DNA from: Jiella flava
GTDB lineage: Bacteria; Pseudomonadota; Alphaproteobacteria; Rhizobiales; Rhizobiaceae
Length of the DNA: 64,000 bases
Assembly: GCF_017349315.1 (NCBI RefSeq)
Contig: NZ_JAFMPP010000007.1
Location: forward strand, 124,001-188,000
Reading direction: 5' to 3'
Position numbers and translations under genes: made by a program. The notes under the pieces were generated by a model. That model did not search any database. It worked only from the letters and a program-made list of their open reading frames with translations, and was not told the DNA's origin. Positions 1 to 64,000 of the stretch are shown here, one piece after another. Positions within the stretch are counted from its first letter, which is position 1; each line of letters opens with the position of its first letter.

Positions 1-1
1 G

Positions 2-343
2 CAATCGATTCCGCGCTCGATGCACGAGGCGGCGGCGATCGACGGCGCCGGGCCGCTGAAGCGGTTCTTCACGATCGTCTTGCCGCTCCTGTCGCCGACG
101 CTGTTCTTCCTGATCGTCATCGACATCGTTTATGCCTTTTTCGAAACCTTCGGCGTCATCGACGCTACCACCCGCGGCGGCCCCGGCCATGCGACCACGA
201 CGCTGGTCTACAAGGCCTTTCAGGATGGGTTTCTCAGCCAGAATTTCGGCTCCTCGGCCGCCCAGTCGGTGGTGCTGACAATCATCGTCGTCGCCCTCAC
301 CGTCATCCAGTTCCGCTTCGTCGAGCGGCGCGTCCATTACTGA
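2..343 (+). CDS. ugpA: UgpA, glycerol-3-phosphate ABC importer permease (C-terminal part)
   Basis: This is the C-terminal 113 codons of an inner-membrane permease whose start lies outside the window. Reading begins in frame 2. The first residues carry the cytoplasmic EAA loop ([10 protein letters not shown]) that docks onto the ATPase, then two hydrophobic segments and the family ending ([11 protein letters not shown]). The sequence closely resembles rhizobial UgpA, one of two permeases of the sn-glycerol-3-phosphate/glycerophosphodiester importer. The stop lies 8 bases before ugpE, so the genes form an operon. The solute-binding gene ugpB is expected upstream. The family assignment is firm; the substrate is inferred from similarity. 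Confidence 0.9.
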
Positions 344-351
344 GAGCGAAC

Positions 352-1200
352 ATGGTCGAAAATCGCCCCTGGCTCACTATCCTGACCCACGTCACGCTGA
401 TCGCGGGTCTCATAATCGTGCTATTTCCGGTCTGGATCGCCTTCGTCGCCTCGACCTATCCGCCGGAAACCTTCATCAGCGGTGTCGTGCCGCTTTTGCC
501 CGGCTCGCACCTCATTGAAAACTACCGGGAGGTGCTTTCGGTAGGCGCGGCGCGCAATGGTCTGCCGCCGGTGCTGCCGATGCTGCTTAACAGCCTCGTC
601 ATGGCGCTCGGCATCGCGTTCGGCAAGATCGTGATCTCGCTGCTGTCGGCCTTCGCCATCGTCTATTTCCGCTTTCCTTTCCGGATGGCAGCGTTCTGGA
701 TCATCTTCATGACGCTGATGCTGCCGGTGGAGGTGCGCATCGTGCCGACCTATCAGGTGATCGCCGACCTCAACATGCTGAATTCCTACGCCGGCCTCAC
801 CATACCGCTGATCGCTAGCGCCACCGCGACCTTCCTCTATCGTCAGTTCTTCCTGACGGTGCCGGACGAACTCGTCGAAGCGGCGCGTATCGACGGCGCT
901 GGCCCATGGAAATTTCTGAAGGACATCGCGATCCCCTTGTCGCGCACGTCGACCGCGGCGCTGTTCGTGATCCTCTTCATCTATGGCTGGAACCAATATC
1001 TCTGGCCGCTGCTCGTCACCACCGACCCGAATTATTACACGGTGGTGATGGGTATCCAGCGGTTGATGCAAGCCCTCGACAACGAGCCGCTGTGGAACCT
1101 GGTGATGGCCGTCGCCATCTTGGCAATCCTGCCCCCCGTGATCGTCGTGATGGCAATGCAGAAGCTCTTCGTGCGCGGTCTGGTCGAATCGGAAAAGTGA
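352..1200 (+). CDS. ugpE: UgpE, glycerol-3-phosphate ABC importer permease
   Basis: A 282-residue inner-membrane permease with six hydrophobic segments (about 10-30, 77-105, 113-130, 143-165, 200-220, 245-265). The EAA loop [10 protein letters not shown] at residues 177-186 is the ATPase contact. Length and motifs match UgpE, partner of UgpA in the Ugp importer. It lies between ugpA (8-base gap) and ugpC (1-base gap), a tight operon. In relatives the system is induced by phosphate starvation through PhoB, but any Pho box would lie upstream of the window. MalG-type CUT1 sugar permeases are the alternative; overall resemblance favours Ugp. Confidence 0.9.
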
Positions 1201-1201
1201 C

Positions 1202-2266
1202 GTGGCAAATATTGAACTGAAAGACGTCCGCAAGGTCTACAACAACGTTTTCGAGGCCGTGAAAGGCGTGTCGCTGTCGGTTGCGGACGGCGAGTTCGTC
1301 GTGCTCGTCGGCCCCTCCGGCTGCGGCAAGTCGACCTTGCTGCGGATGGTGGCGGGGCTCGAATCCATCACCTCCGGCACGGTTGCGATCGGCGACAAGA
1401 TCGTCAACACGCTGGAGCCCGCCCAGCGCGACATCGCCATGGTGTTCCAGAACTACGCGCTCTATCCGCATATGAGCGTGCGGGGGAACCTTCAATACGG
1501 GCTGAAGAATCGCAAGATGGCCTCCGCCGAGATCGCCCGGCGGGTGGCCGAAGCGGCGAAGATGCTGGAGATCGACGCACTGCTCGACCGCAAGCCGGGC
1601 CAGCTTTCCGGCGGCCAGCGCCAGCGTGTCGCCATGGGCCGCGCCTTGGTGCGCGAGCCGGCCGCCTTCCTGTTCGACGAGCCGCTGTCCAATCTCGACG
1701 CCAAGCTGCGCGTCCAGATGCGGGCGGAAATCCGCCGTCTGCAGCGCCGGCTGCGCACGACGAGCCTTTATGTCACTCACGACCAGCTGGAGGCGATGAC
1801 GCTCGCCGATAAGCTCGTCGTCCTCAATGGCGGGGTGATCGAGCAGGCCGGCACGCCGATGGAGATCTACGAGCGGCCGGCGAGCACCTTCGTCGCGACC
1901 TTCATCGGCTCACCGGCGATGAACCTCCTGCCGATCGGCGACACCGGAATCTCCGGCATGACGGCACCGGAGGGGATCACCTCCCGCTTCAAGGCGTCCG
2001 AGACGCTGGGTATCCGGCCGGAACACATGCGGTTGCTCAACAGCGACGGCGCCATGGCGGACGAAGCGGTCCTCGATCTGACGGTTGCGGGCGTCGAAGT
2101 CGTCGGCGCCGAAAGCTTCGTCTATGGCGCCCTGCCCGATGGCGGCCCCGAGGTCGCGGTGCGAATTGCCGGCTACAGCCATCTGGAGCCCGGCACCGCT
2201 ATCCGCGCAGCGGCGAGGCCGGAAGCGTTTCACCAATTCGACGGCGCCAGCGGCAAGCGGCTCTGA
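1202..2266 (+). CDS. ugpC: UgpC, ATPase of the glycerol-3-phosphate ABC importer
   Basis: A 354-residue cytoplasmic ATPase that powers UgpAE. It starts with GTG one base after the ugpE stop. Visible motifs: Walker [10 protein letters not shown] (37-45), Q-loop FQNYALYPH, signature LSGGQ (135-139), Walker B FLFDEP followed by the D-loop SNLD, and the switch VTHDQ. The C-terminal third is the TOBE/OB regulatory region of the MalK/UgpC family, with the IRPEHM motif. Length is normal. No ugpQ follows: the next gene lies on the other strand, so the operon ends here. Confidence 0.92.
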
Positions 2267-2334
2267 AAGGCGAGGCGCAGCCGGGCGATATCGCGCGTTC
2301 GGCTTCGCCGGCCCGCCCCCCGGATGCGGCGCTA

Positions 2335-2916
2335 TCAGATCAGCGTCAGTGTCCAGGTGACGATCTGGGCGGTGATCTGGTCGAAGGCCTGGTTCAATGC
2401 CGCGACATAAGCGGCATTGCCGCTACCGCTGACGGGAACCGCCACGGAAAAGATCTTCGTCCGCTTGACCGAGCCGTTGCGGTCGTTGAGCGCTTTCACC
2501 GACATATCGACACGCGCGACTGGCGCGCCGGAGGCGTCGATTTCGAACCGGCGAATCTCCATGACCAGCTGGTAATCGATCGCCAGGCCCTGCCCCGGCA
2601 CACCGACGGCGCCGATGCGGCCGGTATTCTCGAAAGCCTGTAGCATACGCAGCTGGACCATCCGCGGCAGCCGGTCGCTCCACTGGCTCTTGCCGAGATA
2701 CTCGATGGCATAAGGCGCGGTCTTGACGACGATCTTGTCGTTGTCGAGCGTCTTGATCGCGGTCGGCTCGGGGATCAGGATCTGGGCGCGGGTGGCACCT
2801 GTGACCGCGACATTGGCCGGCGCCGACAGCTCAAACGTGTCCGGAGGCGTCGACGTGCAGCCGGAGATCAGCGCCGCAAGGATCACGGCCAGCATCGATG
2901 TCTTCACGGCGTTCAT
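2335..2916 (-). CDS. ABC-type transport auxiliary lipoprotein (PqiC/LplC-like), last gene of the mla operon
   Basis: A 193-residue predicted lipoprotein. I start at the ATG at 2916 because it opens a signal peptide with a clear lipobox (LISGC, Cys about residue 20); the longer frame back to 3015 adds a non-signal stretch. The rest resembles the ABC_trans_aux family, small lipoproteins accompanying MCE transporters (PqiC with PqiAB). It follows the MCE gene by 256 bases on the same strand. Inference: it anchors or caps the distal end of the MCE tube at the outer membrane. No MlaC or MlaA homologue is present nearby. Confidence 0.75.
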   Translation of the reverse strand: MNAVKTSMLAVILAALISGCTSTPPDTFELSAPANVAVTGATRAQILIPEPTAIKTLDNDKIVVKTAPYAIEYLGKSQWSDRLPRMVQLRMLQAFENTGRIGAVGVPGQGLAIDYQLVMEIRRFEIDASGAPVARVDMSVKALNDRNGSVKRTKIFSVAVPVSGSGNAAYVAALNQAFDQITAQIVTWTLTLI

Positions 2917-3172
2917 CGTCGCGATGATCCCCCTCGGTTTTTGGCGGGCAGAGCCCGTCGTGGCACCATCGCCTCTACGGAAGCTGGATTCGGTGCCTGT
3001 CATCGTTGCTTGCATCGGCGCGGACGGCTGTCAATTGACCTTGCCGTCGCGACCGCGCGGCCGCTGCGAGAAACTTCTCAGGCGGGGCGCGATTGTCACA
3101 AGTCACGCGCCGACCGAAGTTTTTGACGGACGCGCCGGCCACTTGCGGGCCGCCCAAGCGCCGCGTACTGGC

Positions 3173-5410
3173 TCAGCGACGGGTGCGCCCGTTGAACTGT
3201 TTGACCTGATCGCCGCCATAGAGGATCCGGCTCGGATCGCTCGAAAAATCCGAGACGGCGTTGTCGATCCGGTCGACCGTGCGGTTGACGCTGCGCATCA
3301 GCGTCTGGAATTGCTGCAGGCCCTGGCCCGAGAAGCGCTGCAGATCGGCGCTGATCGGCTTGATCTGCGCCTGGATGGAGCGGGCAGCATCGCGCACCGA
3401 CGTCAGCGCCCCGGCGAGATCGGAGCCGAGCTGGTTGCCGTTGCCGGCGCCGGCGAAGACGCCGTTGACCGAATTGATCACGCTGTCGATCTTGGACGAG
3501 GCGGTCTTCAAATTCTGCGACGTCGCATCGACATTGGCGATGATCCGGTCGATGTCGGGTCGCTTTTCGCCGATGTCGTTGGCAACGCCGGCGATCGAGT
3601 TGGCCGCCTTGGCCACGTTGTCGGTCGCGGCCGAGACGTTATCGACGGCGGCGTTGACCTTGGCCGGATCGACGCTGGCGAGCAGCGTGTCGACCTGTGC
3701 GCGAGTCTCGGAGAAGCCGTTGACGGCGGTGTTGATGGTCGCGACGGCCGTGTTCACCCGCTCGATGATCGACTGGATCTCCGGCGTCTTCTCGCGCACC
3801 GCGCTGGTGATCGCGGTGACGTTGCCGATCGCCGTGTCGATGCCGGCGGTGTCGACGCCGTCGACCACCCGCTTGGCGCTGTCGAGCGTCGTGTTCAGCT
3901 TTTCAGACGCCTCGGTGACATTGGCGGTGATCGGGCCGAGGCTCGCCATCAGCTTGTCGATCTCGCCCAGGCGCGCAGCCACCGTGGTGGTGATCTGATT
4001 GACGTTCTGGGCGGTGTGGGCAATGCCGCTGATCGCCGTCGAGATCGCTTCCTTCTGATCGTCCACCGTCTTGGTGATCGAGGCGACGTTGGTCGCCGCC
4101 GAAGAGAAGGCATCGACCGCTGCGGCGACCTTGTCGGGGTCGACGGACGCAACCAGCCGGTCGGCGTTCTGCAGGGTCACGTCGACACGATTGGCGACAC
4201 GGTTGGCGGTGTCGGACAGCGGCGCGAGATTGGCGATCGTCTCGTCGATCTGTTCGCGCCGGTCGGCCACCGTCTTGGTGACAGCCTCGACATTCTTCAC
4301 CGCGTTGGCGGCGCCCGAGACGATACCGTCGATCGCGCGGGCCTGATCCTTGAGGGTCTGGCTGAGCGAGGCGACGTTGGTCGCCGTCGTCGAGACACCA
4401 TCGAGGGTCTGCGAGACCTTGGCCGGATCGACGGCGGCGATCACCTTGTTGGTCGACTGCAGCGTCGTGTCGAGGCGACCGGCGACGTCCGTCGCCTTGT
4501 TCGCCAACGGCCCGAGCGAACTGATGAAACTGTCGATGCCGTCGGCATTGTTGGTGATCACCGTGCCGATTTTGCCGACGCCATTGGCGGCCGACTGCAC
4601 CGCGTCCATCACCGTACCGAACTTGTCGGACTGCTGGCGGACATTGGCGGTCACCGCCGTGACATTGTCGACGATCTGCGACACTTCGTTGGTATCGACG
4701 GCGCCGAGGATGGCCTGGGCCCGGGCGATCGCCCCCGGCAGGGCTTCGGCGACGTTGCGGGCGCTGACCGTCAGCTTTGACAGGCTGTCGACGAAGGAGT
4801 CGATATTGCCGGTGTTGCGGGCGAGCGCCGCAGTGAAGGTCTCGACGTTTTGAGAGGTCTTGGAGACATTGGCGATCGTCGTCTGCACGCCTGGGCCGGC
4901 ATCCTTCACGATGCTCTCGAACTGGCCGAGAATGTTGTTCGCCCGATTGGCGATATCCCGGGCCGTCGCCAGAATATCGGTGACATCGGACGGATTGGCC
5001 TTGATCACGGGGGTCACACCCTGGGCGCGGGCTTCTTCGATCAGATTGCCCTGTGAGGGCGTTCCGCCCTTCAACTCGATGAACGCATAGCCGGTCAGAC
5101 CCTGGAAGCCGATATTGGCCTGGGTGTTGTCCTTGATCGGAATGGTCGGGTCGACCAGCGTCGAGGCGATGACCACACCGGGATTGTTGTTGTCGATCCG
5201 CAACCCCGTCACCTGGCCGACGGGCAGACCGTTGAACAACACATTGCTGCCCTGCTGCAAACCGGTGACCGAGCCCTCGATCCGCACCAGCAGAAGCACG
5301 CGATTGTCGCCCTTGGAGGCAAAAACCGTCCAGTAGGTGAAGCCGATCGCCAAAGCGAGCACGACCAGCGTAAAAATGCCGACACGGACGTAATTGGCCT
5401 TGGTTTCCAT
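3173..5410 (-). CDS. MlaD-family MCE protein with a very long repeat-bearing helical tail
   Basis: A 745-residue membrane-anchored MCE protein. Residues 12-32 form an N-terminal transmembrane helix and about 38-118 the single MCE domain (GSNVLFNGLPVGQV, GYAFIELKGG). From about 140 to 720 the chain is Ala/Val/Thr/Asp-rich with heptad-like hydrophobic spacing, predicting long helices. Within it, units beginning VDPAKV or VDT recur at residues 238, 327, 423, 519 and 580. E. coli MlaD is about 180 residues, so this is closer in plan to PqiB/YebT-style or mycobacterial Mce tubes that cross the periplasm. Its start overlaps the mlaF stop by one base (TGATG), indicating translational coupling. Role by family: carrying phospholipid between membranes. 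Confidence 0.88.
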   Translation of the reverse strand: METKANYVRVGIFTLVVLALAIGFTYWTVFASKGDNRVLLLVRIEGSVTGLQQGSNVLFNGLPVGQVTGLRIDNNNPGVVIASTLVDPTIPIKDNTQANIGFQGLTGYAFIELKGGTPSQGNLIEEARAQGVTPVIKANPSDVTDILATARDIANRANNILGQFESIVKDAGPGVQTTIANVSKTSQNVETFTAALARNTGNIDSFVDSLSKLTVSARNVAEALPGAIARAQAILGAVDTNEVSQIVDNVTAVTANVRQQSDKFGTVMDAVQSAANGVGKIGTVITNNADGIDSFISSLGPLANKATDVAGRLDTTLQSTNKVIAAVDPAKVSQTLDGVSTTATNVASLSQTLKDQARAIDGIVSGAANAVKNVEAVTKTVADRREQIDETIANLAPLSDTANRVANRVDVTLQNADRLVASVDPDKVAAAVDAFSSAATNVASITKTVDDQKEAISTAISGIAHTAQNVNQITTTVAARLGEIDKLMASLGPITANVTEASEKLNTTLDSAKRVVDGVDTAGIDTAIGNVTAITSAVREKTPEIQSIIERVNTAVATINTAVNGFSETRAQVDTLLASVDPAKVNAAVDNVSAATDNVAKAANSIAGVANDIGEKRPDIDRIIANVDATSQNLKTASSKIDSVINSVNGVFAGAGNGNQLGSDLAGALTSVRDAARSIQAQIKPISADLQRFSGQGLQQFQTLMRSVNRTVDRIDNAVSDFSSDPSRILYGGDQVKQFNGRTRR
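3461..4699 (-). repeat. Protein-level tandem repeat in the MCE tail
   Basis: Residues 238 to about 650 of the MCE protein contain five units each opening with V-D-(P/T)-x-x-(V/I). Successive unit starts are 89, 96, 96 and 61 residues apart. The two 96-residue units align without gaps over their length (for example TTATNVAS against SAATNVAS, and ANRVDVTLQNADRLV against SEKLNTTLDSAKRVV). The length differences (7 and 35) are multiples of seven, consistent with loss or gain of whole heptads in a coiled coil. The repeat is seen directly; the coiled-coil reading is inference. Confidence 0.75.
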
Positions 5411-6258
5411 CAGGCGGCTCCAGCGGATTTTTCAGACGGCATTTCCTGCGACGGCGCCTGCGGAATGACCACCGTGCGCGCGCGTTTGCCGTGGAAATAG
5501 GATTTCACCCAGGGGTGATCGTAATCCAGCATCTTCGACAGCGGCCCTTCGACCAGCACCTTGCGGTCGCCGAGCACGGCGATGCGGTCGCAGGCCTGGA
5601 ACAGGCTGTCGAGGTCGTGGGTGACCATATAGACGCTGAGCCCGAGCGTATCGCGCAGCGTCATGATCAGCTGATCGAAATCGGCCGCGCCGATCGGATC
5701 GAGGCCGGAGGTCGGCTCGTCGAGGAAGACGATCTCCGGATCGAGCGCCAGCGCCCGGGCGAGCGCTGCGCGCTTGATCATGCCGCCGGAGAGTTCGGAC
5801 GGATATTTGTCGGCCGCATCCGGCGCCAGGCCGACGAGATCGATCTTCAGTCGGGCGAGATCCTCGCGCAGCTTTGGCGACAGGTCGAGATATTCGCGCA
5901 TCGGCACTTCGATGTTCTCGCGCACCGTCAGCGAGGAAAACAGCGCGCCGTGTTGGAAGAGGACGCCCCAGCGCCGCTCGACCGAAAGCTTTTCGCGCTC
6001 GCTCGCCGCGTGATAGTCGATGCCGAACACCTCGATCGTCCCGCCCTGCTTGGCGTTGAGGCCGAGGATGGTGCGCAGGAGAACCGACTTGCCCGCGCCG
6101 GATGGGCCGACGAAGCCAAGGATTTCGCCGCGCCGCACGTCGAGCGAGAGATGCTCCAGGATCTTCTTCTCGCCGAAGCTGACATCGACGTCACGCGCCC
6201 GGATGATGATGCCGTCATCACCGGCGGTGCTCGCTGTGTCTGCAGGCATGGAGGACAT
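5410..6258 (-). CDS. mlaF: MlaF-like ATPase of the MCE lipid transporter
   Basis: A 282-residue cytoplasmic ATPase. Walker A GPSGAGKS is at 51-58, signature LSGGM at 156-160, Walker B IVFLDEP just after 176, and the switch MVTHDLDS. The LSGGM signature and the FQHGALFSSLTV Q-loop typify the MlaF/Mkl group. The ATG at 6258 is preferred; 6249 is an alternative 3 codons in. It follows the permease stop by 16 bases and overlaps the MCE gene by one base, so permease, ATPase and MCE protein are made together. The C-terminal 30 residues form a short Pro/Ser tail, probably dispensable. Confidence 0.9.
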   Translation of the reverse strand: MSSMPADTASTAGDDGIIIRARDVDVSFGEKKILEHLSLDVRRGEILGFVGPSGAGKSVLLRTILGLNAKQGGTIEVFGIDYHAASEREKLSVERRWGVLFQHGALFSSLTVRENIEVPMREYLDLSPKLREDLARLKIDLVGLAPDAADKYPSELSGGMIKRAALARALALDPEIVFLDEPTSGLDPIGAADFDQLIMTLRDTLGLSVYMVTHDLDSLFQACDRIAVLGDRKVLVEGPLSKMLDYDHPWVKSYFHGKRARTVVIPQAPSQEMPSEKSAGAA

Positions 6259-6274
6259 CGCGCGTTTCAAGGTC

Positions 6275-7462
6275 TCACAGTCCGATCGAGGCGTAGAAGA
6301 TCGCAAACAGCCCATCCATCACGATGACGAGAAAGATCGACTTCACCACCGAGGCGGTGACGCGCAGGCCGAGACTTTCCGCGCTGCCGCCGACCTTCAG
6401 CCCTTCCAGGGCGCCGACGATGCCGATCACGATCGCCATGAAGGGTGCCTTGATCAGGCCGGAAAAGACAGTGAACAAATCGACGCTGGTCCGGATGCCG
6501 TTCAGATAGTTGGCAAACGAGATGCCGGAATAGAGATACAGGGTGACCATGCCGCCGAGCAGCGCCGCCAGATTGGCGAGCACGGTGAGCAGCGGCAGGG
6601 CAATGGTCAGCGCCACGAGACGTGGAAACACCAGAACGCCGATCGGATTGAGGCCGATGACATGCAGCGCATCGATCTCCTCGCGCATTTTCATCGACCC
6701 GATTTCGGCCGTGATGGCGCTGCCAGACCGGCCGGCGATCATGATCGCCGTCAACAAGACGCCGATTTCGCGCAGCACCAGAATCCCGACGAGATTGACC
6801 GCATAGACCTCGCCGCCGAAGCGGCGCAGCTGGAAAGCCCCCTGCTGGGCGATGATGCCGCCGATCAGGAAGGTGATCAGGGTGATGATGGGGATCGCTT
6901 TGACCCCCATCTGGTCGACCTGGTTAAACACCGCCGCCGGACGGCGCTGGGTGCGGCCGGTCAGGCGATAGCCGGCGCCGTAGATTGCGCCGCCGATGAT
7001 ATTGAGCGCCCCAACCGCTTCACCGCCCATCGAATAGACGCCGCGGCCGATCGAATCGAGCATCCTGACGACGATGTTCGCGCGTCGCTTTTGCGGCTCG
7101 GGCCGCGGCCGATCCATGGCGTTGCGCACCGCTTCAAACAACGCCTCGTCCCGCGCGGACACACCCGCGAGTTCTGCGGCGCGCCCTTCGCCGCTCAGAT
7201 CGCGCTTCAAGCGTTCGAGAACATAGGCGCCAGCGGTATCGATCCGGCCGATTTCGGAACAATCGAGCGTTATGCTCTTGCCGAGGTTGGATTGCGCGGT
7301 CTCCTGAAGCAGGCCTTCCAATTCGCCGATCGTGCGCGCCAGCCAGTCGCCGCTCGCCTTGAGGCAAACGCCACCATCCCGCTTCTCGCCTTCGAGCGCG
7401 GGTTTGACGGCCGACAGGCGGCTGCGGGGCAGAGCCCGATCGGGCGATGTGGCCTCAAGCAT
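6275..7462 (-). CDS. mlaE: MlaE-type permease with fused N-terminal STAS domain
   Basis: A 395-residue protein. Residues about 20-110 form a STAS domain (TLDCSEIGRIDTAGAYVLE), the role filled by separate MlaB in E. coli. From about 130 it is an MlaE permease with several hydrophobic segments and the motif EIGSMKMREEIDAL. I start at the ATG at 7462; the frame is open to 7675 but that extension is Arg-rich and overlaps the promoter zone of the divergent gene. It is the first gene of the mla operon. Family function: moving phospholipids at the inner membrane with MlaF and the MCE protein. Confidence 0.88.
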   Translation of the reverse strand: MLEATSPDRALPRSRLSAVKPALEGEKRDGGVCLKASGDWLARTIGELEGLLQETAQSNLGKSITLDCSEIGRIDTAGAYVLERLKRDLSGEGRAAELAGVSARDEALFEAVRNAMDRPRPEPQKRRANIVVRMLDSIGRGVYSMGGEAVGALNIIGGAIYGAGYRLTGRTQRRPAAVFNQVDQMGVKAIPIITLITFLIGGIIAQQGAFQLRRFGGEVYAVNLVGILVLREIGVLLTAIMIAGRSGSAITAEIGSMKMREEIDALHVIGLNPIGVLVFPRLVALTIALPLLTVLANLAALLGGMVTLYLYSGISFANYLNGIRTSVDLFTVFSGLIKAPFMAIVIGIVGALEGLKVGGSAESLGLRVTASVVKSIFLVIVMDGLFAIFYASIGL

Positions 7463-7627
7463 GGTCCCTCGTCCGCGCGCCACGGTTGGTCTGCCTCGGT
7501 CCCACCGCCGAGATGGAACCAGCAGAAAAGACATGACAATCATGCCCGTGGAATCGCGACTATCGACTTCACTGACACAGCGCTTCATGGGAATAAACCG
7601 CGACCATACGCTAGGAGATCTTTTACC

Positions 7628-8608
7628 ATGCCGCGTCGTCTTTCGGTCACAGTGGAGCAATTCCCGCTGAAGCATGTGTTTCGCATCGCGCGGGGCAGCA
7701 AGACCGAGGCGGTGGTCGTCACTTGCCGGATCGAAGATGAATACGGCGCCGGTTGGGCCGAATGCGTGCCCTACCCGCGCTACGGCGAAAGCGTCGACAG
7801 CGTCACGGCGGCAATCGAGAGCGTGCGCGAGCTGATCGAGAGCGGCGGCTCACGCCAAAGTCTGGAGGCGGCGCTCGGCGCCGGCGCGGCGCGCAATGCC
7901 CTCGACTGCGCCCTTTGGGATCTCGAAGCCAAGTCCACTGGCAAGCCAGTGGCGGCAATCGTCTGCGGCGACACGCCGCGTCCGGTCGAAACCGCCTTCA
8001 CGATCAGTCTCGACAGCGCCGAGCGGATGGCGAGCGAGGCTCGCGCCTGCGGCCGCGACCTTCTCAAGATCAAGCTCGGCACGGCGGACGACCGCGAGCG
8101 GATCCAGGCGGTGAAGGCGGCGGCCCGCGGCGCCCGGCTGATCCTCGACGCCAATGAGGGCTGGACCGCGGCGAACATTCGCGATCATTTGCTGGCTGCC
8201 GCTGCGGCCGGCGCCGTGCTGGTCGAACAGCCGCTGCCGGCGGACCAGGACGAGATCCTCGGCAAAATCCCGCATCCGGTGCCGATCTGCGCCGACGAGT
8301 CGCTGCATATCGGCAAGGATCTTGCAGCGCTCGTCGGGCGCTATGACTACGTCAACGTCAAGCTCGACAAGACCGGCGGCCTCACAGAAGCGGTCCGGCT
8401 GTTCGCTCAAGCGAGGGAGCATGGCTTCGGCGTCATGGTCGGCTGCATGGTCGGCTCGTCGCTCGCGATGGCGCCGGCACTGCTCTTGGCCCAGCACGCC
8501 GAGATCGTCGATCTCGACGGGCCGCTGCTGATCGCCCGAGACCGCGACCATCCGCTGACCTATTCCGGCTCGATGGTCTCTCCACCCGACCCGAAGCTCT
8601 GGGGCTGA
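7628..8608 (+). CDS. Enolase-superfamily epimerase, probable dipeptide epimerase or N-acetyl-Glu racemase (DgcA-like)
   Basis: A 326-residue cytoplasmic enzyme of the muconate-lactonizing subgroup. The catalytic KIK pair is at K147/K149, metal ligands are D174 (DANEGW), E200 (EQPLP) and D223 (ADES), and the second-face lysine is K245 (NVKLDKTGG). These match L-Ala-D/L-Glu epimerases, which recycle murein peptides; DgcA-type N-acetyl-Glu racemases are very similar. There is no dgcN partner next door, so I leave the substrate open. It is transcribed away from the mla operon. The long frame reaching back to 6020 is antisense shadow; the real start is the ATG at 7628. Confidence 0.88.
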   Translation: MPRRLSVTVEQFPLKHVFRIARGSKTEAVVVTCRIEDEYGAGWAECVPYPRYGESVDSVTAAIESVRELIESGGSRQSLEAALGAGAARNALDCALWDLEAKSTGKPVAAIVCGDTPRPVETAFTISLDSAERMASEARACGRDLLKIKLGTADDRERIQAVKAAARGARLILDANEGWTAANIRDHLLAAAAAGAVLVEQPLPADQDEILGKIPHPVPICADESLHIGKDLAALVGRYDYVNVKLDKTGGLTEAVRLFAQAREHGFGVMVGCMVGSSLAMAPALLLAQHAEIVDLDGPLLIARDRDHPLTYSGSMVSPPDPKLWG

Positions 8609-8682
8609 ATGAGCGCGCAAGTGCCTGCCGCGAACAGTCTGACGTGCGGACCCTTGCGCCACCGTCGCGCGGTCCGCCCCGA

Positions 8683-10749
8683 TCACATCGCCCGAATTTT
8701 CCGGCGCAGGTTCTCCGCGATGCGGTCGCGCTCGCTTTTCAGCCCGGCGATCTGCCCGTCGATCTTGGCCAACCGGTCCTCCTGTTGGCGCATCTCGCTG
8801 AGATAGCGATCGCGCAGGTCGCCCTCACCCACCGCCTTGATATTCTCGCGGATACGATCCTGCGCGGCGAAGATGTCGGATTTTTCCGCATTCACGCGAT
8901 CGATCTGCCGCTCGAGGTCGGCCTTCTTCGCCTGGATGGCCGCCAGTTCGCCGAGTTCGGCCGCCATCGCCGGATCGCTCGCCGCTTTGGAAAAGCGCAG
9001 CAGCTGGGCCTGATCGGCGTCAACGAGCGCAAACCCCTCGTCGCCAGCCTGCTGGTCGACCGCCTCGATCTCGGCACGGCCATGGGCCGGCACTTGCGCC
9101 GCCAACCGATAGGCGTCATCGCTCTCGCCGATCTTGGCGGCGCTCTTCAGCTGCCAGCCAGCGAGCTTGGGATGGGCGATCACCAGCTTGCGGGCGTCCG
9201 CGCCGCTATTGGCCGCAGCATAGATGGTCTTTTGCTCCTGCGTCCACTTGTAATGCAGAACGCCGTCGACAACCTTGAGGTCGGTGATCATTTCCGTTGG
9301 ACGTTCAATGGTGTTGACGGTGATCTTGCGATCGAGAGCGAACTGTACCTGACGCGATTGCCCGGCCGGAACCGGCAACAGCGTCGAATCGCCGACATAG
9401 CCCGAAGCGTCGTAGACCGTGACAATCCCCGCCGGTAACGCCGCGCCGGTGGCGTTGTCGAGGCTGACGGCCGCGCGCGGATGAATGACGTTGTCGCCCG
9501 GTGTCAACACCGCGATCCGCTCCGCCGGAACGTCGGCATCAACGATCGGCACCGACAGCGTCGAGCCGGCGGCAAGCGTCACCGGCTGCGGCAACGGATA
9601 GGTCACCGACACGTCGCCCTCGACCGCCTTGCCGACATTGCTGGCCGCTCCCATCGAAAATTCCGCCGCCGGAACCGGCGGGGCTTCACGCATCAGATGA
9701 TCGGCAAACACCGATGCGCTTCGATCGGCTTGTGCCGGGGCGCGGGCCATTTTGAGCGACGGCACGTCGCCGCGGTCGGCCGCCGGCACGCCCTGGCGAT
9801 CAACGAAGACCGGCACCGCCGGCCGCGCAGTGAAATAGGGATCGTAAAGGTTTTGGCGGAGCGTCACCGGCGAGCCCGAGGAAAGCTGCACCTTCACTTC
9901 CGACCAATCCTGGCCGGTCGCGTTCTCGATCACCGCCCAGCTCTGCAGCCGGCCCTTGCCATCGGGCCCAATCACCAGCCGGTGGGAGGATTTCCAGACC
10001 GGCGCGGCAACGACATAGTCGAGTTCGACCGTTCGCTTGCCGGTGCCGTCGACCGTCACCGCAACCTGCCGGGTATCGTCTGACAGGCTGTTGGAGAGGC
10101 CGGCGGCCGCCCGTTTCAGCGCCGCATCGGTCTTTTCGTCAAGAACTTCGAGCGCCGTGTCGGCGACGATCGGCAGCGAGCGCACCTGGCCGTCATCGGC
10201 GAGGACCGTGACAATCGCGAGCGGCGTGGTGGCCTTGTCGTCCAACGGTTTAACCTGCTCCGGCGCGACGCCGAGCACGATACCGGTCACGGAGTGGTCG
10301 CCTTCGATCCGGATCCGCGCGCCTTTCAGCTTGCGCAAGAGCTGCGGCAGCGAGGCGAGATCGGCGGGCTGAAACCGCGCCGAGTGGGCGAACTCCCGGG
10401 CCTTGACCGAGCCCTCCAGCGACACCTGGGCAACGCCGCCTCCCGGATTGCGCACGACCAGGCTCTTCAGCACGTCGTTCACCTGATCGACCGGCACCGT
10501 CATGGTGATCGTCTCGTCGCCTGAAACGGCCGCCTGGCGCACAACCTCGGCGACGCCGCCGGAATAGAGCGTGATCGCGCTGATCGCGCCGGTCTTCACC
10601 GCCCGCTGCGAATCGGCCGACACGCTTGCGTCAGCCGGTGCCTGCGTCGGGGGGGATTGTGCTGCTTCGATCATTTGGGCCCCCGCCAGGATCGTTGTCG
10701 CGAAAAGTGTGGCGGTCGTTGCTGTCGTGATCAGTCCGAATCTGCGCAT
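8683..10749 (-). CDS. Exported DUF4139-domain protein
   Basis: A 688-residue predicted secreted or periplasmic protein. The ATG at 10749 has GGAG 6 bases upstream and opens a signal peptide ending near AGAQ (about residue 25). The middle and C-terminal parts resemble DUF4139 proteins (ITLYSGGVAEVVRQ near the N-terminus; WKSSHRLVIGP and QDWSEVKVQLSSGSPVTLRQ centrally). The last about 90 residues are charged and heptad-like (LERQIDRVNAEKSD, RLAKIDGQIAGLKSERDRI), a predicted coiled coil. No biochemical function is established for this family that I can assign. It stands alone, convergent with the epimerase gene. Confidence 0.82.
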   Translation of the reverse strand: MRRFGLITTATTATLFATTILAGAQMIEAAQSPPTQAPADASVSADSQRAVKTGAISAITLYSGGVAEVVRQAAVSGDETITMTVPVDQVNDVLKSLVVRNPGGGVAQVSLEGSVKAREFAHSARFQPADLASLPQLLRKLKGARIRIEGDHSVTGIVLGVAPEQVKPLDDKATTPLAIVTVLADDGQVRSLPIVADTALEVLDEKTDAALKRAAAGLSNSLSDDTRQVAVTVDGTGKRTVELDYVVAAPVWKSSHRLVIGPDGKGRLQSWAVIENATGQDWSEVKVQLSSGSPVTLRQNLYDPYFTARPAVPVFVDRQGVPAADRGDVPSLKMARAPAQADRSASVFADHLMREAPPVPAAEFSMGAASNVGKAVEGDVSVTYPLPQPVTLAAGSTLSVPIVDADVPAERIAVLTPGDNVIHPRAAVSLDNATGAALPAGIVTVYDASGYVGDSTLLPVPAGQSRQVQFALDRKITVNTIERPTEMITDLKVVDGVLHYKWTQEQKTIYAAANSGADARKLVIAHPKLAGWQLKSAAKIGESDDAYRLAAQVPAHGRAEIEAVDQQAGDEGFALVDADQAQLLRFSKAASDPAMAAELGELAAIQAKKADLERQIDRVNAEKSDIFAAQDRIRENIKAVGEGDLRDRYLSEMRQQEDRLAKIDGQIAGLKSERDRIAENLRRKIRAM

Positions 10750-11011
10750 GGAAACTCCAATCGTCGCGGTCGGCCGTACCGGAACGGCGGCGACAGGGGC
10801 AAACCCGATCGCCGATTGCGGCAAGGCCCGCTTACGCGGTCAATTTGTCGGGCATTCGTGGCGAGTTGAAGAAGACCGCCGCGCGCTTGCACCGAAAAGC
10901 GCCGCCGAGCCAACGGGGCCGTCGCCGGCGCCGTGTCGCAGCGGCAACGCAGATGACGATACGTCAGACTGCAGACTTGTCTTGGCTTCAAAATTGGCGA
11001 ATCATCCCGCC

Positions 11012-11260
11012 ATGAGCGAGCACCGCACCCATTCCGAAGACGCCGCCGCCATCACCGCTCGGGTGACGAAGGCCGCAGCCGATCTCAACGCCGCCTTATG
11101 CGCGGCCGCCGAAGCGGAAATTCCGGTCAGTGTGATGGTATGCCGCCAGCCCCTGCATCCCGGTGCCGCCGGGCCGGAGGTCCATCTCGTTGAAGTCTCG
11201 CACCATCTCCACCAGGAAGGCCGGCGGCCGGAAGATCTCCATTCCGCCAACGACGACTAA
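11012..11260 (+). CDS. Small hypothetical protein (82 residues)
   Basis: An 82-residue frame starting at the ATG at 11012. The N-terminal half is Ala-rich and amphipathic (ITARVTKAAADLNAAL); the C-terminal half is polar (VHLVEVSHHLHQEGRRPED). It has no signal peptide or membrane segment. I do not recognise the family. A nearly coextensive antisense frame (11002-11250) is Trp/Arg-rich and looks like a shadow. The intergenic repeat element beginning at 11266, just after the stop, makes sense if the gene ends here. Confidence 0.5.
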   Translation: MSEHRTHSEDAAAITARVTKAAADLNAALCAAAEAEIPVSVMVCRQPLHPGAAGPEVHLVEVSHHLHQEGRRPEDLHSANDD

Positions 11261-11265
11261 CCCTT

Positions 11266-11322
11266 TGAATCGGCGCATCGTGCTTTCCGAAAATCGATTC
11301 CGATTTTCGGGCCGGTGCTGTA
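11266..11322 (+). repeat. Intergenic palindromic repeat, copy 1 (right module)
   Basis: The 20 bases at 11266-11285 match 48968-48987 with one mismatch. They are followed by a hairpin at 11287-11310 with perfect 10-base arms (CCGAAAATCG and its complement) around a 4-base loop, then GGGCCGGTGCTGT. The same order recurs, inverted, at 21039-21127. The element lies 5 bases after the stop of the small hypothetical gene and 187 bases before the DUF4864 gene. Confidence 0.8.
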
Positions 11323-11508
11323 GCGAGTCGTGCGTCCGGCAGGACTCCTGCGCGAGAAGGCGCGGCGCGTTGCCGCCCTCACGGCCAATTGACCATGCGA
11401 CGGCTGTCCAGCCCAGCGGATGCGCGCCATGCTTGGCTCCAGGCTTCCCTTTTGGCGCCAGCACGCGCGGTTTGGGCTGACGCTCATCGGCGATGAAGGA
11501 GACATGTG

Positions 11509-11925
11509 ATGAAAGCCGCCTCCATTCTGATACTCTGCGCGGCCCTCTTTGCTGCAACCCCGTTAGCGGCGCGGGCGGACGACGCCTCGGACATTCAAGC
11601 CACGATCCGCGCGCAGCTTCAGGCGTTCAATGCGGGTGATGGCGCCACCGCCTATTCCTACGCCGCACCGAATATCAAGGCGCTGTTTCCAAGCCCCGAC
11701 ATCTTCATGACGATGGTGAAGTCGGGCTATGCGCCGGTCTACCATTCCCACAATGCCGTCTTCGGGGCGCTAACGCCGGAGGGCGATGGCTTTCGCCAAG
11801 AGGTGCGCCTGACCGGCGACCAAGGTCACAGCTGGATTGCCAGCTACACCCTCGCGCGTCAGTCCGACGGATCGATGAAAATCACCAGCTGCACCCTGCG
11901 CAAGGGCGACGACGTTGCGGTTTGA
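11509..11925 (+). CDS. Exported DUF4864-type protein
   Basis: A 138-residue protein with a signal peptide (residues 1-22, cleavage after ARA). AAGGAG lies 7 bases before the ATG at 11509; the GTG one codon earlier is less well spaced. The mature part (IQATIRAQLQAFNAGDGATAYSYAAP) matches the DUF4864 pattern, an NTF2/SnoaL-like small fold. No catalytic residues can be assigned. It is convergent with tgt, only 33 bases away. Confidence 0.8.
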   Translation: MKAASILILCAALFAATPLAARADDASDIQATIRAQLQAFNAGDGATAYSYAAPNIKALFPSPDIFMTMVKSGYAPVYHSHNAVFGALTPEGDGFRQEVRLTGDQGHSWIASYTLARQSDGSMKITSCTLRKGDDVAV

Positions 11926-11958
11926 CCGGTTCACCCGCAGCCACGGGCGCCGCATTCC

Positions 11959-13092
11959 TCAAACGATCGGCGCGATGTCGCCCCTGGCCCAGCCCTCGCT
12001 GACGTCCTGGGAGAAATCGTCGTAGCGCCCGGCCTCGATAGCGGCGCGGATACCGGCCATCAGCGACTGGTAGTAGGCGAGATTGGTCCAGGTCAGCAGC
12101 ATGCCGCCGAGCGACTCGTTGCTGCGCACGAGGTGATGCAGATAGGCGCGGGAGTAATCACGCGTTGCCGGGCAGTCGGAGGTTTCGTCCAGCGGGCGAT
12201 GGTCCTCGGCGTGACGGGCATTCTTCAGATTGATCTTGCCAAAACGGGTATAGGCCAGGCCATGGCGCCCGGCGCGGGTCGGCATGACGCAGTCGAACAT
12301 GTCGATCCCTCGCGCGACCGAGCGGACGATGTCGTCCGGCGTGCCGACGCCCATCAGATAGCGGGGCTTGTCTTCCGGCAGCACCGGCACCGTCTCGTCG
12401 AGCGTCCTCAGCATGACGTCCTGGGGTTCGCCGACGGCGAGGCCGCCGACGGCATAGCCCTTGAGATCCATCGCCCGCAGCCGCTCAGCCGAACGCTGCC
12501 GCAGATCGATCAGATCGCCGCCCTGGACGATGCCGAACATCGCCTTGCCCGGTTGATCACCGAAGGCGACGGCGCAGCGCTCGGCCCAGCGCAGCGACAA
12601 TTCCATCGCCCGCTCGATCTCGGCGCGCTCTGCCGGCAGGCGAATGCACTCGTCGAGCTGCATCTGGATGTCGCTGTCGAGGAGGCCCTGAATCTCGATC
12701 GAGCGTTCCGGGGTCAGCGCATGCACGCTACCGTCGACATGGGAGCGGAACGTCACGCCCTTTTCGTCGAGTTTGCGCAGCTCGGCGAGCGACATCACCT
12801 GGAAGCCGCCGGAATCGGTGAGGATCGGATGCGGCCAACGGGCAAAGTCGTGAAGACCGCCGAGCCTGGCCACCCGCTCCGCGCCGGGCCGCAGCATCAG
12901 ATGATAGACATTGCCGAGGATGATGTCCGAGCCGAGGTCGCGGACCTGGTCGAGATACATCGCCTTGACCGTGCCGGCCGTGCCGACAGGCATGAAGGCG
13001 GGCGTGCGGATGGTGCCGCGCGGCATGGTGATCTCGCCGCGGCGGGCGCGGCCATCTGCCGCAATCAGCTTGAAGGTGAAGTGTTCGCTCAT
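11959..13092 (-). CDS. tgt: tRNA-guanine transglycosylase (queuosine pathway) lacking the usual zinc site
   Basis: A 377-residue cytoplasmic enzyme that swaps G34 of GUN-anticodon tRNAs for preQ1. Visible features: substrate-pocket DSGGFQ with D93, GIVQGG (188-192), VGGLAVGE, and the nucleophile loop MFDCVMPTR. The family's four zinc ligands (E. coli C302, C304, C307, H333) align to S305, C307, T310 and T336, so three of four are gone although the fold around them (YSRAYLHHL) is intact. Start at the ATG at 13092; length is normal. The partner gene queA lies just upstream on the same strand, separated by a gene on the opposite strand. Confidence 0.92.
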
Positions 13093-13322
13093 GGGAAACC
13101 CGGTATCGCGCCACGCCTTCCGTGGCAACGCAGAAGCTTGGTAGACACGGCCTTGCCATTGAATCGACGGCCTCTTTCGGCGCCGACTGGCGGCCGCTCG
13201 ATGGCATGCGACCACTCGCGAATTCTTACAATCGACCGAGAGACGTTAACAAAAATCGGGAACGGGATCGCCATCAGCGCTGTTGTTGGCCCGAACTGAA
13301 CAGTCCGAAAGGAGTCGGAACG

Positions 13323-13649
13323 ATGAAACGCATTCTTCTCGCTGCCGCCCTCGCTGCCGCCGTGCCCGCTGCCGCTTTGGCTCAGACCACCACCACCACG
13401 ACCACGGTGGAGACAACCCAGCCGGTCCAGCCGGAAACCAAGGTGATCCGCACCTATGTCACCAAGGAAAGCCGCGAGTCGTTTGATGCCGGCGACGGCT
13501 ACACCGTCGCGGTCGGCACCGATCTTCCGGCGCCCGTCCCGCTGTATCGCCTGCCCGACGATGTCGGCCCGTATCAGTACACGGTGGTGAACCACAAAAC
13601 GGTCGTCGTCGACCCGACGACCCGCAAGGTCATCGAGATCATCGAGTAA
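13323..13649 (+). CDS. DUF1236-type exported small protein
   Basis: A 108-residue protein with a clean signal peptide (residues 1-21, ending ALA) and GGAG 8 bases before the ATG. The mature N-terminus begins QTTTTTTT, encoded by a run of ACC/ACG codons. The C-terminal half (PLYRLPDDVGPYQYTVVN, VVDPTTRKVIEII) matches DUF1236, a short rhizobial envelope-protein family without known function. It sits between tgt and queA on the opposite strand and ends before a strong terminator. Confidence 0.82.
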   Translation: MKRILLAAALAAAVPAAALAQTTTTTTTVETTQPVQPETKVIRTYVTKESRESFDAGDGYTVAVGTDLPAPVPLYRLPDDVGPYQYTVVNHKTVVVDPTTRKVIEIIE

Positions 13650-13674
13650 TCGTCACGATCACAACGTCGCATCG

Positions 13675-13700
13675 GACGGGGCCGCAAGGCCCCGTCTTTG
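13675..13700 (+). terminator. Intrinsic terminator of the DUF1236 gene
   Basis: A perfect 9-base GC-rich stem (GACGGGGCC / GGCCCCGTC) with a GCAA loop, followed by TTTG, 25 bases after the stop codon. Confidence 0.8.
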
Positions 13701-13720
13701 CGTGAGGCCTTCCAGAACGC

Positions 13721-14815
13721 TTAGGGCTCGGCGCGGTCGAGCAGGCAGGCGTCACCATAGGAATAGAAGCGATAGCCGGTGTCGATGGCGTGAGCATAAG
13801 CCGCCCGCATCGCATCGAGGCCCGCAAAGGCAGAGACAAGCATGAACAGTGTCGAGCGCGGCAAGTGAAAGTTGGTGAGCAGCCGATCGACCGCCTTGAA
13901 CCGGTAGCCGGGAGTGATGAAGATGTCGGTCGCCCCGGCAAAGGGTCGGATCTTGCCATCCTCCTCAGCCGCGCTTTCTAGCAGTCGCAGCGACGTCGTC
14001 CCGACCGCGACAATTCGGCCGCCATTCTGGCGCGCGGCGTTGAGGCGGTCCGCCGTCGTCGCATCGATATGGCCGATTTCCGAGTGCATGCGATGGGCGT
14101 CGGTGTCGTCGGCCTTGACCGGCAGGAAGGTGCCGGCCCCGACATGCAGCGTTAGAAAGGCCACGTCGACGCCAGCCGAACGCAACGCCTCCAGCAGTGC
14201 CGGAGTAAAATGCAGCCCTGCCGTCGGCGCCGCCACGGCGCCGCTCTCCCTGGCAAAGATCGTCTGATAGTCGCGGCGGTCGGCCTCGTCTTCCGCCCGC
14301 TTGGAGGCAATGTAGGGCGGCAGTGGGATGTGGCCGACGGTTGCGATCGCTGCATCGAGGGACGGACCTTCAAGATCGAAATGCAGCAATGCCTCACCGC
14401 CCTCACCGCGATCCTCGACCATTGCTGTGAGGCTCAGCGCTTGCGGCGTCTCATCACCGTTGGCCGCAAATATGATCCGATCGCCGACCTTGACCCGCTT
14501 GGCCGGGCGCAGAAAGGCGCGCCATTGGCCGGGTGCGACACGCATATGCAGCGTCGCCTCGATCCGCGCCACGCCGTCGCCCGTCGTCACGCCCGTCCGT
14601 TTGCGGGTGCCGGACAGCCGCGCTGGAATCACCTTGGTGTCGTTGAAGACCAGCATATCGCCGGGCGCGAGAAGCGCTGGCAGGTCGCGAATGCGATGGT
14701 CGGCAAGACGTCCCGCCTCGCCGACGTGCAAAAGCCGCGCCGCTTCGCGTGGCACGGCAGGCCGGAGGGCAATGCGCTCCTCCGGCAACTCGAAATCGAA
14801 CAGATCGACGCGCAT
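13721..14815 (-). CDS. queA: QueA, S-adenosylmethionine:tRNA ribosyltransferase-isomerase
   Basis: A 364-residue cytoplasmic enzyme that turns preQ1 in tRNA into epoxyqueuosine, using the ribosyl part of SAM. It starts at the ATG at 14815 with the family N-terminus ([16 protein letters not shown]). Other landmarks are [35 protein letters not shown] and the C-terminal [12 protein letters not shown]. Length is typical. It acts directly after Tgt, encoded downstream. A longer frame to 14881 has no supporting features. Confidence 0.93.
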
Positions 14816-14914
14816 GGGTCGCGGCCGAGACCTTCTTAATGCAACAGCGCCGCACGTCTGCCCGCTGTGGGCGCGGGACAAGCGCCGTCCTGTTTGATCC
14901 TTAGACCGACGCTC

Positions 14915-15385
14915 TTAGAGGTCGGCGGCAACCCGCATGGTGCTGATCTTGTCGGGATCGCTGACCGGCTCACCGCGCTTGATCCGATCGACATTGTCCA
15001 TGCCTTCGATCACCTCGCCCCAGACCGAATACTGCTTGTTCAGCCAGGGAGCGTCCTCGAAGCAGATGAAGAACTGCGAATTGGCCGAGTTCGGATTGGC
15101 GGTGCGCGCAGCGGAAACCGTGCCGCGTTTGTGCGGCTCGGCAGAGAATTCGGCCGCAAGATCGGGCTTGTCGGAGCCGCCCGTGCCGGTGCCCGTCGGG
15201 TCGCCGGTCTGGGCCATGAAGCCATCGATCACTCGGTGGAAAACGACACCGTCATAGAAGCCCTCGCGCGCCAACTCCTTCACCCGCGCGACATGGTTCG
15301 GCGCGAGATCGGGACGCAGCTTGATGACCACCGTACCCTTGGTCGTTTCCAGAACCAGCGTCTCTTCAGGGTTTTCGTAAGCCAA
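14915..15385 (-). CDS. ppiB: Cytoplasmic cyclophilin-type peptidyl-prolyl isomerase
   Basis: A 156-residue cyclophilin without a signal peptide. I choose a TTG start at 15385: AAAGGA lies 7 bases upstream and the product begins like rhizobial PpiB (AYENPEETLVLETTKG). The active-site block VVFHRVIDGFMAQTGDP contains the catalytic Arg; NSANSQFFI and the tryptophan in PWLNKQYSVWGEV complete the fold. It isomerises Xaa-Pro bonds. It is a paralogue of the periplasmic cyclophilin directly upstream, probably a duplication with separated locations. Confidence 0.88.
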   Translation of the reverse strand: MAYENPEETLVLETTKGTVVIKLRPDLAPNHVARVKELAREGFYDGVVFHRVIDGFMAQTGDPTGTGTGGSDKPDLAAEFSAEPHKRGTVSAARTANPNSANSQFFICFEDAPWLNKQYSVWGEVIEGMDNVDRIKRGEPVSDPDKISTMRVAADL

Positions 15386-15447
15386 AAGGACATCCTTTCG
15401 TTTGTCGTGGCACCGGCCCCGAGGGAGGCCGGCGTTCATCACGGCTG

Positions 15448-15467
15448 TTTGAGCGCTTTCGCTCAAA
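15448..15467 (-). other. Hairpin between the two cyclophilin genes
   Basis: Perfect 8-base arms (TTTGAGCG / CGCTCAAA) with a 4-base loop, in the 116-base gap after the periplasmic cyclophilin gene. There is no strong T-run, so it could be a weak terminator or an mRNA-stabilising stem. Confidence 0.45.
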
Positions 15468-15501
15468 GACGCAAGAGGAAGTCCGATTTTCGGCGCCGAC
15501 C

Positions 15502-16095
15502 TTACTTTTGGTCGCCGGCGATGCGCACGGTCAACATCTTATCCGGATCCTTCACAGCACCGTTCTGCTGGGCGTCGCCCTTTTTGATCTTGTCGACCAC
15601 GTCCATGCCGGAAATCACCTTGCCGACAACCGTATACTGACCGTCGAGGAAATGGCCGTCGGCGAGCATGATGAAGAACTGCGAGTTGGCCGAATTCGGA
15701 TCCTGGGCGCGCGCCATGCCGACCACGCCGCGATCGAACGGCGCCTTGGAGAACTCCGCCTTCAGATCCGGCAGCGTCGATCCGCCCATGCCGGCACGGT
15801 TCGCATTGTAGTCCGGGCTGCCTTCCTTGCCGAATTCGACGTCGCCGGTCTGGGCCATGAAGCCGTCGATCACCCGGTGGAAGACGACGTTGTCATAGGC
15901 GTGCTCGCGCGCGAGCTCCTTGATCCGCTTGACGTGGTTCGGCGCGAGGTCCGGGCGCAGCTGGATATCGATCTCGCCGTTCGCGGTGGTGATCACCAGC
16001 GTGTTATCCGGATCGGCTTTCGGCGCTGAAAAGGCCGCAGGCGCAGCGGCAACCGACAGAACGGCAGCAAGACCGAGCATTGCGAAGAACTTCAT
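15502..16095 (-). CDS. ppiA: Periplasmic cyclophilin-type peptidyl-prolyl isomerase
   Basis: A 197-residue cyclophilin with an N-terminal signal peptide (1-23, ending AFSA). The core repeats the PpiB landmarks (VVFHRVIDGFMAQTGD, NSANSQFFIML) with an extra loop SPDYNANRAGMGGS that is usual in exported alphaproteobacterial forms. It should assist folding in the periplasm. It lies between coaD (36-base gap) and ppiB on the same strand and may be co-transcribed with coaD. Confidence 0.9.
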   Translation of the reverse strand: MKFFAMLGLAAVLSVAAAPAAFSAPKADPDNTLVITTANGEIDIQLRPDLAPNHVKRIKELAREHAYDNVVFHRVIDGFMAQTGDVEFGKEGSPDYNANRAGMGGSTLPDLKAEFSKAPFDRGVVGMARAQDPNSANSQFFIMLADGHFLDGQYTVVGKVISGMDVVDKIKKGDAQQNGAVKDPDKMLTVRIAGDQK

Positions 16096-16131
16096 TTTAT
16101 CACCCCAATGACTTGATTCGGCCGCGCTGTA

Positions 16132-16632
16132 TTACGCCCGGCCGTGTTTCCCCCTGATCGCCTGCGCGACGTGACCGGGAACGAAACGCGAAACGTCCCC
16201 CCCCATTGCCGCGATCTGACGAACCAATGTGGCGGTAATGGGCCTCGTTTCCGGGCTCGCCGGGAAAAATAAGGTCACGATCTCAGGCCGCATCGCGCCG
16301 TTCATGCCCGCCATCTGCATTTCATAGTTCAGATCCGTGCCATCACGGACGCCGCGCACCAGCGCAACGGCGTCGGCGGCACGGGCCGCTTCGACCACCA
16401 GACCGTCGAAGGAGACCACCGAAACCACAGCTTTGCCGGCATTGTCACCAAGTGCGGCGACGCCCTGTTCGATCAGCGCCACCCGCTCGTCGAAGGAAAA
16501 CAGCGGCGTCTTGCCGGGATGGACGCCGATTCCAACGAAGATTTCGTCGAACACCGTCATCGCCTGCGCCAGAACCGCCAGGTGGCCGTTGGTCAACGGA
16601 TCGAAGGAGCCTGGATAAAAGGCGCGGCGCAT
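16132..16632 (-). CDS. coaD: CoaD, phosphopantetheine adenylyltransferase
   Basis: A 166-residue cytoplasmic enzyme, the fourth step of coenzyme A synthesis (4'-phosphopantetheine plus ATP to dephospho-CoA). The nucleotidyltransferase motif [10 protein letters not shown] is at 8-17 (T14, H17). [21 protein letters not shown] and the C-terminal [16 protein letters not shown] (in place of the common ISSTxVR) complete it. It starts at the ATG at 16632; the open frame to 16659 adds nothing recognisable. It lies downstream of gyrA, a neighbourhood common in this order. Confidence 0.93.
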
Positions 16633-16849
16633 CGTCTCTAATCCTCGATGGAATCTCACACGAATTTACGGGGTCTTGTCAAATTTGATGTTCTTTGAGG
16701 GACGCCGATAGACTCTTTTTTGGCGAACTCCTGCCAGATTAACAAGCATGTCGGTCAAGCCATGGATGTCCGTTCATGGTGCGAAGCTGCCGAGCGATGG
16801 AACGAACTCACGCCCAATTGGTTGTGAGGACAAAACTGGAGATGCGGAC

Positions 16850-16996
16850 ATGTTGATTCTCGCCCTGTCGATGACCATGGTTCTGACCCTCGCAGCCGCG
16901 ACCGCGATCGCGATCAACGAAGATCGCGAGGACAATCGGATCAAGGTTCTCGCGAAGAAGCGCTCGGGTTTTGGCAGCCGTTTCGACGGTCTCTGA
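16850..16996 (+). CDS. Small single-pass membrane protein (48 residues)
   Basis: A 48-residue frame with GGAG 8 bases before the ATG at 16850. Residues 1-21 (LILALSMTMVLTLAAATAI) form one hydrophobic helix; the rest is charged and basic (EDREDNRIKVLAKKRSGFGS). The upstream extension to 16748 shows no coding character. I do not recognise a family. It lies alone between coaD and gyrA on the opposite strand, which makes it a candidate rather than a certain gene. Confidence 0.5.
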   Translation: MLILALSMTMVLTLAAATAIAINEDREDNRIKVLAKKRSGFGSRFDGL

Positions 16997-17184
16997 GCGC
17001 TGGTCGACAATCAAGCGAGCTCGACCTTTTCGACTAACCCCGATCGCTCATCGCTGAATACTGGCAACGATTGAAGGCGACTGAACACGAGACTTTTTTA
17101 CGCGGGATTTGACCGGCCCGGCCGCAGTCTCATCCGCGCCCGCCGACCTCAAGTTCAAGCGTTTATGGTCTCGATCAAATTTGA

Positions 17185-17214
17185 CGGCCGCGTCACGACG
17201 TCGTGGCGCGGCCG
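17185..17214 (-). terminator. Near-perfect palindrome downstream of gyrA
   Basis: A 30-base inverted repeat (arms CGGCCGCG / CGCGGCCG around CACGACGTCGTG, one mismatched pair) starting 28 bases beyond the gyrA stop. On the gyrA strand it is followed by TCAAATTTG, a weak T-rich tail. It is a likely terminator. Confidence 0.6.
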
Positions 17215-17241
17215 AATTCGTCTTCCCGGACCCGATAACCG

Positions 17242-20097
17242 TCAGGCCTGCGGCTCGTCCGAGTCGTCGTCGGTCTCGTCCTCATCAGGCGTCGGCGTCG
17301 GGGCATCCAAATCCCCCGCGCCGCTCGCGGCGTCGCCGGCGAGTTCGACATCCTCATCCTCGGCGTCACCGGCCTCGTCGCCACCCTGATCCGGGATTCG
17401 CTCGACCGAGACCACGCGCTCGCCATCGGCGGTGCGGAAGATGGTCACGCCGCCGGTTGCCCGGCCCTTCATACCAATCCCATCGACCGGCACGCGGATC
17501 ACCTGGCCGCGATCGGTGACGAGCAGCAGCTGATCCTCGGCGTCCACCGGGAAACCGGCGATGATCTGGCCGAGCTTGTCGAGGCGATTGGTATCCGTCG
17601 CGCGAATGCCCTTACCACCGCGCCCGCTGGTGCGGAATTCGTAGGACGACGAACGCTTGCCGTACCCGAACTCGCTGACCGTGAGGATGAACTCCTCCGC
17701 CGCGCTCAATTGGCCATAGCGCTCCTGGTCGATAGAGACCTCCTCGACGCCCTCTTCCTCAACCACCGGGGCCTCGGCGCCAGCATCGCCACCGGCCTCG
17801 CCATCGACGGCCCGGCGCATCTTCAAATAGGACGCGCGCTCGGCCGGGGTCGCTTCGACATGACGCAGGATCGCCATCGACACGACACTCTCGCCGTCAC
17901 CGAGGGAAATGCCCCTCACACCGATCGAATTGCGCCCGGCAAAGACGCGCACGTCGGTCGTCGGGAAGCGGATGCACTGGCCTGACGAGGCGGTCAGCAG
18001 GACGTCGTCCTCTTCGGTGCAGGTCGCGACGGCAAGGATCTCGTCGCCCTCGTCGTCGAGCTTCATGGCGATCTTGCCGTTGCGATTGACCTGGACGAAG
18101 TCCGACAGCTTGTTGCGCCGGACCGTGCCGCGAGTGGTCGCGAACATGACGTTCAGCCGCTCGGCCGCGTCGGGATCGCTCGGCAGAGGCAGGATCGAGG
18201 TGATCCGCTCGTTCTTCTCCAGCGGCAAGAGATTGATCAGTGCCTTGCCGCGCGCCTGCGGCGTCGCCAGCGGCAGCCGCCAAACCTTCTCCTTGTAGAC
18301 GATGCCGCGCGAGGAGAAGAACAGGACGGCGGTGTGGGTGTTCGCGACGAACAGCCGCGTCACCGAATCCTCGTCGTTCTTCAGCGACATGCCGGAGCGA
18401 CCCTTGCCGCCCCGCCGCTGCGCTCGGTAGGTCGCAAGCGGCACCCGTTTGATGTAGCCGGTGTGGGTGACGGTGACGACCATATCCTCGCGGGGAATGA
18501 GGTCTTCGTCCTCCATATCCGCCGCGCCCTCGGTCAGCTGCGTGCGGCGGGGCGTCGAGAACTCGTCGCGGATCGCGATCAGCTCGGCCTTGATGATCTC
18601 GCGCACCTTGATGCGCGAGGACAGGATTTCGAGATATTCGCGGATCTCCGCGCCGATCTTGTTCAACTCGTCGCCGATCTCGTCCCGGCCGAGCGCGGTC
18701 AGACGCTGCAGGCGCAGATCGAGGATCGCGCGGGCTTGGGCTTCCGACAAGCGATACGTGCCGTCCTCGGCGATCCGATGACGCGGATCGTCGATCAATC
18801 GCACCAGCGGCGCGACATCCTTGGCTTCCCAATTGCGCGCCATCAGGCGCTCGCGGGCGGTCGCCGGATCCGGCGCCTCGCGGATCAGCTTGATCACCGC
18901 GTCGATATTGGCGACGGCGATCGCCAGACCGACCAGGACGTGGGCGCGCTCGCGTGCCTTGCGCAGCAAGAACTTCGTGCGCCGGTTCACCACCTCTTCG
19001 CGGAAGGCGATAAAGGCCGACAGCATGTCGGACAGCGTCAGCTGCTCCGGCTTGCCGCCATTCAGCGCGACCATGTTGGCGCCGAAGGACGTCTGCAGCG
19101 GCGTGAAGCGGTAGAGCTGGTTGAGGACGACGTCGGTCGACGCGTCGCGCTTCAACTCGACCACGACGCGGTAGCCGTCCCGATCGGACTCGTCGCGGAT
19201 GTCGGAGATGCCCTCGATCCGCTTGTCGCGGACAAGCTCGGCCATCTTCTCGATCATCGAGGCCTTGTTCACCTGGTACGGAACCTCGGTGACAACGATC
19301 GCCTCGCGTTCGCCGCGCAGCGTCTCGGTGTGCACCTTGCCGCGCATCAGGATCGAGCCGCGGCCCGTCGAATAGGCCGATAGGATGCCGGCCCGGCCGA
19401 GCACCAGCGCACCGGTCGGAAAATCCGGACCGGGGATAATCTCGATCAGCTCATCCAGCGTGATCGCCGGATTGTCGATCATCGCGATCGTGCCGTCGAT
19501 GACCTCGCCGAGATTGTGCGGCGGAATATTCGTCGCCATGCCGACGGCGATGCCGCCGGAGCCGTTGACGAGAAGATTCGGGAAGCGGGCCGGCAGAACC
19601 ACCGGCTCCATCTCGCGGCCGTCGTAATTTTCCTGGAAATCGACGGTTTCCTTGTCGATGTCTTCCAGCATCGGATCGGCGATCTTCTGCAGCCGGCACT
19701 CGGTATAGCGCATGGCCGCCGGCGGATCGCCGTCGATCGATCCGAAATTGCCCTGACCATCGATCAGCGGCGCGCGCAGCGACCAGTCCTGCGCCATCCG
19801 CACCAAGGCATCGTAGATCGCCGCGTCACCATGGGGATGGTATTTACCCATCACCTCACCGACGACGCCGGCGGACTTGCGATAGGCCTTGGTCGAGTTC
19901 AGTCCCATCTCGTGCATGGCGAAGAGAATCCGCCGATGCACCGGCTTCAAGCCGTCGCGCACATCCGGCAGCGCGCGACTGACGATCACGCTCATGGCGT
20001 AATCGAGGTAGCTGCGCTGCATCTCGTCGATGATGGAGATGGTGTCGATGCCGCCGCCCGTTTCGGGAGGCAGCGGTGTGTCGTTGTCGTCTGCCAA
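17242..20097 (-). CDS. gyrA: DNA gyrase subunit A
   Basis: A 951-residue gyrase subunit, longer than E. coli GyrA (875). I use the TTG at 20097: AGGA lies 8 bases upstream and the product opens [11 protein letters not shown] before the conserved [23 protein letters not shown] block. The catalytic Tyr is Y131 (RYTE). The quinolone-pocket segment [10 protein letters not shown] has A92 where E. coli has Ser83, while D96 keeps Asp87. The GyrA box QRRGGKG starts the C-terminal wrapping domain. That domain has an acidic Gly/Ala insertion (about 800-825) and a strongly acidic last 45 residues. With GyrB it introduces negative supercoils. Confidence 0.96.
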
Positions 20098-20396
20098 GAA
20101 GCTATCCTGATCAGCAAAATTTGCTGGCTCCGCTATAGCGCGGCGGACGGCGAAGCGCAAATTTCATACGCCGCCAAAAGATCAAAAAACATCAAACAGA
20201 ACAAACCTCTAAGGCTCATCCCAAAGAAATTTATGAAACCCTGCAAGACGATTCCATTTCCATCTCCTCCGCGCCGCGAATCGAAGCGGCGGCAGCGACG
20301 GTCCGTGAAAGCCGGCACCAACTTGCCGCGGCGCGAAAAACTGCTACCCCATGTCCGACAGTCTCAACGGCAATCATCCCAAGGCGAGCGCCGCCG

Positions 20397-21089
20397 ATGT
20401 TCGACGTCCTCCTGAACGGCTTCACCACGTTGTTCGTCATTCTCGATCCGCTCGGGCTGATCCCGCTGTTTCTGACGCTCACACCCGGCGCGAGCGCCAC
20501 GGCACGCCGCATGGTGGCGCTAAGGGCTTCGGTCGTCGCGCTGGTCATTCTGGTGTTTTTCGGCCTTACCGGCCTGGCCCTGCTTGAGGTGCTCGGCATC
20601 ACCCTCGGCGCCTTCCGGCTCGCCGGTGGGCTGTTTTTGTTCTGGATCGGCTTTGAACTGGTCTTCGAACGACGTGGCGAGCGCAAGCGCAAGAGTGCGA
20701 GCCCGGCCGTCGAGGATCCCGAATCCGGCGACGTCGCCGCCTTTCCGCTGGCGATCCCGCTGATGGCCGGCCCCGGCGCGATCTCGGCGGTGATCCTATT
20801 ATCGGGCAATCTGCCTGGCGTCGTCGGCAAGGCAGCGCTGCTCGGCGTCATCTTGGCCGCGATGGCGGTGACCTTCGCCTTTTTGTCCGTCGCACATCGG
20901 CTCGACCGCTTTCTCGGCGCGACCAGTCGGGCGGTGATCTCGCGGCTTTTGGGCGTGCTTTTGGCCGCGCTGGCGGTGCAATTCGTTGCCGACGGCGTTG
21001 CGGCGCTCGTCCATTCGACATCGCTGAGCGCAGCGCCGACAGCATCGGCCCGACCAACGGAAGCGATTTTCGGACGGGGCGATGCGTAG
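20397..21089 (+). CDS. MarC-family integral membrane protein with repeat-derived C-terminus
   Basis: A 230-residue inner-membrane protein with about six hydrophobic segments. MarC landmarks are FVILDPLGLIPLFL near the N-terminus and IPLMAGPGAISAVILL centrally. Family function is unsettled; a link to multiple antibiotic resistance was withdrawn for E. coli MarC. The last about 16 codons, including the TAG stop, are encoded by an inverted copy of the intergenic repeat (21039-21127), so the natural protein probably ended near residue 210. It is divergent from gyrA. Confidence 0.88.
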   Translation: MFDVLLNGFTTLFVILDPLGLIPLFLTLTPGASATARRMVALRASVVALVILVFFGLTGLALLEVLGITLGAFRLAGGLFLFWIGFELVFERRGERKRKSASPAVEDPESGDVAAFPLAIPLMAGPGAISAVILLSGNLPGVVGKAALLGVILAAMAVTFAFLSVAHRLDRFLGATSRAVISRLLGVLLAALAVQFVADGVAALVHSTSLSAAPTASARPTEAIFGRGDA

Positions 21090-21127
21090 ACTCCATCCGA
21101 TCGCGCGTCCTTGCTGCGTCCTGTCGG
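21039..21127 (-). repeat. Intergenic palindromic repeat, copy 3 (inverted, both modules)
   Basis: Read on the minus strand, this contains CCGACAGGACGCAG, then CGCATCG, CCGAAAATCGCTTCCG and GGGCCGATGCTGT. The first module matches the 48.9-kb palindrome arm at 20 of 25 aligned positions. The second matches the 11.3-kb copy, although the right arm of its hairpin has decayed (GTTGGTCGG for GATTTTCGG). The element overlaps the last codons of marC. Confidence 0.7.
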
Positions 21128-21205
21128 ATGCGCGGCGCGCGAGCGGCTGACGCAACGTTTCGGCGAGCTTGTGGTTGTCTTTGCGATCACAAAAAGGAGA
21201 TCGGG

Positions 21206-22207
21206 ATGGCGCGATCGACAGGCCGCCGGCAAAAATCCGAGGACGACGGCAGCAAAAAGGCCGTCTATGCGGCGATGTTCGCCAATCTCGCGATCGCCGT
21301 GACGAAATTCGTTGCGGCGATTTTTTCGGGCTCCTCATCGATGCTGGCCGAAGGCATCCACTCGGTGATCGACACGGCCAATGAGGGCTTCCTGCTTCTC
21401 GGCCTTGCCCGCTCGAAGAAACCCGCTGACGAAAAACACCCCTTCGGCTACGGCGTCGAGGTCTATTTCTGGTCCTTCGTCGTGGCCATCCTGATCTTCG
21501 CTCTCGGCGCCGGCTTTTCGATCTTCGAGGGCGTCGAAGGGCTGATCAGCGGCGAGAGCAGCGGCCTTGAATCGCCGTTGATCGCGCTCATCGTTCTGGG
21601 CCTCGCCTTCTGTATAGAAGGCTATTCCTGGACCGTGGCCTTCAAGGAGTTTCAGCAACGACGCAAGGGCCAAAGCTTCTTCCGCGACTTCCGCGATCTC
21701 AAGGATCCGTCGGTTTTCGTCGTCTTGTTCGAGGACTCGGCCGCCTGTATCGGCGTCGTCATAGCCGCGATCGGCATTTCTCTCGCCTGGGCGACGGGGA
21801 TTGCCGCCTTCGACGCGGTCGGCTCGATCCTGATCGGCTTGCTGCTCGCCGTCACCGCAATCCTGCTCGCCATCGAAACGAAAGGGCTGCTGATCGGCGA
21901 GTCGGCCGGGCCGGAGCTGGAAAAGACCGTCCATGACGGCGTCAAGAGCCACCCCGCCATCGAGGCCGTCAACGAACTGCGCACGCTCCATCTCGGCCCG
22001 AACGACGTGCTGTTGACGATGAGCGTCGACTTCAAGGACGACGTGCCGTCGCAAGATATCGAGCGCGCGGTGAGCGAGATCGAAGCGCGGGTGCGCGACC
22101 GCTATCCGATGGTCAAGCGCGTCTTCGTCGAAGTGCAGTCGCGTTCCGGCCATGCGGAACTTGCCCGACGCGAGCTTCGCGATGCCGAACCGACCGCCGC
22201 CCGATGA
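21206..22207 (+). CDS. Cation diffusion facilitator transporter (SLC30A9-like subgroup)
   Basis: A 333-residue inner-membrane metal/proton antiporter candidate; AAGGAG lies 5 bases before the ATG at 21206. Visible motifs: SSSMLAEGIHSVIDTANE in TM2, HPFGYG after it, and DPSVFVVLFEDSAACIGVVIA in TM5. The TM5 motif has Glu-Asp in place of the classical His-Asp, which marks the ZNT9/SLC30A9-like subgroup rather than YiiP. A cytoplasmic C-terminal domain follows from about residue 230. The metal cannot be read from sequence. It follows marC by 116 bases on the same strand. Confidence 0.87.
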   Translation: MARSTGRRQKSEDDGSKKAVYAAMFANLAIAVTKFVAAIFSGSSSMLAEGIHSVIDTANEGFLLLGLARSKKPADEKHPFGYGVEVYFWSFVVAILIFALGAGFSIFEGVEGLISGESSGLESPLIALIVLGLAFCIEGYSWTVAFKEFQQRRKGQSFFRDFRDLKDPSVFVVLFEDSAACIGVVIAAIGISLAWATGIAAFDAVGSILIGLLLAVTAILLAIETKGLLIGESAGPELEKTVHDGVKSHPAIEAVNELRTLHLGPNDVLLTMSVDFKDDVPSQDIERAVSEIEARVRDRYPMVKRVFVEVQSRSGHAELARRELRDAEPTAAR

Positions 22208-22335
22208 TCATGCGGACCGGCCGGTAGCCTGTCCTTCGTTTTGCCGGCGCGCCGATCGCAGCGAGCCCAGCGGGCCCAGCGGGCCACCCGAGGCAGGTGG
22301 CCAAAGTTGATGAAGCGCCGATGATCGCGTGTCGC

Positions 22336-22854
22336 TCAGAACGGAATTTCGTCGTCGAGTTCGTTCGAGCCACCGCCGAAACCGCCACCGCCACGATCGG
22401 AGCTGCCGCCGCCATAGCCGCCGCGATCCGAACCGCCGCGGTCAAAGCCACTGCCGCCGCCCCGATATCCGCCGCCGCCACCTTCGCCGCCGCTGCTCTC
22501 GCCACGACCGCCGAGCATCTGCAATTCACCCCGGAAGCGCTGCAGCACCACCTCGGTCGTGTATTTCTTCTGACCGGACTGGTCCTCCCAGCTCCGGGTC
22601 TGCAGCTGCCCCTCGATGTAAACCGTCGAGCCCTTCTTCAGATACTGCTCGGCGACCTTCACGAGGTTCTCGTTGAAGATGACGACATTGTGCCACTCGG
22701 TGCGCTCGCGGCGCTCGCCCGACTGCTTGTCGCGCCAGGTCTCCGAGGTGGCGATCCGCAGATTGGCGACACTGTCGCCAGAATTCAGCCGCCGGATCTC
22801 AGGATCGGCACCGAGATTTCCGACCAGAATGACCTTGTTGACGCTTCCCGCCAT
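22336..22854 (-). CDS. ssb: Single-stranded DNA-binding protein
   Basis: A 172-residue protein. Residues 1-110 are the OB-fold ([45 protein letters not shown]). Residues about 118-163 form a Gly-rich linker with RGG-like repeats, and the chain ends in the acidic partner-binding tip DDEIPF. It coats single-stranded DNA in replication, repair and recombination. It is divergent from uvrA with a shared 303-base promoter region carrying an SOS box, the usual alphaproteobacterial arrangement. Confidence 0.95.
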
Positions 22855-23019
22855 GTCCGAACTCCGACTGTTCAAAATTTTGCGCGAAACTAGACGAGTG
22901 ACCCCTGGTGCGAAACCCGTCGCCGGGCGCCGTCCCCATCTTCCAAGGCCTCGTGCGTCGCTGCCGCCACGATGCCGCGTTCGGAAAACGCCTTTTCACC
23001 CGCCGAAAACCACGTTATA

Positions 23020-23034
23020 GAACAAAAATAGAAC
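23020..23034 (+). promoter_or_regulatory. Predicted LexA (SOS) box between ssb and uvrA
   Basis: GAAC-N7-GAAC with the spacer AAAAATA, the direct-repeat consensus known for alphaproteobacterial LexA (GTTC-N7-GTTC on the other strand). It lies 123 bases before uvrA and 165 bases before ssb, both standard SOS genes. The surrounding 303 bases hold no gene. Confidence 0.85.
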
Positions 23035-23157
23035 ACACAAGAGGCGAATCGATCGGCAAGACGCATTGTGGCCGAGCCTTGGAGTTTGACCGGCCGGGCC
23101 TTAAGTAGTGCCTCGCTCCTTCAGACAGAAACCAGACGACGAACCGGCGGATTTTTG

Positions 23158-26079
<2,922 letters not shown>

Positions 26080-26128
26080 CTCCGAGCGACGGCTCTGCGG
26101 ATCGGGTTCGACGTCGGCTGCGCCGCAG

Positions 26129-26515
26129 CTACCACAAGCGCGGCACGCCGAACCCATCAAACGCCGTGTCGACGGTGACGACGACCAGATCTTCCACCGT
26201 TGCCTGTGCGGCGAGAAGCCGGTCGAACGGATCCTTGTGAGCGCCGGGCATTCGGCCCGCGAGCAGCGCGTGCGCAGCGGTTACCGCCAGAACCGAAAAT
26301 CGCTCGGCACGGACAAGAGCGTCGAAATTTTTAGCGATCGGCGCGATTTCCGGCCATTTTCCGAGGCGATATTTCGTCGCAATTTCAAAAGCGGACGCAG
26401 CGCTTGCCGCAATCATATGATCGGGCTCGGCGATAGCATCCGCCGCAGCGCGACTTAGTCGAGGATCATTGAGCAGCCACCACGCAAGCGCATGGGTGTC
26501 GAGAAGATATCTCAT
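26129..26515 (-). CDS. VapC-like PIN-domain toxin
   Basis: A 128-residue PIN-domain ribonuclease candidate. Acidic active-site residues are in place: D6 (LLDTHALAWW), E44 (SAFEIATK), D95/D98 (DPFDRLLAAQA) and D116. The start overlaps the antitoxin stop by 4 bases (ATGA). Toxins of this family cut specific tRNA or rRNA sites when free of antitoxin. It lies convergent with uvrA, 49 bases away. Base composition matches its neighbours, and no mobile element flanks it. Confidence 0.85.
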   Translation of the reverse strand: MRYLLDTHALAWWLLNDPRLSRAAADAIAEPDHMIAASAASAFEIATKYRLGKWPEIAPIAKNFDALVRAERFSVLAVTAAHALLAGRMPGAHKDPFDRLLAAQATVEDLVVVTVDTAFDGFGVPRLW

Positions 26516-26793
26516 TCCCCGTTGTCGCCAGGAAAGGAATATTTGCCTTCCCAGGCCGCAAGTTCATCTTCGGACATCGGCTGAAGAAAAAGATCCGACG
26601 GAATCTTGTCGCGAAGATGCGCCAAGGCGCCAGGCACGCGCCTCGGCAGCAAGGTGCCCTCCGCCGCCTCGACCGGCACCAATTTCGCCACCGGCGCGTC
26701 GCCCCGCGTGATGAGCACCTCTTCGCCGGCTTCCACGCGGGCGAGAAGATCGGCCAGATCGGCCGTCGCCCTTTCGATGGTGACCACGGTCAT
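26512..26793 (-). CDS. Phd/YefM-type antitoxin of the PIN toxin
   Basis: A 93-residue antitoxin. I use the ATG at 26793, which has GGAGG 5 bases upstream; an ATG at 26805 lies 4 codons earlier. Residues 1-45 match the Phd/YefM DNA-binding fold (ADLADLLARVEAGEEVLITRGDAPVAKLVPV). The acidic C-terminal part (PMSEDELAAWEGKYSF) would wrap and inhibit the toxin. Pairs of this type repress their own promoter. It is first in a two-gene operon, translationally coupled to the toxin. Confidence 0.85.
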   Translation of the reverse strand: MTVVTIERATADLADLLARVEAGEEVLITRGDAPVAKLVPVEAAEGTLLPRRVPGALAHLRDKIPSDLFLQPMSEDELAAWEGKYSFPGDNGE

Positions 26794-26859
26794 CGCGTCC
26801 TCCATGCAGATAAAGCAAATTTAGGCGCAAGATCGCGCCGGCACAATCAGGAGCCGATT

Positions 26860-27660
26860 ATGACCACAAAAGGCACCATCCGCACTGGCATCGGCGGCTG
26901 GACGTTCGATCCGTGGAACGAGACCTTCTATCCGGCCGACCTCGCCAAGACCCGCCAGCTCGCCTATGCGGCCTCGAAGCTGACCTCGATTGAGGTCAAC
27001 GGAACCTTTTATCGCAGCCAGAGCCCGGCAACATATGCCAAATGGGCCAGTGCGGTACCGACCGGTTTCGTCTTTTCGCTGAAGGCCCCGCGCTTTGCCG
27101 TCAATCGCAAGGTGCTGTCGGAGGCCGGTGAGTCGATTGAGCGCTTTGTCGGTTCGGGCATCGTCGAACTCGGCGATCATCTCGGCCCCATCCTTTGGCA
27201 ATTCGCCGCGACCAAGTCATTCGACGCCAATGATTTCAGCGGATTTCTCAAGCTGCTGCCAAAATCCGCCGACGGTGTGGCGCTGCGCCACGTCGTCGAA
27301 CCACGCCATTCAAGCTTCAATGTCCCGCAATTCGTCGATCTGTGCAAAGAATCGGGCGTTGCCATCGTCTGCGCCGACAGCGACGCCTATCCGCAAATCG
27401 CCGATGTGACAGCCGACTTCGCCTATCTCCGCCTGCAGCGCGGCGACGCGGCGATCGACACCTGCTATCCGGCCGATGCTCTCGATCATTGGGCGGCGCG
27501 GCTGCAGACGTTTGCCGCAGGGGGCGAGCCGGGCGACCTCAAGAAAGCCTCACCCGAGCGTCTCCCCGCAGCCCAGCCGCGCGACGTTTTTGCCTATTTC
27601 ATCCGCTCCGGCAAACCGCGCGCCCCCCATGGCGCGATGGCACTGACGGCCCGCCTGTGA
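26860..27660 (+). CDS. DUF72-domain protein
   Basis: A 266-residue cytoplasmic protein with CAGGAG upstream of the ATG at 26860. It has the DUF72 landmarks: TGIGGWTFDPWNETFYP at the start, IEVNGTFYR, FSLKAPRF, LWQFAATKSF and VEPRHSSF. The family has a TIM-barrel fold and no established reaction. It is divergent from the toxin-antitoxin pair. The longer frame back to 26617 is shadow. Confidence 0.85.
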   Translation: MTTKGTIRTGIGGWTFDPWNETFYPADLAKTRQLAYAASKLTSIEVNGTFYRSQSPATYAKWASAVPTGFVFSLKAPRFAVNRKVLSEAGESIERFVGSGIVELGDHLGPILWQFAATKSFDANDFSGFLKLLPKSADGVALRHVVEPRHSSFNVPQFVDLCKESGVAIVCADSDAYPQIADVTADFAYLRLQRGDAAIDTCYPADALDHWAARLQTFAAGGEPGDLKKASPERLPAAQPRDVFAYFIRSGKPRAPHGAMALTARL

Positions 27661-27725
27661 GCCGCAGAGCCTGAGGCCGCGCCAACGCCCCGCGACCGGC
27701 CACCGCGATCAGGTCTCTCGGCGGC

Positions 27726-29810
27726 TCAGCTCTTTGCCTTGTTCCAGGCGTCGATCGCCTGTTTGAACACGCGATCGCCGGGAATGCCTTTCTCGATCGA
27801 GATCAGCGCCCTGCGGCCGGTGCTATAGGCCAGCGGGATATCGATCCATTTCTGGTTCTGCAGCAGCGACAGATTGGACTTCACCGCATCATCGAGATTG
27901 TTGAGCGCGATGATGAAGTAGTTGTCCGAGATCTTGCCGGCCACGCCGATCAGCTTCTCGCCCCGCGCCTCTTCGCTCTCTTTCAGCCGCATCGACTGGA
28001 CATTGGCGACGCTGCCGCCGGAAAAATCCTTCGGCACGTCGAATTCCAGCTCGATGACGTGGCTGGCCGGCAGGGTCGGATCGGTGTTGCGCTTGATCGT
28101 CATCGTCATCTTGACGTTCTGCTCGGGAACGTCGGCGACCGCCTTGATCGCAGGCTCGCCGGGTTTTCCATCGGCGCCCGGCTCGTCCACGAGCGACCAA
28201 ACCACCGTTCCGGTGTTCTTGGTCACCGGCTGATCCTTGGTGCGTTCCTGATAGAAGATCACGTTCTGGCCAACCGCCAGCTGGTTGCCGGTCTGAACGC
28301 TGGCGCCATTCGTCTGGGGCGCCGGCATGGTGGCCGGGGGATTGCCGCTTTGGCCATCTGCCGGCGTGCTGTTGCCGCCGACGACGGACGGATTCTTACC
28401 GATCTCGCTCGACAAGGTCGGCGTCGCGCCCGGCTGCGGGCCGTTCTGATCGACGCTGGTCGCCGCCGCGACATTGGTGCCTTCGTCAAAAGCGTTGGCC
28501 GTCTTGTCCGCCGGCCCGGGATCGACTTCGCTTCCGTCCGGAAGCAGCCGTTGGGTAAAGCGGCGGGTCGCAGTGGCCGAGTCGGTCTTGTTCGCGGCGC
28601 TCTGCACCGCCTTGTCGGCCGTAGCGGCCTGCTTGTCGCTCGTTGCCTGCCCGCCGACCGAACCGCTCTTTTCGGTGGACTGGTCGGCGATCGTGCCGAT
28701 ATCGGCCGAACCGACGAGCAGATTCTCGATCTGATCGCGATAGGCCCAGACGGTCGTCCCGACAGCGCCGAGAAGGAGAATGACAACCGCTGCGACCGCG
28801 ATCTTGCCGCTTTGGCCGGATCGTTTGGGCCGCCGGTTCGGATAACGCGGAGCGGTGATGTCCGCCTCGGGGATATCGTGATCGTCGACCCGAATATCGT
28901 CGGGAACGCGCTCGCCCGTCCGATCGTCGGAGGAGCGATCATCGGTCGCGCGATCTTGGTCCTTGCCACGCTCGCGGGCGTCCGCCTTGCTCTCGCCATC
29001 ACGGTCGCCGCGACCGCCCGGCGTGATGAAGGGCGCAGCGATCGATGGCGGGCCATCGCCCGCATCGGGCTCTTCGGTTTCCGGCGGGACGAAGGGCTGC
29101 GCCTGGGGACCGGGCTTGCGCCCGGCGGGCGCCTGACGCTCAGATGCGGCCGCCGCCGCTCCGGTGGCGGCCGGCATCGTTGCAGCAGGCAACCGCGCCC
29201 CGGTTTGCGGCGACGACTGACGGGGATTGGCCGATTCGGCAGGCTCGACCGGCTGCTGCGGACGTGGCGTCTGGCGCGGCTCGCCGCGTGACGGCGCAGC
29301 CTGCCCGTCGGCTGACCGCGGGCGTGGGTCGTCAACGCCTTGCGCCCGACTTGGCTGTTGCTGCGGCTGTTGCGGCTGCGGCAGGGGTTGACGCGGCTCG
29401 GGCGCCGTCGGAGCGACGCGTCCGGTCTGAGACGCGGCGGGCTTTTCGCGCGGCGGCTCGGCCGGACTGCCGGCGGCGGGAGCTAAGGGCTGAGCCTGCG
29501 GCTCGGCCGAAACGCGGCTCGGCGCGGGTTGTGGCGCCTGTGGAATCGGTGCGGCCGCCTCCGATTCTGAGCCGTCAGCCTCTGCCCCTTCGGTCTCTTG
29601 GGCGACGTAGTGCTCCTCGGTGCGGGTAATGGCATCTTCGAGCGCGGCGAGGCGCGCCGAAACCACCGGTTCCGCAAGGGGCGGATTGGCCGCGTTGATC
29701 TGCCGCTGAATGGCAGCCCGGGCTTTTTCGTAGACCTTTTCCCGCATTTGCGGCGTTGCACGCGGCAGGCCGTCGATGGTCTTGCGAAGAACGCCGCTCA
29801 GATCCGCCAT
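27726..29810 (-). CDS. Large Pro-rich single-pass membrane protein, function unknown
   Basis: A 694-residue protein I cannot assign. Residues 1-70 are helical and charged (TPQMREKVYEKARAAIQRQI). About 80-330 are Pro/Gln/Ala-rich and disordered, ending in a charged Arg/Asp stretch. One transmembrane helix (about 337-357, KIAVAAVVILLLGAVGTTVW) follows basic residues. The outer part has a low-complexity Thr/Gly/Asn region, then a folded domain from about 520 (AVGQNVIFYQERTKD, MTIKRNTDPTLPASHVIELEF). Topology is inferred as N-terminus inside and C-terminal domain in the periplasm. It follows purA by 53 bases on the same strand. Confidence 0.78.
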   Translation of the reverse strand: MADLSGVLRKTIDGLPRATPQMREKVYEKARAAIQRQINAANPPLAEPVVSARLAALEDAITRTEEHYVAQETEGAEADGSESEAAAPIPQAPQPAPSRVSAEPQAQPLAPAAGSPAEPPREKPAASQTGRVAPTAPEPRQPLPQPQQPQQQPSRAQGVDDPRPRSADGQAAPSRGEPRQTPRPQQPVEPAESANPRQSSPQTGARLPAATMPAATGAAAAASERQAPAGRKPGPQAQPFVPPETEEPDAGDGPPSIAAPFITPGGRGDRDGESKADARERGKDQDRATDDRSSDDRTGERVPDDIRVDDHDIPEADITAPRYPNRRPKRSGQSGKIAVAAVVILLLGAVGTTVWAYRDQIENLLVGSADIGTIADQSTEKSGSVGGQATSDKQAATADKAVQSAANKTDSATATRRFTQRLLPDGSEVDPGPADKTANAFDEGTNVAAATSVDQNGPQPGATPTLSSEIGKNPSVVGGNSTPADGQSGNPPATMPAPQTNGASVQTGNQLAVGQNVIFYQERTKDQPVTKNTGTVVWSLVDEPGADGKPGEPAIKAVADVPEQNVKMTMTIKRNTDPTLPASHVIELEFDVPKDFSGGSVANVQSMRLKESEEARGEKLIGVAGKISDNYFIIALNNLDDAVKSNLSLLQNQKWIDIPLAYSTGRRALISIEKGIPGDRVFKQAIDAWNKAKS

Positions 29811-29863
29811 GGATTGCAGTCACTCGTTTGTCTTTATGGATTGTCGTCCCGACGTCCGCGACT

Positions 29864-31156
29864 CTAGTCCTGAAACGGATCGCGAACAAGTATTGTATCC
29901 TCGCGCTCCGGCGACGTCGAAAGCAGCGTCACCGGTGCCGACACAAGCTCCTCTATGTGTCTGACATATTTGACCGCTTGCGCCGGAAGGTCGCTCCAGC
30001 TGCGCGCGCCGGCAGTCGTATCCTGCCAACCCTCAAAGGTTTCATAGATCGGCTCGACCCGGTTCTGATCGGCAAGACTTGCCGGCAGATAGTCGATCGT
30101 TTCTCCGTCAAGTTTATATCCGACGACGACTTTGATCTCTTCGAGACCATCAAGGACATCGAGTTTGGTCAACGCCAAGCCGTCGATGCCGTTGACCGCG
30201 ACGGCCTGCCGCACAAGCACGGCGTCGAACCAACCACAGCGGCGCTTGCGGCCGGTGACCGTGCCGAATTCGCGGCCCTTTTCGCCGAGGAACTGGCCGA
30301 CGTCGTTGTCCTGCTCGCTCGGGAACGGGCCCCCGCCGACGCGAGTCGTGTAGGCCTTGGTGATGCCGAGGACGAAGCCGACGCTGCTCGGGCCAAGACC
30401 CGATCCCGCCGCAGCCTGACCGGCCACGGTGTTCGAGGAGGTCACGAAGGGATAGGTGCCGTGATCGATGTCGAGCAGCGTGCCCTGCGCGCCTTCGAAG
30501 AGGATGCGCTGACCGGCCTTGCGCTTTTCGTCCAGCAGCCGCCAGACACGATCCATGAACGGCACGATCTCGTCGGCGACCGACGTCAGTTCATCGAGAA
30601 TCGTCTGGGCGTCGACCTCCGGCTGGCCGAGGCCGCGCCGCAGCGGATTGTGATGGGCGAGCAACCGCTCGATTCGCTCCGGCAGCGCGTCCGGATTGGC
30701 AAGATCGATCACCCGGATCGCCCGGCGGCCAACCTTATCCTCATAGGCCGGCCCGATGCCCCGGCCGGTGGTGCCGATCTTGGTGCCGGCATTGGAGCTT
30801 TCGCGGGTGGCGTCGAGTTCGCGATGCAGCGAGAGAATCAGCGCGGCATTGTCGGCAATCTTCAGGCTCGACGGATTGATCGTGACGCCCTGTTCGGCGA
30901 GCCGCTTGCGCTCGGCGACGAAAGCATGCGGATCGAAAACCACCCCATTGCCGATCACCGACAGCTTGCCGCGGCGCACGACGCCCGAGGGCAGAAGCGA
31001 GAGCTTATAGGAGGTTCCGTCGACCACCAGCGTGTGGCCGGCATTGTGGCCGCCCTGGAAGCGCACAATAACGTCGGCCCGCTCGGACAGCCAGTCGACG
31101 ATCTTACCCTTCCCTTCGTCACCCCATTGCGATCCGATGACGACGACGTTTCCCAT
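29864..31156 (-). CDS. purA: Adenylosuccinate synthetase
   Basis: A 430-residue cytoplasmic enzyme that joins IMP and aspartate using GTP, the first committed step to AMP. Motifs: GDEGKGK near the N-terminus (P-loop), [44 protein letters not shown] and [16 protein letters not shown] lies 5 bases before the ATG at 31156. Length is normal. The unknown Pro-rich gene follows directly. The other de novo purine genes in the window, purE and purK, are about 15 kb away. Confidence 0.96.
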
Positions 31157-31575
31157 GAACTTCCTCACGATAATTGGCCGGCATCATCGCTGACGTGCCG
31201 GGCGCCTCACGGCGGCCTTCGACCTTGGTCGGTTATCTGTCTTTGCGAGGCCGAAGCCGAGGATGAATTCGGCACGGTGCGCACGCCTGTACCAAGTCGA
31301 GACCCTGCCTGTCCACAAAACACGGCGCAAATATCGTGAGTCTCGTCCTCGCGTCACATCGCCCGGACTGATAGGCAGCACTGGCCAAACCCGCCAATCC
31401 CACCTACAGCGGCGGCGCGACAGCCGGCGCCGACAACCCATAAGCTCCGGCTCGATACCGTGAAATCGCGGCCGTCAGTCTGCGCCGAACCGAACCGTCG
31501 GTGCGTAAAGAGATGGCGGCGAGCGGCCCGAACGGCCGCCAAGAACAATGCCGAAAGCGGCGTACCGGGGGAAAC
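31157..31575. other. Intergenic region between purA and the DMT exporter
   Basis: A 419-base divergent spacer that must hold promoters for both genes. I see no convincing ORF, RNA gene or strong hairpin in it; the frames that cross it are shadows. Confidence 0.5.
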
Positions 31576-32478
31576 ATGTCGCGCAGCACCATCGTCCATC
31601 CGTATCTGGTCCTCGCCGCGGTCGCCTTGTTCTGGGCTGGCAACGCGGTGGCCGGCAAACTCGCCGCCGGACACATTTCGCCGATGCTGCTGACGCTGCT
31701 GCGCTGGTCTTTCGCGACGCTGTTCGTCGCCCCCTTCGCCCTGCCCCACCTGCGGCGGGAGTGGCCCGAGATTCGCCCGCGGCTCGCTTATCTTGCGATC
31801 CTCGGCATCGTCGGCTTCGCCTCGTTTAATGCGATCTTCTATCTGGCGGTGACCTATACGACGGCGATCAACGTGGCGATCGAACAGTCGGCGATGCCGC
31901 TCGTCGTGTTCCTGGCCAATTTCATTCTGTTCCGCATGCGGGTGACGCGACTGCAGATCGTCGGCTTTTCGCTGACGCTCATCGGCGTCGCACTGACCAC
32001 TTCGCACGGCGACCTCACGACTCTTTTCGCGCTCGATCTCAACCGCGGTGACGCGTTGATGGTGATCGCGGTCCTGCTTTATGGCGGCTACACCGTCGCC
32101 CTGCGGTCCAAGCCGAAGATCCATTGGCTATCGACGATTTTCGTTCTGTCCTTTGCCTCGTTCCTCGCCTCAATCGTCTATGCCGGCATCGAATTTGCCA
32201 TGGGACAGACGCAGCTGCCGGATCTGCAAGGCGGCGTAGCGGCACTCTACACCGCGATCTTCCCGTCACTCTTTGCCCAGTCGCTCTATATCCGCGGCGT
32301 CGAGATGATCGGCCCGAACCGTGCCAATCTGTTCATCAATCTCGTACCGGTCTTCGGGGCGCTCCTCGCCGTCGCGATCATCGGCGAAAAGCTCCATCTT
32401 TACCACGTGGCGGCTCTCGTTTGCGTCCTCGGCGGCATCACGCTCGCCGAGCGCAGCGCCCGCAAGCGGCGCGCGTGA
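31576..32478 (+). CDS. EamA/DMT-family transporter
   Basis: A 300-residue inner-membrane protein with about ten hydrophobic segments arranged as two EamA halves (ALFWAGNAVAGKLAAG early; GPNRANLFINLVPVFGALLAVAIIGE in the second half). GGGGGAAAC precedes the ATG at 31576; the GTG at 31501 adds a polar stretch and is rejected. Members export metabolites or amino acids; the substrate cannot be inferred. It ends before a strong bidirectional terminator shared with rpmE. Confidence 0.87.
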   Translation: MSRSTIVHPYLVLAAVALFWAGNAVAGKLAAGHISPMLLTLLRWSFATLFVAPFALPHLRREWPEIRPRLAYLAILGIVGFASFNAIFYLAVTYTTAINVAIEQSAMPLVVFLANFILFRMRVTRLQIVGFSLTLIGVALTTSHGDLTTLFALDLNRGDALMVIAVLLYGGYTVALRSKPKIHWLSTIFVLSFASFLASIVYAGIEFAMGQTQLPDLQGGVAALYTAIFPSLFAQSLYIRGVEMIGPNRANLFINLVPVFGALLAVAIIGEKLHLYHVAALVCVLGGITLAERSARKRRA

Positions 32479-32527
32479 ACGAACACCAAGCGTGACCGGG
32501 CAAGACAAGCAAGGAACGGCCGAATCA

Positions 32528-32564
32528 AAAAGGCCGGACACGGGAACCCCGCGTCCGGCCTTTT
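32528..32564. terminator. Bidirectional intrinsic terminator
   Basis: Perfect 12-base arms (AAAAGGCCGGAC / GTCCGGCCTTTT) around a 13-base loop. The A/T ends give each strand a T-run, so it can stop transcription from the DMT gene (plus) and from rpmE (minus), whose stops lie 50 and 31 bases away. Confidence 0.88.
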
Positions 32565-32594
32565 GAAATTCTCGCGACCTTGTGACCAGTCTGC

Positions 32595-32816
32595 TTAGAT
32601 GCCGAGGCCCTCGTAGCGCTTCTTGAAGCGCGAGACGCGGCCGCCGCGATCCATCAACTGCTGGTTGCCGCCGGTCCAGGCCGGATGGCTGGTCGGATCG
32701 ATGTCGAGGTTCAGCTTGTCGCCCTCAGAGCCCCAGGTCGACCGGGTCTGGTACTCGGTACCGTTGGTCATCACCACGGTGATGGTGTGGTAGTCGGGAT
32801 GGATGTTGGTCTTCAT
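32595..32816 (-). CDS. rpmE: 50S ribosomal protein bL31
   Basis: A 73-residue ribosomal protein ([53 protein letters not shown]). The CxxC zinc motifs of zinc-type L31 are absent, so this is a zinc-free form. The longer frame to 33068 is non-coding. It is monocistronic and ends at the bidirectional terminator. Confidence 0.93.
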
Positions 32817-33019
32817 CGCACGCGGTCCTCGAACGGTTTTCGCCAAAAAATCCCCGACGCACCGCAGAGCTCTGGAGCCGGGCCCCATAAGCTGTCGCGA
32901 TGTCGCGGGGAACGCAAAGCTTTGATCGCTTCCAAAATCGTGTTGGAGCCTATACATCAGGCGCGGGGCGCACACAAGGTCCGGGCGCACCTCCGGAACC
33001 AGCTCCCCGGAATCGATGC

Positions 33020-34837
33020 ATGGAGTATCTCTTGCGCGACGACAAGACGGCCAAGGCCGAGCCCACAAAGACGCGCCGGAACCTGAACCCGCTCCGACGA
33101 CTCGTTCCCTATGTTCTGCGGTACAAAGGTATGGCGATCGGCGCTTGTAGCTTTCTGCTGCTGGCGGCGCTGACCACCCTGTCGCTGCCGCTCGCCGTGC
33201 GCCGGGTGATCGACCACGGCTTCATCGAATCGAATGCGGGTCTGATCAACAGCTATTTCGGCATGCTGATGGTCCTGGCCGGCGTTCTCGCCATTGCCAG
33301 CGCCGGGCGCTACTATTTCGTCATCACACTCGGCGAACGCGTCGTTGCGGATCTGCGCAAGGATGTCTTCACGCATCTGACGAAACTGTCGCCGACCTTC
33401 TACGATGCATCCGAGTCCGGCGAGATCATCTCGCGGCTGGTCGGCGACACGACGCAGGTGAAGTCCGCCGTCGGCCCAACCGCGTCGATCTTCCTGCGCA
33501 ACGCCATCCTGTTCCTCGGGGCGCTGACGATGATGGTCGCCACCAGCCCCGGCCTGTCACTCATCGTCGTCGGCGCGATCCCGCTGATCGTCCTGCCGCT
33601 GGTCGCTTTCGGGCGCGGCGTGCGGCGGCGCTCGCGCAGCGCGCAGGACACGCTGGCCACGGCGACGGCCTTTGCCTCAGAAGCGATCGGCGCGATGCGC
33701 ACGGTGCAGGCGTTCACCAGCGAGACGATGGTCGCCAGCCGCTTCGGCGACGCCGTTGACGACGCCTTCGGCGCCGCCCGCGCCTCGATCAAGGCGCGCT
33801 CGCTTCTGACCATGATCGCGATTTTCCTGATCTTTTCCTCGGTGATCGCGGTGCTATGGATCGGCGCGAGCCGGGTGACCGCCGGCACGCTGTCGCCAGG
33901 CACGCTCAGCCAGTTTCTGCTCTACGCGGTGTTCGCCGCCGGCGCGCTCGGGCAGCTCTCGGAAGTCTGGGGCGAGCTGTCGCTGGCCGCCGGCGCCGCG
34001 GAGCGCCTGTCGGAGCTTCTCGCCGAAACACCAGCGATCGCGGCCCCCGTCAGCCCGGTGTCGATGCCGGCGCCGGCGAGCGGACGAATCCGCTTCGACA
34101 ACGTCTCCTTCGCCTATCCGAGCCGACCTGATCTGCCGACCCTCAATGGCCTCAGCTTCACCATCGACCCCGGCGAGACCGTCGCAATCGTCGGTCCGTC
34201 CGGGGCCGGCAAATCGACGATCTTCGCCCTTCTGGAGCGCTTCTACGATCCGCTCGATGGCGAGATCCGCGTTGACGGCGTCGATCTGAAGATGACCGAT
34301 CCGGAAACGCTGCGCGCCCGTATCGCACTGGTTCCTCAGGACACCACGATCTTCGCCGCCTCGGCGCGTGACAACATCGCCTTCGGCGCCCCCGGCGCGC
34401 CGAAGGGAGCGATTGCCGCAGCGGCACGCCAAGCGCTGGCCGACGGCTTCATCGCGGCGCTACCGGAAGGCTACGAGACGCTGCTCGGCGAGCGCGGCGT
34501 GACGCTGTCGGGCGGTCAGCGCCAACGGATCGCCATTGCCCGGGCGCTTCTGCGCGACGCGCCCGTCTTGCTCCTCGACGAGGCGACCTCGGCCCTCGAC
34601 GCCGAAAGCGAGGTGCTGGTGCAAAAAGCGCTGGACGATCTCATGGTCGGGCGCACCACCCTGGTCATTGCCCACCGCCTCGCGACGGTACTGAAGGCCG
34701 ACCGCATTCTCGTCGTCGACGACGGCCGGCTGGTGGAGGAAGGCGACCACCGTAGCCTCATCGCCAGGGACGGGATCTATGCCCGCCTCGCTCGCCTGCA
34801 ATTCGAGGCGGGTCGCATCGACGCTGCAGCGGAGTAG
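33020..34837 (+). CDS. MsbA-like ABC exporter (fused permease and ATPase)
   Basis: A 605-residue half-transporter. The N-terminal part (about 1-310) has six transmembrane helices ([35 protein letters not shown]). The C-terminal ATPase has Walker [10 protein letters not shown], signature [16 protein letters not shown], Walker [13 protein letters not shown] and the switch IAHRLATV. It resembles the MsbA-related group common in this order. The dimer probably exports a lipid or drug. An out-of-frame ATG at 33016 and an upstream extension to 32900 are rejected. Confidence 0.87.
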
Positions 34838-35089
34838 ACGCGTCTCGCCCGGCCTTGCCGACAGCGCCATCGCAACAGACCTGATGGAAAGGCACGCTGG
34901 TCATTCGCCACGCGGATGCACGCACCCGATGGTTTCGTCAACGGATGATTGTCGCTTTTCGTGCAACCTGACAGAAACGTCAGAGCGACCAGCACCATTC
35001 TGACAGTCTCGCGAAGCGGCGAACCGATCGCCTTGCAAGACGTATCTTTCGTGGAACGCTCATGTTCGCACCCTCAAAAGGACAGTCGC

Positions 35090-35503
35090 ATGAAACGCAC
35101 GATGATTGCCTTGGCCACGACGGCCGCTCTCACGACGGCCGCTTTCGCCGCATCGGATATGACCCCGGGCGTCACCGCCGCCGACCAGGATGTCTCGGGC
35201 GGCCAGGTGATGGCCGAATCCGTCACCGCCCCCGAAGACGGATGGCTGGTGATCCACCGCACCGACTCCGAGATGAAGCCCGGGCCGGTCGTCGGGCATG
35301 TGGCGCTGAAGCAGGGCGTCAACGAGAACGTCACGGCGCAGCTCGATGAGGACGTCGCCAGCGGCGACATGCTGATGCTGATGGTCCATTCCGAGGCCGG
35401 CGGTCAGGAAGCCGGCACCTTCGAATACACCCTCGGCTCGAAGGAAGACGGGCCCATCCGCGTCGACGACAAGCTCGTCAGCACGACGATCACCGCCCAG
35501 TAA
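35090..35503 (+). CDS. Exported DUF7282-like protein
   Basis: A 137-residue secreted or periplasmic protein with a signal peptide (1-20, ending AFA). The mature part, starting about VTAADQDVSGGQVMAESV with DGWLVIHRTDSEM and VGHVALKQGVNENV, resembles DUF7282, a small beta-rich domain. No enzyme motif is visible. The upstream extension to 34949 is not supported. It is followed after about 34 bases by a GC-rich hairpin. Confidence 0.75.
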   Translation: MKRTMIALATTAALTTAAFAASDMTPGVTAADQDVSGGQVMAESVTAPEDGWLVIHRTDSEMKPGPVVGHVALKQGVNENVTAQLDEDVASGDMLMLMVHSEAGGQEAGTFEYTLGSKEDGPIRVDDKLVSTTITAQ

Positions 35504-35536
35504 GCGGCTCTCGGCCGCAAATGGCATGACGCGCGA

Positions 35537-35565
35537 GGGCCGCTCCGTTTCCGGGGCGGCCCTTG
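35537..35565 (+). terminator. Probable terminator of the DUF7282-like gene
   Basis: An 11-base stem (GGGCCGCTCCG / CGGGGCGGCCC, one G-T pair) with a TTTC loop, followed by only TTG. It is GC-strong but has a poor T-tail. Confidence 0.55.
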
Positions 35566-35627
35566 TGGCTTGGCAAAGCGGCGCCGGATCTGGCACCGCG
35601 TCGACGCTGAGAAGACAGGCGATCCCG

Positions 35628-36020
35628 TCAGGCTTCTGCCGGCACGAAGATGCGAATGCGATTGCCGTCCGACAGCGCCGCGGTGAATGTGTAGCCGAAG
35701 TCCATTGCCGTTGGGTCCTGCAGAATCGTCAGCCCGACGCTCGCCGCACGCTCGTGAGCCGCATCGACGCCGGCGCGGCCCGCGGCGATCGCGAGAGCGA
35801 ATTCCGAAGCACCCGGCCGTTCGCTCACATGCGGTTCCACCGCGTCGATCCGCCAAAGGCCAAGCCTGCCACCGCCAAAGACGAACAGCGCGAAGGTCGT
35901 CGACCGCTCGACCGGCGCGCAGCCGAAGAAGCGTTCGAGGCATGCCGCATTGGCGGTGACATCGTCGGTGTAGAGCAGCGTGTAGGGCGCGCCGTTCATT
36001 GCCGTTTCCAGGGTCGTCAT
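35628..36020 (-). CDS. VOC (glyoxalase/bleomycin-resistance fold) protein
   Basis: A 130-residue protein with the VOC pattern (NGAPYTLLYTDDVTANAACLERFFG at the start; DFGYTFTAALSDGNRIRIF at the end). GGAGACC lies just before the ATG at 36020. The metal ligands of classical glyoxalases are not obvious. It follows a YafY-type regulator by 98 bases on the same strand, a pairing in which the regulator often senses or controls the VOC gene. The substrate is unknown. Confidence 0.8.
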   Translation of the reverse strand: MTTLETAMNGAPYTLLYTDDVTANAACLERFFGCAPVERSTTFALFVFGGGRLGLWRIDAVEPHVSERPGASEFALAIAAGRAGVDAAHERAASVGLTILQDPTAMDFGYTFTAALSDGNRIRIFVPAEA

Positions 36021-36118
36021 GGCGGTCTCCGTCAGGGGATTTCGATACTGACGAGCCCTATCCAAAGCCACTGTCAGATTCCGTCAGCAGCGTTTTCCAC
36101 CCCCGGCTCCGGCGATCA

Positions 36119-36799
36119 TCAGCAATCCTCGTCCATCTCGAAGGTCAGCCGCCAATCGGCGAGAAGCAACCGGTGCCGCCGCTCCATTGCACGACCGGCA
36201 AGGTCGAGCCGGACGATACGATCGAGCCGGAAATTGCGAAAATCCTGACGCAACTCGCACCAAGCCGCCAGCACCTCGGCCGCACCGAAAAAGCCGACGA
36301 CGACCGGCCAGACCGTCCGCTCGGTGGCCTCGCCCTTGGCGTCGCGATAGCCGATCGTCACCGCATCCTCGGTACGGATCGCCGCGCGGATCACATCGAG
36401 GGTTTTCGCCGCGCCGGTCTCCGGCATGCCGACGAGAAGCTGCACGTCCTCGACGGAGCGGCCCTTCGGCAAAATCGTGGCGATCTTGGCCAAGGCGCGC
36501 GAGGCGTCATCGCCGAGACCATCCGGGAGACGCCGTTCGACGAAGCGCAGGCCGAGCACCACAGCGTCGAGTTCGTCGACGTCGAAATTCAACGGCGGCA
36601 GGGTCAGACCCGGCCGCATCACATAGCCGACCCCGGCCTCGCCTTCGATCGGCACGCCCTCGCCCTGCAGCGTGCGGATGTCGCGGTAAAGGCTGCGCAG
36701 GCTGACGCCGAGTTCATCCGCCAGCGCTTGACCGGAGATCGGCCGCCGGCGCGCCCTCAGGATTTCGATCAGCTGCAGCAATCGCGGTGCACGGGACAT
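36119..36799 (-). CDS. YafY-family HTH/WYL transcriptional regulator
   Basis: A 226-residue regulator. Residues about 5-60 are a winged HTH (RLLQLIEILRARRRPISGQ, LADELGVSLRSLYRDIRTL). The middle and C-terminal part is a WYL-type ligand domain (TIGYRDAKGEATERTVWP, AAWCELRQDFRNFRLDRI). The ATG at 36799 has GAGG 6 bases upstream; 36811 is possible. It probably regulates the VOC gene downstream. Confidence 0.87.
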   Translation of the reverse strand: MSRAPRLLQLIEILRARRRPISGQALADELGVSLRSLYRDIRTLQGEGVPIEGEAGVGYVMRPGLTLPPLNFDVDELDAVVLGLRFVERRLPDGLGDDASRALAKIATILPKGRSVEDVQLLVGMPETGAAKTLDVIRAAIRTEDAVTIGYRDAKGEATERTVWPVVVGFFGAAEVLAAWCELRQDFRNFRLDRIVRLDLAGRAMERRHRLLLADWRLTFEMDEDC

Positions 36800-36845
36800 C
36801 GCCAGCCTCAAACCAAAGCCCGCGCGCAGGCGGGCGCTGTTGGCC

Positions 36846-37874
36846 TCACCGCTCGGTGAGCTTGAACTCGATCCGGCGGTTGCGGGCGCGCGCGTCCGCC
36901 GTGTCGGCGTCGTCGAGCGGCTGATATTCGCCGAAACCCGTCGCGGCGAGGCGGTTCGGCGGAACTCCGCGCGAGATCAGGAAGCGGACGACGGCGTCGG
37001 CGCGGGCCGTGGACAGCGCCCAGTTGTCCGCAAAACGGCCGCCGGTGATCGGGATGTTGTCGGTGTGACCATCGACGCGGATGATCCAGGGGATGTCTGA
37101 CGGGATCTCCTTGACCAACTCGTTGATCGCATCGGCGAGCTTGGCCATCTCGTCCTTGCCGGCGGGTTGCAGCACGTCCGAGCCGGAGGGAAACAGCACT
37201 TCGGACTGAAACACGAAGCGATCGCCGACGATGCGGATGTTCTTGCGGTCCGAAAGGATCTCGCGCAGCCGTCCGAAAAAGTCCGAGCGATAGCGCGACA
37301 GCTCTTGCACCCGCTGGGCGAGCGCGACATTCAGGCGGCGGCCGAGATCAGAAATCTTGGTCTGGCTCTCCTTGTCGCGCTTTTCGGATGCATTGAGGGC
37401 GTCCTCCAGCGCGGCGATCTGTTGGCGCAGCGCCGACAGCTGCTGATTCAGCAATTCGATCTGCGAGCGGGCGCGCTGGGAAATCGTCTTCTCATCGTTC
37501 AGCGCGCTCTTCAGCTCGCCCATTTGGGCATTGGCGGAGGCCGCCGAACCGCTGCCCGACTCAAGCGCCTTCTGCAGTCGCGAGCGCTCGTCCTCGGCGC
37601 TGGCGAGGGAGGCGCGCAGCGTGGCGATTTGATCCTGATAGTCCTGACCGTTGGAGCGCTCCAGCGCCAAAAGCTGAGTCAGCTCGTTGATCTGGCTGTT
37701 CAAACGGTCGAGCACCGCATCCTTGCCGGAAATCTCCCGGCTGAGCAGAAACTGCGCGAGCACGAAGACCGACAAGAGGAACATGATCGCCAGCAGCAGC
37801 GTCGATAAGGCGTCAACGAAACCCGGCCAGTAGTCGATGGTGCGTTCGCTGCGACGGTTCCGGGACAAGGCCAT
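36846..37874 (-). CDS. MotB/OmpA-like peptidoglycan-binding partner of a proton channel
   Basis: A 342-residue protein with one transmembrane helix (about 19-44) carrying D21 in PGFVDALSTLLLAIMF, the position of the proton-carrying Asp of MotB. Residues about 49-190 are a long predicted coiled coil. About 215-342 form an OmpA-type peptidoglycan-binding domain (RVDGHTDNIPI with D272; ARNRRIEFKL). The start is 6 bases after the stop of the MotA/ExbB-like gene, so the two are co-translated. No flagellar genes are nearby. It probably forms the rotor-like axle of an energised envelope complex. Confidence 0.88.
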   Translation of the reverse strand: MALSRNRRSERTIDYWPGFVDALSTLLLAIMFLLSVFVLAQFLLSREISGKDAVLDRLNSQINELTQLLALERSNGQDYQDQIATLRASLASAEDERSRLQKALESGSGSAASANAQMGELKSALNDEKTISQRARSQIELLNQQLSALRQQIAALEDALNASEKRDKESQTKISDLGRRLNVALAQRVQELSRYRSDFFGRLREILSDRKNIRIVGDRFVFQSEVLFPSGSDVLQPAGKDEMAKLADAINELVKEIPSDIPWIIRVDGHTDNIPITGGRFADNWALSTARADAVVRFLISRGVPPNRLAATGFGEYQPLDDADTADARARNRRIEFKLTER

Positions 37875-37880
37875 GCGCGA

Positions 37881-38963
37881 TCAGCCCTCCTGGTCGTCCG
37901 GGCCGCCGCGGCGGCCTTGCCCAAGCTGCGGCGCGCCGATCTGCCCGGCGAGCTTATCGAGGACGCGGCGCATCTCTTGCTGCTCGCCCGCCTGGTTCTC
38001 GACGAAATCGCGCAGCAACTGCTGCTCGCTGCGCATGTGCTGAACGAGCCCCTGAATGCTCTCGGCGAGATTGGCCATCGCCGCGCTGGTGCGCGGGCTG
38101 GTGCTCTGGTCGGAGATCATCTTGTTCAAGCGGTCGGACAGCAGCCGCAGTTCGTCCGCCCCCTCGCCTGCCCCGTTCGAGGCCGGCAGGACCATGTCCG
38201 ACCCGACGTCGGTGACCGACGAGAGCCAGTTTTCGAGCTCGGTGTAGAAGCGGTTCTGCGCGCGGCCGATCTGCAGGTCGAGAAAGCCGAGAATCAACGA
38301 TCCCGACAGGCCGAAGAGCGAGGATGAGAACGCCGTGCCCATGCCCGCCAGCGGCGCGGAAAGGCCAGCTTTCAACGCTTCGAGGATAGAGTTGGTGTCG
38401 CCGCCCGCAGGATCGAGCCCCTGAATCGTCGCGCCGATCGAGCCGATCGTCCGCAACAGGCCCCAGAAGGTGCCGAGCAAGCCGAGAAAGACCAGAAGGC
38501 CGATCAGATAGCGCGCGATGTCGCGGGTCTCGTCGAGCCGGGTCGCGATCGAATCGAGGATCGAGCGCATCGAGGTTGTCGACAGTGAGATCGCCCGGCG
38601 GCGGCCGATTAACGCCCGCATCGGCGCAAGCAGCACCGGATCGCGAAGCTTGTCGAAGTCCGCCGAGCCATCGCGATAGGCGTTGACCCAGCGCACCTCG
38701 CGCGACAGGCGCAGAACCTGGAGCAGCGCCAGGAAGATGCCGACCGCGAGAACGCCGACGATCAGGCCGTTGAGGCCGGGATTGGTGGTGAAGGCCGCCT
38801 TCACCTGGCGGCCGAGGATCGCCGCGACGAACCCGGCGAGCGCCAGAAACACCAGCATCGACCAGAGGAAAACGAGCGGACTCGATAAGCGATTCGGATC
38901 GAAATCGTCCGGTCTTCGCGGCTTGTCAGTCGGCGCGTCGACGACCTGCATATGGTTTTTCAC
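37881..38963 (-). CDS. MotA/TolQ/ExbB-family proton channel protein
   Basis: A 360-residue inner-membrane protein with four helices (about 29-50, 64-84, 152-172, 205-231). TM3 contains LLVFLGLLGTFWGLLRT and TM4 contains GMGTAFSSSLFGLSGSLIL, the Thr-bearing TolQ/ExbB signatures. The C-terminal 110 residues are cytoplasmic and coiled-coil-like. The start is a GTG at 38963 or the ATG four codons later (38951). By family it forms a pentamer around two copies of the MotB-like partner and uses the proton gradient. Confidence 0.87.
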   Translation of the reverse strand: MKNHMQVVDAPTDKPRRPDDFDPNRLSSPLVFLWSMLVFLALAGFVAAILGRQVKAAFTTNPGLNGLIVGVLAVGIFLALLQVLRLSREVRWVNAYRDGSADFDKLRDPVLLAPMRALIGRRRAISLSTTSMRSILDSIATRLDETRDIARYLIGLLVFLGLLGTFWGLLRTIGSIGATIQGLDPAGGDTNSILEALKAGLSAPLAGMGTAFSSSLFGLSGSLILGFLDLQIGRAQNRFYTELENWLSSVTDVGSDMVLPASNGAGEGADELRLLSDRLNKMISDQSTSPRTSAAMANLAESIQGLVQHMRSEQQLLRDFVENQAGEQQEMRRVLDKLAGQIGAPQLGQGRRGGPDDQEG

Positions 38964-39361
38964 TCAACTCTCTGACATTGCGGGCGATTCGATGGGCGCG
39001 CCATAACACGGCCGCTTACCCCGGAAGAAGGCAGAGCGACGCCGACGCACAGAACCGACGATCCTCGATCGACCCAAAAACCATATAAAATATCGCTGGA
39101 AATGGAAATGTCGGCCGGGCAAATGACTGCCGCCGCAAAGGTTGCAATCGACGCAGGGCGACAGCGGTCAGTCTTTGATTCACCGACCGCAGCCACGGAA
39201 AAACCGCCACGCGATTTCCATGAACGCCAATCCGGGCACCTATTCGCCCGCCGCCGTGGCGCAACTGCCGCATCGCACCACGATCAGCGCGACAAGGCAA
39301 ACGCTGCGATTTCGGCTGCGGCATGGCAGCCGGCGAGGCTGACCCTCAAGCTGCCGCCGGA
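38964..39361. other. Intergenic region upstream of the MotA/OmpA-like pair
   Basis: A 398-base region. It contains an AT-rich patch around 39080-39095 that could serve the minus-strand promoter. I see no coding frame or RNA I can support. Confidence 0.45.
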
Positions 39362-40198
39362 TCACGCCTCGTCGGCGCTGTCCGTTGCACGAGCCTTGGC
39401 GCGCTTCTTCGCCGCGTCGCCGAGCTGGGCGATCAGCGCCTTATGGATCAGCTCATTGCCGCAGGCGATCTCGCCCATCATATGGTCGAACTTCGCGCCC
39501 GCGACATTGGTAACGAAGCCGCCGGCTTCGCGCACGATGATCGCGCCGGCAGCGATGTCCCAAGACTTCAGCCCCTTTTCCCAAAAGCCGTCGAGACGGC
39601 CTGCCGCGACATAAGCGAGATCGAGGGAGGCCGCACCTATGCGGCGGATGCCACCGGATTCGGAAATGATCTGGCGCAGCTCGTAGAGATAACCGGCGTG
39701 GTCGCCATGGCCGAGAAACGGCGTGCCGGTGCCGAACAAGGCTTCGGGGAGCCGGCTGCGCGCGGACACGCGGATCCGGCGATCGTTGACGAAGGCGCCG
39801 CCGCCCTTTTCGGCGACATAGAGCTCGTCCTGGGCCGGATTGAAGATCACGCCGGCGACGATCTGGCCGTCGCGTTCGAGCGCGATCGAGACCGCGAAAT
39901 TCGGAATGCCGTGCAGGAAGTTCATAGTCCCGTCGAGCGGATCGACAATCCAGCGATGCTGTGGATCCTTGCCCTCGACGATGCCACGCTCCTCCATCAG
40001 GAAGCCCCAATCCGGCCGCGCGCGGGACAGCTCTTTGAAGACGATCTCTTCCGCCCGATGATCGGCGACCGAGACGAAGTCCGCCGGTCCCTTCACCGAG
40101 ACCTGTAGATTTTGGACCTCGCCAAAGTCACGGATCAGCGAGCGGCCAGCCTTCATGGCGGCCTGCGTCATGACGTTGAGCAGCGCGGAACGGGCCAT
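39362..40198 (-). CDS. suhB: Inositol monophosphatase family protein (SuhB-like)
   Basis: A 278-residue Mg-dependent phosphatase. Metal-site motifs are FLMEERG (Glu), IVDPLDGTMNFLHG (Asp-Asp) and SWDIAAGAIIVREAGG (Asp). Length fits the family; SuhB-type members also bind NusA in E. coli. The C-terminal 20 residues are basic and charged. It lies just downstream of efp, the next gene on the same strand (68-base gap). The substrate (inositol phosphate or other phosphomonoester) is uncertain. Confidence 0.9.
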   Translation of the reverse strand: MARSALLNVMTQAAMKAGRSLIRDFGEVQNLQVSVKGPADFVSVADHRAEEIVFKELSRARPDWGFLMEERGIVEGKDPQHRWIVDPLDGTMNFLHGIPNFAVSIALERDGQIVAGVIFNPAQDELYVAEKGGGAFVNDRRIRVSARSRLPEALFGTGTPFLGHGDHAGYLYELRQIISESGGIRRIGAASLDLAYVAAGRLDGFWEKGLKSWDIAAGAIIVREAGGFVTNVAGAKFDHMMGEIACGNELIHKALIAQLGDAAKKRAKARATDSADEA

Positions 40199-40266
40199 TT
40201 CGACCTTTCAGAACAGTTGGGGTCGGGACGGGGCGAAACCGTGCGATCGCCCCGGCGACGATCGCG

Positions 40267-40830
40267 TCAGTCGGCGCGACGCAGATAGGTGATCTCGTTG
40301 GTGTCGACGAGGATCTTCTCGCCCGCCTCGATGAAGGGCGGCACCATGACCCGCACGCCGTTTTCCATCACCGCCGGCTTGTAGGACGAGGCCGCCGTCT
40401 GGCCCTTGACCACCGGGTCGGCCTCGACGATCTGCAGCACCACCTGGTCCGGCAGCTGGATGCCGATCGGGCGCTCTTCGTAGCTTTCCACGGTCACGGT
40501 CATGCCGTCCTGCAGAAAGGCCGAACGATCACCGACGAACGCCTGCTGGAGTTCGAGCTGCTCGTAGGTCTCGGTGTCCATGAACACCAGCATCTCGCCT
40601 TCGGCGTAGAGGAACTGGTAGTCCTTCTGTTCCAGGCGCACCCGCTCAACGGTCTCGGCGGCGCGAAAGCGCTCATTCAGCTTGGTGCCGTCGATCAGGT
40701 TCTTCAGTTCGACCTGTGCGAAAGCACCGCCCTTGCCGGGCTTGACATGCGCGGTCTTGACCGCGACCCAGAGCCCGCCATCGTGCTCGATCACATTGCC
40801 GGGACGGATTTCATTGCCGTTGATCTTCAT
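40267..40830 (-). CDS. efp: Elongation factor P
   Basis: A 187-residue translation factor that rescues ribosomes stalled at polyproline. Domain I has the loop VKPGKGGAF with K33, the residue lysylated by EpmA in bacteria that have it. The three OB-like domains are complete through [20 protein letters not shown] and the end ITYLRRAD. The ATG at 40830 gives the family start [12 protein letters not shown]. The open frame to 41016 is not used. Confidence 0.95.
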
Positions 40831-41038
40831 CGGAACTCTCGGATGTTTCAAAGCGTCCTCGGCCCCGCTCGCGGGACCGTCGGCCGAAAATGCGGGGTCG
40901 ATCATTTGCCGTTTCGCCACCCGCCGGAATGAAAACGGCTTGCCGGACATCGCGTCTTGCGCGCCGACCGATGCGACGATTGCGCGCTCAAGACCACAAA
41001 AACCCGTCCCGTTCAAGCCGGACCGTCATCCTGACAGC

Positions 41039-42112
41039 CTACCGCGTGCGAAATCGGTTGGCCGCTTCGAGTGCCGCCTTTTGCGCTTGCGGGTCGAGGC
41101 CGCGGAAGAAATCGTCGAGACCGGGGTCGCTGTTCTTCAGTCGCTTGGCCAGCACCGCCCACATCGCGGCAGCCGCCTTGTCCGGATCGGTGCCGATGCC
41201 GTCCTTATAAAGATGAGCGACGCGGTTGATGGCGATCGGATTGCCGAGTTCGGCGGCATGGCGCAGAAAGGCAAAACCCACCTTCGGCTCGGCTGGTCCG
41301 CCTTTCCCGTTGATCAGCCAGATCCCGTAGTCGATCTGCGCGGTGTCAAAGCCATTGTTGGCCGACGTCTGCAGCCAGGCCCGCGCCCGGGCGAGATTTT
41401 CGGGCACGCCACGGCCGTTGGCGAAAAGCTGCGACATCGCATATTGCGCTTCCGGAACGCCGGCCTCGGCGGCCTTGCGGAAATAACCGGCAGCGGCCGA
41501 AAAGCCTCCCGAGGGCGAGGCCTCGATCAGCATCTGCGCATAGTTGTATTCGGCGAGCGGCAGGCCCTGATCGGCCGCCGCCTTCATCAAATCGCGGGCC
41601 TTCGCCGGATCCGGCGCAACGGCGCTGCCGTCGAGCAGGATCATCGCGTAGCGGAACTGCGCTTCGGCATTGCCCGCCTTTGCAGCCGCCTCGTACCAGC
41701 GGGCGGCTTCCTTCATGTCCCGGCGTACGCCCAGACCACGCGAATAGATTTCGCCGAGCAGGGTCTGGGCGGCCGGATCGCCGAGATTGGCAAGCGGTTT
41801 GGCCAATTCGATCGCGGTCAGATAATAGCCGCGCTGAAACGCCCCATAGGCCATGTCGGAGGGGCTGGGCTTGGTTGCCGCCGGGCTCTTGTCGCCCGTG
41901 GAGGCCTTATCGGCCGCCGGTCCCTTATCCTGCGACGCATCGGATTTGGTGCTTTCGATGAGTTTGCCGACCGCATCACTCTGATCGCCGCTGCCTGCCG
42001 CAAGGGCCGGTGCCGGCGCCGCCAGACCGCACGCCAGGGCGACACAAAGCCCAGGCATGAAACGCTTCATGCGCGGCGCACCGCGCACGGCCGAACCCAC
42101 CGGCCGACTCAT
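41039..42112 (-). CDS. Exported Sel1-repeat protein
   Basis: A 357-residue protein (343 from the inner ATG at 42070). The ATG at 42112 overlaps the upstream stop by 4 bases; the ATG at 42070 begins directly at the signal peptide (MKRFMPGLCVALACGLAAPA) but has no ribosome-binding site. After a Lys/Asp/Ala-rich linker come about six Sel1-like repeats (for example AAQTLLGEIYSRGLGVRRD, AEAQFRYAMILLDG, PEAQYAMSQLFANGRGVPE). Such solenoids bind partner proteins, often in the periplasm. It is coupled to the ThiE-like gene. Confidence 0.83.
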   Translation of the reverse strand: MSRPVGSAVRGAPRMKRFMPGLCVALACGLAAPAPALAAGSGDQSDAVGKLIESTKSDASQDKGPAADKASTGDKSPAATKPSPSDMAYGAFQRGYYLTAIELAKPLANLGDPAAQTLLGEIYSRGLGVRRDMKEAARWYEAAAKAGNAEAQFRYAMILLDGSAVAPDPAKARDLMKAAADQGLPLAEYNYAQMLIEASPSGGFSAAAGYFRKAAEAGVPEAQYAMSQLFANGRGVPENLARARAWLQTSANNGFDTAQIDYGIWLINGKGGPAEPKVGFAFLRHAAELGNPIAINRVAHLYKDGIGTDPDKAAAAMWAVLAKRLKNSDPGLDDFFRGLDPQAQKAALEAANRFRTR

Positions 42113-42762
42113 GCCGACATCCGCTCGAACACCGCGTCGAAGGTCGCGTTGGCCGCGGCGACGGCTTTGGCGGGATCACCACCGTCGCCGAAGACCGCGC
42201 GGGACAGAGCGACGAACTCCGCAGCGGTTTCGGCCGCGGTCTCCAACGTCGCCAGATCGCCGCCGCCGAGCAGAATGCATGGGATCTCGACCATCGCCGC
42301 CCACCATTTGGCAAGCGCCAGGCTCTTGCGGTGGGCGCCCGGCTCATCGTCGTTGCCGAAGCGTCCGAAGAGGAGATAGTCCGGCATATGCTCGCCGGCT
42401 TCCAGCGCGTGGTGCCGGGTCTCAAAGCCCGAGCCACCGACGATCAGCCGCGGCTGGAACCGCTCGATCACCGCGCCGAGTTCCTCAAGATCACCGGTCG
42501 CCAGATGCAGACCGTCCGCCTTGACCCGACCGGCGACGCGGCTATCGCCGACGACGATCGCAGCGGCACCTGCCGCCTGGATTACCGGCACCAGCGCCTC
42601 GGCATGGCGCTGAAAGCTCTGCTCGTCGCGTCCAGCCGGATCGATAAGAACGGACGCAACGTCACCGCCCGACAACGCGTCGCGCAATCGGGCTTCAGCA
42701 TCGACATCGGCGAGCGGCGTCGTTACGAGCACCAGCCGGGGGCGGATTGGATCGGTCATCAT
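42109..42762 (-). CDS. ThiE-like (thiamine phosphate synthase fold) protein with altered active site
   Basis: A 217-residue TIM-barrel protein resembling thiamine phosphate synthase (VVGDSRVAGRVKADGLHLATGDL; PDYLLFGRFG; CILLGGGD; FVALSRAVFGD). Two active-site segments look changed: the GxHLGQxD motif reads GLHLATGD, and the Thr-rich phosphate loop after the LLFG strand is replaced. It may be a paralogue with another role. It is first in an operon with the Sel1 protein (4-base overlap). No other thi gene is nearby. Confidence 0.72.
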   Translation of the reverse strand: MMTDPIRPRLVLVTTPLADVDAEARLRDALSGGDVASVLIDPAGRDEQSFQRHAEALVPVIQAAGAAAIVVGDSRVAGRVKADGLHLATGDLEELGAVIERFQPRLIVGGSGFETRHHALEAGEHMPDYLLFGRFGNDDEPGAHRKSLALAKWWAAMVEIPCILLGGGDLATLETAAETAAEFVALSRAVFGDGGDPAKAVAAANATFDAVFERMSA

Positions 42763-42947
42763 AACGATTGGTCGCTTAGCCTAGTCGGTGCAGCCTGTGA
42801 AGCCGGCTCGATTCGTTTCGGCCATCCGGCAATCCGCGCCCAGGCCCCGACCGCGACGCCAAGCCGCGGGTCTTGGCTGTGATTGCGGACGCAATCTCCC
42901 GCCGCCGGGACGATGTCGTCGCGCCTGAAAGAGGACGTCAAAGCCCC

Positions 42948-43706
42948 GTGATCACCGATCCGATCTTCTACGCACTTGCCGTCCCCGCCGTCGTCCTCGT
43001 CGGTCTGTCGAAGGGGGCCTTCGGCGGCACCGCGACCCTTGCCGGCGTACCGCTGATGGCGATCGCCGTCGATCCGGTGACGGCCGCCGCGATCCTGTTG
43101 CCTATTCTGGTGGTCATGGACATCGTCAGCCTTCTGGCATGGCGCGGGCGCTTCGATCGGGGTGTCATCGCCACCATGCTGCCGGCTGCCGCTGTCGGCG
43201 TTTTGGCCGGCTACCTGACGGCGGCGATGGTTTCGCCGGACGGCTTTCGCCTGACCATTGGCCTCATCGCCATCTGGTTTTTCGCCAACTGGTATTTCGG
43301 CCACCGGCATCAGCGCCCGGCGCGCGATCCACAGCCGGTCAAGGGTGCCGTCTGGGGTATGCTCGCGGGCTTTTCGAGCTTCGTCAGCCATGCCGGTGGG
43401 CCGCCCTTTCAGATCTATGTCGTGCCCTTGCGTCTTTCGCCGCAGCTTTTTGCCGGCACTTCTGTGGTGTTCTTTGCCGCGGTCAACGCCGTGAAGCTGC
43501 TCCCTTATGCGATGCTCGGAGAATTTTCCGCCGCCAATCTCGCCACCTCGGCGATCCTCCTGCCGCTTGCCCCGCTCTCGACACTCGCCGGCGTCTGGCT
43601 GGTGAAGCGCATCGACCCGGAGCTGTTCTACCGTCTGATTTATTGGATGCTGCTGCCGATCGGCTTGAAACTGGCGTATGATGGCGGACTTGCGCTGCTG
43701 TTTTAA
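42948..43706 (+). CDS. TSUP-family (TauE/SafE) membrane permease
   Basis: A 252-residue inner-membrane protein with about eight hydrophobic segments. Landmarks are VGLSKGAFGGTATLAGVPLMA near the start and GMLAGFSSFVSHAGGPPFQIYV centrally, the two TauE repeats. I use the GTG at 42948 because it begins just before TM1; a TTG at 42873 would add a charged leader. Members move sulfite, sulfonates or other organic anions; the substrate is not evident. The acyl-CoA synthetase gene follows 57 bases later. Confidence 0.84.
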   Translation: MITDPIFYALAVPAVVLVGLSKGAFGGTATLAGVPLMAIAVDPVTAAAILLPILVVMDIVSLLAWRGRFDRGVIATMLPAAAVGVLAGYLTAAMVSPDGFRLTIGLIAIWFFANWYFGHRHQRPARDPQPVKGAVWGMLAGFSSFVSHAGGPPFQIYVVPLRLSPQLFAGTSVVFFAAVNAVKLLPYAMLGEFSAANLATSAILLPLAPLSTLAGVWLVKRIDPELFYRLIYWMLLPIGLKLAYDGGLALLF

Positions 43707-43763
43707 CGCCGACGATTCTGCGATGACGCACCCATAACGATACCGCAAGACCGGGAGGACTTT

Positions 43764-45398
43764 TTGGGGATTTATGACGAGCATCTCGACCGCAACGCCG
43801 CCAATCACCAGCCGCTGACGCCGCTGACCTATCTGTCGCGCGCCGCCCAGGTCTTTCCGGACCGCATCGCCATCATCCACGGCGCGCTGCGCCGGACCTA
43901 TCGCGACTTTTATGCCCGCTCGCGGCAGTTGGCCTCGGCCCTGCAGCAGCGCGAAGTCGGCCGCGGCGACACCGTCGCGGCGATGCTTTCAAACACCCCG
44001 GCGATGCTGGAGGCCCATCATGGCGTCCCGATGGCGGGCGCCGTGCTGCTGTCGATCAACACCCGGCTCGACGCTGACATCATCGCATTCCAGCTCGACC
44101 ACGCCGAGGCCAAGGTGGTGATTGTCGACCGTGAGTTTGCAGGCGTCATGGCCGAGGCGCTCGCCAAGGCGAAGGTCACGCCGATCGTCGTCGACTATGA
44201 CGACCCAGATTTTCCCGAAGACGCTCCCGCTCAAAAAGGCGATCCGATCGGCAGCCTCGAATATGAGAGACTCATCGCCGAGGGCGATCCGGACTTCGCC
44301 TGGGCGATGCCAAAGGACGAATGGGACGCGATTTCGCTCAACTACACCTCCGGCACCACCGGCAATCCCAAGGGCGCCGTCTATCACCATCGCGGCGCGG
44401 CGCTGATGGGCTATGCCAACATCGTCGCGGCCGAGATGACCGGCCATCCGGTCTATCTCTGGACCCTGCCGATGTTCCACTGCAACGGCTGGTGCTTTCC
44501 CTGGACGCTGGCGATCCAGGCCGGCACCCATGTCTGCCTGCGCTGGGTGCGGGCCAAAGCGATGTACGACGCCATCGCCGATCACGGCGTCACCCATCTG
44601 TGCGGTGCGCCGATCGTCATGGCGACGCTGATCAACGCCGATGACGGCGACAAGCGCGACTTCTCCCACACCGTGACCTTCAACACCGCCGCCGCACCGC
44701 CGCCGCAATCGGTGCTTGCCGGCATGGTGGAGGCCGGCTTTGCCGTGACCCATCTCTACGGCCTCACCGAGACCTACGGCCCGGCGGTGGTGAATGCTTG
44801 GAAGGCCGAGTGGGATGCTCTCGACGCCGCCGCCCGCGCTGCGCAGAAGGCCCGCCAGGGCGTGCGCTACCCCGCGCTCGAAGACCTAGCGGTCATGGAT
44901 GCGAAAACCATGGAAAAGGTGCCGGCCGACGGCGAGACGATCGGCGAGGTGATGTTTCGCGGCAATATCGTCATGCGCGGCTATCTGAAAAACCCGGAGG
45001 CCAGCGCCGAGGCGTTCAAGGGCGGCTGGTTCCATTCCGGCGATCTCGGCGTCTGCCACGAGGACGGCTATGTCGAGCTGAAGGACCGGGCCAAGGACAT
45101 CATCATTTCCGGCGGCGAGAACATTTCGTCGATCGAGGTCGAGAACGCGCTCTACCTGCATCCGGCGGTGCAGACCGCCGCCGTCGTCGCCAAGCGGGAC
45201 GAAAAGTGGGGCGAAACGCCCCTCGCCTTCATCGAGTTGAAACCCGGCCGCACGGCCAGCGCCGAAGAGCTGCTCGCCCACTGCAGGGAGAAACTTGCGC
45301 GGTTCAAATGTCCGAAGGAGATTCGATTCGTCGACCTGCCCAAAACCTCGACGGGTAAGATCCAGAAATACGTGCTGCGCAAAATGGCCGACGACTGA
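43764..45398 (+). CDS. Acyl-CoA synthetase (AMP-forming)
   Basis: A 544-residue adenylate-forming enzyme. It starts with TTG at 43764 (GGGAGGA 5 bases upstream). Motifs: AMP-binding YTSGTTGNPKG, GLTETYGP, hinge and C-terminal WFHSGDLG and ELKDRAKDIIISGGENIS, and the catalytic lysine in KTSTGKIQKY. The overall pattern (LPMFHCNGWCFPW) is that of medium-chain or AlkK/BadA-like plant-AAE-type synthetases. It activates a carboxylic acid as acyl-AMP and then acyl-CoA. The chain type cannot be read directly. Confidence 0.9.
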   Translation: MGIYDEHLDRNAANHQPLTPLTYLSRAAQVFPDRIAIIHGALRRTYRDFYARSRQLASALQQREVGRGDTVAAMLSNTPAMLEAHHGVPMAGAVLLSINTRLDADIIAFQLDHAEAKVVIVDREFAGVMAEALAKAKVTPIVVDYDDPDFPEDAPAQKGDPIGSLEYERLIAEGDPDFAWAMPKDEWDAISLNYTSGTTGNPKGAVYHHRGAALMGYANIVAAEMTGHPVYLWTLPMFHCNGWCFPWTLAIQAGTHVCLRWVRAKAMYDAIADHGVTHLCGAPIVMATLINADDGDKRDFSHTVTFNTAAAPPPQSVLAGMVEAGFAVTHLYGLTETYGPAVVNAWKAEWDALDAAARAAQKARQGVRYPALEDLAVMDAKTMEKVPADGETIGEVMFRGNIVMRGYLKNPEASAEAFKGGWFHSGDLGVCHEDGYVELKDRAKDIIISGGENISSIEVENALYLHPAVQTAAVVAKRDEKWGETPLAFIELKPGRTASAEELLAHCREKLARFKCPKEIRFVDLPKTSTGKIQKYVLRKMADD

Positions 45399-45432
45399 AC
45401 GGGGGCATAAAAAACGGGGCGCGTGCCCCCGT
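45399..45432 (+). terminator. Terminator after the acyl-CoA synthetase gene
   Basis: Arms ACGGGGGCA / TGCCCCCGT enclose a 16-base A-rich loop, with an alternative shorter ACGGGGC hairpin. It begins one base after the stop and is followed by CTCC rather than a T-run. Confidence 0.6.
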
Positions 45433-45481
45433 CTCCATCGGACGCGGCTGACGCCGCGCCCGATGGCCATTCCCTATGCTC

Positions 45482-45658
45482 CTAGTGGCCCGAGCGCTGA
45501 AGCCGTTCGATCTCTTCTTTGAGCCGAAGCTTCCGGCGCTTCATCTCCTTGATCTCCGCATCGCTCATGGCTGGCTTCGAGACCATCGCTGCCGTAATCT
45601 CCTGATCGAGGGCAGTGTGGCGCTGCTGCAGCGTTGTGATGTGAGTGTTCAAGGACAT
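45482..45658 (-). CDS. DUF465 (YdcH-like) small protein
   Basis: A 58-residue helical protein. GGGAG lies 7 bases before the ATG at 45658; a second ATG two codons earlier is too close to it. The basic-helical core EIKEMKRRKLRLKEEIERLQ is the DUF465 signature, shared with the divergent gene at 45871. Function unknown; the family forms short antiparallel helical hairpins. Confidence 0.82.
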   Translation of the reverse strand: MSLNTHITTLQQRHTALDQEITAAMVSKPAMSDAEIKEMKRRKLRLKEEIERLQRSGH

Positions 45659-45870
45659 GTGCATCTCCCTTTTCGAAGTGGGTCCGGCACGCCAGACAAC
45701 AGCCGTGACTGTGACCGGTCGAGCGTGTCATAAAAGTTTGGTACTGTCGAAGGGGGAAACAAGTTGCCGGTGCGGAATGTGAGATGCCGGTTTACGAATT
45801 GTGATGATGGCACATGACCTTCGATCCGAACCGCCTTCAGGGTGCGGCGAAGTGTCTCGAAAGGAAGTCG

Positions 45871-46074
45871 ATGGGGGAACAGGAGCAGGCGGCGCTCCGG
45901 CTCGAAGTGGCCAGATTGCGTCAGGAACATGCTGATTTCGACGCCGCAGTCGAAGCGATGGAGGCGATGGGTTGCGATCGTCTTCGCGTCCAGCGCATGA
46001 AAAAGAAAAAGCTGGCCATCAAGGACAAGCTTCAGGACCTCGAAGACCAGATCATTCCGGATATCATTGCATGA
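45871..46074 (+). CDS. DUF465 (YdcH-like) small protein coupled to purE
   Basis: A 67-residue helical protein. AAGGA precedes the ATG at 45871; the frame is open from 45814 but the longer start has no such site. The helix [20 protein letters not shown] is the DUF465 signature. Its stop overlaps the purE start by 4 bases (ATGA), so the two are translationally coupled. It is divergent from a paralogue 212 bases away. Confidence 0.82.
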
Positions 46075-46574
46075 GCAGCCGATCGACACCGCCCGTCGCG
46101 ATCATCATGGGGAGCCAGTCCGACTGGGCGACGATGAAGCATGCCGCCGAGACCCTCGACGAGCTGCAGATCGGTTACGACGCAAGAATCGTCTCGGCCC
46201 ACCGCACGCCCGAACGACTTTATCGCTTCGCCACGGGCGCCAAGGCTGAAGGTTTCAAGGTGATCATCGCGGGCGCCGGCGGCGCCGCCCATCTGCCCGG
46301 CATGACGGCGGCGATGACGCCGCTGCCGGTGTTCGGCGTGCCGGTCGAAAGCCGCGCGCTCTCCGGACAGGACAGCCTGCTGTCGATCGTTCAGATGCCG
46401 GCCGGCGTGCCGGTCGGAACACTGGCGATCGGCCGCGCCGGCGCGATCAACGCCGCCATTCTCGCCGCGTCGGTCCTTGCCCTCGCGAATGACGACGTCG
46501 CCGCCCGTCTGGATGCCTTTCGCGAGGAGCGGACGGCAGCCGTCACGGCCGAACCTGTGAGGGACGAGGCGTGA
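46071..46574 (+). CDS. purE: PurE, N5-carboxyaminoimidazole ribonucleotide mutase
   Basis: A 167-residue cytoplasmic enzyme. The nucleotide site [12 protein letters not shown] is at the N-terminus, followed by [10 protein letters not shown] with the catalytic His, and [13 protein letters not shown]. It moves the carboxyl of N5-CAIR to C4, using the product of PurK. It overlaps the DUF465 gene before it and purK after it by 4 bases each, so the three are made as one unit. Length is normal. Confidence 0.95.
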
Positions 46575-47659
46575 GTGGCGCTCCCCTGCAACCCGGCGCA
46601 ACGATCGGTATCATCGGTGGCGGCCAGCTCGGCCGGATGCTGGCGATGGCCGCAGCGCGTTTCGGCTACACGATCGCCGTGCTCGATCCGAGCAAGGACT
46701 GCCCGGCCGCGCAGGTCGCGACGACGCTGATCGTCGGCCCCTATGACGACGAACCGACGCTGCGGTGCCTGTTCGAGATGTCCGACGTCGTCACCTATGA
46801 ATTCGAAAACGTCCCGGTCGAGCCGGTTCGCGCGGTCATCGGCGACACGCCGCTGCATCCGCCAGCTGAAGCGCTCGAGGTTTCTCAGGACCGCGTGGTC
46901 GAGAAGGCGTTTTTGAATGGCATCGGGGTCGCCACCGCCGAGTGGCGGGCGATCGATACCGCCGACGAACTCGGCCATGCCCTGCTCGATCTCGGCGGTG
47001 ACTGCATTTTGAAGACCCGCCGCTTCGGCTATGACGGCAAGGGTCAGGCGCGGATCAACGCCGAGACGACCTTTACCGATGCCTTTGAGGAAATCGGCCG
47101 AGCGCCTGCGATCCTTGAGAAAAAGGTGCCCTTCGCGTTCGAATTGTCGGTGATCGCCGCGCGCGGCCAATCCGGCGAAATCGTTGCCTATGATCCGGCG
47201 GAAAACGTCCACACCCTCGGCATTCTCAAAACCTCGACCGTGCCCGGCCAGATCACCGCGGAAATCGCCGAGCGGGCGAAGGCGATGGCCAGCCAAATCC
47301 TGACCCATCTGAACTATGTCGGCGTGATCGGCGTCGAATTCTTTGTCGGGAAGGATGGCACGCTTGTCGTCAACGAAATTGCGCCGCGGGTGCACAATTC
47401 CGGCCATTGGACGGAGGCGGCGTGCCTGTGCTCGCAGTTCGAGCAGCACATCCGCGCCATCGCCGGCTTGCCGCTGGCGCCGACCGACCGGCACTTTGCT
47501 TGCGTGATGGAAAATCTGATCGGCGACGACGTCGCGCAATTCGATGCGCTGGTGGCCGAACCTGCCGCTGTGCTGCACCTTTACGGCAAGGCTGAAGCCC
47601 GGCGGGGCCGCAAAATGGGTCACGTCACCCGAGTCAAAGCCCGTACAAGCGGCATTTGA
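46571..47659 (+). CDS. purK: PurK, N5-carboxyaminoimidazole ribonucleotide synthase
   Basis: A 362-residue ATP-grasp enzyme that carboxylates AIR with bicarbonate and ATP. It starts with GTG inside the purE stop (GTGA). Motifs: [14 protein letters not shown] near the N-terminus, [41 protein letters not shown]. Length is normal. With PurE it forms the bacterial two-step AIR-to-CAIR route. Confidence 0.95.
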
Positions 47660-47682
47660 CGCCGCTTCTGCCAAGTGGACGA

Positions 47683-47711
47683 TTGACATCAAATCCTCTT
47701 CTGGCTATCTG
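47683..47711 (+). promoter_or_regulatory. Predicted sigma-70 promoter upstream of rpmJ
   Basis: TTGACA (47683-47688), a 17-base spacer, and TATCTG (47706-47711). The -35 box is consensus and the spacing ideal. It lies about 95 bases before the bL36 start, just beyond the purK stop. Confidence 0.65.
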
Positions 47712-47806
47712 CAACCATCATCTGGCGCGTCTTGATCGGTGCGCCTTTTTCACTATGCGGCGGAGCGGAAGGACCCGATCGTCGCGACGATCGATCCGGT
47801 GAACTC

Positions 47807-47932
47807 ATGAAGATCAAGAATTCTCTGAAGGCCCTCAAGTCCCGTCATCGCGCCAACCGCATGGTTCGCCGCAAGGGACGCATCTACATCATCAACAAGG
47901 AAGCCCCGCGCTTCAAGGCCCGCCAGGGCTGA
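47807..47932 (+). CDS. rpmJ: 50S ribosomal protein bL36, zinc-free (type B) form
   Basis: A 41-residue ribosomal protein ([38 protein letters not shown]). It lacks the Cys/His zinc ligands of classical L36 and matches the YkgO-type form, the usual one in alphaproteobacteria. It has its own promoter and ends before a strong terminator, so it is monocistronic. Confidence 0.92.
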
Positions 47933-47980
47933 GTGCGGCGCGCCGGGATCGTATCGGCGCAGCTGTTGATAAGCATGAAC

Positions 47981-48016
47981 AACCCGCCAATGGCTGAGCC
48001 GTTCGGCGGGTTTTTT
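47981..48016 (+). terminator. Intrinsic terminator of rpmJ
   Basis: Arms AACCCGCC / GGCGGGTT with a nested GGCT-GA-GCC stem, followed by a run of six T. It begins 49 bases after the stop. Confidence 0.88.
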
Positions 48017-48126
48017 GCGTCTCGAGCGGAGAGCGGCCTGCCGTAAGATTGTCCAACGAGACGCGAGAGCGCCGCTCACGAAATCGTCGAATTGACAGTC
48101 GCCAAGCGATGGACGACCCTTCGCCG

Positions 48127-48918
48127 ATGCGGATCGTTTCGTCTCTGACCTTCGCCTTTTCCCTCACCCTTGCGGGCAGCGCGGCGCCTCTCGCCTTGGC
48201 GCAAGAACAACAGGCGCCGCCCGGCCTCCAAGCCCCCGACGATTCGCCAATGCCAAATCTGCAACCGCCAGGCGGCGAGAACACGCCGCCGATGGTGGTG
48301 CCGGCTCCGGACGAGGGCCCAGGCTCCTCGCCCGACGCCTTCGGCGGCACGCCCTTTAGCGACGACGGCGCGGCCGACGCCCTGCCGAGCGACGGGCCCC
48401 CGAACGCGACCGCCGACGCCAAGCCGAACGAGACCCAAGCGCAAACGCTCGACCGCTTGTTCGGCGAGCTTCGCAAGCAGCCGGACGCGGACAAGGCCCG
48501 CAGCATCGCCGCGCAGATCGAGCGACAGTGGCGCCGGTCCGGCAGCGCCACCGTCGATCTCCTGATGCAGCGCGCGGCCAAGGCGATGGCCGACCAGAAC
48601 AACGCCGCGGCCCTCGACGTGCTCGATCAGACCATCGTGCTCGATCCGGCCTATGCCGAGGCTTGGAATCGTCGCGCGACGCTGAATTTCACCATGAACA
48701 AGTTTGGCAAGTCGCTGGCCGACATCGAGCAGACACTTGCCCGCGAACCGCGCCATTGGGGGGCGCTGATGGGCCTCGGGATGATTCTTGAGCATCTCGA
48801 CGAGAATCAGAAGGCCTTCGACACCTATATGAAGGTGCTGGCGATCTATCCCGCGCTGAAATCCGCCCAGGACGCCGCCGGACGCCTCGCTGACGAGTTG
48901 ACCGGTCCGGTGATTTAG
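48127..48918 (+). CDS. Exported TPR protein
   Basis: A 263-residue protein with a signal peptide (1-25, ending ALA) from the ATG at 48127. A Pro/Asp-rich linker (about 30-105) leads to three TPR-like helical repeats (AMADQNNAAALDVLDQTIVL, PAYAEAWNRRATLNFTMNKF, PRHWGALMGLGMILEHL). It is probably a periplasmic scaffold; the partner is unknown. The TAG stop lies inside a 48-base perfect palindrome. Earlier in-frame starts (48049, 48109) lack a signal-peptide fit. Confidence 0.83.
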   Translation: MRIVSSLTFAFSLTLAGSAAPLALAQEQQAPPGLQAPDDSPMPNLQPPGGENTPPMVVPAPDEGPGSSPDAFGGTPFSDDGAADALPSDGPPNATADAKPNETQAQTLDRLFGELRKQPDADKARSIAAQIERQWRRSGSATVDLLMQRAAKAMADQNNAAALDVLDQTIVLDPAYAEAWNRRATLNFTMNKFGKSLADIEQTLAREPRHWGALMGLGMILEHLDENQKAFDTYMKVLAIYPALKSAQDAAGRLADELTGPVI

Positions 48919-48987
48919 AGCGTCCTGTCTGCGTCCGATCGGACGCAGACAGGACGCTCTAACTCTCTGAATCGACGCATCGTGCTT
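48915..48987 (+). repeat. Intergenic palindromic repeat, copy 2 (left module with perfect palindrome)
   Basis: Positions 48915-48962 form a perfect 48-base palindrome (two 24-base arms, centre CCGA|TCGG). It is followed by the 20-base segment 48968-48987 also found at 11266-11285. The TPR gene's stop codon (48916-48918) lies within the first arm. It can fold as a very stable hairpin on either strand and may also terminate transcription. Confidence 0.85.
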
Positions 48988-49101
48988 AACGGAACGGGCG
49001 GCGCCCCTTCGAAACATCACCGCGGCCGATTTTTCGCGACGGCGATAGCGCGTCGCGGCCACAACTGCGATCGATCATGGCGGTTGCTGCCGACGACCGA
49101 A

Positions 49102-49122
49102 GGCCGGGGACATGCCCCGGCC
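49102..49122 (-). terminator. Probable terminator of pyruvate kinase
   Basis: A perfect 8-base stem (GGCCGGGG / CCCCGGCC) with a 5-base loop, 25 bases beyond the pyk stop. On the pyk strand it is followed by TTCGG, a weak tail. Confidence 0.5.
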
Positions 49123-49147
49123 CCGTCGAATCATTGGTGATCGGCGA

Positions 49148-50584
49148 TCAGACTGCCGAGAGCCCGTCGGAGCCGATATAGGCGACGCGCAGCATGTTGG
49201 TTGCGCCGGGAGTGCGCAGCGGCACGCCGGCGGTGATGATCACCCGCTCGCCGGACTTGGCATAGCCCTGCTCGACGGCGATGCGGCAGGCGCGATTGAC
49301 CATGTCGTCGAGATCCTGGGCATCTTCGGTGACAACACAGTGCAGACCCCAGACCAGCGACAGCCGGCGCGCGGTGGACAGCACCGGCGACAGCGCGATA
49401 ATCGAGGTCTGCGGCCGCTCGCGGGCGGTACGAAGGCCGGTGGTGCCCGTCGCGGTATAGGTGACGATCGCCGAAATCTTCAACGTCTCGGCCATCTGAC
49501 GGGCGGCAAGCGACACGGCGTCGGCGCCGGTCGGTTCGGGTTCTGGCCGCTGGGCGAAGATGATGCCGGGATAGAGCGGATCCTTTTCCACCCGCTGGGC
49601 GATCCGATCCATCATGGCGACCGACTCGACCGGATAGTCGCCCGCCGCAGATTCGGCCGACAGCATGATCGCATCGGCGCCTTCGTAAACGGCGATCGAG
49701 ACGTCAGAGACTTCGGCACGGGTCGGGACCGGGGCTGAGATCATCGATTCCAGCATCTGGGTGGCGACAACCACAGGCTTGCCGGCCTTGCGGGCGGCGC
49801 GGGTGATCCGCTTCTGGATACCCGGCACCGCTTCGAGCGGCACCTCGACACCGAGATCGCCGCGCGCCACCATGATCGCATCGGAGAGTTCGATGATCTC
49901 GTCGAGCCGCTCGACGGCCTGCGGCTTTTCAATCTTCGACAAGAGGAAGGCCCGTCCGCGGGCGATCTTGCGCGCCTCGGCGAGATCGTCAGGGCGCTGG
50001 ATAAAGGACAACGCCACCCAGTCGACATCGGCGGCGAGCACCGCGTCGAGATCGGCCCGATCCTTCTCCGTCAGCGCGCCTGTGGCAAGCGTCGTGTCCG
50101 GCAGGCTGACGCCCTTGCGGTCGGAAATCTTGTCGCCGGCCACGACCTTGCATTCGATATGGGTCTGGTCGGTGGCCACGCATTCAAGCTGCAGCCGACC
50201 GTCGTCGATCAACAGCCGGTGGCCGACCTCGACCGCTTCGAGGATTTCCGGATGCGGAAGCTGCACGCGTTGGGCGTCGCCCGGCGCGGGATTGTCGTCG
50301 AGGGTGAAGGTCTGCCCGACCTTGAGGGTGACCTTGCCGTCGGCGAAGCGGCCGACGCGGAGCTTCGGCCCTTGCAGGTCGGCGAGAATGCCGATCGGCC
50401 GTCCGATCTGCGATTCGACATTACGGATGCGCTGAACCAGCGCCCGCATCAAGTCGTGGTCTGCATGGCTCATATTGATGCGGAAGACGTCAGCGCCGGC
50501 TTCATGCAGCTTGCGGATCATCTCCTCGGACGAGGAAGCCGGCCCCAAGGTCGCGAGAATCTTGACCCTACGATTACGTCTCAT
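49148..50584 (-). CDS. pyk: Pyruvate kinase
   Basis: A 478-residue cytoplasmic enzyme, last step of glycolysis (PEP plus ADP to pyruvate plus ATP). Motifs: ILADLQGPKLR, LSKIEKPQAV with the catalytic lysine, MVARGDLGVEVPLEAVP, MLESMISAPVPTRAEVSD and MLSAESAAGDYPVE. Length is normal for the single-domain-set family. The ATG at 50584 overlaps the stop of the upstream DUF1036 gene by 4 bases. Confidence 0.96.
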   Translation of the reverse strand: MRRNRRVKILATLGPASSSEEMIRKLHEAGADVFRINMSHADHDLMRALVQRIRNVESQIGRPIGILADLQGPKLRVGRFADGKVTLKVGQTFTLDDNPAPGDAQRVQLPHPEILEAVEVGHRLLIDDGRLQLECVATDQTHIECKVVAGDKISDRKGVSLPDTTLATGALTEKDRADLDAVLAADVDWVALSFIQRPDDLAEARKIARGRAFLLSKIEKPQAVERLDEIIELSDAIMVARGDLGVEVPLEAVPGIQKRITRAARKAGKPVVVATQMLESMISAPVPTRAEVSDVSIAVYEGADAIMLSAESAAGDYPVESVAMMDRIAQRVEKDPLYPGIIFAQRPEPEPTGADAVSLAARQMAETLKISAIVTYTATGTTGLRTARERPQTSIIALSPVLSTARRLSLVWGLHCVVTEDAQDLDDMVNRACRIAVEQGYAKSGERVIITAGVPLRTPGATNMLRVAYIGSDGLSAV

Positions 50585-51054
50585 TCTGTCCCCGATTCCT
50601 TACGTGGTGCTTCGGTGAGCTGAACCATCCAGCTCGCCTGCTCGCCGGTGTCGTATTCGCGAAAGCCCATGCGCTGGTAGCCGCGTTTCAAACAGTCCTT
50701 GACGCCGACGATTTTGAATTCGTTTTCCGCGATGCACATATTGATCGGACCCGCCCAGCGATTCCGACCATCGGCATCCTCTGCGTAGACGTAGTAGAAG
50801 CGCGACGACAACGGGCCTTCGATGATCGATTTACAAGTGGTCGCCGGAATGCGCCACCAGCCCTCGGTAGTCCAACCGGCTTCAGCACGATAACCGATCG
50901 CAACGCCGACCAGCGACTGGGTGCCGTTGCAGACTCTGAAATCGGCGCGCGCCGCAACGGCGGTCAAAGGGGCTGTCAAAGCGAAAGCGCCAATGGTCAG
51001 AGCGGCAAGGCTGATCGTCTTTCGCATTGCCGAAAATACGCCGTCACCCATCAT
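50581..51054 (-). CDS. Exported DUF1036 protein coupled to pyruvate kinase
   Basis: A 157-residue protein. The ATG at 51054 has AGGAAG 6 bases upstream; the ATG at 51027 has none. A signal peptide runs to about residue 37 (APLTAVAARA). The mature part (DFRVCNGTQSLVGVAIGYRA, TEGWWRIPATTCKSIIEG, RFYYVYAED) matches DUF1036, a family of exported alphaproteobacterial proteins with unknown role. Its stop overlaps the pyk start (ATGA), an odd link between an envelope protein and glycolysis. Confidence 0.85.
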   Translation of the reverse strand: MMGDGVFSAMRKTISLAALTIGAFALTAPLTAVAARADFRVCNGTQSLVGVAIGYRAEAGWTTEGWWRIPATTCKSIIEGPLSSRFYYVYAEDADGRNRWAGPINMCIAENEFKIVGVKDCLKRGYQRMGFREYDTGEQASWMVQLTEAPRKESGTE

Positions 51055-51156
51055 ATCGAACTTCCTGAAAACAAACGATCCTCGATGTGGCAGTGTTCGC
51101 GCTGCAGCAACTCGTGTCAACGATCGGGCGAACTCTGGCATGTCGCCGCCACCTTT

Positions 51157-52146
51157 CTATGACACCGTCGCAACACGGCGGGGGCGTGCGAAAAAAATAC
51201 CCAGCAGAATGAGGCTTCCGCCAACGATCTGGGTGGGACCCAAAGCTTCGCCGGCAAAAATCCATCCGAACGCCGCGGCGGCGACGGCTTCGATGAAGAT
51301 CACCAGCGACGAGAAGGCGGCCGATAGTACACCGAGCGCCACCGATAGAAGCCCCTGCCCGCCGGCATGACTGACAATGCCGAGCGCCGCAAGATTCAAG
51401 GCTCCGGATAACGAATGCGGCAGCAAGGCATCGTCAGAGACAAGCGCCACCGGAAACAGCACCGCGACCGTGATCACGGTCGACAGCAAGGTCGTCGTCC
51501 CGGCACCGGATCCGCCGCGCGCCCGTCGCATGGCGAGAAAATAGAGGCCGAAGAACAACGAGGTGATGAGGCCGAAGACGTCGCCGAGCGGCGATCCCGT
51601 GCCGCCGTCGGAATGGACGATCAATAGGGCCGCGCCCGGCACGCAGACCGCGAGGCCTCCGAAGGTGCGTTTCGAAACCGATTCGCCGATCGTCACTTGC
51701 GACAACAGCGCCACCCAGAGCGGCGCAAGGCAAGCAAAGAAGGTCGCATTGGCGATCGTCGTGTGCATGATGGCGAGATGCCAAAAGGCCAAATCGCCCG
51801 CGAAAAATACGCCAGCCAGGACCACGGCCCGGTGATCGAGCGGCTTTTTGGGCGCTTTCGCGGGACGCCGTCTTGCGGCACGGAGTTCCAGCCCCGCCCA
51901 CAGCGCCAACAGCGGCAGCGAGGTCAGCGCCCGCCAGAACGCACTGGTAAACGATCCGACATCGGCATTGCGCACAAAGACCGGCGAGATCGCCATGCAA
52001 GCCGCCCCGAGAATCAGCAGCACCACCGCCATCCCCGCCGACAGGACCAACGGGGTTGCCAGAGTCTCGACGATGACCGGACCTTGCGCGGTGAGAGCAG
52101 GACCGGCCTCGGCCTCGCGCGTGGCATCTTCAAATTCGAGGGACAT
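51157..52146 (-). CDS. EamA/DMT-family transporter
   Basis: A 329-residue inner-membrane protein with about ten hydrophobic segments in two EamA halves (GAACMAISPVFVRNADVGSF; FSSLVIFIEAVAAAAFGWI, GEALGPTQIVGGSLILLG). A polar 35-residue leader precedes TM1 from the ATG at 52146; an inner ATG at residue 39 is possible. The substrate is unknown. It is 102 bases upstream of the DUF1036 gene on the same strand and could be co-transcribed. Confidence 0.86.
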   Translation of the reverse strand: MSLEFEDATREAEAGPALTAQGPVIVETLATPLVLSAGMAVVLLILGAACMAISPVFVRNADVGSFTSAFWRALTSLPLLALWAGLELRAARRRPAKAPKKPLDHRAVVLAGVFFAGDLAFWHLAIMHTTIANATFFACLAPLWVALLSQVTIGESVSKRTFGGLAVCVPGAALLIVHSDGGTGSPLGDVFGLITSLFFGLYFLAMRRARGGSGAGTTTLLSTVITVAVLFPVALVSDDALLPHSLSGALNLAALGIVSHAGGQGLLSVALGVLSAAFSSLVIFIEAVAAAAFGWIFAGEALGPTQIVGGSLILLGIFFARPRRVATVS

Positions 52147-52429
52147 GGAAAAACCTGCTGGGGCGGCGGACTTGTTCCGCAGGCACATCCATATGCCCCA
52201 CGGCAGCTGGTGCAAAGTCGAAGACCATAAATTCATCGTCCCAGCCTGACCGATGGAGCAAGATCACCGGCCCCGATCAGGATGCGAGAGCCCCCTTGGC
52301 CGCCAGCGATCCAGATTTTCAGCGCCGTCGCGGCCCGCCGATCGCCGCGACGCTCCGGCTAAAGGCTTGAAGCGAACGGCGCGTGTCCGATATGCGGCCG
52401 CAACCAGCGAATCGACGGAGACCAGTCCC

Positions 52430-52738
52430 ATGACCGACCTTTCAGATGCCGAGCGCACAGCCCTCGAAGCGGCGGCCTTTCGGCGGCTGCGCGACCATCT
52501 GCGCGAGCGCACCGACGTCCAGAACATCGATCTGATGAATCTCGCCGGCTTTTGCCGCAACTGCCTGTCGAATTGGTATCGCGAGGCTGCCGAAGCGCAG
52601 GGAATCGCGATGACCAAAGACACCTCGCGGGAGATCGTCTACGGCATGCCCTATGATGAATGGCGGGAAAAATACCAGCGCGAGGCGAGCGCCGATGCGC
52701 AGGCGGCCTTCACCGCCAAGGCCAAGAGCGATTCCTGA
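52430..52738 (+). CDS. DUF1244 protein
   Basis: A 102-residue cytoplasmic protein. The signature MNLAGFCRNCLSNWYREAA and KDTSREIVYGMPYDEWREKY is that of DUF1244, a short all-helical family with a conserved Cys pair (CxxC). No function is established. The longer frame back to 52253 is unsupported. It precedes the GapR-family gene by 186 bases on the same strand. Confidence 0.87.
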   Translation: MTDLSDAERTALEAAAFRRLRDHLRERTDVQNIDLMNLAGFCRNCLSNWYREAAEAQGIAMTKDTSREIVYGMPYDEWREKYQREASADAQAAFTAKAKSDS

Positions 52739-52924
52739 CCGCGGGCAGAGCCGCGGCTGAGCGCCCGTCCCATGCGCCGCGATGCCTCGGCTTCGACCAG
52801 GACCGGCACACAGGGCCGGCACCATGGTAACGAAAGGCTTAGGAAAGCCCGTTAAATGCTGACGGCCAAATCCAAACTAGAGGGCGGTGCCGGCAATGGC
52901 CGCCGCGAGAAAACGGAGTTCCCC

Positions 52925-53188
52925 ATGTCTGACGTCAACGGTGTCGCCCAGGACCACCTGCGCTCCTTCGTCGAGCGGATCGAGCGTCTCGAAGAGGAAA
53001 AGAAGACGATTTCGGACGACATCAAGGACGTCTATGCCGAGGCCAAGGGCAATGGCTTCGACACCAAGGTGCTGCGCAAGGTGATCTCTCTGCGCAAGCA
53101 GGACGCCGACGAACGCCAGGAGCAGGAAGCGATTCTCGACCTCTATCTGCAGGCGCTCGGCATGGCGCCAAGCATGAGCGAAGGCTGA
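52925..53188 (+). CDS. gapR: GapR-family (DUF2312) nucleoid-associated protein
   Basis: An 87-residue basic helical protein with GGAG before the ATG at 52925. The core ([39 protein letters not shown]) aligns well with Caulobacter GapR. GapR forms a dimer of dimers that clamps overtwisted DNA ahead of forks and transcription and stimulates topoisomerases. It is convergent with lolD. Identification is by sequence resemblance only. Confidence 0.88.
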
Positions 53189-53240
53189 CGTTCCGCATCG
53201 CGCAGCAGGGCCTTGCGAACCGCCAGTGCCCTGCCCGCAA

Positions 53241-53936
53241 TCAATCCATTTCGAACGGCACGATCTTGCCGGCGTCGAGGGTGATCGCATGATCCATCCG
53301 CCGCGCGAGATCGTGGTTGTGCGTTGCAATCAGCGCCGCGACGCCCGATTGACGGACCAGCGCCGTCAGAGCGTCGAAGACATAGCCCGACGTCGTCGGA
53401 TCGAGATTGCCGGTGGGCTCGTCGGCGAGGAGCACATGGGGGGAATTGGCCACCGCCCGGGCGATCGCCACGCGCTGCTGCTCGCCCCCCGACAGCTCCG
53501 CAGGTCGGTGCGCCGAGCGCGCGCCGATCCGCATATAATCGAGCAGTTCCTGCGCCCTGGCGGCCGCATCTTGGCGCGGCAGTCCGGCGATCATCTGCGG
53601 CAGCATGACGTTTTCGAGGGCCGAAAATTCCGGCAACAGGTGGTGGAACTGATAGACGAAGCCGATCGCCTGGCGGCGCATCGCTGTGCGCTTCTCGTCG
53701 CCGAGCGTGCCGCAGGCGACACCGCCGACGAAGACCTCGCCACGATCCGGCCGGTCGAGCAGACCGGCGATATGCAGCAGCGTCGACTTGCCGGCTCCGG
53801 AGGGCGCGACGAGCGCCACCATCTCGCCCGGCGCGATCGTCAATTCCGCCGCATCGAGAATGACGAGATGGTTCTCGCCCTGCCGATACTCCTTGCCGAC
53901 TGCTTCGAGCCGGAGCGCTTGATTCTCTGCCATCAT
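53241..53936 (-). CDS. lolD: LolD, ATPase of the lipoprotein-releasing ABC transporter
   Basis: A 231-residue cytoplasmic ATPase. Walker A reads APSGAGKST (Ala for the usual Gly at the first position), signature [15 protein letters not shown], Walker [13 protein letters not shown] and switch ATHNHD. The FHHLLPEF segment is a LolD hallmark. It drives release of outer-membrane lipoproteins from the inner membrane to LolA. The start at 53936 overlaps the permease stop by 4 bases. Confidence 0.93.
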
Positions 53937-55231
53937 TCGTACCGCAAGGCCTCGACCGGATCGAGCCGCGATGCCCGCCAGGAGGGAAGGATCGTTGCCA
54001 GGAAGGACAGGCCGATCGCCATCGACACGACCAGAATGACCTCGGTGCTGTCCACTTCCGCCGGAAGCTGGCTGAGGAAATAGAATTCCGGATTGAACAG
54101 CACCACGCCGGTCACCCAGGAGAAGAACTGGCGGATGCTTTCGATATTGAGGCAGAACACCAGCCCGAGGACGAAACCGGCCAGCGTGCCGGCAACACCG
54201 ATCGAGGCGCCGGTGATCAGGAATACCCGCATCACCGCCCCCTTGGTCGCACCCATGGTGCGCAGGATGGCGATATCGCGGCCCTTGTCCTTCACCAGCA
54301 TGAACAGGCCGGAAATGATGTTCAGCGCCGCGACGAGAACGATCAGCGTCAAGATGATGAACATCACGTTCCGCTCGACATTCAGCGCCGAGAAGAAGCT
54401 CTCGTTCTGGGTCTGCCAGGTGGCCGTGTAGACCGGCCGCCCGGCCGCCTTCTCGATCGCCGGCTGCATGGCGGCGACATCGTCCGGATCGTCGACAAAG
54501 ACCTCGATCGACTGAACTTTGTTGTCCTGATTGAAATAGAGCTGGGCCTCCGACAGCGGCATGTACACATAGGCCGCGTCGAATTCCGACAGGCCGATCT
54601 CGAAGATCGCCGTCACCGGATAGGCCTTGATCCGCGGGCTGGTGCCAAAGGGGGTGACGTCACCATCGGGGGAAACCAGAGTGATGTTGTCGCCGAGCCT
54701 CAATCCCAATGCCTGCGCCAGCCGGCTGCCAACGGCAACGCCCTGCCCGGTGTCGAAGCCTTTGAGCGTCCCAAGCTTGATGTTCGACGAGACCGGCTTG
54801 AGCTGCTCCAGATCCTTCAGCAGCGTGCCCTTCACAAGCGCGCCGGACGAGCCCTGACCCGGCCCCTGCGCCAGCACCTGGCCCTGCACCATCGGCATGA
54901 CGAATTTGACGCCCGGAACCTTGGCGATCCGCGCGGCGACTTCCTTGTAGTCGGTGAAGGGGCTGTCCATCGCATAGACGACGATGTGGCCGTTGACGCC
55001 GAGGATGCGCTGCAAAAGCTCACCGCGAAAGCCGTTCATCACCGACATGACGATGATCAGCGCGGCAACGCCGAGCATGATGCCGACGAAGGAGAAGCCG
55101 GCGATCACCGACACGCCGGCATCGCGGCGGCGCGAGCGCAGATAGCGGCCCGCAATCATCCATTCGAAGCGCGAGAACGGCTTGCTGCCCCGGGTCGCGT
55201 CGGCCGGAGCGGGATTCTCCGGCAGGCTCAT
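53933..55231 (-). CDS. lolC: LolC/LolE-type lipoprotein-releasing permease
   Basis: A 432-residue permease with one N-terminal and three C-terminal transmembrane helices around a large periplasmic domain. The N-terminal motif [20 protein letters not shown] and the FtsX-like C-terminus ([30 protein letters not shown]) are family hallmarks. Only one such gene is present here, so it probably works as a homodimer (LolF-like) with LolD. It overlaps proS and lolD by 4 bases each. Confidence 0.93.
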
Positions 55232-56550
55232 GCGGTCACCCTGGCAACAACCGAGGCGAGCGGGATTGTTTCCCGCTCACCGGTCGCGCGGACCTTCACC
55301 TCCGCCTCCCCGGCCTTGGCGCCGCGCGGCCCGACGATCACCTGCATCGGCAGGCCGATCAGATCCATGGTCGCGAATTTGGCGCCGGCGCGGGTATCCT
55401 GATCGTCATAGAGCACGTCGACGCCGGCCTTTTCGAGCTCGGCATAGATCGTCTCGCAGGCCGCGTCGCAGTCGGCGTCGCCGGGCTTCATGTTGATCAG
55501 GCCGACATCGAAGGGCGCCACCGACCTCGGCCAGATGATCCCGGCTTCGTCGTGGGACGCCTCGATGATCGCCGCGATCAACCGGCTCGGCCCGATGCCG
55601 TATGAGCCCATGTGGACCGGTATGTCCTTGCCCTCCGGACCGGTGACGACGGCGTTCATCGGCTCGGAATATTTGGTGCCAAAATAGAAGATGTGACCGA
55701 CCTCGATGCCCCGCGCGGCGACCTTGTCGGCGTCGGGCAGCCCATCCCAGAGCGCGGTGTCGTGCATCTCGTCGGTCGCCGCATAAGGCGTCGTCCAGTC
55801 CTTGACGATCGCCGCCAGTTCGGCAGCGTCGGCGAAGTTGACGTCGGCGCCCGGCACGCTCATGGCGAGGAAGTCGCGATGGCAGAATACCTCGCTCTCG
55901 CCGGTCGAGGCCAGGATGATGAATTCGTGGCTGAGATCGCCGCCGATCGGGCCGGTGTCGGCGCGCATCGGGATGACCTTCACGCCGCACCGGTTGAAGG
56001 TTCGCAGATAGGCGACGAACATCCGGTGATAGGCCGTCTGCGCCGACTCGAAGTCGAGGTCGAAGGAATAGGCGTCCTTCATCAGGAACTCGCGCGAGCG
56101 CATCACGCCGAAGCGCGGCCGCACCTCGTCACGGAACTTCCATTGGATGTGATAGAGATTGAGCGGCAGATCCTTGTAGGAGCGGATCGACGACCGGAAG
56201 ATATCGGTGACCATCTCCTCATTGGTCGGACCGAACAAAAGCTCGCGCTCGTGGCGATCCTCGATCCGCAGCATCTCCTTGCCGTAAGCCTCGTAGCGGC
56301 CGCTCTCGCGCCACAGATCGGCGGACTGGATCGTCGGCATCAACAATTCGACGGCGCCGGAGCGGTTCTGTTCTTCGCGGATGATCGCACAAACCTTGTC
56401 GAGCACCCGCTTGCCCATCGGCAGGAAGGAATAGATGCCCGCCGCCTGCTGCCGGATCATGCCCGCCCGCAGCATCAGCCGATGCGAGACGATCTCCGCT
56501 TCCTTGGGATTTTCCTTGAGGATGGGCAGGAAATACCGCGACAGACGCAT
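55228..56550 (-). CDS. proS: Prolyl-tRNA synthetase, compact form without editing insertion
   Basis: A 440-residue class II synthetase that charges tRNA-Pro. The start [19 protein letters not shown] is typical. Motif 2 ([21 protein letters not shown]) and motif 3 ([14 protein letters not shown]) are present, and the C-terminal anticodon domain follows. E. coli ProS is about 570 residues because of the inserted INS editing domain; none fits here, as is usual in alphaproteobacteria. It is first in the proS-lolC-lolD operon. Confidence 0.95.
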
Positions 56551-56785
56551 GGTTGGTCCGATCTGCTTTCAAAAATGGCGATGGGCGCGTGCTGATGCGG
56601 CTCTTAACCGCTCACAACTGCGATGAAAAGATGACATTTGCGGATCGCACCGACGGGCGCGGGCGCGCGGGCGATCCGCCGCCACTTCGCCCGCTGTCGA
56701 GACACCGCATGCGGGCCCAACCGACGGGCGCGCGAAGGCCGATAAGCCGGGGGTTGCCACGCGGCGACGACCAGGCGATCAAACT

Positions 56786-56819
56786 GCGCCCGCGGCTTGC
56801 ACCAGCCTTGCGCGGGCGC
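56786..56819 (-). terminator. Probable terminator of the sugar ABC/lactonase operon
   Basis: Outer arms GCGCCCGC / GCGGGCGC with an inner GGCT / AGCC stem, starting 19 bases beyond the lactonase stop. On the operon strand it is followed by AGTTTG. Confidence 0.55.
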
Positions 56820-56837
56820 TGCTCTCGTTCGTCGATT

Positions 56838-57758
56838 TCAGGGCACGGCGGCGCCGTTCACCGGCAAGCGGACACCGTAGAGACTCGTCGTGCCGCAAAT
56901 ATAGAGGTAATTCCGCTTCGGTCCGCCAAAGCAGACATTTGCCACCACTTCCGGCACTTTGATCCTGCCGATCAGCGTACCGTCGGGGTCAAAGCAATGG
57001 ACGCCATCGGCCGCGCTCGTCCAGATCCGCCCCTCGGTGTCGAGCCGGAAGCCGTCGAACAGGCCGCTGGTGCAATCGGCAAAGACGCCCTTATCGGTCA
57101 GCCTACCGTCATCGGCAACGGCGAAGCGGCGGATATGCGCCGGGCCGTCATCCGGGTGATGGGTGCGGCCGGTATCGACGATATAGAGCAGCCGCTCATC
57201 CGGCGAAAAGGCGAGCCCATTCGGCTGGACGAAGTCGTCGGCGACGACCGTCACAGCACCGCTCTGTCCATCGATCCGATAAACTCGGTTGGCCTGCTGC
57301 TCGCTCTCGGCCTTGTTGCCCTCGTAATCGGAATCGATGCCGTAGGTCGGATCGGTGAACCAGATCGAAGTGTCGGATTTCACCACGACATCGTTGGGGC
57401 TGTTCAGACGCTTGCCTTCGTAGCGATCGGCCAAGGTCACGACGCGGCCGTCGAACTCCGTGCGCGAGACCCGCCGCCCGCCATGTTCGCAGGAAACGAG
57501 CCGTCCCTGACGGTCGGTGGTGTTGCCGTTGGAGTTGCCCGAAGGCTGGCGAAACACCGAGACGGCGCCACTCGCCTCGTCGAGGCGCAGCATGCGATCG
57601 TTGGGAATGTCCGACCAGACGAGAGAGCGCCCCGCCGGAAAATATGCCGGCCCCTCGGCCCAGCGGCAGCCCTCGAATAGCCGGTCGACCCGCGCCGTCG
57701 GGATATGCAGCCGCCGAAAGCGCGGATCCAGCACCTCGAAGTCGATATCGAGCATCAT
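56838..57758 (-). CDS. SMP-30/gluconolactonase-family lactone hydrolase
   Basis: A 306-residue six-bladed beta-propeller enzyme. Metal-site residues are recognisable in AEGPAYFP (Glu), NSPNDVVV (Asn), QPNGLAFSPD (Asn) and FDGFRLDTEGRIW (Asp). GGGAG lies 6 bases before the ATG at 57758. By family it hydrolyses sugar lactones. As the last gene of the sugar ABC operon, it probably acts on a lactone made by oxidising the imported sugar. Confidence 0.9.
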   Translation of the reverse strand: MMLDIDFEVLDPRFRRLHIPTARVDRLFEGCRWAEGPAYFPAGRSLVWSDIPNDRMLRLDEASGAVSVFRQPSGNSNGNTTDRQGRLVSCEHGGRRVSRTEFDGRVVTLADRYEGKRLNSPNDVVVKSDTSIWFTDPTYGIDSDYEGNKAESEQQANRVYRIDGQSGAVTVVADDFVQPNGLAFSPDERLLYIVDTGRTHHPDDGPAHIRRFAVADDGRLTDKGVFADCTSGLFDGFRLDTEGRIWTSAADGVHCFDPDGTLIGRIKVPEVVANVCFGGPKRNYLYICGTTSLYGVRLPVNGAAVP

Positions 57759-57850
57759 TGATTTCTCCCTCACGTCGCCAACCAGCCTCTTGGGCTCAGG
57801 CCCAGCGAAAGGCCTCTATCCGGCTTCTCGGTCTCTCCGCGGCATCCGGC

Positions 57851-58816
57851 TCAGTCGGTCGGACGTGCCTCGCGGGCGTAAAGCAGCACAAGGGCGATGA
57901 TAATCACGCCGAAGACGATGTTCTTGCCGGCCTGGCCGATCTGCGCGACCGATAGGATCGACTGCAGCAGGACGACGATCAAAGTTCCGGCGATGGTGCC
58001 GACATAGCCGCCAAAGCCCCCCATGATGTTGGTGCCGCCGATGATCACCGCGGCGATCGGCACGAGCAGATAGTCGTTGCCCATGCCGAGATAGGTCTGT
58101 GAGGCGTAACCGGTCAGAAGGATGCCGGCCAGCACCGCACAAACACTCGAGGCGACGAAGGCGCCGACATAGACGATGCGGCTGTCGATGCCGGAGAGAA
58201 ACAGCGCCGGCTCGTTGTTGCCGGTCGCATAAAGGAAGCGACCGAAGCGCGAGCGCGCCAGGACGACGATGGTGATGGCGGCGAACACCGCCCAGACGAT
58301 CGGCGCAACCGGAAAGCCCCCGACATGGCCGACGGCGAGAAAGCGCACGAAACCGGGAATGGTCGAGTCCGGCGGCTGACCGTTGGTATAGACCATCGTC
58401 AGTCCTTCGAGCAGCGCGTTCATGCCAAGGGTCCAGACCAGCGAATGCAACCGGAAGACCGCAACGCCGACGGCGTTGATCAGGCCGACCACGATGCCGA
58501 CGAGAAGCGCCGCGCCGACCGCGGTCACGGCGCCATAGCCCTGGCCGTAGAGGGTCGCCATCAGAATCGACGAAAAAGTGAGGTTCCAGGGCACAGATAG
58601 GTCGATCTGTCCGGTCAGGATGACCAGCGTCTGACCGATCGCGATGACGCCGATGAAGGTGGCGATCTGCAGCTGGGCCTGAATGTTGCCCCAGGAGGCG
58701 AAGGCCGGATTGTAAATCACGGCGGCGACGATCAGAACGACGAGCAGCCCGTAGGAGACGGCGACGCCGTGCTTGGTGAAGGCGCCGACGCGCGCCGCAA
58801 GACGGGAGGTGGTCAT
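57851..58816 (-). CDS. CUT2-type sugar ABC transporter permease (second)
   Basis: A 321-residue inner-membrane permease of the RbsC/XylH family with about nine hydrophobic segments. The motif ILTGQIDLSVPWNLTFSSIL near residue 65 is the CUT2 signature (G-x-D-L-S). GGTNIMGGFGGYVGTIAGTL is the typical second signature. The start is 4 bases after the partner permease stop. The lactonase gene follows by 92 bases. Confidence 0.92.
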   Translation of the reverse strand: MTTSRLAARVGAFTKHGVAVSYGLLVVLIVAAVIYNPAFASWGNIQAQLQIATFIGVIAIGQTLVILTGQIDLSVPWNLTFSSILMATLYGQGYGAVTAVGAALLVGIVVGLINAVGVAVFRLHSLVWTLGMNALLEGLTMVYTNGQPPDSTIPGFVRFLAVGHVGGFPVAPIVWAVFAAITIVVLARSRFGRFLYATGNNEPALFLSGIDSRIVYVGAFVASSVCAVLAGILLTGYASQTYLGMGNDYLLVPIAAVIIGGTNIMGGFGGYVGTIAGTLIVVLLQSILSVAQIGQAGKNIVFGVIIIALVLLYAREARPTD

Positions 58817-58820
58817 CGGC

Positions 58821-59780
58821 TCAGCTCCTCAGCACGGACAGGCGGTTGCGCACGCGCAACGTCCAGGCGTTGCCGAACATCAGCACAAAGATCAAAATCC
58901 CGCCCTGAAAGACGCTCTGATAAAAGGACGAGACGCCGGCGGCGAACAACACGCTGATGATGATCGAGATGAAGAAGGCGGCGATGATCGGCCCGAGGGC
59001 GAGCCCCCGCCCGCCGCCGAGTATCGCCCCGCCGAAAACCACGGCGGCGACCGAATTCAGCGTGTAGGCAGTGCCGATGGTCGCATCGCCCGACGTGGTC
59101 TGGGCGGTCAGGAAGAGACCGGCGCAGGCGGCGAGGACGCCGCCGATCACATAGGCCGAGACCAGCGTGCGGTTGACCTTGATGCCGGACATGTGCGCTC
59201 CGCCGGGATTGTCGCCGACGGCATAGATCGCGGTGCCGAGGCGCGAACGCATGATCGGCAGGCGGAAGAGTAGCGTGACGACGAGGAGCACGATCAGCGA
59301 ATAGGGCAGATAGCCCCACGAGCCGGTCAAAGTCGTCGCGTAGTAGCTCGGTACCGAGCCACCCGGCTGCGGCCGGATCAGCAATGCGAAGCCGGAATAA
59401 ATGTAAAGGGTTGCGAGCGTCACGATGATCGGCTGGATGCGGCCATAGGCGACGAGAACGCCGTTGATCAACCCGGCCCCGGCCCCGGCCCCGAGCGTCA
59501 GCAGCACGACGGTCACGACACTGAACGGGCTGTCGCCCATATAGGTGGCGGCGATGGCGTTGGCGAGGCCGACGATCGCCCCGACCGAGAGATCGACGCC
59601 GCCGGTCAAGACCACGGTCAGTTGGGCGAGCGCGGCAAGCGCCAGGGTCGTGCCCTGATTGGCGAGCAGGCGAAAGCCGAAGGGCGAGAGGATCAGCGGC
59701 TGCTTGTACCAGTAGTAGCCAAGCAGCAGGATCAGCGCGAGGATCGCTAGCAGCGAGCTCTTGTAGCGGCGCAGGATCAT
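58821..59780 (-). CDS. CUT2-type sugar ABC transporter permease (first)
   Basis: A 319-residue permease of the same family. It has TGGVDLSVGAIVGLANAIAA, the G-x-D-L-S motif, and VVFGGAILGGGRGLALGPII near the end. The ATG at 59780 overlaps the ATPase stop by 4 bases. The two permeases differ clearly in sequence and probably form a heterodimer. Confidence 0.92.
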   Translation of the reverse strand: MILRRYKSSLLAILALILLLGYYWYKQPLILSPFGFRLLANQGTTLALAALAQLTVVLTGGVDLSVGAIVGLANAIAATYMGDSPFSVVTVVLLTLGAGAGAGLINGVLVAYGRIQPIIVTLATLYIYSGFALLIRPQPGGSVPSYYATTLTGSWGYLPYSLIVLLVVTLLFRLPIMRSRLGTAIYAVGDNPGGAHMSGIKVNRTLVSAYVIGGVLAACAGLFLTAQTTSGDATIGTAYTLNSVAAVVFGGAILGGGRGLALGPIIAAFFISIIISVLFAAGVSSFYQSVFQGGILIFVLMFGNAWTLRVRNRLSVLRS

Positions 59781-61351
59781 TGGGCGGCCTCCACCACCAC
59801 CGCCTCGTCGGGACGTGCCCGCCCCATGCGAAGCGAGGCGGCCAAAATATTTTCCTCGGTGATCGCGTCACCTTCTAGGGTCTCGGCGATCCGGCCGTCG
59901 TCCATCACCGCCACCCGCTGGCACAGCCCGATTAGCTCGCTGGTCTCGGTCGAATAAAGCACGACGCCCTTACCCTCGCGGGTCAGCCCGGCGATCAGCT
60001 CGTAAAAGGCCTGTTTGGTGCCGACATCGATCCCCCGAGTCGGATCGTAGAACAGGAAGACGTCGGCCCCCGTCTCCAACCATTTGGCCAGCACCAGCTT
60101 CTGCTGATTGCCGCCGGAGAGCGAGCGGGCGGGCAGCCCCATCGAGGCCGCCTTGACGGCAAGACGCTGCATCATCGACTCGACGAAACGGCGCTCTTTC
60201 GCCGGACTGACGAAGCCGAACCGACCGAGGCGCGCGAGCACGGAAAAGGTGATGTTCTCGCGCACGCTCATCGGCAGCACCAAGCCCTCGGTCTTGCGAT
60301 CCTCCGGAATCAGCGCGATGCCGCGGGCTTTGGCCTGCCACGGCGTACCGATGCGGGCAGGCGCGCCGTCGATGCGCACCGTCCCGGCCGCCCGGCGATA
60401 AGCACCGAACAGGGTCAAAAGCAGCGTGCCCTGCCCCTGGCCCTCAAGCCCGGCAATGCCGAGAACCTCGCCGCGGCGCACCGTCAGCGACACACCCTTG
60501 AGATCCGATCCGGCGGCGAGCCCGGCAACCTCGAGCAGCGGCGCCTCGGCTTCGGACACCACCGTCTTTGTGGGAAAGGACCGCTCGACCCGTTGGCCGA
60601 GCATCATCTCGACGATCTCCGCATCGCTCGCCGCGTTTGCCGCCACCGTCGCGACATGATGCCCGTTGCGAAACACCGTCATGCGATCAACGAATTCGCG
60701 GATCTCACTCATCCGGTGAGAAATGAAGATCACCGACGTGCCGCCGGCGCGCAGCTTGCGCAACAGCGCGAACAGCCGCTGCACCTCCTTGCGGCCGAGT
60801 GCCGAGGTGCCCTCGTCGAGGATCAAAAGACGCGGCTTGCGCGACAGCGCCTTGAAGATCTCGACGAGCTGACGGTCGGAAAGCGAAAGATCAGCGACCA
60901 GCGCGTTCGGCCGGATGTGATCGACCCCGAGGCTGGCGAAGAGGTCGCCCACCGCCGCGCGCAGCCGGCTTTGGCTGATCTGGCCGAGAAAGCCGGTCGG
61001 CTCGTGGCCGATGAAGATGTTTTCGGCGACCGTGCGATGGGGAAACAGCGACAGCTCCTGAAACACCGTCGCGACACCGTGGGCGACGGCATCGGTTGGG
61101 CCGGCGAAGTCCACCGTTTCGCCGGCGATGGCGATCGTGCCGGCATCCGGGCGCTGGACGCCGCTCAGGATCTTCACCAGCGTCGACTTGCCGGCGCCAT
61201 TGGCACCCAAGAGGGCGTGGATCTCGCCGCGTTCGCAGGCAAAATTCGCCGCCTGCAACGCATGCACTCCACCAAAACTCTTCGAGATCCCCCGCGCCGA
61301 CAGCAGCGTCTTGCCGCCGCTTGGCCGGGCCGGTTCCTGTTGCAAAGCCAC
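59777..61351 (-). CDS. CUT2-type sugar ABC transporter ATPase (two-module)
   Basis: A 524-residue RbsA-like ATPase with two ABC modules. Module 1: Walker A GANGAGKST, LSLSDRQLVEIFKAL, Walker B LLILDEGTSALG. Module 2: degenerate Walker A (GLEGQGQGT, no Lys), canonical signature LSGGNQQKLVLAKWLE, and an altered Walker B (FLFYDPTRGIDVG, where family consensus is LDEPTRGIDVG). One hydrolytic site is expected. It overlaps the permease by 4 bases and lies 98 bases after the binding-protein gene, separated by a hairpin. Confidence 0.93.
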   Translation of the reverse strand: MALQQEPARPSGGKTLLSARGISKSFGGVHALQAANFACERGEIHALLGANGAGKSTLVKILSGVQRPDAGTIAIAGETVDFAGPTDAVAHGVATVFQELSLFPHRTVAENIFIGHEPTGFLGQISQSRLRAAVGDLFASLGVDHIRPNALVADLSLSDRQLVEIFKALSRKPRLLILDEGTSALGRKEVQRLFALLRKLRAGGTSVIFISHRMSEIREFVDRMTVFRNGHHVATVAANAASDAEIVEMMLGQRVERSFPTKTVVSEAEAPLLEVAGLAAGSDLKGVSLTVRRGEVLGIAGLEGQGQGTLLLTLFGAYRRAAGTVRIDGAPARIGTPWQAKARGIALIPEDRKTEGLVLPMSVRENITFSVLARLGRFGFVSPAKERRFVESMMQRLAVKAASMGLPARSLSGGNQQKLVLAKWLETGADVFLFYDPTRGIDVGTKQAFYELIAGLTREGKGVVLYSTETSELIGLCQRVAVMDDGRIAETLEGDAITEENILAASLRMGRARPDEAVVVEAAQ

Positions 61352-61375
61352 CTTCGCTTCTCCCGCACATCGCCG

Positions 61376-61401
61376 GGTGACGGCCGTGATGGGCCGTCAC
61401 C
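61376..61401 (-). other. Intercistronic hairpin between binding-protein and ATPase genes
   Basis: Perfect 10-base arms (GGTGACGGCC / GGCCGTCACC) with a 6-base loop, in the 98-base gap. There is no T-run. It is placed as expected for a 3' stabilising stem that keeps the binding-protein mRNA more abundant than the rest of the operon. Confidence 0.65.
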
Positions 61402-61449
61402 GCTGCCTGACGTCCGAACACCGCGGGTTCGGACCGCTCCGAGGCGAGG

Positions 61450-62541
61450 TCAGACCTTCTGCTTGAGGATCTGCTCGGCCGTAAAATCGAGCCCGCAGAC
61501 GGGAATGCTGATCGCGGTGAAGAAGCTGTCACCGATTTTGGGGAAGAAGTTCGTGCCTTCCTTCAACGTATCCGTTGTGACGATCGGCAGCGGTGCGCTC
61601 ACCGCCTGAGGCACCTCCTTGCCCTGCAGAGCGTCGAGCGCGACCATGATCGAGAGCGCCGAAAGCGCCGGCGACTGGCCGATCGAGAGCATCGGAAATT
61701 TCAGCTCCGAATCCAGCTTGCGAAAGCCGTTTTCGGCCTCGCCGGCGATCGGCGGGATCTTCAGGCCCGCCTGCTGGAAGGCGCGCACGACGCCCGTATC
61801 GCCCCCTTGCGACCAGACGCCGTCGAACTTCGTGCCCGCAGCCAGTGCGTTGGCGACCACCTTCTGTGCGGTGCCGTCATCCCAGTTGCCGTAGACCTCG
61901 GTGGTTTTGATGTCGGGGTGCTTGCCGAAAATGTCGTTGGCCGCGCGGGTGCGCTCCTGATCGACGAAGGTGCCGGCGACGCCCCGCACCACGAGGATGT
62001 TGCCCTTGCCACCGGTCTTGTCGACGATGAAGTCGGCCCATTTCTTGCCCATTTCATACTGGTCCTGATTGACCAGGATGGCCTTTTTCGTGGTCACCAC
62101 ATTGTCGAAGGAGACCACCAGAATGCCGGCATCGACGGCCTGGTCGATCACCGAATTGAGGCCCGTCGGCGAGGCGGCGTTGACGATGATCGCATCGACG
62201 CCCGAGAGAATCATCTGATTCATCTGAGCGATCTGAGCGCTGACCTCGTTGCCCGAACTCGTCGCCTGGAAGCTGGCGATCAGCGGCTTGACCTCGGGAC
62301 GCTCCGTATAGCTCTTGGCGATCTGCACCATCTCGGTGCGCCAGGTGTTGCCGATATAGGAATTCGACAGGGCGATCTTGAAGGGGCCCTTTTTGGCCTC
62401 GCGCTTGACCATCGGCGTGTCGGACGACCACGGCACGATGCATTTGTCGGCCGCAGCCCATGCGGCGCCTCCCAAGAGGCTCGACACTGCGGTCATGGCG
62501 ACGCCGCCGGCGGCCACCTTGATAAATTCTCTGCGTTGCAT
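61450..62541 (-). CDS. Sugar-binding periplasmic protein of the CUT2 ABC transporter
   Basis: A 363-residue exported binding protein. GGAGGAG precedes the ATG at 62541. The N-terminus MQRREFIKVAAGGVAMTA has the RRxFIK pattern of a Tat signal. The mature domain (KIALSNSYIGNTWRTEMVQI, SGVDAIIVNAASPTGLNSVI, VRGVAGTFVDQERTRA) is a periplasmic-binding type I fold as in RbsB/XylF. It is first in the operon; the sugar is not identifiable from sequence. Confidence 0.9.
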   Translation of the reverse strand: MQRREFIKVAAGGVAMTAVSSLLGGAAWAAADKCIVPWSSDTPMVKREAKKGPFKIALSNSYIGNTWRTEMVQIAKSYTERPEVKPLIASFQATSSGNEVSAQIAQMNQMILSGVDAIIVNAASPTGLNSVIDQAVDAGILVVSFDNVVTTKKAILVNQDQYEMGKKWADFIVDKTGGKGNILVVRGVAGTFVDQERTRAANDIFGKHPDIKTTEVYGNWDDGTAQKVVANALAAGTKFDGVWSQGGDTGVVRAFQQAGLKIPPIAGEAENGFRKLDSELKFPMLSIGQSPALSALSIMVALDALQGKEVPQAVSAPLPIVTTDTLKEGTNFFPKIGDSFFTAISIPVCGLDFTAEQILKQKV

Positions 62542-63141
62542 GCGGGTCTCCTCCCACGGAACCATTCACTCGCAATCGACCGCCAGCCTACCCTCCGGCG
62601 ATCGAAAACAACGAATACATTATTGTCATTTGGGCTTCGAGTGAAGGCATCAGCAGTCGTAAATTCGATGAATCCGTCAGAATTCACGCTACGGTAAGGT
62701 TGGGAGCACGACGGCCCATGGCCTTGCGGTGGGCACGGCAGTACGAAGTACGCGCGTTGCCGGGGACGGCGCCAATAGGCGACAGGCGGACGGCGAAGAT
62801 CGAACGGACACTGCGCTGGAATTGACGCCGACAGGACGGCCGTCGCTCGGTGCCTCGGCACCCGACCTTGCCGGCAAGGACGTATGATTGCCGTGCCGCG
62901 GCCAAGACTCGGGAGGCGGCCTTGCCGACGACGAATGCCGCCCCGCCATTTCTTCGCGGTCACGCGGAATGCGCGGCCACGACATCCCGACTTGCGATCG
63001 CGGCGGCTCGTCAGCGCGACAAAACCTGCTTCGCGACCTGTCCAGGGCACGGCCATGCAAAGCAATGCAGCTCTTGATCGAATTGGTATGACTATAAGAG
63101 CGGACGTGCCCCATGGGGCGCTCGGGGTGGAACTGCCGGAG
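62542..63141. other. Intergenic region upstream of the sugar operon
   Basis: A 600-base region. AT-rich sequence at about 62605-62640 probably holds the operon promoter and operator. The remainder shows no frame with family resemblance, no tRNA and no long hairpin that I can support; frames crossing it are Arg/Pro-rich shadows. Confidence 0.45.
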
Positions 63142-63528
63142 TCAGTCGGCACGCCTGCCGACGGCGCGCTGCATGATCGCATTCACGACCTTGCGAATCC
63201 GTGCCTCACGCGGCGGCGGGGGCGCCTTGAGATCCCGCAACCAATCGGACGCCGGACACGCTGCGGGTTCGACAATGGCATCGACCCCTTCGAAAAATAC
63301 CAGGATGGACACATTGAAGCGCTCGGCCAGATCAGACAACCGATCGACGCCGATTCGGGCCTTGCCGCGCTCGTAGCGTTCAATCTGATGAACGGTGCCC
63401 TGCAGATAATGCGCCAAGTCCGCCTGCGTCAGCCCGGCGGCCATCCGCAGGTCGCGCAGCCGCCGGCCGACCGCGACGTCGAGCTCAATCTGATTTTGGT
63501 CCTGGGCCGACATCGGCTTCATACCCAT
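63142..63528 (-). CDS. XRE-family HTH regulator
   Basis: A 128-residue protein. Residues about 20-75 are a Cro/CI-type HTH (RLRDLRMAAGLTQADLAHYL, VHQIERYERGKARIGVDRL). The C-terminal 45 residues are basic and Pro-rich (LKAPPPPREARIRKVVNAI). GGGAG lies 4 bases before the ATG at 63528; in-frame ATGs follow at 63522 and 63513. It lies about 600 bases upstream of the sugar operon on the same strand; a regulatory link is not shown. Confidence 0.88.
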   Translation of the reverse strand: MGMKPMSAQDQNQIELDVAVGRRLRDLRMAAGLTQADLAHYLQGTVHQIERYERGKARIGVDRLSDLAERFNVSILVFFEGVDAIVEPAACPASDWLRDLKAPPPPREARIRKVVNAIMQRAVGRRAD

Positions 63529-64000
63529 TTTGCTCCCTCGTGTGTCCTCTTGGTCCGTCGCTCCGCGGCGTTCCGTTTCGCAGTGCCGACGAGCCAGCCG
63601 CCCGGCGGCACTGCGAGACGTCCTTCATTCGCCGCGCCTCGCGGCGCCGGGTCCCCGGGGCACCTCAGACGCATACTTTGCATGCAATTTAGCAGCCGCC
63701 GTCGCGATTGCAACCTTCAGTACCAGACGCCGCCCGCGAAAGACCGGTGAAATCTTGTTAAGATTCGGGAATTTCCGGCGGACGGACGCAAGCCATTCCG
63801 TTTATCGCTCGCTTCCGGCCCCCGGCTCGACACGCCGGAGATTGGTCCCGTGGGGCCGGGATTGGAAACCTTCGACGCGTTGTCCTGGGCCAGCCTCCTG
63901 CAGGCCGCGAGATCCTGATCCGTTGCGGCGATCGCCAACGGGTCTTCGCTCTGGCCGACGTGTTGAGCGCGCCAGCGCCCCCGCAACGATGGCCGTGGCC
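63529..64000. other. Terminal region without a supported gene
   Basis: The last 472 bases. An 89-codon minus frame (63717-63986) is open but has no recognisable motif, signal or ribosome-binding site. It may be a remnant, a real short gene or chance. A weak AT stem (AATCTT / AAGATT) lies near 63752-63766. Confidence 0.35.

Follow-up and report, generated by a model that had tools for sequence, protein, structure and literature searches.

In the stretch of Jiella flava DNA that we analysed (64,000 nucleotides, positions 124,001 to 188,000 of contig NZ_JAFMPP010000007.1, hereafter the window), we identified a conserved pair of adjacent genes, designated gene A and gene B, that encode the two subunits of a motor of the 5:2 ion-driven superfamily. 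This class assignment is well supported, and from the genomic context we infer a job in the cell envelope. The two proteins probably form an A5B2 ion-driven rotary motor of the ZorA branch, held to the wall through B and used for housekeeping of the envelope or wall. Gene A (37881..38963; 360 aa) and gene B (36846..37874; 342 aa) are both on the minus strand, with gene B 6 bp downstream of gene A, exactly as in a first-pass annotation made from the sequence, and its reading of the pair as an energised complex of the ExbB/MotA class with a wall-binding B subunit was borne out, gene A being an orthologue of none of the Tol, Ton and Mot proteins. The pair is neither local nor recent; it is a core pair of Alphaproteobacteria, whose neighbours are conserved too.

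Gene A encodes a four-TM motor subunit of the MotA/TolQ/ExbB type, nearest to ZorA, and its closest named relatives are from Jiella (83-88% identity). The GTG at 38963 is possibly not its true start, the starts of relatives being located near the ATG at codon 5 (38951). In good agreement with the earlier description of a four-helix protein with a cytoplasmic tail, hydrophobic segments at residues 31-49, 66-84, 152-170 and 210-228 represent four TM helices, and the C-terminal cytoplasmic tail (residues 258-360; 37884..38192, minus strand) is mostly helical in the AF2 model; the alignment indicates that the tail in most other orders is longer and carries a conserved end motif. At one locus outside Alphaproteobacteria (L126, 8543-10444), gene A is only 267 aa long with a tail of nearly nil, and a full gene B partner is retained. 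The AF2 model, of modest confidence (pLDDT 70), includes the TolQ/ExbB/ZorA/MotA core with the long helices typical of this superfamily. Structural comparison gave Z scores of 11.8 (TolQ), about 10-11 (ExbB and ZorA) and 9.2 (MotA), and since long-helix models reach middling Z easily, so that Z of about 10-12 for helical bundles is not decisive alone, these values support the fold only jointly with the sequence. Foldseek alone returned no match at E<=0.001, and the MotA/TolQ/ExbB-type Pfam score was borderline (22.7 against 22.9 bits as a protein, and 25.4 bits by genome search). The structure alignments start from about residue 48-59 of gene A for both ZorA and TolQ and from about residue 28-33 for MotA, which suggests that gene A carries an extra MotA-like first helix absent from ZorA. 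The predicted ion-path residues, Thr165 in TM3 (LGLLGTFWGLL; codon 38469..38471) and Ser215 in TM4 (codon 38319..38321), both on the minus strand, were found in all 58 diverse gene A relatives examined, in which GLLGTF is also invariant, and Thr165 falls in the alignment on the Thr that is conserved in ZorA, TolQ and ExbB. The TM core and the polar residues in TM3 and TM4, which characterize the A subunit of the 5:2 superfamily, are thus both present in gene A.

Gene B likewise shows the form of the partner subunit in 5:2 motors, that is, a one-TM protein with a TM aspartate. It carries a single TM helix (residues 26-44) and a MotB-type Asp21 (codon 37812..37814, minus strand), predicted to carry the ion and kept in 62 of 64 diverse gene B relatives, followed by a helical stalk and an OmpA-like peptidoglycan-binding domain (residues 227-333; 36876..37196, minus strand; Pfam OmpA, 73 bits, E 2e-20), all as described for the one-helix protein in the first-pass annotation. 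The peptidoglycan-contact residues D272, N284 and R291 are present in all 64 gene B proteins, and L287 is likewise invariant. The two exceptions for Asp21 (loci L093 and L096, in G233 and G131) belong to one family and represent gene B paralogues without an adjacent gene A, in which the TM-Asp segment is replaced by a signal peptide, giving a motor-less, secreted version of B. Since the paralogues without a nearby gene A also lack the TM helix and Asp, the Asp and gene A go together; the coincident loss of both provides a small natural control, and possibly goes back to a single event. The stalk (residues 46-207; 37254..37739, minus strand) was predicted with modest confidence from the AF2 secondary structure, with helices at 17-105 and 111-207 (pLDDT 68) interrupted at GSGSA, around residues 106-110. 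The coiled coil of 140 residues that had been proposed therefore stands as a helical stalk, but one nearer to 160 residues and broken. The idea that it acts as a long lever was not supported in the form of a simple rigid lever, the length of gene B proteins ranging from 302 to 867 aa across the family and the stalk being broken here. Over its whole length (residues 1-342), gene B matches NCBIfam NF006544 (PRK09039) end to end with 599 bits against a cutoff of 362, which places the finding of gene B far beyond chance. Directly after gene B comes a stem-loop that is rich in GC and has a weak run of T (window positions 36818-36835, minus strand); such a stem-loop is no commoner there than in shuffled sequences, and the scan for promoters and terminators gave nothing exceeding shuffled sequence.

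The affiliation of gene A was analysed by profile comparison and trees. The hhalign probabilities were 99.3 for ZorA3, 91.7 for ZorA1, 63 for ExbB, 23 for MotA and 9 for TolQ. Under two tree models of a deep alignment of 200 columns with long branches, in which ZorA1 is represented by two rows only and ZorA2 is not sampled, gene A was grouped with ZorA1 and ZorA3 at 98-99% and with ZorA3 at 94%, while TolQ and ExbB were placed together and apart (92-94%) and MotA formed its own clade (99-100%). The TM4 ion site is Ser in gene A and in all ZorA rows, and Thr in the TolQ, ExbB and MotA rows. As judged from these comparisons, gene A is orthologous to none of TolQ, ExbB and MotA, and its closest kin is ZorA; for TolQ and ExbB, orthology was rejected on the tree together with the TM4 residue. 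The earlier label 'TolQ/ExbB-type' thus holds for the fold but not for the closest kin. Clear orthology to a characterised component, which had been set against the idea of a separate system, was not what we found, gene A being placed in the ZorA clade as a separate clade beside ZorA3, and without Zorya partners.

After reading of 72 loci around gene B, the usual gene order turned out to be (thiE)-efp-suhB-[C]-A-B, in which, on the same strand as gene B, gene A was found in 66 loci, a suhB-like gene in 53, efp in 47, a third gene, designated C, in 40 and thiE in 34. In the window, the upstream neighbours, all on the minus strand, are a suhB-like gene of the inositol monophosphatase family (39362..40198; Pfam Inositol_P, 221 bits), the gene for elongation factor P (efp, 40267..40830; assigned by sequence), a gene for a secreted Sel1-repeat protein (41039..42112; Sel1, 113 bits) and a gene of the thiamine phosphate synthase family (42109..42762; Pfam TMP-TENI, 102 bits); the Sel1-repeat gene is located between thiE and efp in the window and a few relatives. 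As the first-pass annotation had noted, no flagellar, Tol-Pal, TonB or defence gene was found among the flanking genes examined, nor was any mobility gene. Gene C, carried by most orders and located directly upstream of gene A in those 40 loci, encodes a secreted protein whose spacer is rich in Pro and Ala (median 42% P+A) and whose C-terminal domain is OmpA-like but degenerate, the Arg being retained and the peptidoglycan-contact Asp and Asn missing. The window has at this position a gap of 398 bp (38964..39361) between the suhB-like gene and gene A, without gene C. A search for gene C in the rest of this genome did not find it, but only two other places with an OmpA domain, one of which, near tolQ, is probably pal. 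In one lineage (L129, 6611-9512), a divergent version of the pair has the order B-A, with a PilZ-domain gene next and efp after it, and this PilZ-domain gene hints at control by c-di-GMP there. At four loci (L101, L103, L108 and L109), gene B has Asp21 and gene A is located elsewhere in the genome, the operon appearing to be split.

Using a profile search for gene A at E<=1e-20 (for strong gene B, E<1e-30), we detected gene A in 188 of 289 sampled Alphaproteobacteria, or in 161 of 235 when good-quality genomes were counted. A strong gene B was present in 181 of the 188 A-positive genomes, the other 7 having A alone, and no more than 4 genomes carried B alone. Gene A was retained in alphaproteobacterial genomes as small as 0.7-1.0 Mb; in 101 of the 289 it was not detected at the threshold, and the pair, having been lost in many lineages, is not universally essential. 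Its presence is independent of flagella, 75 of the 188 A-positive genomes being without FliG (gene A versus FliG, Fisher p 0.22). In a search of 72,556 plasmid records the pair was found only on chromosome-sized records, and in 50,697 phage records it was absent. The class-wide presence, the conserved gene order, the retention in small genomes and the plasmid and phage results together support the housekeeping reading. Outside Alphaproteobacteria, strong matches to gene A were obtained in five sampled genomes only, and three representative sequences nest in the trees within the alphaproteobacterial clade, which suggests transfer of gene A out of this class. Weaker matches elsewhere showed E values of 1e-9 to 1e-16; among the five that were read, the two scanned were Zorya type III with DUF2894 and DUF3348 genes, and the other three group with Zorya type III sequences in the tree. 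In several genomes outside the class (L130-L134), such type III clusters, consisting of DUF3348, ZorA with DUF802, ZorB and DUF2894, adjoin ordinary genes, and it is worth asking whether all of these act in defence.

The kinship with ZorA raises the question of a divergent Zorya-type anti-phage system, in favor of which are the grouping of gene A with ZorA in the trees and the PADLOC scores (gene A with ZorA3, E 2e-14; gene B with ZorB3, E 3e-26). Like ZorA-ZorB of types I-III, the pair combines an A subunit of the same clade, with Ser in TM4 and, in most members, a cytoplasmic tail, with a B subunit that binds the wall by an OmpA-like domain; it differs in the extra N-terminal TM helix suggested by the structure alignment, a much shorter A tail and a longer B stalk, and in the core chromosomal position without ZorC-G. 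The PADLOC matches are limited to the motor core and the OmpA domain, and the accessory genes that accompany ZorAB (ZorC/D, ZorE or ZorF/G) are not found beside the pair: among the ten genes flanking it in the window, no ZorC/D/E/F/G was detected, but only generic matches to ABC-ATPase and WYL-regulator models. Its position amid housekeeping genes is conserved class-wide, its inheritance is mostly vertical and it is absent from mobilisable plasmids and phages. Membership of Zorya was rejected for the missing partner genes, the PADLOC matches being weak, and a defence system of this type is, in our judgement, improbable.

An alternative stator for flagellar or surface motility is still harder to reconcile with the data and we consider it very improbable. 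The four TM helices of A and the MotB-like B, with its TM-Asp and OmpA domain, do resemble MotAB/PomAB, but the TM2-TM3 loop of gene A is short, lacking the large torque-generating loop, and gene A stands apart from the MotA clade in trees; a separate MotA gene exists in the same genome (L004), and the 75 genomes with gene A and without FliG indicate that the pair does not co-occur with the flagellar rotor. On the tree and the FliG cross-tabulation, the flagellar stator was rejected. Somewhat less remote, though unlikely, is a third trans-envelope system of the Tol/Ton type, in which C would be a moved periplasmic partner as are TolA, TonB or Pal. The location of C directly upstream of A, its secretion, its Pro/Ala-rich spacer and its OmpA-like end all fit this idea, and TolQR and ExbBD share with the pair the A core fold and the conserved TM3 Thr. 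In contrast, C carries a signal peptide where TonB and TolA retain an N-terminal TM anchor, its OmpA domain has lost the peptidoglycan-contact Asp and Asn, and A-B persist in the lineage of the window, from which C is absent. Gene A groups outside the TolQR/ExbBD clade, in which TM4 has Thr instead of Ser; the B partners of TolQ and ExbB are without an OmpA domain, and no TolA/TonB, TolB or Pal is encoded near the pair.

An envelope-maintenance role of an A5B2 motor is favoured by the housekeeping context, the independence of flagella and the missing defence partners. Homology suggests that A-B shares with its relatives the 5:2 stoichiometry, the flow of ions, the rotation and the binding to the wall. 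For Zorya and MotAB, A has been described to rotate around a wall-bound B under ion flow (PMC11890865). Protons or sodium ions would accordingly pass between Asp21 of B and the ring of Thr165 and Ser215 of A, so that the pentamer of A turns about the dimer of B. The latter would extend on its helical stalk and grip peptidoglycan by the OmpA domain, like MotB and ZorB, an arrangement supported by the intact wall residues in every B examined; the wall would then stay fixed, and A would move together with its cytoplasmic tail. The output could be a mechanical one exerted on the wall, or it could reach a partner in the cytoplasm by way of the A tail, as mutagenesis showed for the tail of ZorA; the near-tailless A of 267 aa indicates that a tail-based output cannot be general. 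The likely job is envelope housekeeping, in which the motor would sense the wall or act on it as the cell grows, and the secreted C probably works with the pair in most orders; this role and the involvement of C are both proposed from genomic context.

A growth gene is located nearby. In Sinorhizobium meliloti, a Sel1-repeat gene is located two annotated genes upstream of gene A, and from domain content and locus order we infer that this is rgsF; the Sel1-repeat protein of the window is a probable orthologue of this growth factor, so that the same cluster would carry it upstream of A-B in both organisms. According to PMC7327166, RgsF (SMc03995) is a protein of the TPR/Sel1 type, predicted to have a signal peptide, that is required for growth, its depletion leading to round, short cells; no growth was obtained when smc03995 was knocked out (PMC5929573). 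A and B are not named among the Rgs polar-growth proteins in the text consulted (PMC7327166), and the adjacent growth gene gives only a hint about their role. A ChvI-binding DNA fragment was mapped within SMc03993 of S. meliloti (PMC3687685), a gene that may correspond to gene A, judging by the order of the loci.

The first-pass annotation regarded the pair as an undescribed system, which is correct with respect to function but not to the genes themselves: B is a full-length member of a curated NCBIfam family (PRK09039, 'peptidoglycan -binding protein'), whose entry name gives wall binding without a physiological role, and both genes are routinely catalogued by automatic annotation. In the open-access literature, no functional study of PRK09039, the gene pair or the locus tags was found, subscription literature being mostly outside the search. 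In a published motor phylogeny, from the tree of which Zorya was left out, non-flagellar B subunits are described as lacking an OmpA-type domain (PMC12505986), and the A-B pair is, besides Zorya, an exception to this generalisation. We tentatively propose, as a possibility with somewhat less than even chances, that A, B and usually C constitute an unstudied energised envelope system that was already there early in Alphaproteobacteria, performs routine work on the wall or envelope and is a housekeeping sister of the Zorya motor; the defence function of Zorya may then go back to a motor for wall surveillance or have an ancestor in common with one. As the nearest kin of ZorA among the proteins compared here, and one outside a defence setting, the pair offers a concrete means of testing the origin of Zorya. 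Motors of the 5:2 type are known to drive swimming and gliding, the import of nutrients, the upkeep of the outer membrane, secretion and defence against phages. A further class-wide motor to which no job has been assigned, in a class with nitrogen-fixing symbionts among its members, would represent a real gap in envelope biology.
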